Source: Nitrospirota bacterium (GTDB lineage: Bacteria > UBA2233). Taken from it: a stretch of 64,000 nt of DNA. The notes beneath the pieces were generated by a model that saw only the letters and a list, made by a program, of their open reading frames with translations, searched no databases and was not told the DNA's origin. Position numbers and translations under genes: made by a program. Of the stretch, positions 1 through 64,000 are shown piece by piece. The stretch covers positions 1-64,000 of the forward strand of contig WOZJ01000071.1 of assembly GCA_011620345.1 (NCBI GenBank). The letters run 5' to 3'. Each line of letters starts with the position of its first letter. Position 1 is the stretch's first letter.

Positions 1-145
1 AGCCGCGGGCAGCAACCCTGGCAAGCCGCCAAACTTCCGCCTTTTGCTTGAGCCCATGATGGCTCCGTCACGATAATGGGAACGCTTGACTCCTTTCCCA
101 GCCGGGCCTACCATTTTATAAGTATATTGTTGAACGATAAATAAG

Positions 146-1696
146 ATGAGGATGAATGGCATGAACGTATCCGGAGAGCTCCGTATCACCGCTAGAAAAC
201 TTGACCAAACCAAGCCCGCCGTGATCGTAAACGACGAGCCCGTAAGCTTTCCTAGGCTAGAGAGTCTCGTCAATTTCATGGCGGGCGCGCTCGTGGGGCT
301 TGGGGTAAGACCAGGCGACACCGTGGCTCTCGAGCTTTATAACTCTCTCGAGTACATCGTGGCTTACTTCGCCATTTTGAGGGTTGGGGGTGTGGTTCTA
401 TGTATAGACCCTAGGATAAAATACGAGGAGCGCGCGTTCCTTTTTGAGGATGCAAGGCCTAAGGTTTGGGTCTTTGACCCTGAGAGGGCTCAAGGGTCAT
501 CCGGTCATTCTCAAAAGCCAAGGGGCATTCGAACGCTGCCGCTCGGGTTTGGTTCTTTTCTTTTTTCAGGCTCAGAGTTTCAAGGTCAGCCAACGATCGA
601 GGATGTGCCCGTCGAGCCCGACGAGCCGGCCCTGATCTTCTATACCTCGGGCAGTACGGGAAAGCCCAAAGGGGTCGTCCTGCCAAGGAAAGCCTTGAGC
701 GTATTCCCCGAGTTCTGCGAATCGCTTTTTAAAGAAGCCATTTCCGGGCAAGTGCTTGGCGTGAGCATTCCCATGTCTCATCTGGGCGGGCCGATTTACT
801 GCAACATGCTGGCACGCTACGGGGTGAGCCTCGTTATAGTCGAGCCGTTCCGGCCGGATCGCTTCTTGAAGGCCATCGAAAGGCACCGGGTGACGGGGTT
901 TCACTCCGTCCCCCCAGTTCTGGCCTCCCTTCTCCAGGTTCCCGGGCGTGAAGGGCTTGATTTATCGAGCCTTTTTTGGATCGCACCGATGGGTATGGCC
1001 GTGCCAAAGCCCTTGATGCTGGATCTCAAGCGCGCCTTTCCCTCAGCCCATGTTGTTCAAGGGTACGGACTGACAGAGACGGCCGGCCCGATCATTGCCG
1101 TTCCTTTCGAGGACGAGTCAAGAAAGCTGGGTTCGATGGGAAAGCTGCTAGTTTCGGGCTGCCAAATCCGCGTGGTGAATGAAGCGGGCAGCGAGATGCC
1201 GAACATGGAGACGGGCGAGATCGCCATAGCGGGTAAATGCCTGATGAAAGGGTATTTGAACCGGCCCGAGCTCGACGCCAAGGCATTCAAGGACGGCTGG
1301 TTCTTCACGGGAGATCTAGCCTACAAAGATCACGAAGGTTTTTTCTGCTTTATGGGGAGAAAAGACGACGTGATCAACGTTGGCGGCGAAAAGATTTACC
1401 CCGCCGAGGTTGAGGCTGCCTTTCTCGCCCATCCTAAAATTTTCGAGGCGTGTGTGATTGGCGTGGAATCGCCCAAGCGCGGGAAGGCTATTAAGGCGTT
1501 TGTGCAGATGTTTCCCGGAGAGAGGATCGAGCCCAAAGAGTTGACCTCGTTCCTTGGGTTGAAGCTCTCCCGGTATAAGATCCCTCAAGAAGTCGTAGTG
1601 GTGGATATGCTTCCTAGGACATCCAGCGGCAAGGTGGCCAAGGCGGAGCTTAAGCATACAGACGCCAAGAATACCATTTTCTTGAGCACTTCGTGA
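146..1696 (+). CDS. AMP-binding acyl-CoA synthetase / adenylate-forming ligase
   Basis: Translation has the P-loop-like motif FYTSGSTGKPKGVVLPRKA, GYGLTET, GWFFTGDLA and C-terminal LPRTSSGKVAKAEL, typical of ANL-superfamily enzymes. Confidence 0.9.
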   Translation: MRMNGMNVSGELRITARKLDQTKPAVIVNDEPVSFPRLESLVNFMAGALVGLGVRPGDTVALELYNSLEYIVAYFAILRVGGVVLCIDPRIKYEERAFLFEDARPKVWVFDPERAQGSSGHSQKPRGIRTLPLGFGSFLFSGSEFQGQPTIEDVPVEPDEPALIFYTSGSTGKPKGVVLPRKALSVFPEFCESLFKEAISGQVLGVSIPMSHLGGPIYCNMLARYGVSLVIVEPFRPDRFLKAIERHRVTGFHSVPPVLASLLQVPGREGLDLSSLFWIAPMGMAVPKPLMLDLKRAFPSAHVVQGYGLTETAGPIIAVPFEDESRKLGSMGKLLVSGCQIRVVNEAGSEMPNMETGEIAIAGKCLMKGYLNRPELDAKAFKDGWFFTGDLAYKDHEGFFCFMGRKDDVINVGGEKIYPAEVEAAFLAHPKIFEACVIGVESPKRGKAIKAFVQMFPGERIEPKELTSFLGLKLSRYKIPQEVVVVDMLPRTSSGKVAKAELKHTDAKNTIFLSTS

Positions 1697-2658
1697 TGGC
1701 CGGCATGGCTCGAAGCCGAAAGAGCAAAAATGGCTCTAGAACAAAAAGTTTGCTTGATTATATTGCCTATGCCTTGGCTAGGGTACTCTTGATCCCGGTG
1801 CGGCTTCTTCCCTTTTGGCTGATAACCCCGGCTGGAAGGATCTTTGGGTTGACGATGTTTTTTGTAGTACACGGCAAGTACAAAAAGATCGCCTACAAAA
1901 ACATGGACATCGTATACAAAGGCGAGCATTCATGGTGGCAGAAGCGCAGGCTGCTTGCTCGCTCGTTTAAAGAGATGGGAGCCAATATATTCTTTCTGAT
2001 GAATATTAAAAAGTCCCTTGGGCATATCGATGCACTCTACGAGGTCCGGGGGTTTGAAAAGGTTGCGCCTTACGTAAAAGAGGGTAGGGGGTTTGTCGGA
2101 GTAAGCCTCCACATGGGGCTTTTCATGCTCGTTTGTCAAAAGCTTGCTCGTCTTGGGCTTGGAGCGACCTACCTGATTCGAGCGCCCAAGAACGAGCGGG
2201 TGGCCGTGTTCATGTTTGACTTTATGGCGCCCTACGGGATTTCGTACGTCTTGGACAAACCAAAGCGAGCCTGCGTTGCTGGGGTGTTAAGGGCCCTTCG
2301 TGAGGGTAGGATGGTTGTGATGATGACGGACATCAAACATAGCCCCAAAGAAGGTGTCTGGTCAGATTTTTTGGGGAACGAGTGCGTAAGCTTTGTAGGA
2401 GCCGCACTCATGGCCAAAAGGGCCGGATGTCCGGTTGTGCCTTTTGCGGTCGTTAGGGAGGAGAGGCGTTTCGTTATCGAATTCTTGGAGCCGATCGTGG
2501 CCGATATAAGCCTACCCGTAGAATCTATCGTCAGGCTCTACGAAAAACAGCTCGGACGCTTCGTTTTTGAGCATCCAGAACAATGGTGGTGGCTCCATGA
2601 CCGGTTTCGACACAATCGCCAGGATGAAGCGGCCGAAAATGCCAGGGTTTTGGCATAG
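1693..2658 (+). CDS. LpxL/HtrB-like lauroyl/lysophospholipid acyltransferase
   Basis: GVSLHMGLFMLVCQKLA (HxxxxE/D-like region), late PVVPFAVVREERRFVIEFLEPI; N-terminal hydrophobic segment; start overlaps the stop of the upstream gene. Confidence 0.75.
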   Translation: MMAGMARSRKSKNGSRTKSLLDYIAYALARVLLIPVRLLPFWLITPAGRIFGLTMFFVVHGKYKKIAYKNMDIVYKGEHSWWQKRRLLARSFKEMGANIFFLMNIKKSLGHIDALYEVRGFEKVAPYVKEGRGFVGVSLHMGLFMLVCQKLARLGLGATYLIRAPKNERVAVFMFDFMAPYGISYVLDKPKRACVAGVLRALREGRMVVMMTDIKHSPKEGVWSDFLGNECVSFVGAALMAKRAGCPVVPFAVVREERRFVIEFLEPIVADISLPVESIVRLYEKQLGRFVFEHPEQWWWLHDRFRHNRQDEAAENARVLA

Positions 2659-3367
2659 GTTAGGAAAGAAAAGGCTTTTCCGAACCCTCGCCAAAAGAGG
2701 GTTTTCGTTTGCGTTGTTCGGCTATCGAGTCCTTTACAAAACGCTTCGTGTTCGCTTGCTCGATGCCAGGGGAAGGCCAATATTGGCCCAGGCGCTTCCC
2801 AAAAAGGCGATCTACATCGGATGGCACGGCAACATGGCGATCGTGCCTGCCTTTTTCAGCCGGTTGGGCGTTACCTTTCTCGCATCCAAAAGCCGGGACG
2901 CCAGGCTTTATGGCCAATTCTTGAGGGCCTTCGGGGGTCGGCTCGCGATTGGCTCAAGGGCCGAGGACGGCCCCGCCGGGGTGATGAACGCGATTCGAAC
3001 GCTCCAATCTGGAAGACCCGTGGCGCTTTCGCCCGACGGTCCAAAAGGCCCAGGACACCATCTTAAGCCAGGGGTTGCGTTCGTTGCGCTCGCAGCAAAA
3101 GCCTTCGTCGTTCCGATTGGGGTGTATGCCAAATCAAAGGTTGTCCTCCGAAACTCCTGGGACAAGGCCTGGATCCCATTGCCTTTCTCGAGCGTGCTCT
3201 TGGTCGTTGCCGACCCTATCGACCCTGAAGCATTCGAGGGGCAAGGGAAAGACGCTCTTGAAGCTCTAAGGCGAGCCATCCAATCGCGGCTCGAGGAGGT
3301 AGAATTTAAGGCCAAGGCTTTTTGCCATGATGGGCGAAAGCAAGGCCGGACCTTTCAAGGGGTATAA
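2567..3367 (+). CDS. DUF374-type lysophospholipid acyltransferase (true start probably the internal ATG near 2624)
   Basis: IYIGWHGNMAIVPAFF, ASKSRDARLYGQFLRAFG and SPDGPKGPGHHLKPGVAFVA are characteristic of the DUF374 family; overlaps the preceding acyltransferase gene. Confidence 0.8.
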   Translation: MSIQNNGGGSMTGFDTIARMKRPKMPGFWHRLGKKRLFRTLAKRGFSFALFGYRVLYKTLRVRLLDARGRPILAQALPKKAIYIGWHGNMAIVPAFFSRLGVTFLASKSRDARLYGQFLRAFGGRLAIGSRAEDGPAGVMNAIRTLQSGRPVALSPDGPKGPGHHLKPGVAFVALAAKAFVVPIGVYAKSKVVLRNSWDKAWIPLPFSSVLLVVADPIDPEAFEGQGKDALEALRRAIQSRLEEVEFKAKAFCHDGRKQGRTFQGV

Positions 3368-3381
3368 TTCAAGGGGTATAA
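3354..3381. repeat. Perfect 14-bp tandem duplication (TTCAAGGGGTATAA x2)
   Basis: Read directly; the first copy contains the in-frame stop of the DUF374 gene. Confidence 0.95.
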
Positions 3382-3515
3382 AAAGTTAGACCCATTCCCT
3401 TTTGGGTCGCGCAAGCTACCTCCTGGGTCTTTGGTTTTTGTGGCTCATGCGTCTTGGAATGCTCACTGTATGGCTTTGGAAGGCTTTGAAGCTCCTTAAG
3501 TAGGCGGATCGAGCC

Positions 3516-3878
3516 CTAGGGTCTCGGAGGGCAGGTACCCGGAGCAGCGCTCGTCCCTTCGAGCCGAAACGTGAAGTGCTTGCCAAGCCGGGCTTCGAGC
3601 GACATACGGTCTGAGCCGTCGTCGTCGGTTATGTCCACATAGATCGTCTTACCCTCGTAAAGGTGCTTCCAGCCTCTCTCGACAAAGAGCTCTAGGGGCC
3701 CTTCGGCAGGGACGAGCGCGTAGCCTACGCTGAAGGCCTTTTCAAAAAGGCTGATCGTGGTCCCCTCGCAGCAGCCTCCCCCGATGACGAATGCAAGCTC
3801 TTGGCCGTAGCTTTTCTTAAGGGCATCGAGCACCTCGCTTGCAGGCCCGCTCATCACAATCCGTGTTGGTTGGACCAT
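3516..3878 (-). CDS. DUF779-like small protein
   Basis: 120 aa with IGGGCCEGTTISLF and C-terminal SLEARLGKHFTFRLEG, resembling the DUF779 SGGCCDGS...SLE..GxRF pattern. Confidence 0.65.
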   Translation of the reverse strand: MVQPTRIVMSGPASEVLDALKKSYGQELAFVIGGGCCEGTTISLFEKAFSVGYALVPAEGPLELFVERGWKHLYEGKTIYVDITDDDGSDRMSLEARLGKHFTFRLEGTSAAPGTCPPRP

Positions 3879-3889
3879 TGGAAATACTC

Positions 3890-4585
3890 CTATTTTTTTT
3901 GCCGTTCGAACAGATCCTCAATTTCGACAAACCCAAACCCGCCTAGATGGGCAAGGACAAATTCGGCCGCACGGAGGCGGTTTGCGGGGTAGGTGTGCAG
4001 TACGCCCAGCGTATTGAGGCCGGCACCCCTTGCCGAGGAAATGCCCTCGCTGGAATCTTCGATAGCCAGGCACTCTTCGGGCGACAGCCGTTGTTGAAAG
4101 GTAAGGGCCTTTGCTTGTTCGTAGGCCTTTTGGTAACAGGCCGGGTCGGGCTTGCTTTGCTGGGTATCTTCCGTAGCGACAAGAAATTGGAAATCGCTTT
4201 TAATCCCGTAGCGCTCCAGGAATGCTTCTATTTCGGGCCTCAAGGCGCCAGAGACGACCCCTCTTACGATAGGACGTGGGATGGACTCAAGAAAGCGCAG
4301 TGTTTCTTCAAAAGGGCGTACCCTTACGGGGGCAAGTTCGGCGTAACGATCAGCCTTTTTTGCCACCAGGTCCTCGATCAAAGCGTTGCTTGGGCGATCC
4401 GCCCTGTTGCACAGCAATGCCTGGAGAGCGCCCTTGTCGTCAAACCCTAGAAGCCGGTCTTTGTATTCCTGGAAAGATACTCGGATTCCGTAAGGCTCGA
4501 GCGCTTCGTTCAGCAGCTCCCAATGGAGCGGCTCGTCGTCCACAAGAACGCCGTTGAAATCGAAAAATACAGCCTTAAGAGGCAT
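3890..4585 (-). CDS. HAD-superfamily hydrolase (beta-phosphoglucomutase-like)
   Basis: N-terminal VFFDFNGVLVDDEPLHWE, later VSGALRPEIEAFL, KPDPACYQKA and CLAIEDSSEGISSARGAG. Confidence 0.85.
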   Translation of the reverse strand: MPLKAVFFDFNGVLVDDEPLHWELLNEALEPYGIRVSFQEYKDRLLGFDDKGALQALLCNRADRPSNALIEDLVAKKADRYAELAPVRVRPFEETLRFLESIPRPIVRGVVSGALRPEIEAFLERYGIKSDFQFLVATEDTQQSKPDPACYQKAYEQAKALTFQQRLSPEECLAIEDSSEGISSARGAGLNTLGVLHTYPANRLRAAEFVLAHLGGFGFVEIEDLFERQKK

Positions 4586-5369
4586 GACGGAGGATGCTTA
4601 GAAGTTCGCTCAAAAAAGGTTCCTTAGAAACCAAGAGCGTTGGGTACTCGGTCTTCTCGGTCGAGAACCTTAGGTCTTTGCCATCAACCGAGCGCACCTC
4701 GAAGCCTGCTTTGGAGGCAAGGAAGCATCCTGCCAGAATATCCCAGATGTTCTTGCGCTTTAGCGATACAACGGCCTTGCCGCAGCCAGCCGAAAGAAGG
4801 CCTAACTTGTAAGCGATAGAACCGATTTGGGCAAACGGAAGCAAGCCTTGCCAGGGTACAAACAAGCCCATGCGCGCCTCGGTTCTGGATATCAGGATTG
4901 AGTTTTTATCGTAAGAAGAAAGCTGCTTTTTGTCGCCCTCGAATCGGACCCCCTCTTCGTCATCGAGCGCATAGAAAAGCTCATCCCTCATGAAGTTGTA
5001 GACAACACCGAAACGAACCTCGCAGGCCCGTTCATCAAACAGGGCCACGGACATGCTGAAATGCGGAGTACCCTCAAGAAATTCACGGGTGCCGTCGATC
5101 GGGTCAACTACCCACGTGAGCCCGCTTCTCGAGGGGATCCTTCGAGCCGGCCTTTCTTCGGAAATCCAGCCGTCCTCTGGAAAATGCCTCGAAATCACGG
5201 CAAACAGGCAATCGTCTACGGCCAGGTCCGTGAGCGTCAACGGGCTGTTTCCTGGCTTGTAGGAAACCCCCGCGCTCGGGTCTTCAACATTGCACACAAG
5301 CTGTCGCAATGCCTGCTTTTCTGCTAAAATGATTGCGGCTCTAGAGATAATACTGGAATCAGGCGGCAT
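4575..5369 (-). CDS. Inositol monophosphatase-family / 3'(2'),5'-bisphosphate nucleotidase CysQ-like
   Basis: PLTLTDLAVDDCL, SEERP, WVVDPIDGTREFLEGTPHFSMSVAL, WDILAGCFLASKAGFEV. Confidence 0.85.
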   Translation of the reverse strand: MPPDSSIISRAAIILAEKQALRQLVCNVEDPSAGVSYKPGNSPLTLTDLAVDDCLFAVISRHFPEDGWISEERPARRIPSRSGLTWVVDPIDGTREFLEGTPHFSMSVALFDERACEVRFGVVYNFMRDELFYALDDEEGVRFEGDKKQLSSYDKNSILISRTEARMGLFVPWQGLLPFAQIGSIAYKLGLLSAGCGKAVVSLKRKNIWDILAGCFLASKAGFEVRSVDGKDLRFSTEKTEYPTLLVSKEPFLSELLSILRHAS

Positions 5370-5378
5370 GGGGTAGAA

Positions 5379-5400
5379 CCTAATATAAGCCCTAATATAA
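5379..5400. repeat. Two direct copies of CCTAATATAA at 12-bp spacing in a divergent intergenic region
   Basis: CCTAATATAA-GC-CCTAATATAA read directly, between the cysQ-like (-) and paaK-like (+) genes. Confidence 0.85.
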
Positions 5401-5457
5401 ACAAAATATTGTACGATCTAACTCTTAGGGTATCAAAAAAGGCTTCAGCAGAAAAGT

Positions 5458-6939
5458 TTGCAAAAAACGGAGATAATCTTGAAGGCTGAAAACGACAAGG
5501 AGGATGCTGGAGTGGGCGCTTTCTTGATGATGAGCCAGGTTGCGCATCTGATAGGTTACACGGGGGTCGCGAAGCTTGCCGGGTTCAAGGGAAGGGAAGG
5601 AATTACCCGCATTTCGGAAAGGCGTCTGCGCAGACTGGTGCGCTACACCATGCAGCACTCCCCCTTCTACGCAAAGCTCTACAAGGGGATTAATCCTGAC
5701 ACCTTCCGACTTCAAGATCTTCCGCCGATCAACAAGCAAACGCTCATGGAAAACTTCGACGACATCATAACCGAACCAGGGCTCAAGCTAAGGGACATTG
5801 AGACCTGGATTAGTGAAGAAAAACCCTTGGATGTGACCTTAAACAACCGCTACAAGGTGTTCAAGACCTCCGGGTCCTCGGGCAAAGCGGCCATCATCGT
5901 GTACGACATCAAGGAAATTTGGAAATCGACCGCGTACGAGATTGCACGGGGTATGGGAGGAAACATCTTCTTTGATTTGCCCAGAGTATTCTCTCGAGGG
6001 TTGATCCGTAGGCCTTTAGGGGTCGCCGTGATTGCCGTCATCGGGCCACACCATGGGACGGCCTCGGGTATGTTTAGCCTTATCCCCTCTTTTTTCTTGC
6101 CCTCAAAGGGCTTTAGCGTTAATTCAAGCGATGAAAAAATCGTAGAAGAGCTCAATCGCTTTGATCCGTTTACCATCGTCGCCTACCCCACCAAGCTTGA
6201 AATGCTTGCCCATGCGCAGCTCGAAGGCAAGCTCGATATCCACCCCAAATACATCAAGACCATTTCCGAAGTGCTCACCCCTTCCGCCAAGGCTCTGATT
6301 GAAAAGGCCTTCGGAGTAGGAGTGCGCGATACCTACGCGGCCTCCGAGGCCGCCGTGATGGCAGGCGAATGCCAGCAATCGAATGGGCTGCACATCCACG
6401 AGGATGTCTGCCTTGTCGAGCCCGTGGATAAAGACGGAAATCCGGTTCAAGAAGGCGAGTTAAGCCATAAGGTGTATGTCACGAACCTCTTGAAGTACAC
6501 CCAGCCGCTCATTCGTTACGAGCTGGAAGACGTCCTCTCCGTGACGAACGAGCCCTGCCCTTGCGGCATGCAAACGCCAAGGATCGAGGCGGTGTACGGC
6601 AGAAACTTCGACATGCTCTGGGTCAAGATGGCGGATGGGAGCTTTCGACACCTCCATCCTCAAGGAGTGGACGCCCACATTACCCTCGTTAAAGGCGTTA
6701 AGAACTACCAGGTAATTCAAGAAGACTTCAACCGACTGAAGGTCTATATCCTGCTCGATCCCGATGCAAACGAGAAGAAAACGCTGGGCGAGGTGAAGAA
6801 AAGCCTTCTGCATACGCTTAAAGAAACCGGGGTGGAGAGTGCCGTTTTGTTGGATATTATGAGCGTTTCCGATATCCTCAGGGATCCTGTATCGCAGAAG
6901 ATCCGGCGAATCATATCAAAGGTTCAGCCTGCCTTTTGA
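5458..6939 (+). CDS. Phenylacetate-CoA ligase (PaaK)/CapK-like adenylate-forming protein
   Basis: HSPFYAKLYKG, DLPPINKQTLMENFDD, FKTSGSSGKAAIIVYD, YAASEAAVMAGEC, LIRYELEDVLSVTNEPCPCGMQTPRIEAVYGR. Confidence 0.8.
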   Translation: MQKTEIILKAENDKEDAGVGAFLMMSQVAHLIGYTGVAKLAGFKGREGITRISERRLRRLVRYTMQHSPFYAKLYKGINPDTFRLQDLPPINKQTLMENFDDIITEPGLKLRDIETWISEEKPLDVTLNNRYKVFKTSGSSGKAAIIVYDIKEIWKSTAYEIARGMGGNIFFDLPRVFSRGLIRRPLGVAVIAVIGPHHGTASGMFSLIPSFFLPSKGFSVNSSDEKIVEELNRFDPFTIVAYPTKLEMLAHAQLEGKLDIHPKYIKTISEVLTPSAKALIEKAFGVGVRDTYAASEAAVMAGECQQSNGLHIHEDVCLVEPVDKDGNPVQEGELSHKVYVTNLLKYTQPLIRYELEDVLSVTNEPCPCGMQTPRIEAVYGRNFDMLWVKMADGSFRHLHPQGVDAHITLVKGVKNYQVIQEDFNRLKVYILLDPDANEKKTLGEVKKSLLHTLKETGVESAVLLDIMSVSDILRDPVSQKIRRIISKVQPAF

Positions 6940-7035
6940 CCCGGATGGATGCTAGCCCTGTTGCACGGATTCTGTCTCGTTTGAGAAGTGCTGGGGGTTG
7001 GTATAGTATAAAGATTGGCTGATGGCCGGGGGGGG

Positions 7036-7122
7036 TGGTGCCGAAGGTCGGATTCGAACCGACACGGAGGCTAATCCACTAGATCCTGAATCTAGCGCGT
7101 CTGCCAATTCCGCCACTTCGGC
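7036..7122 (-). tRNA. tRNA-Leu(CAG), CCA encoded
   Basis: Reverse complement GCCGAAGTGGCGGAATTGGCAGACGCGCTAGATTCAGGATCTAGTGG...GGTTCGAATCCGACCTTCGGCACCA folds as a class II tRNA; anticodon loop TTCAGGA. Confidence 0.95.
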
Positions 7123-7185
7123 ACACTTTCGTTATCTTCTTATTGTACCAAGAATTGCGTATGCGTATCTAGAGTGGGGTTAGGA

Positions 7186-10100
7186 ATGACGCAACAATTT
7201 GGGCTGCACGATGCAGGGTTCGAACGGGCGAGCTGTGGGGTTGGGTTTGTCGTGAATATTCAGGGCAAACGCTCCCACGCGATCGTCGAAGACGGGCTTA
7301 GAGTATTGGATAATCTTATGCACCGTGGAGCGACGGGCGCCGACCCCAACACGGGGGACGGGGCGGGCATCCTGCTTCAAATCCCGGATGGGTTCTTTAG
7401 AGAAGTCCTCGATGCAGAAGGCATCGCATTGCCGTCCTCCAGGGATTACGCCGTAGGCGTCGTGTTCTTGCCGACCCGCACGTCGTCAAGGTTGCTGATC
7501 GAGGGGCTCATAGAGCGAATCGCCGAAGAAGAGGGGCTAGAGGTCTTGGGCTGGCGGGATGTTCCTACGAACAACAAGGCTATCGGCGAACATGCCTTAG
7601 ACGTCGAGCCAGTCATCAAGCAAGTGTTCTTAAGGCGCGGCCAGGCTATCCAACCAGGAATGGCCTTCGAGCGTAAGCTCTACGTGGTTCGTAAGCGGCT
7701 CGAGTGTACGGTACGCGAGATGGACGCGGGGGACTTGAGCCGTTTTCATGTTCCTAGCCTATCCTCACGGACGATCGTTTACAAAGGCCTTCTGCTGGCC
7801 CCCCAGATTGCCGAGTACTACCCGGATTTGCGCGATGGTAGGCTTGAGAGCGCGCTCGCGCTGGTCCATCAGCGCTACTCCACGAACACCTTCCCTACCT
7901 GGGACTTGGCCCAGCCTTTTCGCTTCTTGGCGCACAACGGCGAAATCAACACGATCCGTGGCAACCGTAATTGGATGCATGCCAGGGAATCCACGCTCAA
8001 AAGCCCACTGTTTGGCAATGACATCCAAAAGCTCCTGCCGATTGTCACTCCTGGGGGGTCGGACTCGGCGAGCTTCGACAATGTCCTTGAGCTACTGGTT
8101 ATGGCCGGCAGGCCGCTTGCCCACGCCGTCATGATGATGATCCCCGAGGCTTGGGACCAAGACCCAAGGATGGATGACCCAAAGAGGGCCTTTTATGAGT
8201 TTCACGCGCCCTTGATGGAACCATGGGATGGGCCGGCAGCTATCGCGTTTTGCGACGGCGAGCTCATCGGTGCAACGCTCGACCGTAACGGCCTTCGACC
8301 GGCCAGGTACCTTGTTACGGCCGACGGGCGCGTTGTTCTGGCCTCCGAAGCAGGCGTGCTCGACATCTCGCCCGACAATGTCACTCTCAAGGGTCGGCTT
8401 GCTCCTGGAAAAATGCTCCTGATTGACACAAGCCAGGGGCGAATTGTGAACGATGAAGAGCTCAAAGCGGAGATTGCGGGCAAGGCCCCCTACAAGGAGC
8501 GGATCAAGAAAAAAATAGTGGACCTTGCCGCGATTGCCCCTAAGGGGGCTTCCAGACCCGAAGAGGAGTGGGACGAGAGGACGCTCATTTCGCACCAGCT
8601 TGTGTTCGGCTATACCTTGGAGGACGAAAAAGTCGTGATGGGCCCGATGGCTCGGACGGGTACGGAGCCCACGGGCTCGATGGGAAACGACACCGCGCTT
8701 AGTATCCTTTCGGGCAAGCCAAAGCTGCTGTTCACCTATTTCAAACAGTTGTTTGCGCAGGTGACAAACCCTGCGATCGACCCCATACGCGAAGAGGTCG
8801 TCATGTCTCTTTTTGGGTACCTGGGACGTGCGGGAAACCTGCTCGACCCGGAGGCAAGAACAACTAGGGTCCTTAAGCTCAAAACGCCAATTTTGGCACA
8901 CCAAGATTTTGAAAAAGTACGCTATTTGGACAGCGAAGGGCTCGCGGCGACGAGCTTGCCGACCCTGTTCGATGTCTCCCGAGGCGGGCAAGGGCTTCAA
9001 GAGGCACTCGAAGAACTCTGCGAAACGGCTAAGAAACGCATCCGGGACGGCTACAACATTCTTGTCCTTTCGGATCGAGGAGTCAACGCCTCGCTTGCGC
9101 CCATCCCAAGTCTTTTGGCTACGGGCGGGTTGCATCACGCCCTGGTCCGAAGCGAGCTAAGAACCCAGGTGGGCATCGTCATCGAAAGCGCAGAGCCGAG
9201 AGAAGTTGCCCATTTTGCCCTGCTTGTCGGAAGTGGGGCAAACGCAGTTTACCCATACCTGGCGTTTGAACTCGTCCGAAGGATGGCCAGGGAGGGCAAG
9301 CTCGCCGATGTAGGCCTTACAGAAGAACACTCGGAAAAAAACTACATCAAGGCCTTAAACAAGGGGCTTTTGAAGGTTTATTCCAAGATGGGCATTTCAA
9401 CGCATGCGAGCTATTGCGGGGCGCAAATTTTCGAAGCGGTAGGCATTTCAAAGGCCGTGATCGACCGCTACTTTACGGGCACGCCCTCGAGGGTTGAAGG
9501 TGCCGATCTTGACATCATCGCCAAAGAGACGGCCGTGCGTCATGCCATGGCGTTCCCGGAGACCAAACGAACGCTCGCGAACCTAGACGATGGGGGCGAT
9601 TATGCCTACAGGCGATCGGGTGAATTCCACATGTGGAACCCGAAGACCATCACCAAGCTCCAAGAGGCCGTAAGGAACGAAGACCGCGTCGCGTTTCGAG
9701 AGTTCCTACAATTGGCTGACTTTGCCCAGGACATCCAAATGGTAACGCTAAGGAGCGTGATGCGGTTCAAGGACGGCCGAACTCGCCTCCCCCTAGAGGA
9801 GGTCGAGCCTGCCGAAAGCATTGTGAGGCGCTTCGTCACCTCCGCTATGTCGTTTGGCTCGATCAGCAAGGAAGCGCATGAATCGCTCGCCATCGCGATG
9901 AATCGCCTTGGCTCGCGCTCGAACTCTGGGGAGGGCGGCGAGGACCCGGAACGCTACAAAATAAGCTCCAACGGAGAAAACCGCTCGAGCGCCGTCAAGC
10001 AGGTTGCCTCTGGGAGGTTTGGGGTTACCCCAGAATACTTGGTCAACGCCAAAGAGCTCCAGATCAAGATTGCCCAGGGGGCAAAGCCAGGAGAAGGCGG

Positions 10101-11733
10101 CCAGCTGCCCGGCTACAAGGTGAACGAAATCATCGCAAAGGTTCGGAATACAGTTCCGGGAATTACGCTCATATCCCCCCCGCCCCACCACGACATCTAT
10201 TCGATCGAAGATTTAAAACAGCTTATCTACGACCTCCGCAATATCAACCCCAAGGCAACGATCAGCGTAAAGCTCGTCGCCGAGGCTGGCGTGGGTACGG
10301 TTGCGGCCGGGGTAGCCAAGGCCAAGGCAGATTTGATCCTCATCAGCGGGTTCGAGGGAGGGACGGGCGCTTCGCCCTGGTCTTCGATCAAACATGCAGG
10401 AATTCCCTGGGAGATCGGGCTTGCCGAGACGCACCAGGTGCTCGTGATGAACGACCTGCGCTCGCGCGTTCGGTTGCAGACAGACGGCCAGCTAAAGACG
10501 GCCAAGGATGTGGTCGTGGCCGCGTTGTTGGGTGCCGAGGAGTTCGGGTTTGCCACGCTTCCTTTGATCACGCTCGGGTGCGTGATGATGCGCAAGTGCC
10601 ACTTGGATACCTGCCCCGTTGGCGTAGCCACGCAGAACGCCAAGCTGCGCGAAAAATTCACGGGAAAACCCGAGTACGTGGTGCGCTACTTTTTGTTCCT
10701 TGCCGAGGAGGTGAGGGTGCTCATGGCCGGCCTAGGGTTTCGGACGATGGACGAGATGGTAGGGCGAACGGATGTCCTTGAACCGGACCCAAGCCTGGCC
10801 CTTCATTGGAAGGCCAGCGGGATCGATCTCATGAACATCCTCTACAGGCCAATCGTACCCAAGCGAATCTCTATCCGCAAAACCAAGGCTCAGGATACGG
10901 AGCTCGAAACCGCCCTTGATCATAAGCTCATCGCATTGGCCAGGCATTCGCTCGAGACGAAGAGCCCCGTTGTAATCGATATGCCCGTACGGAACGTCCA
11001 TAGAACGGTCGGGACGATGCTGGGCGGCGAGGTTGTCCGGCGCTTTGGGCCCGAAGGCTTGCCAGAGGACACGATTCAGGTCCGTTTTGTGGGTACAGCT
11101 GGACAGAGCTTTGGGGCCTTCCTTCCCAAGGGAATGACGCTCTTTTTGGAAGGCGATGCCAACGATTACCTAGGCAAGGGGCTTGGCGGGGGACGGATCG
11201 TGCTCTTTCCTCCGAAGCAATCGAGCCTTACGGCTGGCGAGAACATTATCGCGGGCAATGTGCTGCTGTACGGAGCGAGCGCGGGGGAGGTCTTCATTTC
11301 CGGCAAGGTCGGCGAACGGTTCGCGATCCGAAACAGCGGGGCCAGGGCCGTTGTCGAAGGGGTCGGGGATCACGCGTGTGAATACATGACAGGAGGGACT
11401 GTCGTCGTGCTCGGGGAAACCGGAAGGAACTTTGCGGCCGGGATGACAGGGGGGGTTGCCTACGTTTGGAGTCCGGCAGGCCTCGACAGGAGGCTGTTCA
11501 ACGCGACAGATGTCGACCTAGAAAGGCTTGCGGTTGCGGATTGCGAGCTGATCGAGCTGCTCGAAAGGCATCGTCTCCATACGGGAAGCCCTCGTGTGGG
11601 CTACATTCTGGATAATCTCGATCAAGAACTGCCGCGCTTCATCAAGCTCGTGCCGCGTGAGTACGCGAAGGTTCTGGAAGGCAGGAAGAGAAAGGCCGCC
11701 GACCCGGAGGCTGTTTCGCTTTTGACGAGCTAA
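7186..11733 (+). CDS. gltB: Glutamate synthase, large subunit
   Basis: N-terminal CGVGFVVNIQGKRSH with class II amidotransferase Cys, RGATGADPNTGDGAGIL, FMN/Fe-S region GCVMMRKCHLDTCPVGVATQ, C-terminal GXGXG repeats; ATG at 7186 preferred over GTG at 7174 because of the upstream GGGGTTAGGA. Confidence 0.95.
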   Translation: MTQQFGLHDAGFERASCGVGFVVNIQGKRSHAIVEDGLRVLDNLMHRGATGADPNTGDGAGILLQIPDGFFREVLDAEGIALPSSRDYAVGVVFLPTRTSSRLLIEGLIERIAEEEGLEVLGWRDVPTNNKAIGEHALDVEPVIKQVFLRRGQAIQPGMAFERKLYVVRKRLECTVREMDAGDLSRFHVPSLSSRTIVYKGLLLAPQIAEYYPDLRDGRLESALALVHQRYSTNTFPTWDLAQPFRFLAHNGEINTIRGNRNWMHARESTLKSPLFGNDIQKLLPIVTPGGSDSASFDNVLELLVMAGRPLAHAVMMMIPEAWDQDPRMDDPKRAFYEFHAPLMEPWDGPAAIAFCDGELIGATLDRNGLRPARYLVTADGRVVLASEAGVLDISPDNVTLKGRLAPGKMLLIDTSQGRIVNDEELKAEIAGKAPYKERIKKKIVDLAAIAPKGASRPEEEWDERTLISHQLVFGYTLEDEKVVMGPMARTGTEPTGSMGNDTALSILSGKPKLLFTYFKQLFAQVTNPAIDPIREEVVMSLFGYLGRAGNLLDPEARTTRVLKLKTPILAHQDFEKVRYLDSEGLAATSLPTLFDVSRGGQGLQEALEELCETAKKRIRDGYNILVLSDRGVNASLAPIPSLLATGGLHHALVRSELRTQVGIVIESAEPREVAHFALLVGSGANAVYPYLAFELVRRMAREGKLADVGLTEEHSEKNYIKALNKGLLKVYSKMGISTHASYCGAQIFEAVGISKAVIDRYFTGTPSRVEGADLDIIAKETAVRHAMAFPETKRTLANLDDGGDYAYRRSGEFHMWNPKTITKLQEAVRNEDRVAFREFLQLADFAQDIQMVTLRSVMRFKDGRTRLPLEEVEPAESIVRRFVTSAMSFGSISKEAHESLAIAMNRLGSRSNSGEGGEDPERYKISSNGENRSSAVKQVASGRFGVTPEYLVNAKELQIKIAQGAKPGEGGQLPGYKVNEIIAKVRNTVPGITLISPPPHHDIYSIEDLKQLIYDLRNINPKATISVKLVAEAGVGTVAAGVAKAKADLILISGFEGGTGASPWSSIKHAGIPWEIGLAETHQVLVMNDLRSRVRLQTDGQLKTAKDVVVAALLGAEEFGFATLPLITLGCVMMRKCHLDTCPVGVATQNAKLREKFTGKPEYVVRYFLFLAEEVRVLMAGLGFRTMDEMVGRTDVLEPDPSLALHWKASGIDLMNILYRPIVPKRISIRKTKAQDTELETALDHKLIALARHSLETKSPVVIDMPVRNVHRTVGTMLGGEVVRRFGPEGLPEDTIQVRFVGTAGQSFGAFLPKGMTLFLEGDANDYLGKGLGGGRIVLFPPKQSSLTAGENIIAGNVLLYGASAGEVFISGKVGERFAIRNSGARAVVEGVGDHACEYMTGGTVVVLGETGRNFAAGMTGGVAYVWSPAGLDRRLFNATDVDLERLAVADCELIELLERHRLHTGSPRVGYILDNLDQELPRFIKLVPREYAKVLEGRKRKAADPEAVSLLTS

Positions 11734-11752
11734 CAGGGAGTAAAAATAGTCC

Positions 11753-13198
11753 ATGGGAAAACCGACGGGTTTCTTGGAGTATCCGCGCGAAACACCCCCG
11801 AAGCGGGCCGTTCAAGAGAGGGTCCAGGATTTCGGGGAGGTTGAACTGCCCTTTGAGAGGGCGCTTATCGTTCATCAGGCGGCTCGGTGCATGGAGTGCG
11901 GTACGCCCTTTTGTCATGATTACACGGGCTGTCCGTTGGGTAACCTCATTCCAGACTGGAACGATGCGATGTACAGAGGGAGGCTTGAGGATGCCCTGGA
12001 GCTATTGCATAAAACAAACAATTTCCCGGAGTTTACGGGACGGGTGTGTCCTGCGCCGTGCGAGAGTGCCTGCGTCCTCGGGCTGATCGACGACCCCGTT
12101 GCAATTAAGGTAGTCGAGAAGGATATCATCGAGGAGGCATTCGCCAAGGGATTGGTCGAACCAGTTCCGCCAAGCCGTAGTACGGGAAATTGCATAGCCG
12201 TAGTCGGCTCTGGGCCATGCGGGCTTGCCGCCGCCCAAGAACTTCGCAGGCTGGGGCACGAGGTGACGGTATTCGAGCGCTCCGACAGGATCGGCGGGCT
12301 GCTTCGGTACGGCATTCCGGACTTTAAGCTTGACAAAGGCATTCTGGAAAGGCGCCTTCGGCTTATGCAAGAAGAAGGGGTCGACTTTCGGCCTGGTGTT
12401 CACGTAGGGGTTGACATTTCGTTCGAAAGCCTCAAGCAGGGTTTCGATTCCGTATTGCTTGCAATCGGTGCGCCAAAACCGCGAGACCTCTGCATCGAGG
12501 GAAGGGGGCTTCGGGGTGTTTGTTTTGCGATGGAATACCTTACACAGCAAAACAAGCTGCTTGCCGGGGATGCGATCCCCGAAGATGAGCGGATCGACGC
12601 CAAGGACAAGGTTGTCGCAATCATCGGGGGAGGCGATACGGGGGCGGACTGTCTAGGTACGGCGATTCGTCAGGGCGCAAGGCATATCTATCAGCTTGAA
12701 ATCCTGCCGGAACCCCCAACAAAGCGTGCCCCTTTTACGCCGTGGCCCCACTGGCCTTACATGCTAAGGAAATCAGACGCCCACGAAGAGGGCGGCGAGC
12801 GGCTTTGGAACGTCCAAACAAAGAGGCTAGAGGGCAAGGATGGCCGTGTTCAAAGGCTTCATGCCTCCAGAGTCGAGTGGCTTCAGATCGCGGGCGCCAG
12901 ACCCCTTATGCGTGAAATCTCGGGGGGGGATTTTCACCTTGAAGTCGACCTTGTGATTCTCGCCATGGGGTTTTTGGGGCCGGACGACACGATTCCGGAG
13001 CAGGCTAAGCTCCTTAAAACGCCCAAAAACGCCATCGAGGCCGACGGCAACGGCATGACCTCTCAAGACGGGGTCTTCGTCGCTGGCGATGCTCATCGGG
13101 GGGCTTCGCTTGTGGTGTGGGCCATCTGGGAAGGGAGGCAGGCAGCCAAGGGTTTGAACCGCTACTTGAGGAGACAGGCAAAGGGGCTCAAGGTCTAA
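11753..13198 (+). CDS. gltD: Glutamate synthase, small subunit
   Basis: ARCMECGTPFCHDYTGCPLGNLIPDWND, GRVCPAPCESACVLG, VVGSGPCGLAAAQEL; directly downstream of gltB. Confidence 0.95.
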   Translation: MGKPTGFLEYPRETPPKRAVQERVQDFGEVELPFERALIVHQAARCMECGTPFCHDYTGCPLGNLIPDWNDAMYRGRLEDALELLHKTNNFPEFTGRVCPAPCESACVLGLIDDPVAIKVVEKDIIEEAFAKGLVEPVPPSRSTGNCIAVVGSGPCGLAAAQELRRLGHEVTVFERSDRIGGLLRYGIPDFKLDKGILERRLRLMQEEGVDFRPGVHVGVDISFESLKQGFDSVLLAIGAPKPRDLCIEGRGLRGVCFAMEYLTQQNKLLAGDAIPEDERIDAKDKVVAIIGGGDTGADCLGTAIRQGARHIYQLEILPEPPTKRAPFTPWPHWPYMLRKSDAHEEGGERLWNVQTKRLEGKDGRVQRLHASRVEWLQIAGARPLMREISGGDFHLEVDLVILAMGFLGPDDTIPEQAKLLKTPKNAIEADGNGMTSQDGVFVAGDAHRGASLVVWAIWEGRQAAKGLNRYLRRQAKGLKV

Positions 13199-13272
13199 AT
13201 ATTCAGACGATCCTTCCGGGGTTGCCATGATGTCCAGAGTATGGCCTCTCAGGTAGAACACAGGGTGGACGC

Positions 13273-15144
13273 GTGGGAGGAAGGGGGTTTTTTGCATTAT
13301 TTGTAATAACGGCACTCATTGTCCTTTTGGAAGGGTTTTTTTTGGGGGTGAACGCGGTTGAGGTGGCCGGGTTAGACCTTACAAGGCCATGGAATGTCGG
13401 GGCGATCGAGATCGAGGGGAACATTGCCTTTTCGGGAAAGACGCTCAAGAAGGTATTCCAGACAAAGTCAAAGAACAAATACCTGCCGTTCAAACATCCT
13501 CCAGCATTCGACCCGGTAGTGTTTCTTGCCGACCTCGAACAGCTAAAGCTTTTCTACGAGACCCACGGTTACTATGACGTCCATATCCGCTACGACTTGG
13601 CGCCGGAACCGGAAAAAAGACGGGTCAATCCTCTTATTGTGCTGGAGGAAGGCTTGCCTGTACGCATCTCCAGGATCTCAATCGACATTGCCGGCCAAAA
13701 GCGGCAGGTGTCCCCCGGGCAAGCCAGGGTCCAGGCGGAAGAACTACGTCCCTTGCTCCAAATCCGCGAAGGGGAACCGTTTGACCAGCAAAAATACAGG
13801 GAGACAGAGGCTTCCCTTAGGCGATGGTTCCTAGAGAAGGGTCATGCCAGAGTTCGTATCGAGCGTAGGGCCGATGTCTATCTTCGTGACAAGTGCGCGA
13901 TCGTTCAGTACTCGATAGTTCCAGGCCCCGTATGCTTCTTTGGGCATACGCGTATCCAAGGGCTTAAACGGGTCGAGGAGGAGGTCGTAAGAAAAGAGAT
14001 AGTATACCACGAAGGAGAAAGGTTCGCCCTTTCGAAGCTTAGGCGTACCAGGCAAAGGCTCCTCGATCTTCGGTTGTTCCAGATGGTTCGGCTCGAGCCG
14101 GATTCAAAGCAAGCAATACCCGAAGAAGCGGTGGACCTAGGGCTCAAGGTGATTGAGAGGCCGCCAAGGGATTTACGCTTAAGCCTTGGCTACTCGACGG
14201 AAGAAGGGATCAAGACACAGGTCGGTTGGGAGCATGTGAACTTTTTTGGCGGCGCCAGAAATGCTTCGCTTACCGCCGAATACTCCTCGCTTGTCAGAAA
14301 ATTTAGTGGGAGGCTTCTTAACCCGCACTTCCCGTTCTTTCGTTCAAGGGCCATCCTAGAATTCAGCCAGTATGACGACGACGAAGATACGTACATGCTT
14401 TATGCAACCCGGATAGCCCCGAGGATTGAACACGATTTTCCCTACCACCTTACTGGGGTCCTAGGCTACCGGGCGGAGTACGCAAGGCATACCGATGTCA
14501 ACCCGCTTACGGAGGCGGCAATCGGCGGGCTAGATAGGAAAGGGATAATTTCCGGGCCATCCATAGGCATTCGCTTCGATACGACCGACGACCCGCTCGA
14601 CCCGAAAAAGGGAGGCGTGATTGGGTTGTATCTCGACTCTTCTCTTGGTCCGCTGGGAGGAGAGTATACCTACTACCGTATGCTCCTCGAAGGAAGGCAC
14701 TACCAAGGTATCGGGTTCCGCACGACGCTCGCCACCAGGCTCAAGGTCGGGCTTGCAGACCCAATCGGCTCGATCGAGCACTACCCTTTGTTCGAGCGCT
14801 TCTACGCCGGAGGCCAGTCCAGCGTGCGCGGTTTTGAGCGCAGAAGACTCGGGCCAATCGGACAGGCCAACGACCCTCTAGGGGGGTTGAGCCTCGTGGA
14901 GGGGTCGGTGGAGCTAAGAAGGCCGATTTTCGACGGCATCTCGGGAGCCACATTCCTCGATTTTGGACAAATTTCGATGAAACGTTTTGACCCTCCGTTT
15001 AACGGGCTGAAGCTTGCTGCCGGTATCGGAATGAGCTACAAATCGCCCATCGGGCCTGTCAGGCTCGACCTTGGCATCCCGTTCGATGCCCCTGATGGCG
15101 ACCGGGGCTGGCAGGTGTACTTCGGTATTGGCCACATGTTTTAG
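13273..15144 (+). CDS. Omp85-family outer membrane assembly protein (TamA/BamA-like)
   Basis: POTRA-like repeats after an N-terminal hydrophobic segment, beta-barrel end with FYAGGQSSVRGFERRRLGP and a terminal ...VYFGIGHMF aromatic residue; adjacent to a tamB-like gene. Confidence 0.85.
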   Translation: MGGRGFFALFVITALIVLLEGFFLGVNAVEVAGLDLTRPWNVGAIEIEGNIAFSGKTLKKVFQTKSKNKYLPFKHPPAFDPVVFLADLEQLKLFYETHGYYDVHIRYDLAPEPEKRRVNPLIVLEEGLPVRISRISIDIAGQKRQVSPGQARVQAEELRPLLQIREGEPFDQQKYRETEASLRRWFLEKGHARVRIERRADVYLRDKCAIVQYSIVPGPVCFFGHTRIQGLKRVEEEVVRKEIVYHEGERFALSKLRRTRQRLLDLRLFQMVRLEPDSKQAIPEEAVDLGLKVIERPPRDLRLSLGYSTEEGIKTQVGWEHVNFFGGARNASLTAEYSSLVRKFSGRLLNPHFPFFRSRAILEFSQYDDDEDTYMLYATRIAPRIEHDFPYHLTGVLGYRAEYARHTDVNPLTEAAIGGLDRKGIISGPSIGIRFDTTDDPLDPKKGGVIGLYLDSSLGPLGGEYTYYRMLLEGRHYQGIGFRTTLATRLKVGLADPIGSIEHYPLFERFYAGGQSSVRGFERRRLGPIGQANDPLGGLSLVEGSVELRRPIFDGISGATFLDFGQISMKRFDPPFNGLKLAAGIGMSYKSPIGPVRLDLGIPFDAPDGDRGWQVYFGIGHMF

Positions 15145-15146
15145 AT

Positions 15147-18100
15147 ATGATGCGGAAAACCTTTCTTATGCTTCGTTGGGTCGCCTTAGGCGCCTTCGCT
15201 CTTTGTCTCCTGGTTGCAGGGGCTGTCGCTTTCTTGCTGAAAACCGGCTATGGCAATGGGTTAGTTCTGCGGCTTGCCGAGGATGCGTTTAACCGGTCCT
15301 TCGAGGGCACGTTGCAAGTCGGAGGAATTGATGTGGTCGGTCTATCAAAACTCAAGGCCAGCAATGTCGTTCTCTCGCTTCAAGGCCGCAAAATTCTTTC
15401 CGTAAGGCGGCTTCAGGTTGACATCTCCCCTATGGCGTTGGCCGCCAAAAGAGTATGGATTCCCAAGCTCTCCCTTGAAGGGGTCCTGTTTGACCTTGCA
15501 AGAAATGAAAAGGGCCAGCCTGCGGTTGCAAGGGCGTTTCGTTCGCGCAACCCCAAGCCGAAAGGTCCACCGTCGGCATGGAAAGTGCGCATTGCAAGGT
15601 TTGAGGTGAGCGATGGGCGTTTTATAGACTCCGCGCTTTTCATGGACCAAGCCCGCATTATCGGGCATTTTGCGCTTTTCAGGGATACTGTACGCGTGGA
15701 CGTGTCCGATCTTTCCTCCCGGCTCTTTTTTCAAAAGAAAGAGCACGCGATTCAAGCCGAGTTGGCCTATTCCTATAAAGAGCGCATCCACACGCTGGCC
15801 ATACTTCCGTCCAGCGTTGGCTTCGGGCGCTCTTTTTTGCGTCTTCATGGAAACATCCGGCTGGCTCCAGCGTTCCATATGGAGCTTGGACTGGCCTTCG
15901 AGCCCGCGTTTCTTTCCGATTTTAGGCATCTTTTTGTCTTGCCAGGGGTTTCCCTAGCGCACCCAATCGAAGGAGGGCTTGGCTTTTTTGGCGACCTGCA
16001 AACATTTCAGGTGGCCTACGGGCTTGTTTCTAAGACAAGCAGGGTCTTTGGCACGCTTAGGGGCGATCTCAAGGAGAAAGAGCCAGAGCTCCTGGCCGAT
16101 ATTAGAGAACTTTCCCTTAGCTCGGAAGAGGTTCGCCTCCCTAAGGACATTGCCTTTGCCCTGGCTGGCTCAGGATGGCTTAAAGTGCGGGGGCTCTCTG
16201 GCCTCCCTAAGGAAGGCCAGGCGGATGTTCATCTGACGCGGGCCAGCATTCGAGGGGTCGAGGTTCAAGACATGCACGTTAGGCTGAATCATTCGGACGA
16301 TACGCTCCGAATCGCTGCTTTGACAAAAGACTCGCGAGGAAAGGCCAGCCTGGAAGGAAATGTCAACCTTGCGGCTGAAAAGCCATTTTCTGCAAGCTTT
16401 TCATTCGACCAAATCAACCCGAGCGCTTGGAAGGCGGGTCTTCCATCCGGCCGGTTGTTCGGGAAGGGAAACCTAAAAGGCGAGCTTGCCAAGGCCCATG
16501 GCCCACGGCTTACCTTTGATTTCGACATCCTTCCACAATCTCACATTGAGAGCATGGCGGGAGTCAAGGCGCGTGCCAAGGGCTCATGGGTACCGGACAG
16601 GTTACGGTTGGAGTTTGCGAGCGTAATGATCGGCCCAAACGTGTTCTCGCTCAAAGGAGCCTTAGAGCCGAAAAGCTTGAGCTATGCAGACCTTGCTTTT
16701 GAGCTTGACGCCAAGGACTTGAGCGCGCTTTCTAGCCCTCTTGGCATGTCTATTCAAGGTGCCATGTACTCCAAGGGGACGTTGAAAAAGGAAAAAAAGC
16801 GATGGCTCTCGAAAGGGAAGCTTTCTGGCGAAGCCCTGAGAGTTCGTACCTACGAGATCGGAAGGCTGGATGGGTCATGGGATGGGTTGTTTCAGGAAGG
16901 CCAGCCAAAGGGCCGGTTTAGCGCGAGCATCGAAGAGATGCGGGCAGGAATAGGGTTTCGTACCGTGCGAGTTCTAGTTACGGGCGCGCATACGCTGAAT
17001 GTATCGTTGGACGCCACGGATACGCGCTTTGGGGGAACGTACGGCCTAAAGACAAGGATCACACCCGGGAAGGAGGCCTGGCGTGTAATGCTCGATTCTT
17101 TCCAGATCAAGACCCCCAAGGCAAACTGGAGGCTCGCAAGGCCGACCGAACTGACGGTCTTCTCCGTTGGGGGCTTTTCGGTAGGAAGGCTCGAGCTGAC
17201 CGACGGAGGGCAGGCTCTATTTCTTGAAGGGGCCGCTGGTAAGGAAAAGATCAATTTGCGCCTCATGCTGTCCGGTGTCCAACTGGACCCGCTATTTAGC
17301 CTCTTGAACCCATCTTTTCAAGGCTTGGCGGCCGAGGTGAACGGAGGGGTCGAACTCTTGGGCAGCCGGCATGCGCCCGTTATTAGGGCAAAGGCGGCGT
17401 TTAAGGACGTTCGGTTGGGTAAGCGGACCTACGGAACGCTCAACGTTGGTATGGCTTACGAGAACAACCTTGCAACCCTTAATGCCTCTTGGCCGTCCCA
17501 GAAAACGCGCGTGATGGTCTGGCAGCCCGTGGGAGTCTCGCTCGCCCAAGGGGTTCAGGTACGCCTCCAAAAGGGCCGGCGTTTGGAGGCTCGCTCGGAC
17601 GGACTCGCGCTTGGTCTTCTCGAACCCTTTGTCGGGAGTATGCTAAGCTCCATCGCGGGGGTTGCCCAATTTCAGGTGGTTGTCGTTGGGGGAGGTACGG
17701 ACGAGAAGTCTATAAACGGGTCGTTTGCTGTCCAGGATGGTTATGTTCGGATGGAAAAGCTTGGGACCGAGGCTATTTTTGAGGCATTTCAAGTCCATTT
17801 TTTGGGAACGCGCGCGCGCGTATCCATCAAGGCCCACGATGCCGACGGCGGGCGGATCGCTATAAGCGGCACATTCGGCCTTCAAGGGTTGCAGGCGGAA
17901 GGCCTGGATCTGCGTCTATCGGCCAGAACGTTTTCTCTTGCCAGGGTGCCAAACTACCAGATTAAAGCGGATGCAAGCCTTGCGCTTCAAGGAGCCTTGC
18001 GGTCTCCATCGCTTTCCGGTGAGGTTGTCTTTCGAAAGAGCCTGCTCAACCCGAATCTTGGCCTCCTCTCAAAAAAGGGTATCGCAAAGGACACGACGGT

Positions 18101-18911
18101 CTATGTCCACGGAAAGGAAGAAAACACCGCGCAAAAGACAAAGCGTAGCCGTACAAATTGGTCCAACCCTCTTCGTTCCCTACGTATGGACGTGCGCCTT
18201 CGAATTACCGAAGATGTCTTGGTTCGGAGGACGGACGTAACGGCCAATCTTAGAGGAAACGTCCAAGTGCGCAAAGAACCAGAAGGCCCCGTAACGCTCG
18301 AAGGCAGTATCGAGGTTGCGAGGGGCTGGCTGAACGTCTACTCAAAGAGGTTTACCATCGAACGCGCCAAGGCTACCTTTACGGAGGCTACGGGCCTGAA
18401 CCCTCTTTTGGACATAATCAGCGTGTACACGACGAGCGAGTACACGGTTTACGTCGTTGTTCGAGGTGAGGCCAAAATGCCTCAGGTCGAATTCAAAAGC
18501 GTGCCTGAGCTTGACAAAGCAGACATCCTTTCTGTCCTGCTGTTCGGCAAGCCTCAAAGTGGCCTCGGGTCTACTGAGCAGGCTTCTTTTCAGTCTCAAG
18601 CGGCCTCGGCCTCGGGCGGAATGATTGCCAGCACGTTGCTCTCGGAGCTTCGTGAGGAGCTCGGAGTGAGCGGTTTGGGGTTTCAAATAGAAGAGTTCAG
18701 CGTGACGGACAATAACAGAGATAGCGGCAGGATAGGGCTTGGCCGCTACATCGGACCGAAAACCTACGTCCGATTCTATCATAGCCTGAACCCTCAAGAG
18801 GGTGAGGAGGTGGCTGTAGATTATCACCTGACGCCAAAATTGGGCATAAGCGCCCACACGACCTCTCAAGGGACGAACGGCGTAGATGTCTTTTTGCATA
18901 CCCAGTATTGA
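15147..18911 (+). CDS. tamB: TamB/DUF490 translocation and assembly module protein
   Basis: 1254 aa, single N-terminal TM, repetitive beta-strand content, C-terminal DUF490-like region (LNVYSKRFTIERAKATFTEATGLNPLLDIISVYTTSEYTVYVVVRGEAKMPQVEFKSVPELDKADILSVLLFGKP). Confidence 0.85.
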   Translation: MMRKTFLMLRWVALGAFALCLLVAGAVAFLLKTGYGNGLVLRLAEDAFNRSFEGTLQVGGIDVVGLSKLKASNVVLSLQGRKILSVRRLQVDISPMALAAKRVWIPKLSLEGVLFDLARNEKGQPAVARAFRSRNPKPKGPPSAWKVRIARFEVSDGRFIDSALFMDQARIIGHFALFRDTVRVDVSDLSSRLFFQKKEHAIQAELAYSYKERIHTLAILPSSVGFGRSFLRLHGNIRLAPAFHMELGLAFEPAFLSDFRHLFVLPGVSLAHPIEGGLGFFGDLQTFQVAYGLVSKTSRVFGTLRGDLKEKEPELLADIRELSLSSEEVRLPKDIAFALAGSGWLKVRGLSGLPKEGQADVHLTRASIRGVEVQDMHVRLNHSDDTLRIAALTKDSRGKASLEGNVNLAAEKPFSASFSFDQINPSAWKAGLPSGRLFGKGNLKGELAKAHGPRLTFDFDILPQSHIESMAGVKARAKGSWVPDRLRLEFASVMIGPNVFSLKGALEPKSLSYADLAFELDAKDLSALSSPLGMSIQGAMYSKGTLKKEKKRWLSKGKLSGEALRVRTYEIGRLDGSWDGLFQEGQPKGRFSASIEEMRAGIGFRTVRVLVTGAHTLNVSLDATDTRFGGTYGLKTRITPGKEAWRVMLDSFQIKTPKANWRLARPTELTVFSVGGFSVGRLELTDGGQALFLEGAAGKEKINLRLMLSGVQLDPLFSLLNPSFQGLAAEVNGGVELLGSRHAPVIRAKAAFKDVRLGKRTYGTLNVGMAYENNLATLNASWPSQKTRVMVWQPVGVSLAQGVQVRLQKGRRLEARSDGLALGLLEPFVGSMLSSIAGVAQFQVVVVGGGTDEKSINGSFAVQDGYVRMEKLGTEAIFEAFQVHFLGTRARVSIKAHDADGGRIAISGTFGLQGLQAEGLDLRLSARTFSLARVPNYQIKADASLALQGALRSPSLSGEVVFRKSLLNPNLGLLSKKGIAKDTTVYVHGKEENTAQKTKRSRTNWSNPLRSLRMDVRLRITEDVLVRRTDVTANLRGNVQVRKEPEGPVTLEGSIEVARGWLNVYSKRFTIERAKATFTEATGLNPLLDIISVYTTSEYTVYVVVRGEAKMPQVEFKSVPELDKADILSVLLFGKPQSGLGSTEQASFQSQAASASGGMIASTLLSELREELGVSGLGFQIEEFSVTDNNRDSGRIGLGRYIGPKTYVRFYHSLNPQEGEEVAVDYHLTPKLGISAHTTSQGTNGVDVFLHTQY

Positions 18912-18928
18912 ATTCAGGGGGACATACC

Positions 18929-20314
18929 GTGCCACATTGGCTACGTTTTTCATCCTACGATAAAACGCTCATCCAAATTGCCCTCGGTGCGCTCGGCCTT
19001 TTCTTGGTCGCGAGTATCGCCTACTTTTTCATCCGACTTGTGCTCAAAAGGCTCGTCAAAAAAATACCCGGCTTGGTGGATGACCGTATTTTGGCCCTTT
19101 CGGACCGCTTTCTATTGCCATTGGTCGTGCTTTTGCTGACCTACGGGTCTTTTGTGTTGCTTCCCTTTACAAATGCATACTATAAAATAGCCTCTCAAGC
19201 GCTCTTTGTCGTTATTGTCTTTTTTGGTGCATGGTTTCTTTTCCAGGTCTACGGGTTTCTTCTTGGACGTGTCGTACAAAAAAGAGCCTGGCTTGAGCCT
19301 GTGTGGGGAAGCCTTCAGTTTTTTGGGGACGTCATGATCGGCATATCCGCTGCCTGGCTCATTATCACCAAAACCGTTCCTGAACGGGGGAGGTTTGGAA
19401 GGGCGCTTCATCATTTGATCGAACTGCTTTTAATGAGAGGGGGCCGCGTTCTCCTCGTCCTGGCGCTTCTGTTTGTCGCCGTACAGTTTCTTAGGATGGC
19501 GTGCAATCGGATGCACGTCCTCTTGGAAGGGTTCGCCCCTACGATCGAGCGTCAGAAGCGTGCCCAAACGCTAAGTAACATAGTTTATGCCGTCGGGTTC
19601 GCGCTGGTGTTGGTCATCGGCATTCTTCTGGTTTTGCGCGAGCTGGGGCTCGACATAGCCCCATTCCTGGCTACTGCGGGGATCGGCGGCCTGGCCGTTG
19701 GCTTTGGCGCGCAAAGCCTCGTAAAAGACGTCATCAGCGGGTTCTTTTTTTTGCTTGAGGACCAAGTTCGCGTGGGTGACGTCGTGAATATCGCGGGTAA
19801 GGGCGGCTACGTGGAGTCCGTGGGCCTTAGGATCATAAAGTTACGCGATTTCGACGGGAGCCTCCATATTGTTCCGAACGGCTCTATTTCTACCGTAACG
19901 AACATGACGAAAGACTTTTCCTACTATCTGATGGCTGTACCCGTTGCCTACAAGGAAGACGTGGATGAAGTGATGGAAGTCTTAAGGGCGGTGGGTAAAG
20001 AGCTTCGGCAAGATTCGGCCTTTGCAATGGACATTCTAGACGACCTGGAGGTTGTCGGTGTGGACAAATTCGGGGATTCCGCCGTGGAAATCCTTGTTCG
20101 CATCAAAACAATCCCTATCCGTCAGTGGGTCGTTGGAAGGGAGCTTAGGAGGCGCATCAAGAAAGCCTTCGACGCGCGCAATATCGAAATACCCTTCCCC
20201 CATATGACGCTCTATATCGGCGAGCCCAAGGATAGATCTCCGCAGCCTTTGTATGTTCATTGCGTCAACGAAAGGAATGGGGGGAGCGCTTCCGAAAAAG
20301 AGGCTTCAGACTAA
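18929..20314 (+). CDS. MscS-family mechanosensitive ion channel
   Basis: LATAGIGGLAVGFGAQSLVKDVISGFFFLLEDQVRVGDVV and LRDFDGSLHIVPNGSISTVTN; GTG at 18929 preceded by CAGGGGGA. Confidence 0.9.
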   Translation: MPHWLRFSSYDKTLIQIALGALGLFLVASIAYFFIRLVLKRLVKKIPGLVDDRILALSDRFLLPLVVLLLTYGSFVLLPFTNAYYKIASQALFVVIVFFGAWFLFQVYGFLLGRVVQKRAWLEPVWGSLQFFGDVMIGISAAWLIITKTVPERGRFGRALHHLIELLLMRGGRVLLVLALLFVAVQFLRMACNRMHVLLEGFAPTIERQKRAQTLSNIVYAVGFALVLVIGILLVLRELGLDIAPFLATAGIGGLAVGFGAQSLVKDVISGFFFLLEDQVRVGDVVNIAGKGGYVESVGLRIIKLRDFDGSLHIVPNGSISTVTNMTKDFSYYLMAVPVAYKEDVDEVMEVLRAVGKELRQDSAFAMDILDDLEVVGVDKFGDSAVEILVRIKTIPIRQWVVGRELRRRIKKAFDARNIEIPFPHMTLYIGEPKDRSPQPLYVHCVNERNGGSASEKEASD

Positions 20315-21857
20315 CGAGTACGTAGGCCGCGATCAGCAAAACCCAGCCCTCTCCAAAACGGGCATAGAGTGTTATCCCGCTTTTCCCGACAGGGATGGAC
20401 ACCTCCGACGTCCAGGCTTTGAACAGCCCGGAGGCGTGTCGAATCTCTCCAGACGGCAGGATAAGCGCAGAGATCCCGGTATTCGTCACCCGAACGAGCG
20501 GCAGACGAAGGCTTGTAGCCAAATAGGAGGCGATCCGAAGGTGCTGGTAGGGGGCGGATGTTTTGCCGAACCACGCATCGTTACTTAAGTTGAACAGCAC
20601 ATTGGCCCCTTGACTAACCATTTTTCTGGCGATTTCCGGGAAAATGGCCTCGTAGCACACGAGCGTCCCGATCGTGTGCCTGCCGGCCCTTAAGGGATGA
20701 ACCGTGCGACCAGGGGTAAAGTTGCCGACCTCGCCTACGAGCCTGCCGATGATGGGCACAGGGGCGTACTCGCCAAACGGGACGAGGTGCACCTTGTCGT
20801 AGAAATCCATGAGCCTTCCAGTCCGATCCAGAGCGATTACCCGGTTTCGGTAGCGCCACTCGCCCGAAGGCTCGTCCAAGGCGGCGTCAATCGTACCCGT
20901 GATAAGCGGCGAAGGAAGGGGGAAGAGGCGTTCCAAAAAGTACCGGCGCGCAACGAAATCCGGCGTGAAGAAGAAAGACAGGGCCGTCTCTGGCCATACC
21001 ACCAAATCTGGCGGTTCATGCGTCTTTTGTAGCGCGGCATGCGTAAGGTTTACGTAGGTGTCGATGACAGAGAATTTTTTAGACTCGTCAAACTTGGAAT
21101 CTTGGGGGATGTTGCCTTGCACTAGCAGCGCCCGGAGCGTTGTCTTGGGGGCCGCCTCCTTGGCGAAAGAGAGCTTTTTGACGATCCCGAAACCGAAAGC
21201 GAGCGCCAGGCAGGCGATGCCCGTCCAAACCGCCTTCAATACTCGTGCGGACCTTTTACTCTCATGGAAAGCCCGCCATGCAGTGGCGCCTAGCAGCGCC
21301 AATAAAAAGCTTCCCAGCAATGGCCCTCCAAGCTCGCTGACCTGCGCAAGCGTGGAGGCTGGGTCTAGGGCGTGGCCTAACAGGAGCCAGGGAAAACCTC
21401 CAAGGAACCTCGATCGGACGAGTTCGAGCACAACCCATACGCTTGCAAGCCAAAAGGCAGAAGGGGTTTTTTTGAACCGTAGGGCGTACAGGTGGGCAAA
21501 GAGCGAAAAAAGGCCGAAAAACGCTCCTAGGTAGGCATAGAGCGGGATGACGATCATGGCGCTTAACCACCAGCCAAATTGCCCGTATACGCTTACGGTG
21601 TACACCAGCCAGTGCATAAGCAGCACCTCTGAAACCACGCCGAGGCTCAATCCCCAGAGGAAAGCACGCTTTGGGGTCGGTGCCAACCTCGAGATCTCCA
21701 GCAGGCAAAAAACTCCAAGGAGCGCCGATGCAGAAAGCCCGTACGGAGGAAAGGCCAACCAAAACGCGACGCATCCCGAAGCGAACGGAAGCCAAGGCAG
21801 CGCTATTTTTTGACTGTCCTCAGAAGCAAGGATGGGCTTGAGCATGCCTTCCATCAA
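20265..21857 (-). CDS. lnt: Apolipoprotein N-acyltransferase
   Basis: N-terminal multi-TM region, carbon-nitrogen hydrolase domain with LVVWPETALSFFF, YDKVHLVPFGEYAP, GTLVCYEAIFPEIARKMV, LSNDAWFG. Confidence 0.92.
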   Translation of the reverse strand: MMEGMLKPILASEDSQKIALPWLPFASGCVAFWLAFPPYGLSASALLGVFCLLEISRLAPTPKRAFLWGLSLGVVSEVLLMHWLVYTVSVYGQFGWWLSAMIVIPLYAYLGAFFGLFSLFAHLYALRFKKTPSAFWLASVWVVLELVRSRFLGGFPWLLLGHALDPASTLAQVSELGGPLLGSFLLALLGATAWRAFHESKRSARVLKAVWTGIACLALAFGFGIVKKLSFAKEAAPKTTLRALLVQGNIPQDSKFDESKKFSVIDTYVNLTHAALQKTHEPPDLVVWPETALSFFFTPDFVARRYFLERLFPLPSPLITGTIDAALDEPSGEWRYRNRVIALDRTGRLMDFYDKVHLVPFGEYAPVPIIGRLVGEVGNFTPGRTVHPLRAGRHTIGTLVCYEAIFPEIARKMVSQGANVLFNLSNDAWFGKTSAPYQHLRIASYLATSLRLPLVRVTNTGISALILPSGEIRHASGLFKAWTSEVSIPVGKSGITLYARFGEGWVLLIAAYVLVSLKPLFRKRSPHSFR

Positions 21858-22696
21858 GAACTCTGGGTAGGGGATACAGGTTCAATCCGGACCTTTACCG
21901 CCTTTCTTGGGTCAGCCTCGAGAACCAGAAAGCGGTATCCGGAGAGCTCGATCTTTTCCCCAGGCTTCGGGATTCTTCCTAGGTTGTGCACCAAAAGACC
22001 GTTAAGCGTTTCGACATCCTGAGGTTTTTCAAGGACTACCCCCGTCTCTTCCATCAGCTCTTCAAGCGAGATCCTTGCCAGCACTTCGAACCCTCCCTTA
22101 GGGAGGCTGACATAGTCTTTCTCTTCTTCCTCCTCTTGGGAAATAAGGAGGTCTCCAAAGAGCTCTTCCATGAGGTCGTGCACGGTTACGATCCCCACGG
22201 TAGAGCCAAACTCGTCCACCACGACGGCCAGCGTTGTCCTTTTTTCCTGGAAGGATTTCAGAAGCCCAAAAATGCGCTTTACCTCTGGGACGAGCAGGAC
22301 AGGCCTTGCGATGCTTTCTACCGGCTCGTCCTGAGGAATGTTTAGGCCGTAGCGCTTTAGAATATCCTTTAGAAAGGCAACGCCCGCAATCTCGTCGAGC
22401 GTTTCACGATACACGGGCAGCTTCGAGTACCCGCTGTCGATGCTCCGATCGATAAACTCAACAAGCGAAGCGTGCCTTGGAACGGCGACAATCCTGTCCC
22501 TTGGGACCATGATTTCCCGAACCTCCCTCTGCTCGAACTCTCCTAGACGAATCGCCACCTCGCGGATTTCGCCATGGTCCAGCAGTGCGAGGATTCTTGG
22601 GTCGATGTCTCCTTCTTGGCCTACGTCAAACCCGTTGCTTGCCTCGTGGCTTGGTTTTTGTCCCTTAAGACGCAAAAGACTGCTTACGATACGCAT
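21854..22696 (-). CDS. CorC/HlyC-like protein with paired CBS domains and transporter-associated domain
   Basis: REIMVPRDRIVAVPRHASLVEFIDRSIDSGYSKLPVYRETLDEIAGVAFLKD, VVDEFGSTVGIVTVHDLMEELFGDL, NGLLVHNLGRIPKPGE. Confidence 0.88.
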   Translation of the reverse strand: MRIVSSLLRLKGQKPSHEASNGFDVGQEGDIDPRILALLDHGEIREVAIRLGEFEQREVREIMVPRDRIVAVPRHASLVEFIDRSIDSGYSKLPVYRETLDEIAGVAFLKDILKRYGLNIPQDEPVESIARPVLLVPEVKRIFGLLKSFQEKRTTLAVVVDEFGSTVGIVTVHDLMEELFGDLLISQEEEEEKDYVSLPKGGFEVLARISLEELMEETGVVLEKPQDVETLNGLLVHNLGRIPKPGEKIELSGYRFLVLEADPRKAVKVRIEPVSPTQSS

Positions 22697-23208
22697 GGGT
22701 CGAAAATGCCTTCCAAAAGTTCCCAGTTTAGATGCGGGTGGGTAGTTGCTAGCACAAGACGCTCGAGCGTACGCATCGTCATCTCTGCCGAAGCGCCTCG
22801 CGTGTGGTCATAACCGGCCAAGTGGAGGAGTCCGTGGACCCAGAGTCTCAAGACGACAGATTCGTAGGGAAGGTTTTTTTCCTTGGCACGCCGTAGGGCC
22901 CATTCTCCATTGAGGACGACATCGCCCATGTTGCGGTCCTCCAGCCCGTAACCAAAGCTCAGGACATTAGTTGCGGTATCTTTCTTCCGGTAGCGCGCAT
23001 TGAGGGTTTGAGAGGTTTGATTGCCCACAAGCGCCAGGGCAATGCCGTACCCCTCAAAGCCCAAGGCGCTTAAGTGCCGCCTCATCGTAGCCTTGAATGG
23101 CCGGATATTCAGGTTTCGAGAAAGGGCCGGGCTTTCTGGTATTAGCGCGACGTTGACCCTCGGGTTTTGCAACCTGTTGACGGACAAGCTCATAGCGGAC
23201 ACGCCCAT
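22684..23208 (-). CDS. ybeY: Endoribonuclease / rRNA maturation factor YbeY
   Basis: LNARYRKKDTATNVLSFGYG and metal-binding HGLLHLAGYDHTRGASAEM; start uncertain and inside the 3' end of the pgpH-like gene. Confidence 0.88.
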   Translation of the reverse strand: MGVSAMSLSVNRLQNPRVNVALIPESPALSRNLNIRPFKATMRRHLSALGFEGYGIALALVGNQTSQTLNARYRKKDTATNVLSFGYGLEDRNMGDVVLNGEWALRRAKEKNLPYESVVLRLWVHGLLHLAGYDHTRGASAEMTMRTLERLVLATTHPHLNWELLEGIFDPCVS

Positions 23209-25426
23209 GGTAGATGCTTATAAGGGTTTCAATCAAGCTCCTAGCGATCGCATGCAAGTCTTTGAGCGTCATGTCGCAACCGTCTAGCTGACCGTCCAAA
23301 AATTTGGTCCGGATTGTTCGCTGGACAAGCCCTTGTATCCTGGCGACAGAGAACTCGGGCAGCGTCCTCGCGCTTGCCTCGAGAGAATCGGCGAGCATCA
23401 AGACGCCCGCCTCCTTGGAGCGCGGCTTTGGGCCAGGGTAGCGGAAGTCCGGCTCTTGGACGTTCGGGTCGAGGAGGACGGCCTTATCGAAGAAGAACTT
23501 GATCAACGTGGTGCCGTGGTGTTCCGGGATCATTCGGGTCACCGCTTCCGGAAGCTTATGGGCCCTGGCCAACTCGATTCCCTCTTTGACATGCGCCTTT
23601 ATGATCAACGCGCTCAATGTAGGGGATAGGCCATCGTGGCAGTTGGGCTCTCCTGGCCTTAGGTTTTCGACATAATACTGAGGCCTTCTCATCTTGCCGA
23701 TGTCGTGAAAATACGCTCCGACACGGACAAGCAGCGCGTTGGCTCCGATCTGTTTGGCCGCACGGTCTGCCAGCACGCTCATCGTCAAAGAATGACTGTA
23801 CGTTCCCGGGGCGAGCATGGCCAGCTTTTTAAGCAGAGGGTGCTCCATCGAGGAAAGCTCGAGCAACGAAAGCGTGGTTGCGTAACCAAACGCATACTCG
23901 ATCAGCGGAAGAAGGCCCAATGACAAGATTGTAGTTAGCCAGTTGCCCACGTTGGCTGCAAGTATGCCAAGGAGGAATTTCTGGAAAGAGACAGTCCCGG
24001 GCGAGGGGAACCCCTCAATCAGGGCAACCAACACGACGATGGCCATACCCATGAAAGATGTCTGTCTGCCAAGCTTGAGAAAACCCGTCCTGCTCTCCAG
24101 TCGTGAAAACCAGATAAGGAGCGTGCATCCCATCAGAAAGGCATAAAGAGAGGCATACGCCGCAGGGGGGAGGAACCAGCCAATCAAAAGACTGTAGAGC
24201 GTAAGGAAAATAAACGATTCCTTTGGGCCGAAGATGGAGCGAACGAGCATTGGGGCCAAGGTAACGGGCAAGCAAGCGATTGCCAAGAATTGGTCAAACC
24301 CGTTCTTGGGAGAAACCTCGAGCACTTTGAGAATGCCCGCTCTTGAGAGAGTAAGGAGCCCAAGGGTAACGACGAGTAGAAAACCATAGTAGAGAAGGTT
24401 CTTTGGCTTAAGCCCTTCTGCTACATCAACGACCGGGGCCACTCTAATGGCATAGAGGAGTGCGAGGAACATTAGCAGCGAAGTACCAATGAAGTAAGAG
24501 AGGGCAAACCCCGTTGAGGCCTGGGCGTTTTTCTTGAGCTTTTCGAGCTGTTCGGGGTAGATAACCTCGTCTTGATGAACGATGACCTCTCCCTTGCGGA
24601 CCGTTCGAAGGACGGGAGGGGTCTTTTCGTACGTCACCTTTTTCCTAAGGAGCGTGCTTTCCTGGTCAAAATAGACGTTTGGCAGAAGAAGTTCGGAGAT
24701 ATATCCAGCAAGCCCTTCTTTCCCGGGCAGGTCGTTGGGCAGCGTTTTGACAAGGCGATCGTATAGCGATTGTCTGGCTTCGCTGCGCCCGATGAAGCGC
24801 TCTGGGGCAATCTCGATCTCTTTGCCGTTCCTTAGACGTACGACGTAAGGCCGGCTTGGGTTGGTTTCGGCCATGGGGCCGGCAGGCTCCTCCCGGACAA
24901 AGCTCGAGGCGTAGACGTTGGCCACCTCGAGGGCGAGCCGTTCTTGCAGGTCTTCAGAAACTCCTTCTTTGCTTAAAAAGGTAAGTGCCTCTTTTGGAGG
25001 CCTAAGCCCCGTGTGCTCAAAGAGCGCTTGTTCGCATTCGAGCGGAGCATTCCTTTTAAACGCTTTTGTACACGTTTTGAGTGCCAGCCCAAGGTTTCGA
25101 ACGATAAGGTCCGGAATTTCTTCGGCCAAGAAATAAACGGGCGGAACCTCGAGGGCCGCGCGCTCCTTGGCCTGAAAGGTCGCTGCAGGGTCGACGACTT
25201 TGAAGTCTTTTTTAGCGTGAACCGGGTAACGTGCGACATCCCCGACGTTGAAGTTTTCCTTTTTGTGCAACAACTCAGGACTTATCGCAAACGTTAGTAG
25301 TCCACTTATTCCAAGCAAGATTGTCACTAGAACAACTTTTTTTCGGTTGTCCACCGACACAAACAGGCCTGCCCAGAGCCGTGAAAGACTAAGCCTCCTT
25401 AGGCCAAACGGGCTATTTTCTGCCAT
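23054..25426 (-). CDS. 7TM-HD (PgpH-like) cyclic-di-AMP phosphodiesterase-type membrane protein
   Basis: Large N-terminal extracytoplasmic region, multi-TM segment, HD domain GAYFHDIGKMRRPQYYVENL...PEHHGTTLIKFF; ATG at 25426 preceded by GAGGAGGG. Confidence 0.88.
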   Translation of the reverse strand: MAENSPFGLRRLSLSRLWAGLFVSVDNRKKVVLVTILLGISGLLTFAISPELLHKKENFNVGDVARYPVHAKKDFKVVDPAATFQAKERAALEVPPVYFLAEEIPDLIVRNLGLALKTCTKAFKRNAPLECEQALFEHTGLRPPKEALTFLSKEGVSEDLQERLALEVANVYASSFVREEPAGPMAETNPSRPYVVRLRNGKEIEIAPERFIGRSEARQSLYDRLVKTLPNDLPGKEGLAGYISELLLPNVYFDQESTLLRKKVTYEKTPPVLRTVRKGEVIVHQDEVIYPEQLEKLKKNAQASTGFALSYFIGTSLLMFLALLYAIRVAPVVDVAEGLKPKNLLYYGFLLVVTLGLLTLSRAGILKVLEVSPKNGFDQFLAIACLPVTLAPMLVRSIFGPKESFIFLTLYSLLIGWFLPPAAYASLYAFLMGCTLLIWFSRLESRTGFLKLGRQTSFMGMAIVVLVALIEGFPSPGTVSFQKFLLGILAANVGNWLTTILSLGLLPLIEYAFGYATTLSLLELSSMEHPLLKKLAMLAPGTYSHSLTMSVLADRAAKQIGANALLVRVGAYFHDIGKMRRPQYYVENLRPGEPNCHDGLSPTLSALIIKAHVKEGIELARAHKLPEAVTRMIPEHHGTTLIKFFFDKAVLLDPNVQEPDFRYPGPKPRSKEAGVLMLADSLEASARTLPEFSVARIQGLVQRTIRTKFLDGQLDGCDMTLKDLHAIARSLIETLISIYHGRVRYELVRQQVAKPEGQRRANTRKPGPFSKPEYPAIQGYDEAALKRLGL

Positions 25427-26408
25427 TGCCCTCCTCGTAGGCTTGCAACACGGCCTGAACAAGAGGGTGACGCACGACATCCGCCGAAGTAAGGGATACT
25501 AAAGAAATGCTTGGAATACCCTTTAAGATGCGTATCGCTTCGATTAACCCGGAAGGCATTCCTTGAGGAATATCGACCTGTGTGACGTCTCCCGTTACGA
25601 CAACCTTTGAGCCAAACCCCATACGGGTCAGGAACATCTTCATCTGTTCCGAGGAGGTATTCTGCGCCTCGTCCAAGATGATGAACGCATCGTTGAGCGT
25701 GCGGCCGCGCATATAAGCCAAAGGGGCGATTTCAATAACGCCTTTGGCCAAGAACTGTTTGGTGCGCTCCTGCCCCAAGAAATCGTGCAGGCTATCGTAG
25801 AGGGGGCGCATGTAGGGGTCAACCTTTTCAACCAGCGTGCCGGGGAGGAACCCTAGCTTTTCTCCTGCCTCCACGGCGGGACGAACGAGGACGATTCGCT
25901 TCTGGATCTGGTTCACCAAAGAAACGACGGCCATGGCAATGGCCAAGTAGGTCTTCCCCGTCCCGGCCGGCCCGATACAGAAAACCATGTCGCAGCCTTG
26001 GATAGCCCTTAAGTAGTGCTCCTGGTTGGGTGTTTTGGCCTTAACCCAGGTTGTCCAGATTTCTTTCGGTTTTACGGTAGGATCGATTCCGGGCCCTTGA
26101 GCTTGCACCTTCCTATGGCCTTCGGCCTCTTCGATCGTCCTTTCTATCTCCTCGAACGTAATCGCGGTTTTCCTTCTAATTTTTTCTGAGAGTCGATGGA
26201 CCAAGCCTTCCGCCTTCTCCAGCTTCGACTCTTCGCCAAGGAGGTAAAGCGTGGTTCCTCGGTAGGAAAAGCGCACACCAAAATAGCGTTCCAGGAAGCG
26301 TAAGTGATGGCTTGCACCTCCGGCCAATGTCAAAAGCGATTCCTGATCCTCAAACTCAATTTTTCTTAGGGCTGTGCTGATTGCCTCGCCCCGATACCCC
26401 TGCGGCAT
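25413..26408 (-). CDS. phoH: PhoH-family ATPase
   Basis: CIGPAGTGKTYLAIAMAV Walker A, FIILDEAQNTSSEQMKMFLTRMGFGSKVVVTGDVTQVDIP. Confidence 0.93.
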   Translation of the reverse strand: MPQGYRGEAISTALRKIEFEDQESLLTLAGGASHHLRFLERYFGVRFSYRGTTLYLLGEESKLEKAEGLVHRLSEKIRRKTAITFEEIERTIEEAEGHRKVQAQGPGIDPTVKPKEIWTTWVKAKTPNQEHYLRAIQGCDMVFCIGPAGTGKTYLAIAMAVVSLVNQIQKRIVLVRPAVEAGEKLGFLPGTLVEKVDPYMRPLYDSLHDFLGQERTKQFLAKGVIEIAPLAYMRGRTLNDAFIILDEAQNTSSEQMKMFLTRMGFGSKVVVTGDVTQVDIPQGMPSGLIEAIRILKGIPSISLVSLTSADVVRHPLVQAVLQAYEEGNGRK

Positions 26409-26623
26409 ACCTCTAATGGCCGGCCCTCCTAGGTCTTTTAAGGTTTTGAGGTCTCACGGTACGATTCGCCTGAAAGTCGAAAGGCGGACAAGACGGTGCG
26501 GGGTGATGAAAACGTGAACGCGTGCAGTTCGGTTGGAATCCTTCTCTATATTTGACATCCATCCCTTCAAGCACACAAGCACTCAGCAGTATGGCCCTAT
26601 TTTGGGATGATACAAGCCGCACT

Positions 26624-26699
26624 TGGGGTGAGTGGAGGGGATTGAACCCTCGGCCACAGGGGCCACAACCCTGTGCTCTGCCACTGAGCTACACTCACC
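26624..26699 (-). tRNA. tRNA-His(GTG), CCA encoded
   Basis: Reverse complement GGTGAGTGTAGCTCAGTGGCAGAGCACAGGGTTGTGGCCCCTGTGGCCGAGGGTTCAATCCCCTCCACTCACCCCA; anticodon loop TTGTGGC; G-1/C73 pair as expected for tRNA-His. Confidence 0.95.
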
Positions 26700-26859
26700 A
26701 TGTATGCGTACAAACCAGCAATCTTGTGGCTTTTGACATCAGGATAGCACGGTTTCGTAAAGAAATGAAGCTCTACAGGGGAGCACGCATGGTTTTATGG
26801 GCCTCTTCCTCGTGTTATAATGTTTGTCACGCACTCCGCAAAAATAGGAGAACATAGAT

Positions 26860-27093
26860 ATGGAAGAAGCCATGACAGAAAGGGTAATGGGCGTACTTGG
26901 GCGTATTCGGCCCATGCTCAACATGGATGGCGGCGACGTTGAGCTCGTCGAGGTCCGAAACCAAGAAGTTTATCTAAGGCTAAAGGGGGCTTGCGACGGG
27001 TGCCCGAGTGCATTCTTCACGCTACGGATGGGAATCGAACGAGCCCTTCGTTCGGAAATTCCAGAGATTCAACGGGTTATCGCTCTCCCTTGA
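26860..27093 (+). CDS. NifU C-terminal-domain (Nfu-type) Fe-S scaffold protein
   Basis: IRPMLNMDGGDVELVEV...LKGACDGCPSAFFTLRMGIERALRSEIPEI, CxxC motif. Confidence 0.9.
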   Translation: MEEAMTERVMGVLGRIRPMLNMDGGDVELVEVRNQEVYLRLKGACDGCPSAFFTLRMGIERALRSEIPEIQRVIALP

Positions 27094-27095
27094 AG

Positions 27096-28442
27096 ATGGA
27101 GCCCATTTTCTCCAACGAACGCTTGAATGACCTCGCTTCTTCTTCTTTTTTTTTGGCGTTGTCCGTTGAAGATGTGACCTTTGCTTTTGACGGGCCGAAC
27201 GGCCTGCACGAAAGGGTGTTTCCTTTTGATCCAATTCCTCGCTTAATTCCGCAAAATGAGTTTGATCGCCTGGAGGAAGGCATCAAGCAGCGGGTTGTTG
27301 CGATGAACATGTTTTTGCAAGATATTTACCATGAAGGAAAAATATTTAAGGATAAGGTGTTTTCGGAATCGTTTTTTCTCTCCTCTTCGGGGTATATGGT
27401 CGAAGCCAGGGGTATTACTCCGCCCAAGGGGGTGTTTCTCCACCTGTCGGGCATTGACCTCGTTCGGGCGGCCGATACATGGTTCGTGCTCGAGGACAAC
27501 CTAAGGATTCCTTCCGGTGTATCCTATGCACTTAAGGCCCGTGAGTTGTACGAAACCTGCATTCCCGATGTTCTGGCGGAACGGGGGACAAAAGAGACGC
27601 TGACCTTCTTGCAACACCTAGGTAAGGCTTTTTCGTCCGTGAACGCCGACGGGGAGGGAGTTATTCTCTCCCCGGGTAGACACAATGCGGCCTTCTTCGA
27701 GCACGGCTACTTGGCGGAATCGCTCGGGATGACCCTTGCGTTTGGGGAAGATTTGCTCGTCTATGGAGAAGATCTTTTCCTTAGGGGGTGTTTTGGGAAA
27801 AGGCATAAGGTTGGGTTTGTCTATAAAAGGCTCAACGACGAATATCTTGACCCTGTCATGTTCAACCCTGCCTCGGTGATAGGCGTCCCCAACATCTACC
27901 CAATTTACAAAAAAGGGAGGGTGGGGATTGGGAACGCGCTTGGGACCGGGGTGGCGGACGACAAGGGGGTTTTTTATTACACCCCCCAAATCATCCGCTA
28001 CTACTTAGGGCAAGACCCTATTCTTCCTTTGCCTCCCACCTACCTTCCGGAAGACCCGAAGGATGCAGCGTTCGTCCTTGAGAACATGGGCAGGCTCGTG
28101 ATCAAAGAGGTCAACTCGGCAGGAGGATTTGGTGTCCGCTTCGGCCCTAGGCTTACAAAAGCAGAGCTAGCGGAGTTAAAAGTGCGCATTGTCGCTTCCC
28201 CAAGGGGCTTTATTGCCCAGGAGCTTCTCGATTTTGAAGAACTTGACGTCCGCCTTCAAGATGGAACGTACGAGAAACGGCGGGCCGACTTGCGGATGTA
28301 TGCCGCTATGGGCGAGGACGTCTCCGTGCTCCAAGGCGGCTTGAGCCGATTTAGCGGCCAACGGGGATCTTACCTGGTAAATTCATGCCAAGGGGGAGGC
28401 TACAAGGATACATGGGTATACCAACCCGCACAGACTGCTTAA
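27096..28442 (+). CDS. Circularly permuted ATP-grasp protein (DUF404/DUF407 type)
   Basis: FLQDIYHEGKIFKD, DLVRAADTWFVLEDNLRIPSGVSYALKAR, NPASVIGVPNIYPIYKKGRVGIGNALGTGVADDKGVFYYTPQIIRYYLG, VIKEVNSAGGFGV; start placed at internal ATG 27096 just after nfu. Confidence 0.88.
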   Translation: MEPIFSNERLNDLASSSFFLALSVEDVTFAFDGPNGLHERVFPFDPIPRLIPQNEFDRLEEGIKQRVVAMNMFLQDIYHEGKIFKDKVFSESFFLSSSGYMVEARGITPPKGVFLHLSGIDLVRAADTWFVLEDNLRIPSGVSYALKARELYETCIPDVLAERGTKETLTFLQHLGKAFSSVNADGEGVILSPGRHNAAFFEHGYLAESLGMTLAFGEDLLVYGEDLFLRGCFGKRHKVGFVYKRLNDEYLDPVMFNPASVIGVPNIYPIYKKGRVGIGNALGTGVADDKGVFYYTPQIIRYYLGQDPILPLPPTYLPEDPKDAAFVLENMGRLVIKEVNSAGGFGVRFGPRLTKAELAELKVRIVASPRGFIAQELLDFEELDVRLQDGTYEKRRADLRMYAAMGEDVSVLQGGLSRFSGQRGSYLVNSCQGGGYKDTWVYQPAQTA

Positions 28443-29044
28443 ACCTTTTTTGGTTAGGTAGATATACAACCCGTACGCTCGGGACGCTCACGCTCGGGCT
28501 GGAGGTGCTTCGGTGCTTGGCGAGGGGGTTCCCTTGGCCGAAGGCATACGAAGGGCTGCTTGGTAGGCTCCCTTTGGCTCAAGAAGCCCTCCCTTGGTTC
28601 CTCGATACGGTTGTACGCCAAGAAGAACCTCCGGGTGTAGGGTTTGCCCTTAAGATGGCCAGGGAGGATGCCATCTGCCTGCGGGGTCTTTTGGGTACAA
28701 AGGCCGTCACGCTCGTGAACCTTGCCGGCCAAGAAGCCATGGCAATCCAAGAGTCGAACGTGCTGCAGGCCCCCCAAAGAATACTGGCTTTTGGAAATGC
28801 CTTGCTTGTTCATACCAAAGAGAGGCTCGGAGCGGAATGGGCCTGGATGTTTGAGCTTGGAGGATTCGTAGAAGCTCTCGATTTGCGCTTAAGCGTTCTG
28901 GATATGGAAGGAGCCCTGCATGCTGCCTCGCGGCTTAACGGCCTTTTCCAGGAAAACGGGCTTGCGATTGCGCCGTTGGAACAGCTAACGTTGCCCTCTT
29001 TAGAGGAGAAGGTTCATGCCTTTGAGCGCATGCTATCTGTTTAA
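28385..29044 (+). CDS. Alpha-E domain protein
   Basis: NLFWLGRYTTRTLGTLTLGLEVLRCLARG; directly follows the circularly permuted ATP-grasp gene, its usual neighbour. Confidence 0.75.
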   Translation: MPRGRLQGYMGIPTRTDCLNLFWLGRYTTRTLGTLTLGLEVLRCLARGFPWPKAYEGLLGRLPLAQEALPWFLDTVVRQEEPPGVGFALKMAREDAICLRGLLGTKAVTLVNLAGQEAMAIQESNVLQAPQRILAFGNALLVHTKERLGAEWAWMFELGGFVEALDLRLSVLDMEGALHAASRLNGLFQENGLAIAPLEQLTLPSLEEKVHAFERMLSV

Positions 29045-29840
29045 GTCGACCACGCGGCTTACGATTGCAGCCCCTGCAAGAGAGCACCACTTCCTTCTGC
29101 GTATCCTTCCCAAATCCATGCCTTGCATGATTTTGTCAGAATGGGAACTTTCAATCGAGGCTGCGGACTATGTTTCGGCCTTTGAGGATGCCTTTGGCAA
29201 TCGGGTTTTTTATGGGGCCGTTCTAGGCGAGCATGCTCAGCTTGTTGCCAGTGTTTGGGGGAAGGTTTTGCAGAGGAATGAGTACTGGGACGACGACGTC
29301 CAAGGACTAGGACTGTTTTGTCTTCCCTCGCCGATGGTCGGCCCAAGCGAAGCCTTGGATGGGCTTGTAGCCGCAATGACGCCCGCATTCCGCAAGCTTC
29401 AAACTCGAGAAGGAATGCTTTTCTTGAACGATGCCGTCTTTCGCCAGCTTGTCTACGAAAAATGCGTAACAAACTCCGAAACGGACGCGGGCGAGGCGCT
29501 TTCTAGGGGCAAGGGGGTCTGTCAGGATTTCGCGCACATCTTGATCGGCCTTCTCCGCGGGCTTGGAGTGCCAGCGCGATACGTGACAGGATACATAGAG
29601 GGCGAGGGCGATAGCCACGCCTGGGTCGAGGCGTTCCACGAAGGCCGATGGTATGGCTTAGACCCGACGCACAACACGTTCGTTAGGGAAGGGTACATTA
29701 AAGTGGCTCACGGGCGAGACGCCAAGGACACGCGGATGAATTCGGGAGTCTTCAAGGGCAAGTTTTCTCAATACGTCGAAGTTAATGTGCGCGTAGAGAT
29801 GCTGGAAACGGACGATGCTCGAGACCTGGTTCACGCTTAA
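29016..29840 (+). CDS. Transglutaminase-like cysteine protease
   Basis: GKGVCQDFAHILIGLLRGLGVPARYVTGYIEGEGDSHAWVEAFHEGRWYGLDPTHN gives the Cys-His-Asp triad. Confidence 0.9.
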   Translation: MPLSACYLFKSTTRLTIAAPAREHHFLLRILPKSMPCMILSEWELSIEAADYVSAFEDAFGNRVFYGAVLGEHAQLVASVWGKVLQRNEYWDDDVQGLGLFCLPSPMVGPSEALDGLVAAMTPAFRKLQTREGMLFLNDAVFRQLVYEKCVTNSETDAGEALSRGKGVCQDFAHILIGLLRGLGVPARYVTGYIEGEGDSHAWVEAFHEGRWYGLDPTHNTFVREGYIKVAHGRDAKDTRMNSGVFKGKFSQYVEVNVRVEMLETDDARDLVHA

Positions 29841-30762
29841 CCTGCCAACCCGCGAAACGGTTGCCCTTCAAAGGCAGCGCTTTTTTCCCGAGGGTACGGA
29901 GGGGTCTTTTAAGCACCTAAAAAGGCTTTCGGTTCTATCCGGAATTCACGGAGATGAGCTGGAAGGGCTCTACATCTGCTACCGCCTCGCCTCCTTCCTT
30001 AAGGAAAACCCTCAGGCGATCCGGGGGGTCATCGACATCTATCCAAGCTTGAACCCTTTGGGGGTGAGCATGACCCGGCGGTTCGTCCCGTTCTTCGAGA
30101 TGGATTTGAACCGCGTGTTTCCAGGGGATTCGTTTGGGAGCCTGCCCGAAAAGATGGCGCATGCGGCAGTCCATGCGGTAAGCGGCTCGAATATTGCTGT
30201 TGATTTGCATGCAAGCAACATTTTTTTAAAGGAAATCCCTCAAGTTCGGATCGACGAGGGAAACACATCAAAGCTTTTACCCTTAGCCAAGCTTTTGAAC
30301 GTAGACTTTGTTTGGGTATACCCTTCTGTTACCGTGCTCCGCTCAACATTGGCCCATACGCTCAACGCCATAGGCGTACGCACGCTCGTGGTCGAGATGG
30401 GGGTCGGGCTTCGGGTAACTCCCGTTTTCGGAGATCAGCTCGTTTCAGGTCTTCTCCATTTGATGGCCCATGAAGGGTTCCTTTCGCTCGATTCTCCGCC
30501 CGAAGTGCGCGAGCCCATTGTTTCTATAAACGAGCAAGTTTACTTTATAAATGCCGGCTGTTCCGGCCTGTTTATTCCCGGAGCAGACCATGGGGGAAGG
30601 ATAGGAAAAGAAGAGGTGATCGGGCAAATCGTATCCCCCTTTACGGGAGAGGGGCTGGAGACGCTAAGGAGCCCGGCAGATGGCCTTTTGTTCACACTTC
30701 GGGCCTATCCGATCGTGTTCGAGGGCTCGTTGGTCGCCAGGGTCTGCGCACTGGAGGGCTAA
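29815..30762 (+). CDS. Succinylglutamate desuccinylase/aspartoacylase-like zinc metallohydrolase (paralog 1)
   Basis: LSGIHGDELEGLYICYRLASFL, NPLGVSMTRRFVPFFEMDLNRVFPG, IAVDLHASNIFLKEIPQVRI. Confidence 0.82.
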   Translation: MLETWFTLNLPTRETVALQRQRFFPEGTEGSFKHLKRLSVLSGIHGDELEGLYICYRLASFLKENPQAIRGVIDIYPSLNPLGVSMTRRFVPFFEMDLNRVFPGDSFGSLPEKMAHAAVHAVSGSNIAVDLHASNIFLKEIPQVRIDEGNTSKLLPLAKLLNVDFVWVYPSVTVLRSTLAHTLNAIGVRTLVVEMGVGLRVTPVFGDQLVSGLLHLMAHEGFLSLDSPPEVREPIVSINEQVYFINAGCSGLFIPGADHGGRIGKEEVIGQIVSPFTGEGLETLRSPADGLLFTLRAYPIVFEGSLVARVCALEG

Positions 30763-31688
30763 TGGTACGAGAAATCTTGGTTCAAATGACTTCGCCGGCC
30801 GGCTATCCGATTCACGTCGTCGGGTTTCGGTTTGGGGAGGGTAGGCCAAAGGTGGCTATCGTGGGCGGCCTTAGGGGCGACGAGGTCCATCAAAGCTACG
30901 TGGTCGCACGGCTATGCGCCTTCTTGAGGCGGGAGGCCGAAAGGAACCCCGGCGTTATTCAAGGGGAAATTCTCCTCGTTCCGCTAGTCAACACCTTCGG
31001 GTTCAACGTGGGGTATCGCTTCTGGCCCCCGGATGCAACCGATATTGACAAAATGTTCCCTGGTTTTCGCTTCGGAGAGACCACACAGATTCTTGCCTAT
31101 TCACTGTTTGAAAAGCTCAAGGATGCCGACTTCGGCGTGCACGTCACAAGCCTTGATCCCCATCAAGAGCACATGGCCCTCACGACGATGTACGGGTCTG
31201 GCTTGGGGAATATCGAGGCGGGGTCGTATTTTGGAACCCATTTCTTGTACGTGAAGGATCCGAAACCCTTCGATACAGGATCTCTTTTGTACAACTGGCA
31301 AGTCTGGGACGTTCGTGCCCTTGGCTTGGTCGGGGGCAAGCCTTCAGAAATCCAACAAGACCTTGCCCTCGAACAAACAACGGCCATTCTTCGGTTTCTT
31401 TCCAAGGTTGGAGTCTTGAAGTTAAGGGTCCCGGAGCGCTTCAGCCCCGTTTTGCTCGAAGAGGCAGATTTGCTGCTTGTCCGGAACAGGCACTCTGGGC
31501 TTTTTTTGCCCCTCAAGGCTCCAGGGTGCGGAGTGTTCGAAGGGGAGACGTTAGGCTGGGTCCGGGATACGCTTACCGGTGAACCGCTCGAAGAGCTCCA
31601 AAGCCCATCCCTAGGAACCGTATTCTTTCGGTATGCCCGTCCCGCAATTTTTGAAGAGGAGGTGGCTTTCGGGGTTGCAACCCGCTGA
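30762..31688 (+). CDS. Succinylglutamate desuccinylase/aspartoacylase-like metallohydrolase (paralog 2)
   Basis: IVGGLRGDEVHQSYVVARLCAFL, VPLVNTFGFNVGYRFWPPDATDIDKMFPG, FGVHVTSLDPHQEHM; starts at the stop of paralog 1. Confidence 0.75.
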   Translation: MVREILVQMTSPAGYPIHVVGFRFGEGRPKVAIVGGLRGDEVHQSYVVARLCAFLRREAERNPGVIQGEILLVPLVNTFGFNVGYRFWPPDATDIDKMFPGFRFGETTQILAYSLFEKLKDADFGVHVTSLDPHQEHMALTTMYGSGLGNIEAGSYFGTHFLYVKDPKPFDTGSLLYNWQVWDVRALGLVGGKPSEIQQDLALEQTTAILRFLSKVGVLKLRVPERFSPVLLEEADLLLVRNRHSGLFLPLKAPGCGVFEGETLGWVRDTLTGEPLEELQSPSLGTVFFRYARPAIFEEEVAFGVATR

Positions 31689-31752
31689 GTGCGAAAGCCT
31701 TTTTTCGTAATGTCTTCAAGAGTCCAAAAAGCTCTTAATGCCCGCCTAGCCG

Positions 31753-32727
31753 TTAAACTTTGGCTTGGCAGGCTACAAAATGGCCCGGTGAAGCCTCGTG
31801 AAGCTCTGGGATGCAGCTTTTGCATGCCTCGAGCGATTCTTCGCAAAGCGGCAAGTAGGCGCACTCTGGATGGGTTTTTTTGGCATCGCCCTCCGATTCG
31901 GCAGGGGAGGGCGTTGTCCTGGAAGCGTCCCAAAACTCCGGGGACAACGTAAGCAAGGCTCGGGTGTAGGGGTGCAGAGGTTCCTTAAAGAGGGCCTTTG
32001 CCGGTGCAAGCTCGACGAGACGGCCTTTGTAGAGAACGCCCACCCTGTCGCTTAAAACACGGACCACCGCTAAGTCATGGCTTATAAAAAGATACGTCAA
32101 CCCAAGCTCCCTTTTGAGCCTAAGCAGCAGGTTTAGGATTTGGGCTTGAATCGAGACATCCAAGCTGGATGTCGGTTCGTCCAAAACGAGGAATTTGGGA
32201 GAAGGGCCGAGCGCCCTGGCAAGACACACCCGTTGCAATTGTCCTCCTGAGAGCTCGTGAGGGAATAGCTTTGCATGGGAAGGCTGAAGCCCTACATGCT
32301 CGAGGAGTTCATCGACGCGCTCGTTCTTGGCCCTTGTGCCGGCAATGCCCCCTAGCGCAACCCCTTCTTCAATGGCGGCACCAACGCGCATCCGTGGGTT
32401 GAGCGCCGCTTTCGGGTCTTGAAAGACGACCTGGGCCTTTTTTCTGAAGTCAAGCAATGCTCTCCCTCGCAAGGAAAACACGTCCCGCCCCTCAAAGTAC
32501 ACCTTGCCTCCTGTGGGTGAGGCAAGCCTAAGAATTATTCTTCCTAACGTGGACTTGCCAGAGCCGGATTCGCCCACAAGCCCGAATGTCTCTCCTTGGT
32601 AGAGCGCGAGCGAAACGCTTGAAAGGGCTTCGAAATAAGGACTTCCTTGCGGGTAGAAACGCTTGGAGAGGTCATCGAGGACGACAAGTTGCGGGAGGTG
32701 CTCCTTCGGCCGCGTGGCTCCTTTCAT
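31753..32727 (-). CDS. Oligopeptide ABC transporter ATP-binding protein (OppF-like)
   Basis: FGLVGESGSGKSTLGRIILRL, LSGGQLQRVCLARAL, FLVLDEPTSSLDVSIQAQIL, C-terminal Cys-rich oligo_HPY region. Confidence 0.9.
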   Translation of the reverse strand: MKGATRPKEHLPQLVVLDDLSKRFYPQGSPYFEALSSVSLALYQGETFGLVGESGSGKSTLGRIILRLASPTGGKVYFEGRDVFSLRGRALLDFRKKAQVVFQDPKAALNPRMRVGAAIEEGVALGGIAGTRAKNERVDELLEHVGLQPSHAKLFPHELSGGQLQRVCLARALGPSPKFLVLDEPTSSLDVSIQAQILNLLLRLKRELGLTYLFISHDLAVVRVLSDRVGVLYKGRLVELAPAKALFKEPLHPYTRALLTLSPEFWDASRTTPSPAESEGDAKKTHPECAYLPLCEESLEACKSCIPELHEASPGHFVACQAKV

Positions 32728-32926
32728 CGCTTCCTCCCTAGTATGAACGTTCGAACCTTGAACGTAGCCTACTCCAGAGGTGCTGGACGATCAAGGCATG
32801 GTTGCACATAGGGCAAACAAGCTAACCAAGGCCACTTCGTGAAACCCTCATCGGCCGGCGCAACTTTCGCCTTTTCCGCCCCCTTTTGTGCCAGGCGGTG
32901 ACGGGGGCATAACGCTTCTTGGCGGC

Positions 32927-33592
32927 TCAACGGTAGCGTTGGAAGCTCCATACTATCTTTCCGATGACGATGGGTCCCTCTTGGGAGGCGCCAAACAAAG
33001 GGAACGCGAAGGATGGGTAGCGCTCGTTGTCGCTTTGAAGCAGGAGCGTCCCCCCCTCCAGTAGGATGCAGCGCTTGATTACCGCGCCTTTCATCGGGAG
33101 CCAGAAGGCGAACAGCCGCTCGTGCTCCAGAAAGCCGCGCTTTGTGTCGATCCCGACGACGCTACCGTCCACGAGCGTCGGCTCCATCGAAGCGCCCCTG
33201 ACGGCCATGGCGTAAATTCCGTCCTTTACGAGGCTTACGGGTACGACGATTTCGCCCACAACGTCCGTGTGCGGGTCTATCGGCCCGCCTGCCGCGAGCG
33301 CCCCGTATACGGGTAGGCCGAGGTGTTCTTCGGCCGTTTTCGAGGCAAGCGCGGGCTCGAGGGCAAAGGAGCCCTTGAAGCTCGCCTGACCCTCCTGTTC
33401 AAGCCATGCCATGATGGCTGCAACAGAGGAGAAGCGTACGTCCCGCCCGTTTAAGAATGCCCGCAGAGTCCTTGGGTCTACATCGAGCCTTCTGGCAAGC
33501 TCCCCCAACCCCCGCCCCCCGGCCCTTTCGCAAAGCTTCCGGATGCGTTCCCTTAAGCCCCTAAGGTAGGCTTCTTTGTCATGCATGTTCAT
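32927..33592 (-). CDS. LexA/CI-like repressor: N-terminal HTH plus C-terminal S24 peptidase
   Basis: HTH-like LGELARRLDVDPRTLRAFLNGR; cleavage-type Ala-Gly VYGALAAGGPIDP; Ser in GASMEPTLVDGSVVGID; Lys in KGAVIKRCILLEGGTLLLQSDNERYPSF; ATG at 33592 preceded by AAGGAGGG. Confidence 0.87.
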   Translation of the reverse strand: MNMHDKEAYLRGLRERIRKLCERAGGRGLGELARRLDVDPRTLRAFLNGRDVRFSSVAAIMAWLEQEGQASFKGSFALEPALASKTAEEHLGLPVYGALAAGGPIDPHTDVVGEIVVPVSLVKDGIYAMAVRGASMEPTLVDGSVVGIDTKRGFLEHERLFAFWLPMKGAVIKRCILLEGGTLLLQSDNERYPSFAFPLFGASQEGPIVIGKIVWSFQRYR

Positions 33593-33643
33593 TGTCCCTC
33601 CTTGGTCAAGAAACCATACCTTCCGGAATGGTACGTTTGATGC

Positions 33644-33693
33644 TTGACTTGGCAACATCATGTAGACTATATTTAGTCATATTTTCTATTATA
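33644..33693. promoter_or_regulatory. Divergent promoter region with a perfect GACTA-TATT-TAGTC palindrome (33665-33678)
   Basis: + strand TTGACT (33644) - 18 nt - TATATT (33668-33673), -10 inside the palindrome; - strand extended -10 TGCTATAAT (TATAAT = 33693-33688) with the palindrome just downstream. Confidence 0.55.
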
Positions 33694-33722
33694 GCAGCAT
33701 AAAATGGAACTTACGGCAACAT

Positions 33723-34202
33723 ATGGATGCATTAGAGCATCTTCATGCTAAGAATCCGCTTGAACTTGCGCATAAGCTCGCACTCTATGCGGCTCTCAAG
33801 GGGCTGCGGGTGGCCATCTTGGATGCCGGGGACTGTTTTCGGCCGCATTTATTCCCTAGATTGCCCCGCGTTTCCCGGCGGACCAAGGAGGAGGCAAACA
33901 GGCGGCTCTATGTCTGCCGGATCTTTACCCCGGAACAGCTCAAGGCCGCTCTAACGTCTCTTAGCGCGCTCGGGCCTGAGCTTGCACTTGTTCTCGGGCC
34001 CGGGCGTTTGCTTATGGACGCTCCAAAGCGCCTTGATGTTTTCGCCTTTCCTGTCGTCATCGTAGAAAAGAATACCCTCATCCTCAACCGTGCTTCCAGG
34101 GAGGCTTTCTATGGGAAGGAACGTTTTACCCCCGAGCCTTCTGATCGCCAGGGAAGAGGCGCTCTTAAAAGACTTCCTGCGCGCTCTCCGCAAGGAAGAT
34201 AG
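33723..34202 (+). CDS. RecA/RadA/ImuA-like protein without recognisable Walker A (tentative)
   Basis: ELAHKLALYAALKGLRVAILDAGDCFRPHLF...RRLYVCRIFTPEQLKAALTSLSALGPELALVLGPGRLL has RecA-core-like strand/helix spacing; no GxxxxGK(S/T). Confidence 0.45.
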   Translation: MDALEHLHAKNPLELAHKLALYAALKGLRVAILDAGDCFRPHLFPRLPRVSRRTKEEANRRLYVCRIFTPEQLKAALTSLSALGPELALVLGPGRLLMDAPKRLDVFAFPVVIVEKNTLILNRASREAFYGKERFTPEPSDRQGRGALKRLPARSPQGR

Positions 34203-34368
34203 GCTCGTGCTCAAACGGCTCTTGGCCGGAGTGCGCGCGCATAGTCAAGCAATCGGCCTTTCTGATGTCGAGCCTTTTGAGGCCATCCTCCTTGCCATGC
34301 TCCTCGAGATCCAAAAAGAGGTCGAGGCCCTCAAGGAGGCTTTGGAGGGGGCAAAGAAGCACCCATGA
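34111..34368 (+). CDS. Small helical protein of unknown function (85 aa) in the polymerase cassette
   Basis: ATG at 34111 preceded by GGGAGG; ends ATGA-overlapping the polymerase start at 34365; C-terminal coiled-coil-like LLEIQKEVEALKEALEGAKK. Confidence 0.6.
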   Translation: MGRNVLPPSLLIAREEALLKDFLRALRKEDRLVLKRLLAGVRAHSQAIGLSDVEPFEAILLAMLLEIQKEVEALKEALEGAKKHP

Positions 34369-36554
34369 AGTCAGGGTTTCTACTGGATGCCCACGAAACC
34401 CCAAAGGGGATAGGTTTGTGGTTGGCGTTGGACGATGGAAGCCGTCCGCGTTTAGAGCGCGCCTTTAGCCCTGGCTTTGCACTTGAAAACGAGGGGAGGA
34501 AGACAAGGCGCGCAGTGGCGATCCTCCAAGGGCGCTTCGGTAAGGATATTCGGGTGGTTGAGGGCAAGGGGAACGACCTTCTTAAGGGGGAGGTGCCCCT
34601 TTTTGAAATTAAGGCCAAAGACCCATGGACGTTCGAGCGCCTCAAAGCCCAAGCCCTCCGCTCGGACCTCTTTGAGGGGCTTTGTGTTTACGGGGTTGAT
34701 ACCCCCGCCGTCTCGCAGTTTTTTTTGAAGACGGGGATGTTTCCGTTCTGCAGGTTCGCTTTCAAAGACGGAGAGTTAAGGGTTTGCGACGAGCCCTTGG
34801 CGCTCGATTACCCCTTTCCGTCCCTTAGGGTCTTGGAGGTTTCCTTGGAACCCGAAGGGCTTGACCCAATGCACGCAAGAAGGGCGTTTGCGCTGTGCCT
34901 TCGGCCCTTGGGAGAAGAAGAGGGCCTCGTGCTAGAGGCCTGCGACAAAGAGGGCATCGAAAGCTCCTTAAGGCGCTTCGACCCCGACGTGATCCTCGCC
35001 CCGTTTGGCGACGGTTACACGCTCAAGCGCCTCCTTGCGCTGGGTGTCCGCACGCTTTCCAGAGAAGGGTTTCACGCCCGTCTTGGCGAAGACCAAACCA
35101 TCGCCTCGTACGGAAAGGTCTATGCAAGGAAGGGGCCCGTGCTCCTAAGCGGGCGTCTCCACATTGACCCCCGCAACTCGTTTTTCTACCCGGAAGTCGG
35201 GCTGGCTGGACTCATCGAACTCTCCAGGGCCTGCGCCATCCCTTTGCAAGAGCTTGCCAGGACAACCCCCGGCAGGGCCATTACCCGGCTCGAGGCCCGC
35301 TTGGCTGGCCAGCTCGGGTTTCTTGTCCCGTTTCAAAAGGGCGTCCCGGAGGGCTTTAAAACGCTCGAGACGTTCCTTAGGCTCGATAAAGGGGGCTTGA
35401 GCTTCAGGCCGCTCGTGGGGTTTTTTGAGAACGTGGCCGAGTACGATTTTGCCTCGATGTACCCGAGCATCATCGTGAACTTCAACCTCTCGTACGAGAC
35501 GCTCAACTGCGGGCATCCTTCTTGTCAAACGCGGCTTCCGGTCTCAGGGTACGGCGTTTGCTCGAAGCGCACCGGGATCGTGCCCTTTACCTTGAAGCGC
35601 CTGATCGAAAGGCGGGAAACGCTCAAAGCGAGGGCGGCTTTGGAGAGCGATCCCCGCCAAAGACAAGCGCTCGAGCAAAGGCAAAAGGCCCTTAAATGGC
35701 TGCTTGTCGTGAGCTTTGGGTATCTTGGCTACAGGAACGCAAAATTCGGCAGGATCGAGGCGCACGAGGCGACGACGGCCATAGGGCGGGAGCTTTTGCT
35801 TTTTGCCAAAGAAATCGCCGAAGCAAGGGGGTTCAAGCTTCTCCACGCGCTGACGGATGCGCTCTGGGTTCAAAAAGAGGGCGCCCAAGAGCGTGCATAC
35901 GTGGAGCTCGAGCACGAAATCATACGGAGGGTCAACGCCGCATTCAAGCCGGTGTTGCCAGACGGGGTTCCATGGAAGGTCCGGCTTGAAGGGGTATACG
36001 CTTGGGTTCGTTTTCTTGCCTCCAAGGCCTACGGGGTTGGCGTTGGGAACCGCTACGTGGGCGTGTTTCAGGATAGAACGATCAAAGCAAGGGGAATCCT
36101 CCTTAGGCGTTCGGATACTCCACCGCTTATCAGGGAGTTCCAGGAGCAAGCGCTCCAACTCCTTGCCGGGGTTTCTAGCATCGAAGGTCTCCGTCGGCAA
36201 TATTCGACGCTTCAAGGGCTTACCAAGGCCTACGAGGCCCGCCTCGAAGAGGGGAAGGTCAGGCCGGAAGCGCTCGCTGTCCGCCTTCGGCTCGCAAGGA
36301 ACCCCTTGGACTACCAAAAGCGTTCTTTTTTGGCTGAGGCCGCCCAAAGCCTTTTGGCCGAAGGTCTCGGGGTGTCATTGGGCGAGACGGTGCGTTTTGT
36401 CCGGGTTCAGGACAAAGCGCTGAGGGCGAACCCCCTTTGGCTTTACCATGACAACCCCAAGCCGATCGATACGGCCTACTATGCAGGGCTCCTTCAAGAG
36501 GCGCTGGAAGAGCTTCTCCCTCAATCGCTCCTTAAAGAAAAAGCGCTTCCTTGA
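34365..36554 (+). CDS. Family-B DNA polymerase, exonuclease motifs apparently degenerate
   Basis: Motif A EYDFASMYPSIIVNFNLSYETL, motif B-like RQKALKWLLVVSFGYLGYRNAKFG, motif C-like LLHALTDALWVQ. Confidence 0.9.
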   Translation: MKSGFLLDAHETPKGIGLWLALDDGSRPRLERAFSPGFALENEGRKTRRAVAILQGRFGKDIRVVEGKGNDLLKGEVPLFEIKAKDPWTFERLKAQALRSDLFEGLCVYGVDTPAVSQFFLKTGMFPFCRFAFKDGELRVCDEPLALDYPFPSLRVLEVSLEPEGLDPMHARRAFALCLRPLGEEEGLVLEACDKEGIESSLRRFDPDVILAPFGDGYTLKRLLALGVRTLSREGFHARLGEDQTIASYGKVYARKGPVLLSGRLHIDPRNSFFYPEVGLAGLIELSRACAIPLQELARTTPGRAITRLEARLAGQLGFLVPFQKGVPEGFKTLETFLRLDKGGLSFRPLVGFFENVAEYDFASMYPSIIVNFNLSYETLNCGHPSCQTRLPVSGYGVCSKRTGIVPFTLKRLIERRETLKARAALESDPRQRQALEQRQKALKWLLVVSFGYLGYRNAKFGRIEAHEATTAIGRELLLFAKEIAEARGFKLLHALTDALWVQKEGAQERAYVELEHEIIRRVNAAFKPVLPDGVPWKVRLEGVYAWVRFLASKAYGVGVGNRYVGVFQDRTIKARGILLRRSDTPPLIREFQEQALQLLAGVSSIEGLRRQYSTLQGLTKAYEARLEEGKVRPEALAVRLRLARNPLDYQKRSFLAEAAQSLLAEGLGVSLGETVRFVRVQDKALRANPLWLYHDNPKPIDTAYYAGLLQEALEELLPQSLLKEKALP

Positions 36555-38406
36555 CCGCGAAACAACGGGCTCTATGGCCGTCTTGGAGCGTGACCCATGG
36601 GGCCGGCTCGTCCTTGCAGTAAGGCCTTGCAACGGGACAGCGAGGGGTGAACGCGCAGCCTTTGGGGAGCGTATACGGGTCGGGGGGGCTTCCTGGAAGC
36701 GCAAGGAGGGCAGTATCCGGGTCGTCCGCGTCGGGTTTTGGGATCGAATCGAGCAGCCCTTTTGTGTAGGGATGCTGGGGGTCTTGGAACAAGCGCGTCG
36801 ATGGGCCCTCTTCGACAATCTCGCCCGCATACAGCACAGAGACTCTGTCAGCCCAGCCCTTGGCAAGCGCGAAGTTGTGCGTGATGAACAAGATGCCTAG
36901 CCCGCGCGTTGTCTTGAGCTTGGTAAGGAGCGCGAGGATCCTAGCTTGCGTGGCAACATCGAGCGCCGTCGTGGGTTCGTCGGCGATCAAGAGGCTTGGC
37001 GAGAGCGCGAGCATGACGGCGAACACGACCCTTTGTCGCATGCCCCCCGAGAGCTCGTGAGGGTAAGCGAAAAAGCAGCGCCTCTGATTTTGGATGCCAA
37101 CTTCCTTAAAAAGATGGAGCGCTTCCTCCTTGGCCGCAGCCCAAGAAAGCATCCTGGCGGCAACAAGCGCCTCTGCCACCTGTTTTCCGGCCTGCATCGT
37201 CGGGTTGAGCGACCCTAAAGGGTTCTGGAAAACCATGGCCAGCTTAGGCTTGCCCAGCTGATCGAGGGGCCCAAGCCTTGGCAGTCGGAGCTCTTGGCCC
37301 ATGAACAGGCACTTGCCAGAAACCAGCGAGCCTTTCTTTGGCAGGAGTCCCATAATGGACCTTCCTAGCGTTGACTTGCCAGAGCCCGACTCTCCCACGA
37401 GCGCGAGCATTTCGCCGGATTGAAGCGTAAGGCTAACCTCTCTGATCGCAGGAAGCTCTCCCCTTGGCGTAAGGAACCTAACACAGGCTCGCTCGAGCGT
37501 TAGAAGCGGCGCTCCGACAGTTTTCTCTGGAGGGAGCGCGGGAATTTCGGCGCTACCCTTGACCAACGGCCTTGGTGCTGGCTCTCCCCTTTTTGGGTCC
37601 AGCAGGTCCCTTAGGGTATCGCCCAAGGTGTTGAAGGCAAGGAGCGTCGAACAGAGAATGGTCGCAGGGATGAAGAGCTGCCAGGGGTAGTACCAAGATT
37701 CCCGCGCTCCCTCCGTGATCAGCGTGCCCAGGCTGGCCCTAGGCAGTGGCACGCCAAGGCCGATGAAGGCAAGGAACGCCTCCAAGAATACGGCCTGGGG
37801 GATGGTGAGCGTCAAGGCCACCAGTACGGGACTCATAACGTTGGGAAGGATGTGCCACAGGAGAATCCGGAACGGCCCCTGGCCCATAGCGGTCGCGGCA
37901 AGGACGAAGTCCTCTTCTTTTGCCCTCAAAACCTCGCCCCGCACGAGCCTGGCCATCGGGATCCAGCCCGTAAGCGTCATTCCAACTATGAGCGAGAAAA
38001 CCCCAGGACCTAGGATTACTGCAAGCAAAAGGACCACCATAATATAGGGGATGCTGTAGAGAACCTCTACCGCACGCATGAAAGTCGTGTCCAATTTCCC
38101 CCCGATGTATCCCGCGAGCCCGCCCAGCATCAGGCCAAGCCCCAAATCGATCAGCGCGGCCGCAAACCCGACGAACAAAGAGATCCTAGCTCCACCCCAT
38201 GCCCTTATAAACAGGTCCCTTCCGAGCGCGTCCGTTCCGAACGGGTGGGCCAAGCCGGGAGGGAGGTTGGTTTGGGCAAGGTCGATCTCGTAGGGCGAAA
38301 AGGGGCTGAGCCAAGGCCCTAGCATGGCAAGCGTTAGAATGCCAATCAAAAAAAGAAGGCTTGCAAGGAGCAAGGGGCTGGCTTTCAGCGTTCGAGAGCC
38401 GGCCAT
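36532..38406 (-). CDS. Fused oligopeptide ABC transporter permease (OppC-like) and ATPase (OppD-like)
   Basis: N-terminal permease with LAHPFGTDALGRDLFIRAWGGARISL and EAFLAFIGLGVPLPRASLG; C-terminal ATPase with ALVGESGSGKSTLGRSIMGL, LSGGMRQRVVFAVMLAL, LLIADEPTTALDV. Confidence 0.92.
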   Translation of the reverse strand: MAGSRTLKASPLLLASLLFLIGILTLAMLGPWLSPFSPYEIDLAQTNLPPGLAHPFGTDALGRDLFIRAWGGARISLFVGFAAALIDLGLGLMLGGLAGYIGGKLDTTFMRAVEVLYSIPYIMVVLLLAVILGPGVFSLIVGMTLTGWIPMARLVRGEVLRAKEEDFVLAATAMGQGPFRILLWHILPNVMSPVLVALTLTIPQAVFLEAFLAFIGLGVPLPRASLGTLITEGARESWYYPWQLFIPATILCSTLLAFNTLGDTLRDLLDPKRGEPAPRPLVKGSAEIPALPPEKTVGAPLLTLERACVRFLTPRGELPAIREVSLTLQSGEMLALVGESGSGKSTLGRSIMGLLPKKGSLVSGKCLFMGQELRLPRLGPLDQLGKPKLAMVFQNPLGSLNPTMQAGKQVAEALVAARMLSWAAAKEEALHLFKEVGIQNQRRCFFAYPHELSGGMRQRVVFAVMLALSPSLLIADEPTTALDVATQARILALLTKLKTTRGLGILFITHNFALAKGWADRVSVLYAGEIVEEGPSTRLFQDPQHPYTKGLLDSIPKPDADDPDTALLALPGSPPDPYTLPKGCAFTPRCPVARPYCKDEPAPWVTLQDGHRARCFAVKEALFL

Positions 38407-39378
38407 TCAGCGCTCCTTTGCTCCGAAGGTGCGGATCCTTGGGTCTAAAAGGCCGTAGGCGATGTCGACCAAGAACATCGCGACGATCAGGAGCGCTGCG
38501 TAGAATACAGTCGTTCCCATGACGAGCGTGTAATCTCTGTCGTAGATGCTCTGGACGTAATATTTCCCTAGGCCCGGCACGTTGAAGATCGTCTCGATCA
38601 CGAACGAACCGGTCGTGATGTTCACCACCATCGGCCCTAGGTAGGTTACGACGCTCAAGGCGGCGTTCCGAAGGATGTGATGCACCAGGAGTCTGGTATG
38701 CGCAAGCCCTTTGATCCTGGCCGTCTGGATGTAGTCTTGCCTTAGCACGTCCAAGATGCTCGCACGAAGGAGGCGAGCAATCGTCGCGGCAGGAAGGATG
38801 CTTAGCGTTAAGGCTGGCAAGAATCTTGCTGTTCCTCCCTCCCAGCCTGCGACGGGGAAAAGGCCAAGCCGAAATGCGAAAACGTACTGAAAAAGCAAAG
38901 CCAAAATGAACGATGGCACCGAAACGCCAAGGGCGGCCAAAAAGGTCGCGGATCGATCGATCTTTCCTTCATGGTACAGTCCAGCAAGCGCGCCCAAGAG
39001 CGTGCCCCAAAAAAGGGCCAGGAGCAAAGCCCAAAGCCCAAGCTCTGCCGATACAGGGAAGCCTTGAGCGATGATGTCGTTTACCGAACGGCCGAGCTGG
39101 ACGTAAGAAACGCCGAAGTCGAGCCTTGAGAGGTTGCCCAGGTACCGAAAGTACTGCTTATAGAGCGGCTTATCGAGCCCATACTTGCGGTAGAGGTTCT
39201 CCCTGACCTGGGGGGTGACCTTGGGGTCCGCGAACGGGTCCCCTGGAATCAGACGCATGCCAAGGAACGTGAACGTTGCGACGACCCAAAGCGTGGTGAG
39301 CATCATGATGACACGTCCGAACAGGCGCCAAAGAGGGCCTTTGCCTTGCAGCCTCACTCCGCTTTGTGCAGGCCTCAT
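38407..39378 (-). CDS. Oligopeptide ABC transporter permease (OppB-like); start approximate, ORF is open to 39681
   Basis: TLWVVATFTFLGMRLIPGDPFADP, GVSVPSFILALLFQYVFAFRLGLFPVAGW, FVIETIFNVPGLGKYYVQSIYDRDYTLVMGTTVFYA. Confidence 0.9.
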   Translation of the reverse strand: MRPAQSGVRLQGKGPLWRLFGRVIMMLTTLWVVATFTFLGMRLIPGDPFADPKVTPQVRENLYRKYGLDKPLYKQYFRYLGNLSRLDFGVSYVQLGRSVNDIIAQGFPVSAELGLWALLLALFWGTLLGALAGLYHEGKIDRSATFLAALGVSVPSFILALLFQYVFAFRLGLFPVAGWEGGTARFLPALTLSILPAATIARLLRASILDVLRQDYIQTARIKGLAHTRLLVHHILRNAALSVVTYLGPMVVNITTGSFVIETIFNVPGLGKYYVQSIYDRDYTLVMGTTVFYAALLIVAMFLVDIAYGLLDPRIRTFGAKER

Positions 39379-41000
39379 GGTTGGAGGCTTGCCCATTTGA
39401 GAGGCCCGTCGGCTCCGCACGCCAAGAACACGACACCCTTGAGATAGGGCGGCACGAGCGCGTAGGAGAGCCTGTAGAACACGGGAACAACCGGGCTTTC
39501 TTGCATTAGCAATTTTTCTGCGTGGACAAAGAGCGTCATGCGCTCGGCTTGATCTGAGCTCCGGCGCGCTTTTTCGATGAGCGCATCGTAGGCGGGATTC
39601 GAAAAGCCCGGGTCGTTGAACGGCGAGCCTGTCGTGAACAGGTCGAGAAACGTCATTGGATCGTCGTAATCTGCCCCCCAAAGCACGTTGGCCGCATCGT
39701 AATCCTTCGTTGCCACGCGCGCCAAACGGGTTTGATAGGTGACGGGATCGAGGCTGACCTTGACCCCTAAGTGTTTTTGCCAGAAGAACTGGAGCACCTG
39801 CCCAAGCCTTCTTGCTTGAGGGGTATCGTCGATTAAAAGAGAGAACGTGAGCTCCTTTTGCCCTGATTCTTTGAGCCCTTCTTGGAACAGCGCCTTTGCT
39901 TCCTCGATACTTCTATCCTCGAACCAAACGCTCGTTTTGTACGGCCTGCTGGTCAATGGGTCGTAAAACACCCTGAAGCGTTCCCCAAAATGCGCTCGAA
40001 ACGAGCGTCCTGGCCCGTCTCCCGAGATCGTCGGCGGGACAAACCCGTAGGCCGGGAGCGATTGCCGGTCAACGTTGGCACAGTAAGCCTGCCTGTCCAG
40101 AACAAGGCTCAACGCCTTGCGTATCTTTGGGTTTTGAAAGGCCTTGAGGTCTGGACGGTGCAAATTGAATACGATGTAGTCGGTAACGGCCTCAGGCCTG
40201 GGCTTGAGCCAAGGGTTTCCTGCGTAGCGGGGCAAATGGACGGTAGGAACCTGGTAGATCAGGCTCAACGCACCCGTGTCGTACATCTGGACGAGCGTGT
40301 TCGGATCCTTGACGACGACGAACTCAGCCCCCTTTAAAAGCACGGCTTCTTTGTCCCAGTATCGCAGGTTTTTTTCCAACACGACCTTCGAGCCCTTCTT
40401 CCAGGCTGCGACGACAAAGGGCCCGTTGAACACGGTTCGCTCTGGGCTCGTCCCGTAGCTTTGGCCTAACGCTTCGAGCAAGTCCTGTCTAAGCGGCAAA
40501 TATGCGGGGAAGGCCGTAAGCCAAAGAAAATAGGGCGTAGGCCGCTTTAGTAGGATCCTGAGTGTTCGCTCGCCTAGAACATCGACACGCTCCACCGTGT
40601 CGGTGACGATATAGGCGTACTGGGCGGCCGTTTTAGGGTCCATCACACGCCCTAAGGCGAAGGCGAAATCTTTCGCCATGACTGGAACGCCGTCGCTCCA
40701 AAGGGCATTTCTTAAAAAAAACGTGTAGGAGCGCTTGTCTTTCGAGACTTCGATCTTACTTGCAATCCCTGGAACGATCCGGCCGCCCGGCCCGACCCTG
40801 GTTAGCCCTTCGTAGATGTTCGTAAGCACCCGGAACGTAACGGAATCCGTGGATAGCCCAGGGTCGAGGATGCGAATGTCGTCCCCTATCTCCGAAATGA
40901 GGACGCCTGGCCTGGGGGCTTCTGGTTGCGGTCCTCCATGACACCCAAAAAAAGGGGCCGAAAGAAGCAACCAGAACCAAGCCTTGGCACCAAAACGCAT
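39375..41000 (-). CDS. Oligopeptide-binding lipoprotein (OppA/SBP family 5)
   Basis: Lipobox-like MRFGAKAWFWLLLSAPFFGC; DPGLSTDSVTFRVLTNIYEGLTRVGPGGRIVPGIASKIEVSKDKRSYTFFLR. Confidence 0.92.
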   Translation of the reverse strand: MRFGAKAWFWLLLSAPFFGCHGGPQPEAPRPGVLISEIGDDIRILDPGLSTDSVTFRVLTNIYEGLTRVGPGGRIVPGIASKIEVSKDKRSYTFFLRNALWSDGVPVMAKDFAFALGRVMDPKTAAQYAYIVTDTVERVDVLGERTLRILLKRPTPYFLWLTAFPAYLPLRQDLLEALGQSYGTSPERTVFNGPFVVAAWKKGSKVVLEKNLRYWDKEAVLLKGAEFVVVKDPNTLVQMYDTGALSLIYQVPTVHLPRYAGNPWLKPRPEAVTDYIVFNLHRPDLKAFQNPKIRKALSLVLDRQAYCANVDRQSLPAYGFVPPTISGDGPGRSFRAHFGERFRVFYDPLTSRPYKTSVWFEDRSIEEAKALFQEGLKESGQKELTFSLLIDDTPQARRLGQVLQFFWQKHLGVKVSLDPVTYQTRLARVATKDYDAANVLWGADYDDPMTFLDLFTTGSPFNDPGFSNPAYDALIEKARRSSDQAERMTLFVHAEKLLMQESPVVPVFYRLSYALVPPYLKGVVFLACGADGPLKWASLQP

Positions 41001-41118
41001 CGCTTGCCTTCCTAAAAGGAGGTATGTAACAATAGGCAACGAATATAACCAGCACAAGGGATGAAGCGCTTTGAGAACAGCACCCATTCCGACTAGAAAT
41101 ACCTTGATCCATGGGATA

Positions 41119-42573
41119 ATGTACCCTGTCGTCCTCCTGTGCGCAATCGTCTTGGTTCAAGCCCAAGCTTCTGCCCGCTCGTTTTACGAGCAAGGCTATC
41201 GCATGGCGAAGACGCTCTCTCCGGCGTATTCCACGCTCGCTTCCCAGCTCAAGGAGGAGGCGGAACCGGATGCATGGAGCAGGGCGATTGCAATGGCCCG
41301 GCGCCACGAAGCGACGCTTGCCCGTTACTTCCCAGAGCAGCTCGAAAGGCTAAGGGGCATGTCCACGGCTATCGGCACAAATCCAACGGAGACGATCGCC
41401 CTTTCGATGTTCTTGAACCGCGGACAGCAGTGTGCCCAGGGGGCGAGCGCCCCTCCGGCCACGAAAGACGGCCAGGTGTACTTGACATGGAACTTCGAGA
41501 CGCTCACGGCAGCAAGGCCTTTATTCATCCTGCCTCTCTTTTCGATCGTCGAAAACCAAGAAGGCTATAAGTTTTGCTTTCTTGGCTTGCCGTATTTCTT
41601 CGGTGTTCCCTTGATGAACGAGAAGGGCCTTTCGCTGTCGGCCGCCTCGATGACGATAAACGAGGACGGGGAGGGCCTTACGCCCTTCGAGCTGGCCGTT
41701 TTGGTAATGGAAAGGGCCGCAAACGTGGATGAGGCCGTGGAGATTTCCAAAGCGATGCCCCGATACTCGACCTCTGACATCTACTGGGGCAACTGGATGA
41801 ACTGGAGCTTCACCCTGGCCGATGCCCAGGAGAACGTGGCGACTATCGAGATGACAACCACGCTTTTCGAGGAGGTTCGCCCGAAAAACAAGATCGTTGC
41901 GCGTGCCAACCACTACGACTACCTGCCAGACGAGATGACAACCTGTTATCCCCTGGCCCCGCAGTATTCCAAAGGCGAGGCCTCGGCCTGCTTCGGCTCA
42001 AGGATGCGGGCCTCGAGGATGTGGAGGCTTTTGGAGGACAACTACGGGAACATCGACTTGGAACTGGTCAAGACATTCCCCGCGGACACTAAAGGCGGGG
42101 AGCCGTTCATGGGCAGGCCCTCGGGCACATGGTGGACGATCGAGCGGCACAGCCACACGTTGCCACGCGACCAGTCCGTCTGGAACGACGTCCCCTACAA
42201 CCCCCAGGTCGATATAGATTACGTCATCGAGCAGTTCAACCTCGTCTACGAGCCCAAGCGGCGAGTGCTTTGGTGGTCTTCTGGCCATGCCTCCAGGGGG
42301 TACTTCACCCCGATATTTCTTGCCCCATGGTTTGGCGTGGAGGGCCCAACGATCGAGACCTACCAAGGACCCCAGAAGAACTACGCAAGGGTGCTGAACA
42401 GCTGGGTGAAGGTTTCAGACGAGTTTTTTGGGCTTGCGGAAGTTGTGCTTGGGCTTGGGGCCAGGACAGCCCAGCTTTTCGGGTATACGGCCGGCATTGA
42501 ACCTAACGAGGGCTCGGTTGCATTGGGTGCCTTTAGGCCCTATGGAACCGAAACGCCAAGTGTTGCAGAATAA
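41119..42573 (+). CDS. Exported C45-like (acyl-CoA:6-APA acyltransferase-type) Ntn hydrolase, paralog 1
   Basis: Signal-peptide-like MYPVVLLCAIVLVQAQASA; QQCAQGASAPPATKDGQVYLTWNFET resembles the C45 nucleophile region; MNEKGLSLSAASM. Confidence 0.7.
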   Translation: MYPVVLLCAIVLVQAQASARSFYEQGYRMAKTLSPAYSTLASQLKEEAEPDAWSRAIAMARRHEATLARYFPEQLERLRGMSTAIGTNPTETIALSMFLNRGQQCAQGASAPPATKDGQVYLTWNFETLTAARPLFILPLFSIVENQEGYKFCFLGLPYFFGVPLMNEKGLSLSAASMTINEDGEGLTPFELAVLVMERAANVDEAVEISKAMPRYSTSDIYWGNWMNWSFTLADAQENVATIEMTTTLFEEVRPKNKIVARANHYDYLPDEMTTCYPLAPQYSKGEASACFGSRMRASRMWRLLEDNYGNIDLELVKTFPADTKGGEPFMGRPSGTWWTIERHSHTLPRDQSVWNDVPYNPQVDIDYVIEQFNLVYEPKRRVLWWSSGHASRGYFTPIFLAPWFGVEGPTIETYQGPQKNYARVLNSWVKVSDEFFGLAEVVLGLGARTAQLFGYTAGIEPNEGSVALGAFRPYGTETPSVAE

Positions 42574-42586
42574 AAAAAGGGGGAGC

Positions 42587-44023
42587 ATGTACAGTATGCG
42601 GTTAATTTGCCGATACGGATGTTTTGCGGTGGGTCTGATTCTTGCCCTGGCGCACACAGGAAACGCCACCCCTTTCTTTGAAGAGGGTGTCACGCTAGGA
42701 AGGAGCTTCAAAGAGGCTTACCGTTCGTTCGCTGAAGATGCCAAGGCGTCGGGCTTAAACGAGCAGGCCTCGGCGCTTAGCCAGGGGCATATTCAAGACC
42801 TTGCCAGCTACTACCCGGAATACCTAGAAAGGCTTGAGGGTATTTCGGAGTCCTCCGGGGTTCCGACCGAAGATCTCGTAAAGGCCAGTTTCGTCTTGGC
42901 GTTAGGTCCAAAGTGTGCCCAGTCGGGTGCCGCCCCGCCCGCCACGAACGACGGCCAGGTGTATCTTTCCTGGAACTTCGAGTCCGCGCTTTTGGCCAGG
43001 CCGATCTTTTCGATTCCATTCTTTAGCGTGCTCGAGCCAAAAAACGGCTACAAGACGTTCTTTTGGGGCATTCCTTACCTGATCGGCGTCGCGATCATGA
43101 ACGAAAAGGGGCTATCGCTCGCCGCCTCTGCCATGAACTACGACGACGACGGGACGGGGCTTACCTCGTTCGAGCTTGCCAGCATGGCGATGGAGCGCTG
43201 CGCCACGATTCCCGAAGTGACCGAACTTTTGGGCTCGGTACCTCGGTTTTCCACCTCCGACCCAACATTCGGGGCGTCGATCAACTGGACGTTTTCGATG
43301 GCGGACGAGCAGGGTAACGTGGCCATGATAGAGTTCACTCACAGCTATTTAAAGTGGGACTACGGCGAAAATGGGATTGTCGGGAGAGCCAACACCTACC
43401 AGCTCCTGCCTTTAGAGAAGACGACCTGCATATCAACGTCGAAGTACTTCACGCCAGACATGGCGCTCGCTTGCTGGGGGGCGGATATGCGGGCCCTTAG
43501 GATGTGGGAATTGGTACGCACAAACTACGGCAACATTGACCTGGAAGCGATGAAGCGTTTCACTGCGGACACAAACGGGGGAACGGATTTCCTTGGCAGG
43601 CCCGCCGGCTCTTGGTGGACGCCGGAGCGTCATGGCCAGACCTTGCCCGAGGACCTTGCCCGTTTCCAGGGCACGCCCTACATACCGATCATTATGGACT
43701 TCGGCTACGTGATTACCCATACGGTGTTCATCTACGAGCCCAAAAGAAAGATTATCTGGTGGACGCCAGGACATACCTCGAGAATCGGGCATATCCCCCT
43801 CTTCGCAGGTGAGCTGATGGGGGTCCAGGGAGCCGCCAGGATCGAGGATTACCAAGGACCGGCCCGCAACGCGGCTAGGGTCGTCCACTCTTTTTCCGGT
43901 GTGGCCCAAGCGTTGGGCGGCTCGATCGGGTTGATTGCAGGGCAGTTCTTCCAGGCAATCAACGGCAGGGATGTTTCGCCCGGCTATCCTGGCCTTTACT
44001 CGACCCAATTGGGGAGCCAGTAA
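42587..44023 (+). CDS. Exported C45-like Ntn hydrolase, paralog 2
   Basis: RBS AAGGGGGAGC before ATG 42587; signal-like CRYGCFAVGLILALAHTGNA; PKCAQSGAAPPATNDGQVYLSWNFES; extensive similarity to paralog 1 along the whole length. Confidence 0.72.
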   Translation: MYSMRLICRYGCFAVGLILALAHTGNATPFFEEGVTLGRSFKEAYRSFAEDAKASGLNEQASALSQGHIQDLASYYPEYLERLEGISESSGVPTEDLVKASFVLALGPKCAQSGAAPPATNDGQVYLSWNFESALLARPIFSIPFFSVLEPKNGYKTFFWGIPYLIGVAIMNEKGLSLAASAMNYDDDGTGLTSFELASMAMERCATIPEVTELLGSVPRFSTSDPTFGASINWTFSMADEQGNVAMIEFTHSYLKWDYGENGIVGRANTYQLLPLEKTTCISTSKYFTPDMALACWGADMRALRMWELVRTNYGNIDLEAMKRFTADTNGGTDFLGRPAGSWWTPERHGQTLPEDLARFQGTPYIPIIMDFGYVITHTVFIYEPKRKIIWWTPGHTSRIGHIPLFAGELMGVQGAARIEDYQGPARNAARVVHSFSGVAQALGGSIGLIAGQFFQAINGRDVSPGYPGLYSTQLGSQ

Positions 44024-44027
44024 CGGG

Positions 44028-44558
44028 TTGGAATATCTAAGGCCCGCACGGTACGCGGACCTTGAGCTTTTGGCGCGCACCGGACGCGAAGACCCGGTGC
44101 GCGCCTTTTTCCTTGATTTTCGGGGCGATCTGGACCCTGCCCCTTTTTCGCGCCTCCGCGGAGCGTTTAGGGAAGAGCTTTTAAAGGGCAGCTCAAGCAG
44201 GCTGCTGGTTGTTCGAGCCGCATCTTCTCCGCTCCCAGAGGCCTTCGTGTTGGTTAGCTTTTTTGAGGGAATCGAAGGGGACTGCTTTCTAAAGGCCTTG
44301 CCTTGCATGGAGAACCTCGAAACCAAAGCCCTGCTAGACGGGCTAAAAGAGCTTTTAAATTATATTTTTCTATCAAGAAACCGCCACCGGGCCATGGCTC
44401 AATTCCTGGGCTGCGAAGAGCCCTTGCTTGGGCTGTTTGAGAAGCTAGGCTTTATTCAAGAGGGCAGAAGGCGCGAGGAGGTGTACGCCCGAGGGCGATT
44501 TTACGACGTCATCCCTCTTAGCATGACACAAAGCCGCTTTCTTGCTCAAAATTCATGA
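44028..44558 (+). CDS. GNAT-like acetyltransferase (TTG start proposed)
   Basis: LEYLRPARYADLELLARTGREDPVRAFFLDF; terminal EKLGFIQEGRRREEVYARGRFYDVIPLSM is a typical GNAT C-terminus. Confidence 0.65.
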   Translation: MEYLRPARYADLELLARTGREDPVRAFFLDFRGDLDPAPFSRLRGAFREELLKGSSSRLLVVRAASSPLPEAFVLVSFFEGIEGDCFLKALPCMENLETKALLDGLKELLNYIFLSRNRHRAMAQFLGCEEPLLGLFEKLGFIQEGRRREEVYARGRFYDVIPLSMTQSRFLAQNS

Positions 44559-45127
44559 GAACCGGAAAATTCGTCCTACTTCGAAAGCCAGAAGAGGATG
44601 ACCTCGATTTCCTTCTGGCCGTCTTCCAGGATCCAGACTATCGCCGCTTTATCGGAGGCGACCCCTTGGAGAGAGAAAAGCGGCTCAAGGACCAAATCCT
44701 CCGTGCGGCCCAGGGGCTTTTTTCTTACGATGCAAACCTTTATGCGATCGTTTGCCGACTGAAAGACGGCCGCAGGGTTGGCTGCATATTTTTCAACAAG
44801 GTCTCCTGGCGAAACCGTAACGCGACGCTAGACGTGTTCTTTCTAAAGGAAGAACGCGCCACGATGGCCGTCATGGACGCCTACGTGGCGGCCATCGAAT
44901 ACGCATTTTTGGACTTGGGCCTCCATAAGGTGATCGGCTACGTCTACGCGTTCAACGAAAGGCTCGTCAAGATCCACAAAAAGCTGGGGATTCAGATCGA
45001 GCAGCGGCTGATCGAGCACGTCTACCGGGACGGGCGCTACCACGATGTCCTGGCCTTCGGGATGCTCGAGCCGGAGTTTCGTGAGCTTACGAAAAAGCCC
45101 TTCTACAAGTTCCTGCGCGGCGGATAA
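44555..45127 (+). CDS. GNAT-family N-acetyltransferase (RimJ/RimL-like)
   Basis: MRTGKFVLLRKPEEDDLDFLLAVFQDPDYRRFIGG, LGLHKVIGYVYAFNERLVKIHKKLGIQIEQRLIEHVYRDGRYHDVLAFGML. Confidence 0.85.
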   Translation: MRTGKFVLLRKPEEDDLDFLLAVFQDPDYRRFIGGDPLEREKRLKDQILRAAQGLFSYDANLYAIVCRLKDGRRVGCIFFNKVSWRNRNATLDVFFLKEERATMAVMDAYVAAIEYAFLDLGLHKVIGYVYAFNERLVKIHKKLGIQIEQRLIEHVYRDGRYHDVLAFGMLEPEFRELTKKPFYKFLRGG

Positions 45128-46716
45128 TGGCCTACGAGGACCTCTACGTGTTTACGGTTGAGGAAGAACCCTTCGCGTTTCATACGAAAACGGCCTTCCT
45201 CGTGCAGCTGGACGCTCCGACGGCGAGGTTTTTAAACCTTCGAGGTGACGCGAGTGCCTTCTTAGAAGAATTCCCCGGGCAGGTCTTGAACGAGTGCATG
45301 GGGGCACTCTCCGGTCTATACGAAGACGACCTTCTCCCAAAAGAGCTGGAGATTGAAGAGCGCAAGAGCCCTAAAAACCCCCGTTGGGTGCTGGATCTAG
45401 CGTCCATCCAAGACCCGCTCTTCGTGCTCGGTGCCACCTTGAAGGCGACTGCCGCCTTAAGCCCAAGCCAAAGCGCCCCGCTTGTTGTTGGAATGAGCGC
45501 AAAAGAGAGGATCGCCTCTTATCCATCTAAGACCCCTGGCGTAGTTTTTGGTGTCCATGAGACAGAAGGAGTGTTTCGGTTTCCCTCGGGTTCAAACCCG
45601 ATGGATGCCGTATTGTGTCTGGAAACATTCGAGCCTGCACTTATCCAGAGACTGTTTCGCGAGGGTACTGGTAGAGTCTGGTTGGATTGGGGGGGATGGA
45701 TTCCAAGCCCCCCAAAAGGGCTCTTTGATGCCCTCGTTTCCCTTATGGGCTCTGTCTGGGAAGAAAACCCCAAAGCCATACTCGAGCCTTTATCCTCTTG
45801 GATCCGAGCCATGTACGAGGCCGTCCCCCCAGTTCACCCCCCCTGGATAGGGGTCTTGCTGCCAGGCCAGGATAAATCCTTGAGCCTCAAGGCCTCGCCT
45901 CGCGCCCCCGAATCGACGTTTGTCAGTCTGCAAGATGTCTTAGCCCTCTTAGGAGAGTCGGATACCTGCAAGCCCGTATGCAGGGCCTGCCCGATCCTAA
46001 AGCTTTGCCAAGGGGGGCATTGGGCGCCACGGCTGAAGAATGCGCAAGCCGGGTATCAAATCTCCCCTCCCGATCCAAAAGAGTGCGCCATTGCCTTCGA
46101 TGTGTTCCGCGCCGCCGTCGCCCTGTACGACCGGCTAGAACGCGAAGGGCTTTTGGAAATCCAGGCAGGAGACGCGCCAACCAAGAAGATGGAACGTTTC
46201 GCCTGGGGGACGCACGCTCTAAGTGCTCGCTTAATCACAGAAGAATCCTTCACCGAAGTGAGTCCTTTCCTTAAAAAAGCCTTTGACGACGGGATTTTCC
46301 TGGTTGAGCGATTTTTAGACCCCTCATGGAGAGAGGTTCAAAGGCTCCTTCAAGAAGATGAACCGAGGCGCAGGCTCGTTGTGCTAAGGAGCGGCGAGGG
46401 GGAGCCTTGCGGGTTTTTATGGGTTGCGGCGCTTGAGCAGGATTATAGGGCCGATGCATCGCTATGGCTCTCTGAGCACGCCTACGGGGTGCTTACGCCT
46501 TCTGTCCTAAAGGACTTCCTACGGGCGTTACTCAGGGACCTTGGCATAAGAAAGCTTAGCTTGTACGCCTTGACGGGGCATGCTAGGCTTGAAAGGTTGC
46601 TCGAGAACGCCGGAGCGGTACATGAAGGGGTGCTCCGTGAAGCCGCGTTTCTCGAAGGCGGCTTCCGGGACGTTGCCGTTTACGCATGCCTCGAGAAAAA
46701 ACTTGTAACAAAGTAG
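45127..46716 (+). CDS. Chimeric protein: RRE-like N-terminus, SPASM-like Cys cluster, C-terminal GNAT domain; no radical-SAM CxxxCxxC
   Basis: N-terminal YVFTVEEEPFAFHTKTAFLVQLDAPTARFLNL; CKPVCRACPILKLCQGGHW...KEC; C-terminal GIRKLSLYALTGHARLERLLENAGAVHEGVLREAAFLEGGFRDVAVYACLE. Confidence 0.55.
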   Translation: MAYEDLYVFTVEEEPFAFHTKTAFLVQLDAPTARFLNLRGDASAFLEEFPGQVLNECMGALSGLYEDDLLPKELEIEERKSPKNPRWVLDLASIQDPLFVLGATLKATAALSPSQSAPLVVGMSAKERIASYPSKTPGVVFGVHETEGVFRFPSGSNPMDAVLCLETFEPALIQRLFREGTGRVWLDWGGWIPSPPKGLFDALVSLMGSVWEENPKAILEPLSSWIRAMYEAVPPVHPPWIGVLLPGQDKSLSLKASPRAPESTFVSLQDVLALLGESDTCKPVCRACPILKLCQGGHWAPRLKNAQAGYQISPPDPKECAIAFDVFRAAVALYDRLEREGLLEIQAGDAPTKKMERFAWGTHALSARLITEESFTEVSPFLKKAFDDGIFLVERFLDPSWREVQRLLQEDEPRRRLVVLRSGEGEPCGFLWVAALEQDYRADASLWLSEHAYGVLTPSVLKDFLRALLRDLGIRKLSLYALTGHARLERLLENAGAVHEGVLREAAFLEGGFRDVAVYACLEKKLVTK

Positions 46717-46718
46717 CG

Positions 46719-47144
46719 TGTACAGTGCATTACAGGAAAGAAGAGCTTAAGTTTGCCGATAACGAGCAGCGGGTCGTCGCGGTTCATGAGCATCTCGTGG
46801 GCCTTGTGACGCAAGCGAGAAAAGCCCTGGAAAACAAAGAGCCACAAAGGCTCAAGAAGCTCCTCGATGCCGCGATGGATGCAGTGGCGACTCTCGACAT
46901 GCACCTGGATTTCCGGTCAAATCCGGCGTTTGCTGCTGCGATCCGTCGCTGGTACGCGTTTTGGACGCTTTGCATGATGGATGCACGCCAGGCGGAGGGC
47001 GAAAGCACAGCGGCCACCTTGCAAGAGCTCGAAGATTCTCTGAAGGAGTTCGTTCTCTCGCTTCGTGACGGCATGGTGCTTCGCAACGCTCCCGTCCCAG
47101 AGCAAAAAGGCTCGCAAAAAGGCGGTGTGTCGTTTAACGCCTAG
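46719..47144 (+). CDS. Small helical protein, possibly FliS-like
   Basis: GTG start 3 nt after the previous stop; helical pattern LVTQARKALENKEPQRLKKLLDAAMDAVATLDMHLD...AIRRWYAFWTLCMMDARQ...LQELEDSLKEFVLSLRDG; weak resemblance to FliS only. Confidence 0.4.
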   Translation, partial: CTVHYRKEELKFADNEQRVVAVHEHLVGLVTQARKALENKEPQRLKKLLDAAMDAVATLDMHLDFRSNPAFAAAIRRWYAFWTLCMMDARQAEGESTAATLQELEDSLKEFVLSLRDGMVLRNAPVPEQKGSQKGGVSFNA

Positions 47145-48436
47145 AAGACGTTCGAGGGTTTTTCCTCTTCAAGGATTCCGTATGGCTTTTCGAGAAAGGC
47201 TTCGCCTTTGGGTGTCCTCTTGAGGACCAACGCGGGGTTTTCTTCGTGGAGCAGGGTTTCTATGTTCTGAATTCGGATGAGCCCGTAATCGTTCAGGTAC
47301 TCCACGTGGGCCCCGACCTCTTCGAGGGCGAGAAGGTGGTTGTACCCTTCGGAGTGCATCGGGTAGACGCTGCGAGTTACATCTACAACGGTGCGGGGTT
47401 CGCTGAAAAGCCGAAGAATTTCCAAAAGCCTCTCTTGATGGTGGTGCAGAAGTTCCGTACCCCTCTTTGAAACGTCCTGGATTTCGCCTTCATGTCCTCC
47501 TAAGCCGAGCCTGACGCCTTCCAGACTGCCGATACGTTTAAGCGCGCCGATATAGTGCCCAAGCCCGCAGAACGGGGCGATGTGTTCTGGGCTTTGATGG
47601 GGCGTGATGGTCGGCAGAATATGATCGCCCGTAAACAGGATGTCGTCGTACAACAAGCAGACCTCACCCGGGCAGTGTCCCGGGGTATGGATCACGCGCA
47701 TGCCTTTTAGGGTGTCCCCGTCCCGTAAGGCGCTTTGTGGTTCGAAATCTTTAAAAAAGGCCTTCCCAAATCGGTACATCTCTTCCATTTGTAAGGCCCT
47801 TTCGCTCGAAACTCCGGCCCTTCGAAGGAAAACGCCCAGGTCTTTCGATAGCAGGACGGTTCGTTCCTCGAACTGTGCGAGCGATTTGAAGTCCAGCTCG
47901 TGGATATGGACGCGCGCTTTCGAGCGTTCAACCAACCCATGGAGCCCGCCAAAATGGTCAATATGGCCGTGGGTAAGGACGATATCCGTGATATCTTCGA
48001 TGCAAAAGGTTTGTCCGAAGCACTCCGGGAGAAGCAGCTCGGCCCTCTTTAAGTCTCTTAGGGCGGTTTCTGTCGTCGTGGCCGCGTCGATCAGGACGTT
48101 GCCCGAAGCCTGCGGCAAGAAATAAAGGTTGTTGATGTGCCCAGGAAAGGTTTCTGCTACAATCCTGTACACGGGCCGGCCCGAGGCCGTTTTGTAGCGC
48201 TTCAGTCCTGCGATGCCGTAATGATCCACGTACGCGCTTAAAGACGCACCCGAAGACCTCGCTGCCTGTAGCTCTTGAAGGCGTTCCTCGAAAGCCCCTT
48301 GGCACTCCAAAGTGGCATCGATGCGGGCATGGACCCTTCCAAGAAGGTCTTCGGATTTTTCCGGTGCGGCCTGCGTTGCAAACAGGGCCTCTTCGGCCTT
48401 CCAAAGTGCCTTAAGTATAGATACAATCCCTGACAT
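47141..48436 (-). CDS. Metallo-beta-lactamase-fold hydrolase
   Basis: DIVLTHGHIDHFGGLHGLV, VIHTPGHCPGEVCLLYDDILFTGDHILPTITPH. Confidence 0.9.
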   Translation of the reverse strand: MSGIVSILKALWKAEEALFATQAAPEKSEDLLGRVHARIDATLECQGAFEERLQELQAARSSGASLSAYVDHYGIAGLKRYKTASGRPVYRIVAETFPGHINNLYFLPQASGNVLIDAATTTETALRDLKRAELLLPECFGQTFCIEDITDIVLTHGHIDHFGGLHGLVERSKARVHIHELDFKSLAQFEERTVLLSKDLGVFLRRAGVSSERALQMEEMYRFGKAFFKDFEPQSALRDGDTLKGMRVIHTPGHCPGEVCLLYDDILFTGDHILPTITPHQSPEHIAPFCGLGHYIGALKRIGSLEGVRLGLGGHEGEIQDVSKRGTELLHHHQERLLEILRLFSEPRTVVDVTRSVYPMHSEGYNHLLALEEVGAHVEYLNDYGLIRIQNIETLLHEENPALVLKRTPKGEAFLEKPYGILEEEKPSNVF

Positions 48437-48567
48437 AGCGACTCCTTCGAAGCGGGCAGTTTTCTTTCTTCAAGTATGAACGGCATCGAAAGCCAAAGCA
48501 AAGGGCCTTGTGCTAGAATACCCAAAGGAAGCTCTGCCAATTCTTAAGGAATAAACGGGTTGATACA

Positions 48568-50856
48568 GTGACAAAGCCAATGGGACCGAAGACGTACGAT
48601 TACATGATTGTTGTGGAATCCCCTACGAAGGTGCAAACGCTCAAGCGCTACTTGGGCCCGAGCGTTCCCGTCGAAGCTTCCAAGGGGCACGTTAAGGACC
48701 TCCCAAAGAGTCGGCTCGGGGTTGACCTTCAAAAGGATTTTGAGCCCGAGTACGTGACGATCGAAGGGAAGCTCCAAGTCCTTAAGCGTCTCGTCGATGC
48801 TGCCGCGAACGTAAAGACAGTTTACCTCGCTTCCGACCCTGACAGGGAAGGCGAGGCAATCGCCTTTCATGTTGCCGAAGAGCTTCAGAAAATATTGCCG
48901 CAAGATGCGCTCAAGCGGGTACTTTTCTACGAGCTTACCCAGAAAGGGGTCCAAGAAGGGCTAAAACGGCCGACGGCGCTGAACCTTAACCTCTACAACG
49001 CGCACAAAGCAAGAAGGGTACTCGATAGACTCGTAGGCTACAAGATCTCCCCGCTCCTTTGGAAAAAGGTAAGGTACGGGCTTAGCGCCGGCAGAGTTCA
49101 GAGCGTTGCCTTAAGGCTCGTCCTCGAGCGGGAGCGGGCTATTAGGGCATTTGTCCCCAAAACATGGTTTACGCTGCTCGCCAAGCTCGCCTATCAAGGG
49201 GTACCCTTCGATGCCGAGCTCGCCCTTTATGCAGGCAAGAAGGCTCTCTTTGAGGACGAGCAAACGGCAAGAGGGGCACTAAGGGCCCTTCAAAGCGTCC
49301 CTTTGATCGTCTCGGATATCGCTAAGTCTGAACGCAAGCGTGCCCCAAAGCCTCCGTTCAAGACGAGCACGCTCCAGCAAACGGCGGCATCGGTCCTAGG
49401 GTTTAGCCCCAAAGAAACAATGCTCTTGGCCCAAAGACTCTATGAAGGCGTAGAGATCGCCGGGTTTGGCCACGCGGGCCTCATCACCTACATGCGAACG
49501 GACTCGCTTCGGCTCTCTCCCGACATGTGCCATAAGGCGAAGGCGTTCGTAAAGGACCGCTTTGGCGAGCCGTTTGCCTCCAAGACGTTGCGCCGGTACG
49601 AAAATAAGGCCCGCGCGCAAGACGCCCACGAAGCCATCCGGCCGACAGACCTGGCCCTTACTCCCGAGACCCTAGAAGGCAAGCTCGATAGACGCTTGCA
49701 TCGGCTTTATAGGCTGATTTTTTGGAGGTTCGTTGCCTCTCAGATGACCGACGCGCGTTTTGAACACATAAGCGTTACGCTCAAGGCTTGGGCGGCCGAC
49801 GGGACCGAGGCGATCTTTCGGGCCAAGGGCGAAACGCTGCTCCATTCCGGGTTTCTTGCGGCGCTCGAGATGAGCGAACCAAAAGAGTCGCTCGAAGGGA
49901 CCTTGCCAGAGCTCCAGAAAGATGCTTCCTTGAGCCCAGAAAACCTCGCGCTCAAGGAGCACACGACCAAGCCTCCTGCGCGGTTTACGGAAGCCACGCT
50001 TATCAAAGAGCTCGAAGACCTTGGGATCGGCAGGCCTTCTACATACGCTACGATCGTCTCGACCGTTCAGGAGCGCCGCTACGTCCAAAAAGAGAACGGC
50101 CAGCTTCTTCCTACTCCGCTTGGGATCACGGTCAACGACCTTCTCGTGGCCCATTTCCCAAGCCTTCTCGATACAGGCTTCACGGCCAAGCTTGAGAACG
50201 ACTTAGACGCGATCGAGGCCAACCAGATGAAATGGCAGGGCTTGATCGCAGACTTCTACTCGTCTTTTGCCAAGGAACTCGAAAAGGCCAACGAAGACAT
50301 GCCGAGCATTAAGGCCATGCGCCAAGAGACGGGCGTTTCCTGCCCGGAGTGCCAGGCACTGACAGAGGTGCGCTTTGGAAAGCACGGCTATTTCCTCTCT
50401 TGCTCGCGTTACCCGGAGTGTACCTTCTCAAAGCCTTGCATACTCGAGCCGGACGGGAGTATAACCATAGCTGAGAACGGAGAAGTACAAGAAACCGGCC
50501 GCTTTTGCCCCAAATGCAAGTCTCCCATGGTCATTAAAAAAGGCCGTTACGGTGCCTTTATGGCCTGTTCCAACTATCCTGCCTGCAAGGAAACAAGCCC
50601 TGTTACGCTTGGCATTCCTTGCCCAAAGGAAGGCTGCGACGGGGAGCTTGCCGAGCGCCGCTCGAAGCGGGGCAGCACCTTTTACGGGTGTACCAACTAC
50701 CCAAAGTGCACGTTTGTCCTCTCAAAAGAGCCCGTACAGGCCTGTTGCACGGCATGCGGTTTTCAGGTGATGGTTCGCGTCAAGGATCGCAAAGGGGAGA
50801 CCAAGTCTCTCCAGTGCCCCAACTGCAAAACGTTCGTGGAGCTTACAACGGCATGA
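48568..50856 (+). CDS. topA: DNA topoisomerase I with C-terminal zinc-ribbon domains
   Basis: MIVVESPTKVQTLKRYLG, ASDPDREGEAIAFH, GFGHAGLITYMRTDSLRLS, GRPSTYATIVSTVQERRYV, multiple CxxC zinc ribbons. Confidence 0.95.
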   Translation: MTKPMGPKTYDYMIVVESPTKVQTLKRYLGPSVPVEASKGHVKDLPKSRLGVDLQKDFEPEYVTIEGKLQVLKRLVDAAANVKTVYLASDPDREGEAIAFHVAEELQKILPQDALKRVLFYELTQKGVQEGLKRPTALNLNLYNAHKARRVLDRLVGYKISPLLWKKVRYGLSAGRVQSVALRLVLERERAIRAFVPKTWFTLLAKLAYQGVPFDAELALYAGKKALFEDEQTARGALRALQSVPLIVSDIAKSERKRAPKPPFKTSTLQQTAASVLGFSPKETMLLAQRLYEGVEIAGFGHAGLITYMRTDSLRLSPDMCHKAKAFVKDRFGEPFASKTLRRYENKARAQDAHEAIRPTDLALTPETLEGKLDRRLHRLYRLIFWRFVASQMTDARFEHISVTLKAWAADGTEAIFRAKGETLLHSGFLAALEMSEPKESLEGTLPELQKDASLSPENLALKEHTTKPPARFTEATLIKELEDLGIGRPSTYATIVSTVQERRYVQKENGQLLPTPLGITVNDLLVAHFPSLLDTGFTAKLENDLDAIEANQMKWQGLIADFYSSFAKELEKANEDMPSIKAMRQETGVSCPECQALTEVRFGKHGYFLSCSRYPECTFSKPCILEPDGSITIAENGEVQETGRFCPKCKSPMVIKKGRYGAFMACSNYPACKETSPVTLGIPCPKEGCDGELAERRSKRGSTFYGCTNYPKCTFVLSKEPVQACCTACGFQVMVRVKDRKGETKSLQCPNCKTFVELTTA

Positions 50857-52640
50857 ATCGAAGCTGGACACTCATTTTGGCGAACGGTGCGCTCTTGGCG
50901 GCGGTGTTGTTCGGGTTTTTGGAGAAGGGGCGAATCTCCGGTTCGCCCGCGCTTGCTAAGGCCGGCCTTTTTGGGGTTACGGACAGCTTCGTCCAGCTTG
51001 GCCGGTACGGAAGGTGGATGACCGGGGGCAGGGAGATATTGGAAATCGACCTCCCCCTTCGAATGGCCTATCAAAAGGACCCTTTGAGCCGCTTGATCGG
51101 AAAGCCTACCCGGACGTTCGATGAGTATATGCGCCTAATCGAAGAGGCTTCAAGGGACAACGTCGTCTCGGGGATTCTGCTCGTGATCTCCGAAACGGCG
51201 CTTGATTTTGCCGAGATTGAAGATTTGCGCTCGGCCCTCCTTAGGTTCAAGGCCCAGGGAAAGTCCGTATACGTCTACTTCGAGAACGGTGGAAACAAGG
51301 AATACCTCCTTTCTGCGGCCTCCGACCACATTATGGGCGCGAAGACGGCAGGGCTTTTCTTGGTAGGACTGAAGACGAGAACGGTATACCTAAAAGACCT
51401 GCTGGACAAGCTCGGTATCCGGATGTGGGTTGTCAAGGAAGGCGAATACAAAACATTTGGCGACATGTTCACCCGTTCGAGTATGTCCGAATCGGACAAG
51501 GAACAGCTCGGCGCGCTGATAGACGACCTGTACGAAAAACTCGTTGCAACGATCTCAAAAGAAAGACGCCTGGATCGTCAATCCCTCGAGCAGGCCATCC
51601 AAAGGGCCCCGTTAACCTCTTCGGAGGCCAAAGCCTTGGGACTGTTCGACTCGATCGGCTACAGAGATGACCTTAAGCGTATCGTGAAAGACCAGGAGCC
51701 CCATAGGGTTCGTTTTGTGGACTTCAAGGATTACAGGGTGCGAAAGCTCTTTCCAGTCGGCAACCCCTTCAAGCGGCGTATCGCCCTTCTTAATTTGTCC
51801 GGGATGATTCTGCCGGGTGAAAGTCAGGACATGCCCATGTTGAGGACGAGGGCGATTCTCGAGCGGCCCACGCTTGAGCTGCTCGAGGAGATCGAAAAAG
51901 ACCGTTCGATCGGGGCCCTTTTGGTTCGAATCGATTCTCCCGGAGGGCTGGAGTCGCCTACCGATCAAATCTGGCGAAAAATCCGCAAGCTCGGAGAGAA
52001 AAAGCCCGTTATCGTCCAGGCCGGCGGCGTTTGTGCCTCCGGAGGCTACTACATCGCCTCAGGGGGCAACAAGGTGATTGCCCATCCCTACTCGGTCGTA
52101 GGCTCGATCGGCGTGCTGGCTCTTAAGCCGGATGCCAGCGTGCTTGCCGACAAGCTCGGTCTCCGCTCCGAGACGATTCAGCGCGGAGACCATGCGGACG
52201 TATTCTCCCCGTGGAAGGGGTGGAGCCCGGAAGAGCTCGAGCGTCTCAAGGTAAACATCCGCCACGACTACGAAATGTTTCTCGAGGCCGTGGCTGTTTC
52301 CAGAGGAAGGCCAAAAGAGGAGATTGCCAAGCTTGCGCAAGGACGAATCTACTCCGGGGAGGCCGCGTTGAAGCTCGGGCTCATCGATCGTTTAGGGGGG
52401 TTCTTTGAAGCCTTGGACGAAGCAAAGGAGGCCATTGGGCTAAAGCCTCAGGATGCGGCAGAAATTGTCGTGTTTCCGAAAGAAAAGGGGCTTTTCGAAG
52501 CGCTGGCCCAAGGGCCGTTTGCCTACAAAGATCCCTACCTTCGCTTGCTTGAGCCTGTTGGATGTGTAAGCAAGATGCTGGACATACTCGGAAAGCAGCA
52601 CTCTGCCGTACTCTGGCCCGTGTTGTTCCAGATGGAGTAG
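50853..52640 (+). CDS. sppA: Signal peptide peptidase SppA (67K type)
   Basis: ALLVRIDSPGGLESPTDQIWRKI, VQAGGVCASGGYYIASGGNKVIAHPYSVVGSIGV; ATG overlaps the topA stop (ATGA). Confidence 0.93.
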   Translation: MNRSWTLILANGALLAAVLFGFLEKGRISGSPALAKAGLFGVTDSFVQLGRYGRWMTGGREILEIDLPLRMAYQKDPLSRLIGKPTRTFDEYMRLIEEASRDNVVSGILLVISETALDFAEIEDLRSALLRFKAQGKSVYVYFENGGNKEYLLSAASDHIMGAKTAGLFLVGLKTRTVYLKDLLDKLGIRMWVVKEGEYKTFGDMFTRSSMSESDKEQLGALIDDLYEKLVATISKERRLDRQSLEQAIQRAPLTSSEAKALGLFDSIGYRDDLKRIVKDQEPHRVRFVDFKDYRVRKLFPVGNPFKRRIALLNLSGMILPGESQDMPMLRTRAILERPTLELLEEIEKDRSIGALLVRIDSPGGLESPTDQIWRKIRKLGEKKPVIVQAGGVCASGGYYIASGGNKVIAHPYSVVGSIGVLALKPDASVLADKLGLRSETIQRGDHADVFSPWKGWSPEELERLKVNIRHDYEMFLEAVAVSRGRPKEEIAKLAQGRIYSGEAALKLGLIDRLGGFFEALDEAKEAIGLKPQDAAEIVVFPKEKGLFEALAQGPFAYKDPYLRLLEPVGCVSKMLDILGKQHSAVLWPVLFQME

Positions 52641-52646
52641 GCGGCC

Positions 52647-54035
52647 ATGGAGCGATGGATCGATTTGAGCGATATTCCAGAAAGGGCACGACGGCTACCT
52701 GTAAAGGTGATCGGGGGCGGGTTGGCTGGGGTTGAGGCTGCCTACGCGCTGGCCAAAGAAGGGGTTCCCGTCGAGTTGATCGAGATGAAACCAAGGCGCT
52801 TCTCGCCTGCCCACCGCCTGGTCCACCTAGCCGAGCTCGTGTGCTCGAACTCGTTCAAGAGCATGGACCCCTTAAAGGCTTCTGGGCTCCTCAAGAAAGA
52901 GCTTGGCCTTCTGGGCTCGGTCGTGCTGGAAGCCGCAAGGAAGACGCGCGTCCCGGCAGGGGAGGCCCTTGCTGTCGACAGGGATGCGTTCGCCGAGCGC
53001 GTTACACGCATCCTGTCTGCCCATCCGCTGATTAAGATTGTCCGGAAAGAAGCCATTGCCATCCCGCGCACGGGCATCGTGGTTGTCGCCGTAGGTCCAT
53101 TGCCATCGGGCCGGTTTGAGCGTGCAATCGAGCACCTGCTCGGCGACAAAGGGCTATACTTTTACGACGCGGTTTCCCCTGTCGTCGAGAGCGAAAGCAT
53201 TGATTTTTCGAAAGTGTTTCGTGCCTCCCGCTACGAAGAGGGAGAAGGCGATTACATCAACTGTCCGATGAGCAGGGAGCAGTACTTGGCGTTCGTGCAA
53301 GCGCTCAAGGGAGCCCAGAAGGTTCCCTTGAGGCCGCTAGATGAACCCAAGTTTTTCCAGGGATGTCAGCCTGTAGACCTCATTGCAGAGCAGGGCGAGC
53401 ATGCGCTGGCGTTCGCCCAGATGTCTCCCGTGGGGTTTCGGCAGTTCAAGGGCGCTTCGAACAGGCCGTTCGCCGTGATTCAGCTAAGACAGGACGACCT
53501 GGTAGGGTGCCACTACGCGATTGTCGGGTTTCAGAGTAGGCTCAAGATGCAAGAACAGGACAGGGTGTTCCGGATGATTCCAGGGCTCGAGAATGCCCGT
53601 TTCGTCCGGTACGGAACGTTCCACAGGAACACGTACATCAACACCCCAAAGTATTTAAGCCGTTTTTTGAGCTTAAAGCACTGCCCGCGTATTTTTTTTG
53701 CTGGTCAGGTTTGCGGGGTCGAGGGCTACCTCGAGTCGGCCGCGATGGGCCTCGTGGCCGGCCTGTTTGCCGCGAGGATGTGGAAAACACAGCCAATCCG
53801 GGAGCTTCCAAAAGGAAGCATGATCGCAGGGCTTCTCGGATACATCACCTTCGAAGGGCATAAAGAGTTCAAGCCTATGAATGCAAACTTTGGCCTGCTT
53901 GAAGCAGAGAACCCTCCCGGGCGCGACAGAAAGGCCAAACGGGCGTGGCTTATGGAACGTTCAAGCTCAGGGCTGGATGCTTGGATGCGCGAAATGGGAA
54001 TAGGGCTTCAGGAGGGGTTCTCATCGCTCAAATAG
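52647..54035 (+). CDS. trmFO: Methylenetetrahydrofolate-tRNA-(uracil-5-)-methyltransferase TrmFO
   Basis: VIGGGLAGVEAAYALAKEGVPVELIEMKP, LAELVCSNSFKS, INCPMSREQYLAF, FFAGQVCGVEGYLESAAMGLVAG. Confidence 0.95.
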   Translation: MERWIDLSDIPERARRLPVKVIGGGLAGVEAAYALAKEGVPVELIEMKPRRFSPAHRLVHLAELVCSNSFKSMDPLKASGLLKKELGLLGSVVLEAARKTRVPAGEALAVDRDAFAERVTRILSAHPLIKIVRKEAIAIPRTGIVVVAVGPLPSGRFERAIEHLLGDKGLYFYDAVSPVVESESIDFSKVFRASRYEEGEGDYINCPMSREQYLAFVQALKGAQKVPLRPLDEPKFFQGCQPVDLIAEQGEHALAFAQMSPVGFRQFKGASNRPFAVIQLRQDDLVGCHYAIVGFQSRLKMQEQDRVFRMIPGLENARFVRYGTFHRNTYINTPKYLSRFLSLKHCPRIFFAGQVCGVEGYLESAAMGLVAGLFAARMWKTQPIRELPKGSMIAGLLGYITFEGHKEFKPMNANFGLLEAENPPGRDRKAKRAWLMERSSSGLDAWMREMGIGLQEGFSSLK

Positions 54036-54979
54036 GCCAAGACAACCCAACGCTGGGGGAGGTGCGATCGCTTCTTGGGGCCTTCGAGCGCTTTCTCAAG
54101 ATTTCACGGGCGCTTTCTGGAGCCTCTGTGGCGGCCTATGTCCGGGATGTCCGTCTTTTTCTCCTTAGGGAAGCAAAGGACGATGAGGCGAATTTTACGC
54201 TGCCACTTGCGGCTAAGGTGCTGGAAGGGTGGCTATTTCGTTACTTAAGGCACCTCTCCTTTCGACTCAAGCGTACGAGCATCGAGCGCAAGAAGTGCTC
54301 CTTCAAGGCGTTTGTCCGCTTCTTGGAGAGTTCGGGCAACCTCGATGGAGCGCTCAAACCGGTGCTTGCCGGAGGAAAGGCCGAATCCAGGCTTCCTTCG
54401 TACATGAGCGCCAAGAGCGTGGAGGAATTGCTGGAGCATCTCTGGAGGCGCTCGGACCCTAAAGACATAAGGGATGCCGCCTTTTTGGAAGTTCTCTACG
54501 GACTTGGGCTTCGGATTTCGGAAGCGCTGAACCTTACGCTCCAGGACATCGACATGGACCGCAAACTGGTCCGTGTTACCGGTAAAGGGAGAAAAGTGCG
54601 CTATACGCCCTGTACAGAGCGCACCCTTGAGGCTATAATTGCATATTTACCGGTACGCGTACGCTGGGCCAAGCCTGGGGAAAGAGAGTGGCTTTTTGTC
54701 GGGCCCGCTGGAAAGCGGCTTTCTGTCCGAAACATGCAGGCTCGGGTCGCAAAACTTGGGGTTGAAGCGCTCGGCAGGAACGACCTCCATCCCCACATGT
54801 TTCGGCATGCGCTAGCCACCCATTTGCTAGAGGGGGGAATGGATATCCGTCTCGTTAAGGAAATGCTAGGCCACGCGAGCCTTTCTACGACCCAGCGTTA
54901 TACGAGGGTGACGCTCGAGCATTTGTTCGAGACGTACCAAAAGGCTCATCCAAGGGCCTCATCCAAGGGCAAAGAATAA
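53945..54979 (+). CDS. xerC: Tyrosine recombinase XerC/D-type (true start downstream, GTG 54062 or nearby)
   Basis: [64 protein letters not shown]; sits between trmFO and hslV. Confidence 0.9.
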
Positions 54980-54981
54980 AA

Positions 54982-55521
54982 ATGGCCCATTTTGAAGGAA
55001 CGACCATCCTCGCCGTAAGGCGAGAAAACGAGGTCGCCATGGCCGGAGACGGGCAGGTGAGCCTCTCTGGAACGATCGTCAAAGCTGGGGCCAAAAAGGT
55101 CAGGCGTCTCTACCAGGATAAAGTTCTTGCCGGGTTTGCCGGCTCGACGGCCGATGCGTTCACGCTCTTCGAGCGCTTTGAGGCCAAGCTCGAGGCGTAC
55201 CGGGGCAACCTGATGCGCGCCTCCGTCGAGCTCGCCAAAGATTGGAGGACGGACCGCATCCTTAGGCGGCTTGAGGCCATGCTGCTCGTGGCCGACAGGG
55301 AGCATATCCTGCTGCTCACGGGAGGGGGCGACGTGCTCGAACCGGACGAGCCAGCGATGGCGATAGGCTCCGGGGGTGATTATGCCAGGGCTGCGGCGCT
55401 TGCGCTAAGCTTGCACACCGGCCTAAAGGCGGCCGAAATTGCAAAGGTTGCACTCGAGATCGCAGGGAAAATTTGCGTGTACACGAACGATACCTTGACC
55501 ATAGAGGTGCTCGAAGGATGA
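54982..55521 (+). CDS. hslV: ATP-dependent protease subunit HslV
   Basis: [58 protein letters not shown]. Confidence 0.96.
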
Positions 55522-56900
55522 ACCAACCGGCCGAGCCCCTTGCCAAGCACCCTACCCCGAGAGAGGTCGTGCGCATGCTCGATACCTACATCGTGGGTCA
55601 GGACAAGGCTAAACGGGCCGTTGCGATCGCCCTAAGGAACCGCTACCGGCGCATGTTCGTCGAGCCGGAGCTAAAAGACGAGATCGCACCCAAGAACATC
55701 TTGATGATCGGGCCGACGGGAGTGGGGAAGACAGAAATTTCCAGACGGCTTGCAAAGCTCATGAACGCCCCTTTCCTCAAGGTCGAGGCCTCCAAGTTCA
55801 CAGAGGTAGGTTATGTCGGCCGGGATGTAGACTCAATCATCCGAGATTTGGCCCGCGTTGCCGTGAACCAAGGAAGGGAAGAAGAGCGTCAAAAGGTCCT
55901 TGAACGCGCAAGGCACCTGGCCGAGGAGCGCGTCCTTGATTTGCTTGTAGGCCCATTGCGGCCAGCCCAAAAGGCCGGCAGGGAAGAGGCAGAGAGGTTT
56001 GCCACACCGGAAGAGCCCCAATCCTCTACACGTGAGCGGTTTCGTCAGCTCTTGCGCGATGGCAAGCTGTCTCAACGCTTCGTCGAGATGGAGCTTAAGG
56101 AGGCCGCGGGGCCGATGGTCGAGATCTTTGCAGCCCAGGGGCTAGAAGAGCTCGATACCAATTTGAGAGACATGCTCTCCCAGCTCATGCCCAAAAAGTC
56201 CAAGCGGAAGAAGGTCCTCGTTCCAGAAGCGCTAGAGATGCTGACCGAGGAGGAGGCCGAGCGGCTGATAGACATGCAGAAAGTCCAGAAAACGGCGATC
56301 GATCTGATGGAGAATTCCGGGATCGTGTTTATCGACGAAATCGACAAGATAGCCGGCAGGGAAGGTGTCGGCGGGCCGGACGTATCACGCGAAGGGGTCC
56401 AACGCGACCTCCTTCCTTTGGTCGAGGGTACGAGCGTTTCGACGAAATACGGAGTCATTCATACCGATCATATCCTATTCATCGCGGCCGGAGCGTTCCA
56501 TACTTCCAAGCCGTCCGATTTAATCCCAGAATTCCAGGGGCGTTTCCCCATTCGGGTCGAGCTCGAAGCGCTCACACAGGCGGATTTTGTCCGAATCCTG
56601 AGCGAAACCCGGAACGCCCTGGTCCGGCAGTACCAAGCGCTCTTGGCGACGGAAGGGGTTACGCTGATCTTCGAGCCTTCCGCTATCGAGGAGATCGCCA
56701 AGATCGCCTCGGAGATCAACGAGAATACGGAAAACATCGGCGCAAGGCGCCTACACACGGTCATGGAGAAGCTCCTTGAAGAAGTGTCGTTCGCCGCGCC
56801 AGAAATGGCGGGCGTCGAGGTCAAGATCGACAATCAATATGTCATCTCCAAGCTGGCCGACATCGTCAAAGACAGGGATTTGACCCGGTACATCCTCTAA
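55518..56900 (+). CDS. hslU: ATP-dependent protease ATPase subunit HslU
   Basis: [45 protein letters not shown]-terminal DLTRYIL. Confidence 0.96.
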
Positions 56901-56925
56901 GCCCGTGGGCACCGAAGGAGAGCGC

Positions 56926-57792
56926 ATGGAAACCGAAGCGTCGAGCAAGGTCAAGGTCCTTTTGGAGGCATTGCCCTACTTAAGGCAGTTCTACGGCAAA
57001 ACGATCGTCGTGAAGATTGGGGGGACGGCCTTTAAAGACCCGGAGCTGCTCAAGTCTATCGCGCTGGATATCGTCTTCGTCGAATTCTTGGGCATTCGGA
57101 CCGTCATCGTCCACGGCGGCGGCCCCCAGATTGGCTCGTTGCTTCAAAGGCTCGGGCTCGAAAGCCGCTTTTTCCGCGGGCTTCGCATTACCGATGCCAG
57201 CGCGCTCGAGGTCGTCGAAATGGTGCTCCTTAAAACAGGCAAGGAAATCGTCACGCTGATCGAGCTTTTGGGTGGAAAGGCTATTGGGCTTTCCGGCAGG
57301 GATGCCGGGCTTTTTTTAGCGAAGCAGATGGGCCCTGTCCAGGCAGACGGGGAAGAGGTCGATCTTGGGTTCGTGGGTGAAATCGTCGTGACCAACCCGA
57401 GCGTTGTGAGCCTACTTTTAAAAGAACGGCTGATCCCCGTCATCAGCCCGATCGGGATAGACAACGAAGGAACACCACTCAACCTGAACGCGGATACGGT
57501 CGCCTCTAGGCTTGCAGGCAGTCTGCATGCGGAAAAGCTCATTCTTATGACGGACGTGGAAGGGCTGCTGGACGAAAACGGAATGCTGATTTCTTCTCTC
57601 AAAAGCACCAAGGCCAAGGGTTTGATCGAATCGGGCACCGTCAAGCAGGGGATGATCCCGAAACTAAGCTGCTGCACCGACGCGCTCGATCAGGGCGTAC
57701 GGAAGACCCATATCATCAACGGGAAGATCAAGAATGCCCTTCTTTTGGAGTTGTTCACGGAGTCGGGCATCGGGACGGAGATCAAGTTTTGA
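56926..57792 (+). CDS. argB: Acetylglutamate kinase
   Basis: FYGKTIVVKIGGTAFKD, VIVHGGGPQIGSLLQRLGLESRFFRGLRITD, KAIGLSGRDAGLF. Confidence 0.95.
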   Translation: METEASSKVKVLLEALPYLRQFYGKTIVVKIGGTAFKDPELLKSIALDIVFVEFLGIRTVIVHGGGPQIGSLLQRLGLESRFFRGLRITDASALEVVEMVLLKTGKEIVTLIELLGGKAIGLSGRDAGLFLAKQMGPVQADGEEVDLGFVGEIVVTNPSVVSLLLKERLIPVISPIGIDNEGTPLNLNADTVASRLAGSLHAEKLILMTDVEGLLDENGMLISSLKSTKAKGLIESGTVKQGMIPKLSCCTDALDQGVRKTHIINGKIKNALLLELFTESGIGTEIKF

Positions 57793-58964
57793 TGGAGAAC
57801 CTAGACGGGCTGGAGTTGATCATTCCCGTGTACTCCAAAAGACCGCTCGTTGTCTCAAGGGCGAAGGGCTGCTGGGTTTACGACCAAAATGGAAAGGCCT
57901 ACCTTGACTTCGTCTCCGGGATAGGCGTCAACGCGCTAGGTCATACCCCTGAGTGCGTGCTAGAGGCGCTCGCAGACCAGATGCATCGTTACCTGCACGT
58001 TTCCAACCTCTACATCGATCCTTTGCAAGCCGAGCTCGCCAGGCTACTCCAGGGTTTTGGGTTCTCCTCTCAGGTTTTCTTCGCAAACTCTGGCACCGAA
58101 GCGAACGAGGCGGCCATCAAGCTGGCCCGGGCCTACCGCAAGGACACGAACAAAGGGCTTTGTATCGTTGCGATGGAAAATGGGTTCCACGGAAGGACCT
58201 TGGGCGCGCTTAGCGCAACGGGGCAGTCAAAGCTCAAAACGCCCTTCGAGCCGCTGCTCGAAGGGTTCGCGTTCGTCCCGTTCGGCGATTCCGTGGCGCT
58301 TGAAGAGGCGCTCGAGGGGCCTACGCTAGCCGTACTTCTCGAGGTGATCCAGGCCGAGGGAGGGGTGAATACGGCGAGCGACGAGTATTTCGCAGAAGTT
58401 TCCAGGCTTGCTGAGCGCTCTGGAGCGCTTCTTATCGTGGACGAAGTTCAAACAGGACTCGGCAGGACGGGAAAGGCCTATGCTTTTCAGCATGTGGGGC
58501 TAAAACCCGACATCGTTACACTAGGAAAGGCTCTTGGCGGCGGCCTTCCGCTTGCATGCATGCTGGCAAGGCCGGAAATTGCCAAAAGTTTCAAGCTCTC
58601 AAGCCATGGCTCGACGTTCGGCGGGAACCCTCTTGCCGTCCGGGCGGGTATCGAGGTGATCAAGACCCTCCAATCTGGCGGTTTCCTTGCAGCAGTGGAA
58701 CACAAAGGGGCGCTGCTTTCCAAAGGCCTAAGGGCGTTACAGGGCGAGTTTCCCTCGATCCAGGACGTCCGCGGGAAGGGGCTTTTGTGGGGCGTAGAGC
58801 TCCAAGCCGGGGCAAAGTGCGTGCTTGATGCCGCGTTCGATCTTGGCCTTCTTCTGCATTCGGCGGGCGAGTCGGTTGTCCGCTTCATCCCACCGTTGAG
58901 TGTCAGCCCTCAAGAGATCGAGACGGCGCTTGCACGTTTCAAGGAGGCATTAAAACAATGCTGA
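57792..58964 (+). CDS. argD: Acetylornithine aminotransferase
   Basis: FFANSGTEANEAAIKLARAY, NGFHGRTLGALSATGQ, LLIVDEVQTGLGRTGKAYAFQ, TLGKALGGGLPLACMLA. Confidence 0.95.
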   Translation: MENLDGLELIIPVYSKRPLVVSRAKGCWVYDQNGKAYLDFVSGIGVNALGHTPECVLEALADQMHRYLHVSNLYIDPLQAELARLLQGFGFSSQVFFANSGTEANEAAIKLARAYRKDTNKGLCIVAMENGFHGRTLGALSATGQSKLKTPFEPLLEGFAFVPFGDSVALEEALEGPTLAVLLEVIQAEGGVNTASDEYFAEVSRLAERSGALLIVDEVQTGLGRTGKAYAFQHVGLKPDIVTLGKALGGGLPLACMLARPEIAKSFKLSSHGSTFGGNPLAVRAGIEVIKTLQSGGFLAAVEHKGALLSKGLRALQGEFPSIQDVRGKGLLWGVELQAGAKCVLDAAFDLGLLLHSAGESVVRFIPPLSVSPQEIETALARFKEALKQC

Positions 58965-59890
58965 TGCGGACCAAAAGGGATTATTTGACCTTAAGGGGCC
59001 TATCGAGACAGGAGCTGGATATGCTCCTAGACAGAAGCCTGCGCTTTAAAGAATTGAGAAGGCGCGTGAGGCGAGACGACGTTCTTGCCGGGAAGGCCAT
59101 TGCGATGGTGTTCGAAAAGCCAAGCCTAAGGACTCGGGTGAGCTTCGAGATCGCCGTTCAGGAGCTAGGCGGGATCGTGAGTTTTTTAGAAGAAGGGCAG
59201 GTCCAGCCGGGCAAGCGGGAGGCGTTTCTCGACATGGCCAGGACGCTCGAGCGCTACGCGGACGGGCTCGTTCTCAGGACGTTTTCGCACGCCATCCAAG
59301 AAAGGGTTGCCCAGGCTGTGCAAATTCCTGTAATCAACGCGCTTTCCGAGAGTTCGCACCCTTGCCAGGGGCTTGCAGACCTCTTGACGATCAAAGAGGC
59401 CCTCGGAGCCCTGGATGGCGTGAAGCTTGCCTTTTTGGGGGATGGCAACAACGTCGCCAAAACGCTCATGGAGGCCTGCTGCCGGTACAGGATCGACTTT
59501 CGGCTTGCCTCGCCCAAGGCGTTCTTTCCGGACAGCGAATTTCTGGAGAGCCTAAAGCCGGAGATGGCCGGAACGATGGTTCTGACAGAATCACTCGAGG
59601 AGGCGCTCGAAGGCGCAGACATTGTCTATACGGATGTTTGGGTAAGCATGGGTAAAGAGCCAGAAAAAGAGTTGAGGAGGCGAATCTTCTTAAAATACCA
59701 GCTCAACCTCAAGACGCTTCGGTTGGCCAAGCCGAATGCGAAGGTGATGCACTGCTTGCCCGCCGTCAGGGGGGAGGAAATCACGTCGGAAGTCCTCGAT
59801 TCCCCCTTCTCGATCGTCTTTGACCAAGCCGAGAACCGCCTGCATACGACGAAGGCGCTGCTCGAATTTTTTGTCGCGAACCGACCCTAA
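58958..59890 (+). CDS. argF: Ornithine carbamoyltransferase
   Basis: [57 protein letters not shown]. Confidence 0.95.
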
Positions 59891-59901
59891 AAGGAGAAAC
59901 T

Positions 59902-61116
59902 ATGGGAAGCGAACGCCAAAAGGTCGTGCTGGCCTACTCGGGTGGGCTGGATACTTCGGTTATCCTCAAATGGCTCATTGAAGAAAAAGGGCTTGAGGTA
60001 ATCGCATTCGTGGCCGACGTCGGCCAAGAGGAGGACCTGGAGGCCATCCAAAAAAAAGCGTATGCCACCGGGGCTTCCAAGGTGTACGTTGCCGATGTAA
60101 AAGAAGAGTTCGCCCAGAACTTTGCCTTCCCGATCCTTCGGGCCAACGCTGTCTACGAGGGGGGATATTTCCTCGGCACCTCGATCGCCAGGCCCTTGAT
60201 TGCCAAGGAACAGCTTGTGGTTGCGCATAAGGAGGGGGCGACGTACGTCTCCCATGGAGCGACGGGCAAGGGCAACGACCAGGTCCGTTTCGAGCTCACC
60301 TACTACGCGCTCGACCCGAGGATCAAGGTGATTGCGCCGTGGAGGGAGTGGGATCTGACTTCTCGCACGCGCTTGCTCGAGTACGCCAAGACCTACAACA
60401 TCCCAATTTCGCTCACGGCGGGAAAGGCCTATTCGATCGATAAAAACCTCTTGCATGTCAGCTACGAGGCGGGCGAGCTGGAGGACCCCTGGCAGGAGCC
60501 GAACGAGGCGATGTTCTCGCTTACCGTTTCTTTAGAGCAAGCGCCGGAACTGCCCGCAAGCGTGATCATTGCCTTCGAGGGGGGGAACCCCGTGGCCGTC
60601 GACGGCAAACGGCTTAGCCCTTACAACCTGATCCAGACGCTCAACAGGCTTGGCGGGGCGCATGGCGTGGGCCGTGCCGACATGGTCGAGAACCGTTTCA
60701 TAGGCATGAAGAGCCGAGGGGTGTACGAATCCCCCGGGATGGCCCTCCTGCATGCGGCCAAAAGGGCGCTCGAAGGGCTGACGATGGACCGGGAAGTCAT
60801 GCACCTAAGGGATGGCCTGATTCCCAAGTATGCCGAGCTCGTCTACAACGGGTTTTGGTTTGCCCCGGAGAGGGAGGCGTTACAGGCGTTTTTTGACCAT
60901 ACCCAAAAGGACGTGACCGGAGAAGTACGGCTTAAGCTTTTCAAAGGCGGAGTCCATGTCGTAGGCAGACGCTCCGAAAAGGCCCTTTACGACCCTAAAA
61001 TCGCCACCTTCGAGGGCGTCGAGGGGTTTGAGCCAAAAGACTCCGAGGGCTTTATCCGCATCCATGCGCTTCGCTTGAAAATCCGCGCCCTTCGAATGGG
61101 GATACCTGAGGCATGA
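59902..61116 (+). CDS. argG: Argininosuccinate synthase
   Basis: [55 protein letters not shown]. Confidence 0.96.
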
Positions 61117-62498
61117 AGAAGCCCTGGGGTGCTCGGTTTACAGAACCGCTCGACCAAGACGTGCTTGCGTTTACAAGCTCGATTCCGATCGACACGGCCT
61201 TGTACCGGCAGGACATCTTTGGGAGCATTGCACACGTTCGAATGCTTGCAAAAGTCGGGCTGATTACCCAAGAGGAACGTGCCGAGCTCGTGCAAGCGCT
61301 GGAGGCCATCCTTCAAGACATCGATGCGGGTGTTTTTGGGTTTGGCCCCGAGCAAGAAGACGTTCACATGGCGATCGAAGAAGAGCTGACACGCCGGTTG
61401 GGGGAGCTCGCTCATAAGCTCCATACGGCCAGATCCAGGAATGACCAGGTTGTCCTGGATTTGGCGTTGTTCCTGAAAGAGGCAATCCAAAGGGTGCTCA
61501 GCGCGCTTAAGGGCTACCGCGTCCAGCTCTTAACGCTTGCATCCTTGCACACCGAAACCCCGATACCCGCGTTTACGCACATGAGGCCGGCGCAGAACGT
61601 TTCGCTCGCACACTACCTGCTTGCGTTCTATGAGCTGGCTAAAAAAGACCAGGCGCGTTTCCAGCGGGCGAGCGAGGGGCTAGCGGTATGCCCGATCGGC
61701 TCCGGTGCGCTGGGCGGATCAGACCTGCCCATCGATAGATTTTACGAAGCGACCCTCCTTGGGTTTGACATGCCGACGCCAAACAGCCTCGAGAGCGTTT
61801 CGACCCGAGATGTGCTTTTGGATTTCTTGTACGCCGTGGCGACAGGATTCGTCAGCCTAAGCCGGCTTGCGGAAGATTTTATTCTTTTTTCGTCCCCCGC
61901 ATACGGCTTTTTTGCCTTCCCAGACCGCTATTGTACGGGCTCCTCGCTCATGCCCCACAAAAAGAACCCCGACGTGCTCGAACTCATCCGCGGGAGGGCC
62001 TCGCTTGCCGTCTCGAGCCTTTCTGGCCTGCTCACCCTTTTCAAGGGCCTGCCCATGGGCTACAACCGGGACATGCAAGAAGACAAAAGGCATCTTTTCG
62101 CCTCCTATCCGGTCTACGAAGAAAGCCTTCGGATGACGACCGCCCTGATCGGCGGGATGGAAGTCAACCTCGAGCGTTTGGAGGCAATGGCCTCAGACCC
62201 TTGCCTTGGATGTGTCGATTTGGTCGAATTCCTCGTGAAAAAGGGCATGGCCTTCAGGAAAGCCTACGAGCTCGTGGGCGGGATCGTCAAAGCGTGCGAG
62301 GCCTCCGGCAAGAGCTTGGCAAACCTTACGCTGGACGAGCTTAGGCAATTTAGCGGGCTTTTTGACGAGTCGGCGCTTACGCTCTTTTCTCCCATGGCCC
62401 AGCTGCGGGCACGCCAAAGCTACGGCTCGCCATCTCCAAGGGCCGTCCGTCATCAAATTGAAACTGCAGCGTGCAATGAGGGCATCCGGCTCGCTTAG
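61113..62498 (+). CDS. argH: Argininosuccinate lyase
   Basis: [57 protein letters not shown]. Confidence 0.96.
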
Positions 62499-63516
62499 CG
62501 CCGGACTTGCCGCGCTTTGGCTTGTCCTGGCCGTTTTTCAAGGCTGTGGCAAGAAGGGCCCCGTTGTGGCCCCTCAAAAGGCGAAGGTTGTCTTGAAAGA
62601 CGTCAGGCTTGAGGTTCGAGAGGCCAAGGTGCAGATAACGTTTCGCCCGCCTATGGGGCTTATCTACCTCTCTAGCGGGGGGACGATCGTGGCCTATGAG
62701 CTCGTAAGACAGGAGGCACGGGCCGAAGAAGCGCTCGCAAGAGCCAGATGGCAGCCCGTAGTGCGACGTGGCGCCCTGGAAGGCACTGGGGTCTTGCCAG
62801 AGTATACCTTCCTAGACGAAGCGCTCCGTCCTTTTTGGGCGTACCGCTACAAGGTCAGGGCTTACAATGAAGAGGGCTTCAGCGAGTTTGAAAGTCCCGC
62901 GCTGGAGTTGACCTACCTGCCACCTCCGCCGCCCCCAAAGATCCAGCGCATGGAGGCGGGCGATGGCCTGATCGAGGTTGTGCTTTCTTACCCTGAGGGC
63001 GTGAGCGAACGCGCGCGCTACCACCTATACCTCTTCGAGGCGGGCAAGCCCGCTCCAAAATCGCCCACCGCCATTCTTTCTGGGCCCGGACTCTCCTACA
63101 CGTTCAGAGGGCTCAAGAACAAAACCCCCTATACACTGATCGCCCGGTCCGCCCTGCTGTCCGGAAGCGTCTGGATCGAAGGAAAGAGTTCGGAGGCCGC
63201 CATGGCCACGCCCAAAGACGTTGTTCCGCCCTCTCCCCCATCGAGCCTTCAGGCCGTTCTCACTCAAAACGGGGTTCAACTCTTCTGGGACTCCTCAAAA
63301 GAACCGGATGTTTCCGGGTATAGGGTATACCGAAGCGAAGGCAAGGGAGAATTCGCGCCTTTGAACGAAACGCCGCTTCCTGCGGTAAGTTATCTGGATA
63401 CCGGCGTCGTTTTTGGCTCAAGGTATCGCTATCGCATCGTGGCCTTGGACGAGGCGGGAAACGCCTCCGAGCCTAGTGGCACGGTCTCCGTCGTCTTTAC
63501 AAAACCCCAGAGGTAA
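62476..63516 (+). CDS. LptM-like lipoprotein with C-terminal fibronectin type III-like domains
   Basis: Lipobox LVLAVFQGCGKKGPVVAPQK (CGxKGPxxxP); FnIII-like repeats ending SGYRVYRSEGKGEFAPLNETPL...YRYRIVALDEAGNASEPSGTV. Confidence 0.7.
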   Translation: MRASGSLSAGLAALWLVLAVFQGCGKKGPVVAPQKAKVVLKDVRLEVREAKVQITFRPPMGLIYLSSGGTIVAYELVRQEARAEEALARARWQPVVRRGALEGTGVLPEYTFLDEALRPFWAYRYKVRAYNEEGFSEFESPALELTYLPPPPPPKIQRMEAGDGLIEVVLSYPEGVSERARYHLYLFEAGKPAPKSPTAILSGPGLSYTFRGLKNKTPYTLIARSALLSGSVWIEGKSSEAAMATPKDVVPPSPPSSLQAVLTQNGVQLFWDSSKEPDVSGYRVYRSEGKGEFAPLNETPLPAVSYLDTGVVFGSRYRYRIVALDEAGNASEPSGTVSVVFTKPQR

Positions 63517-63520
63517 GCCA

Positions 63521-64000
63521 ATGAACTACTTTCGATACTCAGGCGACACGCTCGCTTGCGAGGATGTCGGCATCGAACAGCTGGCACAAAAGTACGGAAC
63601 CCCCCTGTACGTCTATTCGTTGGGGACGATCAAAAGGCATTACCGCGTATTTGACAGGGCATTTGAGGGCATAGACCACCTTGTATGCTACGCAATCAAG
63701 GCAAACCCTACGCTTGCCTTGGTCTATCTTCTGGCCAAGATGGGTGCAGGCGCGGACATCGTCTCCAAAGGCGAGCTGTTCCTCGCCCTCAAGGCGGGAA
63801 TTCCGGCGGAGCGCATCGTGTTCTCGGGCGTCGGGAAAACGCCGGAGGAGATCAAGGACGCCCTCGAGGTCGGGATATTGATGTTCAACGTCGAGTCGCT
63901 CTCGGAATTAGAGGTAATCGCCGACGTTGCAGGACGCTTGGGAAAAAAGGCCCCCGTAAGCTTTCGCGTAAACCCGGACGTGGACCCAAAGACCCACCCT
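63521..64000 (+). CDS. lysA: Diaminopimelate decarboxylase (truncated by window end)
   Basis: YGTPLYVYSLGTIKRHYRVF, CYAIKANPTLALVYLLAKMGAGADIVSKGELFLALKAG, VSFRVNPDVD. Confidence 0.95.
   Translation, partial: MNYFRYSGDTLACEDVGIEQLAQKYGTPLYVYSLGTIKRHYRVFDRAFEGIDHLVCYAIKANPTLALVYLLAKMGAGADIVSKGELFLALKAGIPAERIVFSGVGKTPEEIKDALEVGILMFNVESLSELEVIADVAGRLGKKAPVSFRVNPDVDPKTHP

Follow-up and report, generated by a model that had tools for sequence, protein, structure and literature searches.

A 529-residue reading frame in the window, by which we mean the whole stretch of 64,000 nucleotides analysed here, carries two segments that resemble parts of a radical-SAM peptide maturase, followed by a GNAT-like domain. 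What is such a protein, and what could it do without a recognisable radical-SAM core? The frame, which we call the chimera, and its parts are as follows.

45127..46716, + strand: chimera ORF, 529 aa (docking N-terminus, diverged or replaced core, SPASM AuxII module, GNAT)
45136..45336, + strand: RRE-like leader-binding N-terminus of the radical-SAM/SPASM maturase type, residues 4-70 (hhalign, hmmsearch)
45379..45846, + strand: position of a radical-SAM barrel, residues 85-240; too short, no detectable barrel similarity
45958..46146, + strand: SPASM AuxII half, residues 278-340, with CX2CX5C (285, 288, 294), GGH298W, C320 and the following helix
45967..45990, + strand: literal CX3CX2C, C281-KPV-C285-RA-C288, formed by one more Cys placed four residues ahead of the AuxII CX2C
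46303..46698, + strand: GNAT domain of the RimJ/RimL type, residues 393-524 (phmmer, Pfam, NCBIfam), without the usual R/Q-x-x-G-x-G/A loop

Both genomes examined from the phylum (n=2) encode the chimera. The ortholog (L008:8001-9608, contig DDYN01000032.1, Nitrospirae bacterium UBA2233; 89-90% identity) was the single one given by the contig search, and no additional ortholog was found in 386 genomes. The 529-codon frame is unbroken in both genomes, with the same gene order on either side. Between the two orthologs dN/dS is 0.24 for the whole protein; the values for single domains, 0.12-0.32, are rough because few differences fall in each. Every domain is under purifying selection, and the highest value (0.32) is that of the GNAT. 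The chimera is a gene under selection and not debris. Because there are just two orthologs of ~90% identity, the family profiles are thin. Single-sequence matches were weak, a PDB sequence search with residues 1-358 returned no meaningful match, and PADLOC gave no match. The AlphaFold2 models were of low confidence, with a mean pLDDT of 35 (full length, one sequence) or 31 (residues 1-364, two sequences).

The maturase-like segments

The N-terminus was compared with those of 12 SCIFF/QhpD-type maturases, labels that we assigned from sequence and not from annotation. For residues 4-70, hhalign gave a probability of 81% and P 1.3e-5, and no shuffle did as well (0/200). When an N-terminal model of 11 maturases was run by hmmsearch against 392 ORFs, each of at least 80 aa, the chimera was found at E 0.0038, the ortholog at 5e-4 and the next ORF at 3.5, these ORF comparisons being, like the shuffle tests, small-scale in-house controls and not database-wide E-values. 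Both values stayed about the same when the closest maturase was taken out of the model. The RRE fold is a winged helix of three strands and three helices; in the chimera a low-confidence model (pLDDT <50) places strands at 6-11, 14-19 and 24-27 and helices at 42-48 and 50-65. In CteB, whose architecture is RRE, radical-SAM, SPASM, the N-terminal RRE binds the leader peptide (PMC6231123). The first-pass annotation had likened this N-terminus to the leader-binding N-termini of radical-SAM maturases, and homology supports reading residues 4-70 as RRE-like.

The resemblance of the cysteine segment to SPASM, also proposed there, holds up as well. The profile-profile comparison gave P 3.3e-4, which none of 150 shuffles reached. 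With a SPASM AuxII model of 48 radical-SAM/SPASM proteins the chimera scored E 1e-6 and the ortholog 8e-8, and nothing else among the 392 ORFs fell below E 3; when L064, an FxsB-like protein that had been found with the chimera as query, was left out of the model, the values were 4e-5 and 5e-6. The similarity runs beyond the Cys residues into the next helix. Shuffling the chimera protein produced CX2CX5CX15-38C in 99 of 200,000 trials, and in 1 of 200,000 once the GG motif was added. Among the 18,950 models of NCBIfam, TIGR04085 (SPASM) and TIGR04269 (FxsB) were the sole ones listed, both for residues 1-358 and for a 92-aa Cys fragment, the ortholog fragment being additionally listed with TIGR03942 (anaerobic sulfatase maturase); all these matches had E-values of 0.014-0.23 and lay under the curated cut-offs. 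In the whole genome TIGR04085 matches the chimera alone, at 14.3 bits against a cut-off of 27.

AhbD binds AuxII through the four Cys of CX2CX5CX20-38C, and a Cys right behind CX2CX5C is an AuxI ligand (PMC10452713). All four AuxII ligands (C285, C288, C294 and C320) are present in the chimera, spaced C285-X2-C288-X5-C294-X25-C320 (CX2CX5CX25C) and invariant in both orthologs. H298 occupies the AuxI Cys position of CX3C, and the upstream AuxI set (CX9-15GX4C; motif per PMC6231123) is absent from the chimera. With the AuxII motif kept, a His at the AuxI site and the upstream motif missing, the losses are those of the radical-SAM cluster and AuxI, and the ligand set for AuxII is complete. By sequence, the chimera contains a SPASM AuxII module.

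The middle region

It had been stated that no CxxxCxxC occurs in the ORF. This is wrong, since C281-KPV-C285-RA-C288 is literally CX3CX2C, though it lies at the SPASM position, 241 residues, mostly GNAT, from the C-terminus. The motif is invariant in both orthologs, and an extra Cys of the C281 type, four residues before CX2C, occurs in 0 of the 48 collected maturases. PF04055 (radical-SAM) gave 21 matches in the chimera's own genome at E<=1, the chimera not being one of them; judged from this and from the SPASM position, the motif at 281-288 is not a barrel motif. The chimera has no CX3CX2C just after residue 85, the usual place of the radical-SAM domain, and no Cys at residues ~95-102, where CX3CX2C is expected at the start of a barrel.

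From CX3CX2C to the AuxII CX2CX5C, each of the 48 intact relatives has a spacing of 285-338 aa; for the chimera the corresponding figure is ~190 aa. Between its N-terminal and SPASM modules the chimera is shorter than every one of the 48 by at least ~95 residues. Pfam and NCBIfam scans of the middle region gave no match, and the profile-profile comparison of residues 85-280 with the barrel of the relatives was at chance level (59 of 150 shuffles were equally good). For the latter reason DWGGWIP (187-193), picked out by eye as a GGEP-like barrel motif, was dropped and is not used as evidence. As a normal barrel would not fit into the middle region, which also bears no similarity to one, the core is, on these alignments, lost or replaced and not merely without its cysteines; the barrel would be either truncated beyond recognition or exchanged for something else. 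By the tests made here the chimera is not a radical-SAM enzyme.

The GNAT domain and its neighbours

The neighbouring genes that bear on the chimera are the following.

41071..42573, + strand: C45-type autoproteolytic acyltransferase/hydrolase 1 (NCBIfam NF040521 99.3 bits, above cut-off; Pfam AAT)
42518..44023, + strand: C45-type autoproteolytic acyltransferase/hydrolase 2 (NF040521 82 bits, cut-off 85; secreted, judged by eye)
43935..44558, + strand: GNAT paralog 1; true start probably ~44016; 4-nt overlap with GNAT paralog 2
44555..45127, + strand: GNAT paralog 2; 1-nt overlap with the start of the chimera; PseH the nearest model in NCBIfam
46725..47144, + strand: FliS, flagellin export chaperone (Pfam FliS E 2.6e-9, above cut-off)

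The C-terminus of the chimera had been called a GNAT. It is GNAT-like, with matches to 1nsl_A (phmmer, E 7.7e-4), in NCBIfam (E 0.0094) and to Pfam Acetyltransf_3 (E 0.061; 14.5 bits against a cut-off of 25.4), but the match is weak and the acetyl-CoA loop (motif A), WLSEHAYGVLTPSVL, has no G-x-G. The absence of G-x-G is no proof of a dead GNAT, since L004 and L007, RimL-type relatives in the same alignment, are likewise without the classical loop. GNAT paralogs 1 and 2 are similar to each other (E 2e-10) and to the chimera GNAT (E 8e-5 and 1e-3), so the locus has three GNAT paralogs. These related domains stand in series at 43935-46698, and by eye none has a canonical G-x-G loop. GNAT paralog 2 reached 38.6 bits with the PseH model (cut-off 93.1), and a search for NeuB, which tested the nonulosonate/PseH reading, gave one weak match.

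The two C45 genes, both GNAT paralogs, the chimera and FliS lie on the same strand, mostly overlapping or a few bases apart. If FliS starts with the GTG at 46725, it begins ~8 nt past the stop of the chimera. From this spacing we hypothesise that the chimera and FliS are co-transcribed; the flanking genes are so closely packed that a separate gene for a small precursor has little space in such an operon. With 38 bits, FliS matches its family weakly. It is probably a working chaperone, because it is the sole FliS found in the genome and a flagellin is encoded there; a link between the chimera and flagellin is a hypothesis that the gene order suggests. The FliS gene lies apart from any flagellar gene cluster seen. 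At the FliS loci of other genomes a GNAT was nearby in 1 of 30 and a SPASM-type protein in 0 of 30. In one unrelated genome (L124) a canonical GNAT adjoins FliS.

The C45 proenzymes at 41071-44023 are adjacent and 46% identical, and a third copy lies on contig C25; used as operon markers in 384 other genomes, the C45 neighbours matched nothing strongly. Farther upstream in the window, at 26991-31688, genes for a circularly permuted ATP-grasp, an alpha-E protein, a transglutaminase and two AstE/AspA-type proteins lie near Opp transporter genes, a block that resembles a peptide- or amide-ligase type cluster. A TIGR04085 search found no intact SPASM maturase elsewhere in the genome (97% complete), and thus no partner radical-SAM enzyme of the SPASM type is evident.

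Proposed origin, alternatives and known systems

The first-pass annotation left open whether the chimera is a decayed or a repurposed radical-SAM maturase. With a dN/dS of 0.24 and no change in any SPASM ligand, we favour repurposed; a simple loss of cysteines does not agree with a region at least ~95 residues short. With the two module homologies, the GNAT relationship, the conservation and the gene order computed, we consider the chances about evenly divided that the chimera is a remodelled trimodular maturase (RRE, barrel, SPASM) whose docking end and AuxII module, joined to a GNAT, steer acyl transfer. Its N-terminal and SPASM modules, which stand in maturase order, would derive from a radical-SAM/SPASM peptide maturase of this type. 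Remodelling would have kept the docking N-terminus and the full set of AuxII ligands, with the AuxI ligands and a recognisable core gone, and the GNAT would have been gained, probably out of the neighbouring GNAT duplications.

Cluster binding, docking, acyl transfer and the substrate are what we infer for the working protein. The N-terminal module may bind a peptide or a protein tail, the SPASM module, with one [4Fe-4S] or another metal, may keep the docking end aligned with the GNAT domain, which in turn may acylate the substrate so bound. As the chimera gene runs straight into the sole FliS gene, the first candidate substrate would be flagellin or another protein handled by FliS. The full version, in which the docking and Fe-S modules of a maturase now steer non-radical acyl transfer onto flagellin via FliS, is a long shot. 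Against the remodelled-maturase reading itself stand the 29 of 30 other FliS loci that have no GNAT nearby, a middle third that it leaves unexplained, and a GNAT that may not be active, its acetyl-CoA loop not being canonical.

The same loop, WLSEHAYGVLTPSVL, together with the missing core and the GNAT having the highest dN/dS among the domains, speaks for the strongest rival, a non-enzymatic scaffold or sensor in which the homologies are right, the radical-SAM core is gone and the GNAT is dead. Such a protein would bind peptide and metal and regulate its neighbours, for instance FliS-dependent flagellin export. We hold this to be rather unlikely, though a serious contender: the classical loop is also missing in L004 and L007, and constraint persists on all domains. 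Could the N-terminal likeness instead be chance and the Cys segment a zinc ribbon or knuckle of other descent, so that the protein is an ordinary GNAT extended in this lineage? Raw NCBIfam scores under every curated cut-off, a middle region without any match and the lack of a confident structure model would agree with that. We think it improbable, as two independent models each select the chimera and its ortholog alone among the 392 ORFs, with a wide gap, neither model reports as significant the other Cys-rich ORFs of the window (topoisomerase I zinc fingers, an OppD-type C-terminus), and the SPASM similarity is not confined to the Cys residues.

A decaying pseudogene of a radical-SAM maturase, accidentally fused to a GNAT, would account for the lost barrel and AuxI and for a protein known from one genus alone; it was rejected on the dN/dS of 0.24, and the frame intact in two genomes, the invariant SPASM ligands and the conserved gene order make it very improbable too. 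Hardly credible at all is an unusual radical-SAM enzyme with its SAM cluster on the invariant CX3CX2C at 281-288, as PF04055 does not match the chimera, the SPASM CX2CX5C lies partly on this motif, and what follows the motif up to the GNAT is not of barrel size.

If the flagellin version is true, RiPP-type machinery has been turned into a dedicated protein acyltransferase. On the remodelled-maturase reading, the chimera would show docking and auxiliary-cluster parts of a maturase surviving the loss of radical chemistry. What the AuxII cluster does has been called unclear (PMC9012708). In a natural AuxII-only protein without a radical-SAM core, the structural and redox roles of this cluster would be experimentally separable.

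The C-terminal domain and the two neighbouring paralogs are like RimJ/RimL-type GNATs and PseH, from which the chimera differs in its non-canonical motif A loop and in the fusion of the GNAT to a SPASM module. NCBIfam includes pseudo-rSAM/SPASM families and a stand-alone GeoRSP SPASM protein, relatives of maturases that have no working CX3CX2C or have SPASM without a barrel. We know of no GNAT fusion among them, and none of their models was listed in the NCBIfam scan of the chimera fragment (E<=10). Our literature search found no paper on pseudo-rSAM proteins and none joining a SPASM domain protein with an acetyltransferase fusion.

The FxsB family (TIGR04269) has the SPASM segment closest to that of the chimera, CRACP(I/L)L..C.GGH(W/Y)A.R, with His and not Cys after GG. 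A search of 386 genomes with the 1-364 profile gave, as its best plausible non-self match, the FxsB-like radical-SAM/SPASM protein L064 (CRACPLLTVCGGGHYAHR against CRACPILKLCQGGHWAPR), which, unlike the chimera, has an intact CX3CX2C barrel, another C-terminal context and no GNAT. Like the AhbD heme synthases of non-methanogenic archaea, the chimera keeps the AuxII CX2CX5CX20-38C without AuxI ligands; AhbD, in contrast, has an intact radical-SAM domain and serves heme synthesis, and no RRE-like module or GNAT is described for it (PMC10452713). As in SCIFF (CteB type) and QhpD-like maturases, a peptide-binding N-terminus is followed by SPASM, and both segments match, whereas the chimera lacks a recognisable barrel and the AuxI ligands, is short of at least ~95 residues between the modules and has a GNAT added. 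The chimera is real and is a variant of the SPASM-type peptide maturases; with a docking end and one putative Fe-S site kept, the recognisable core lost and a GNAT-type domain carried, it has the look of peptide-modifying machinery remade to carry out another reaction.
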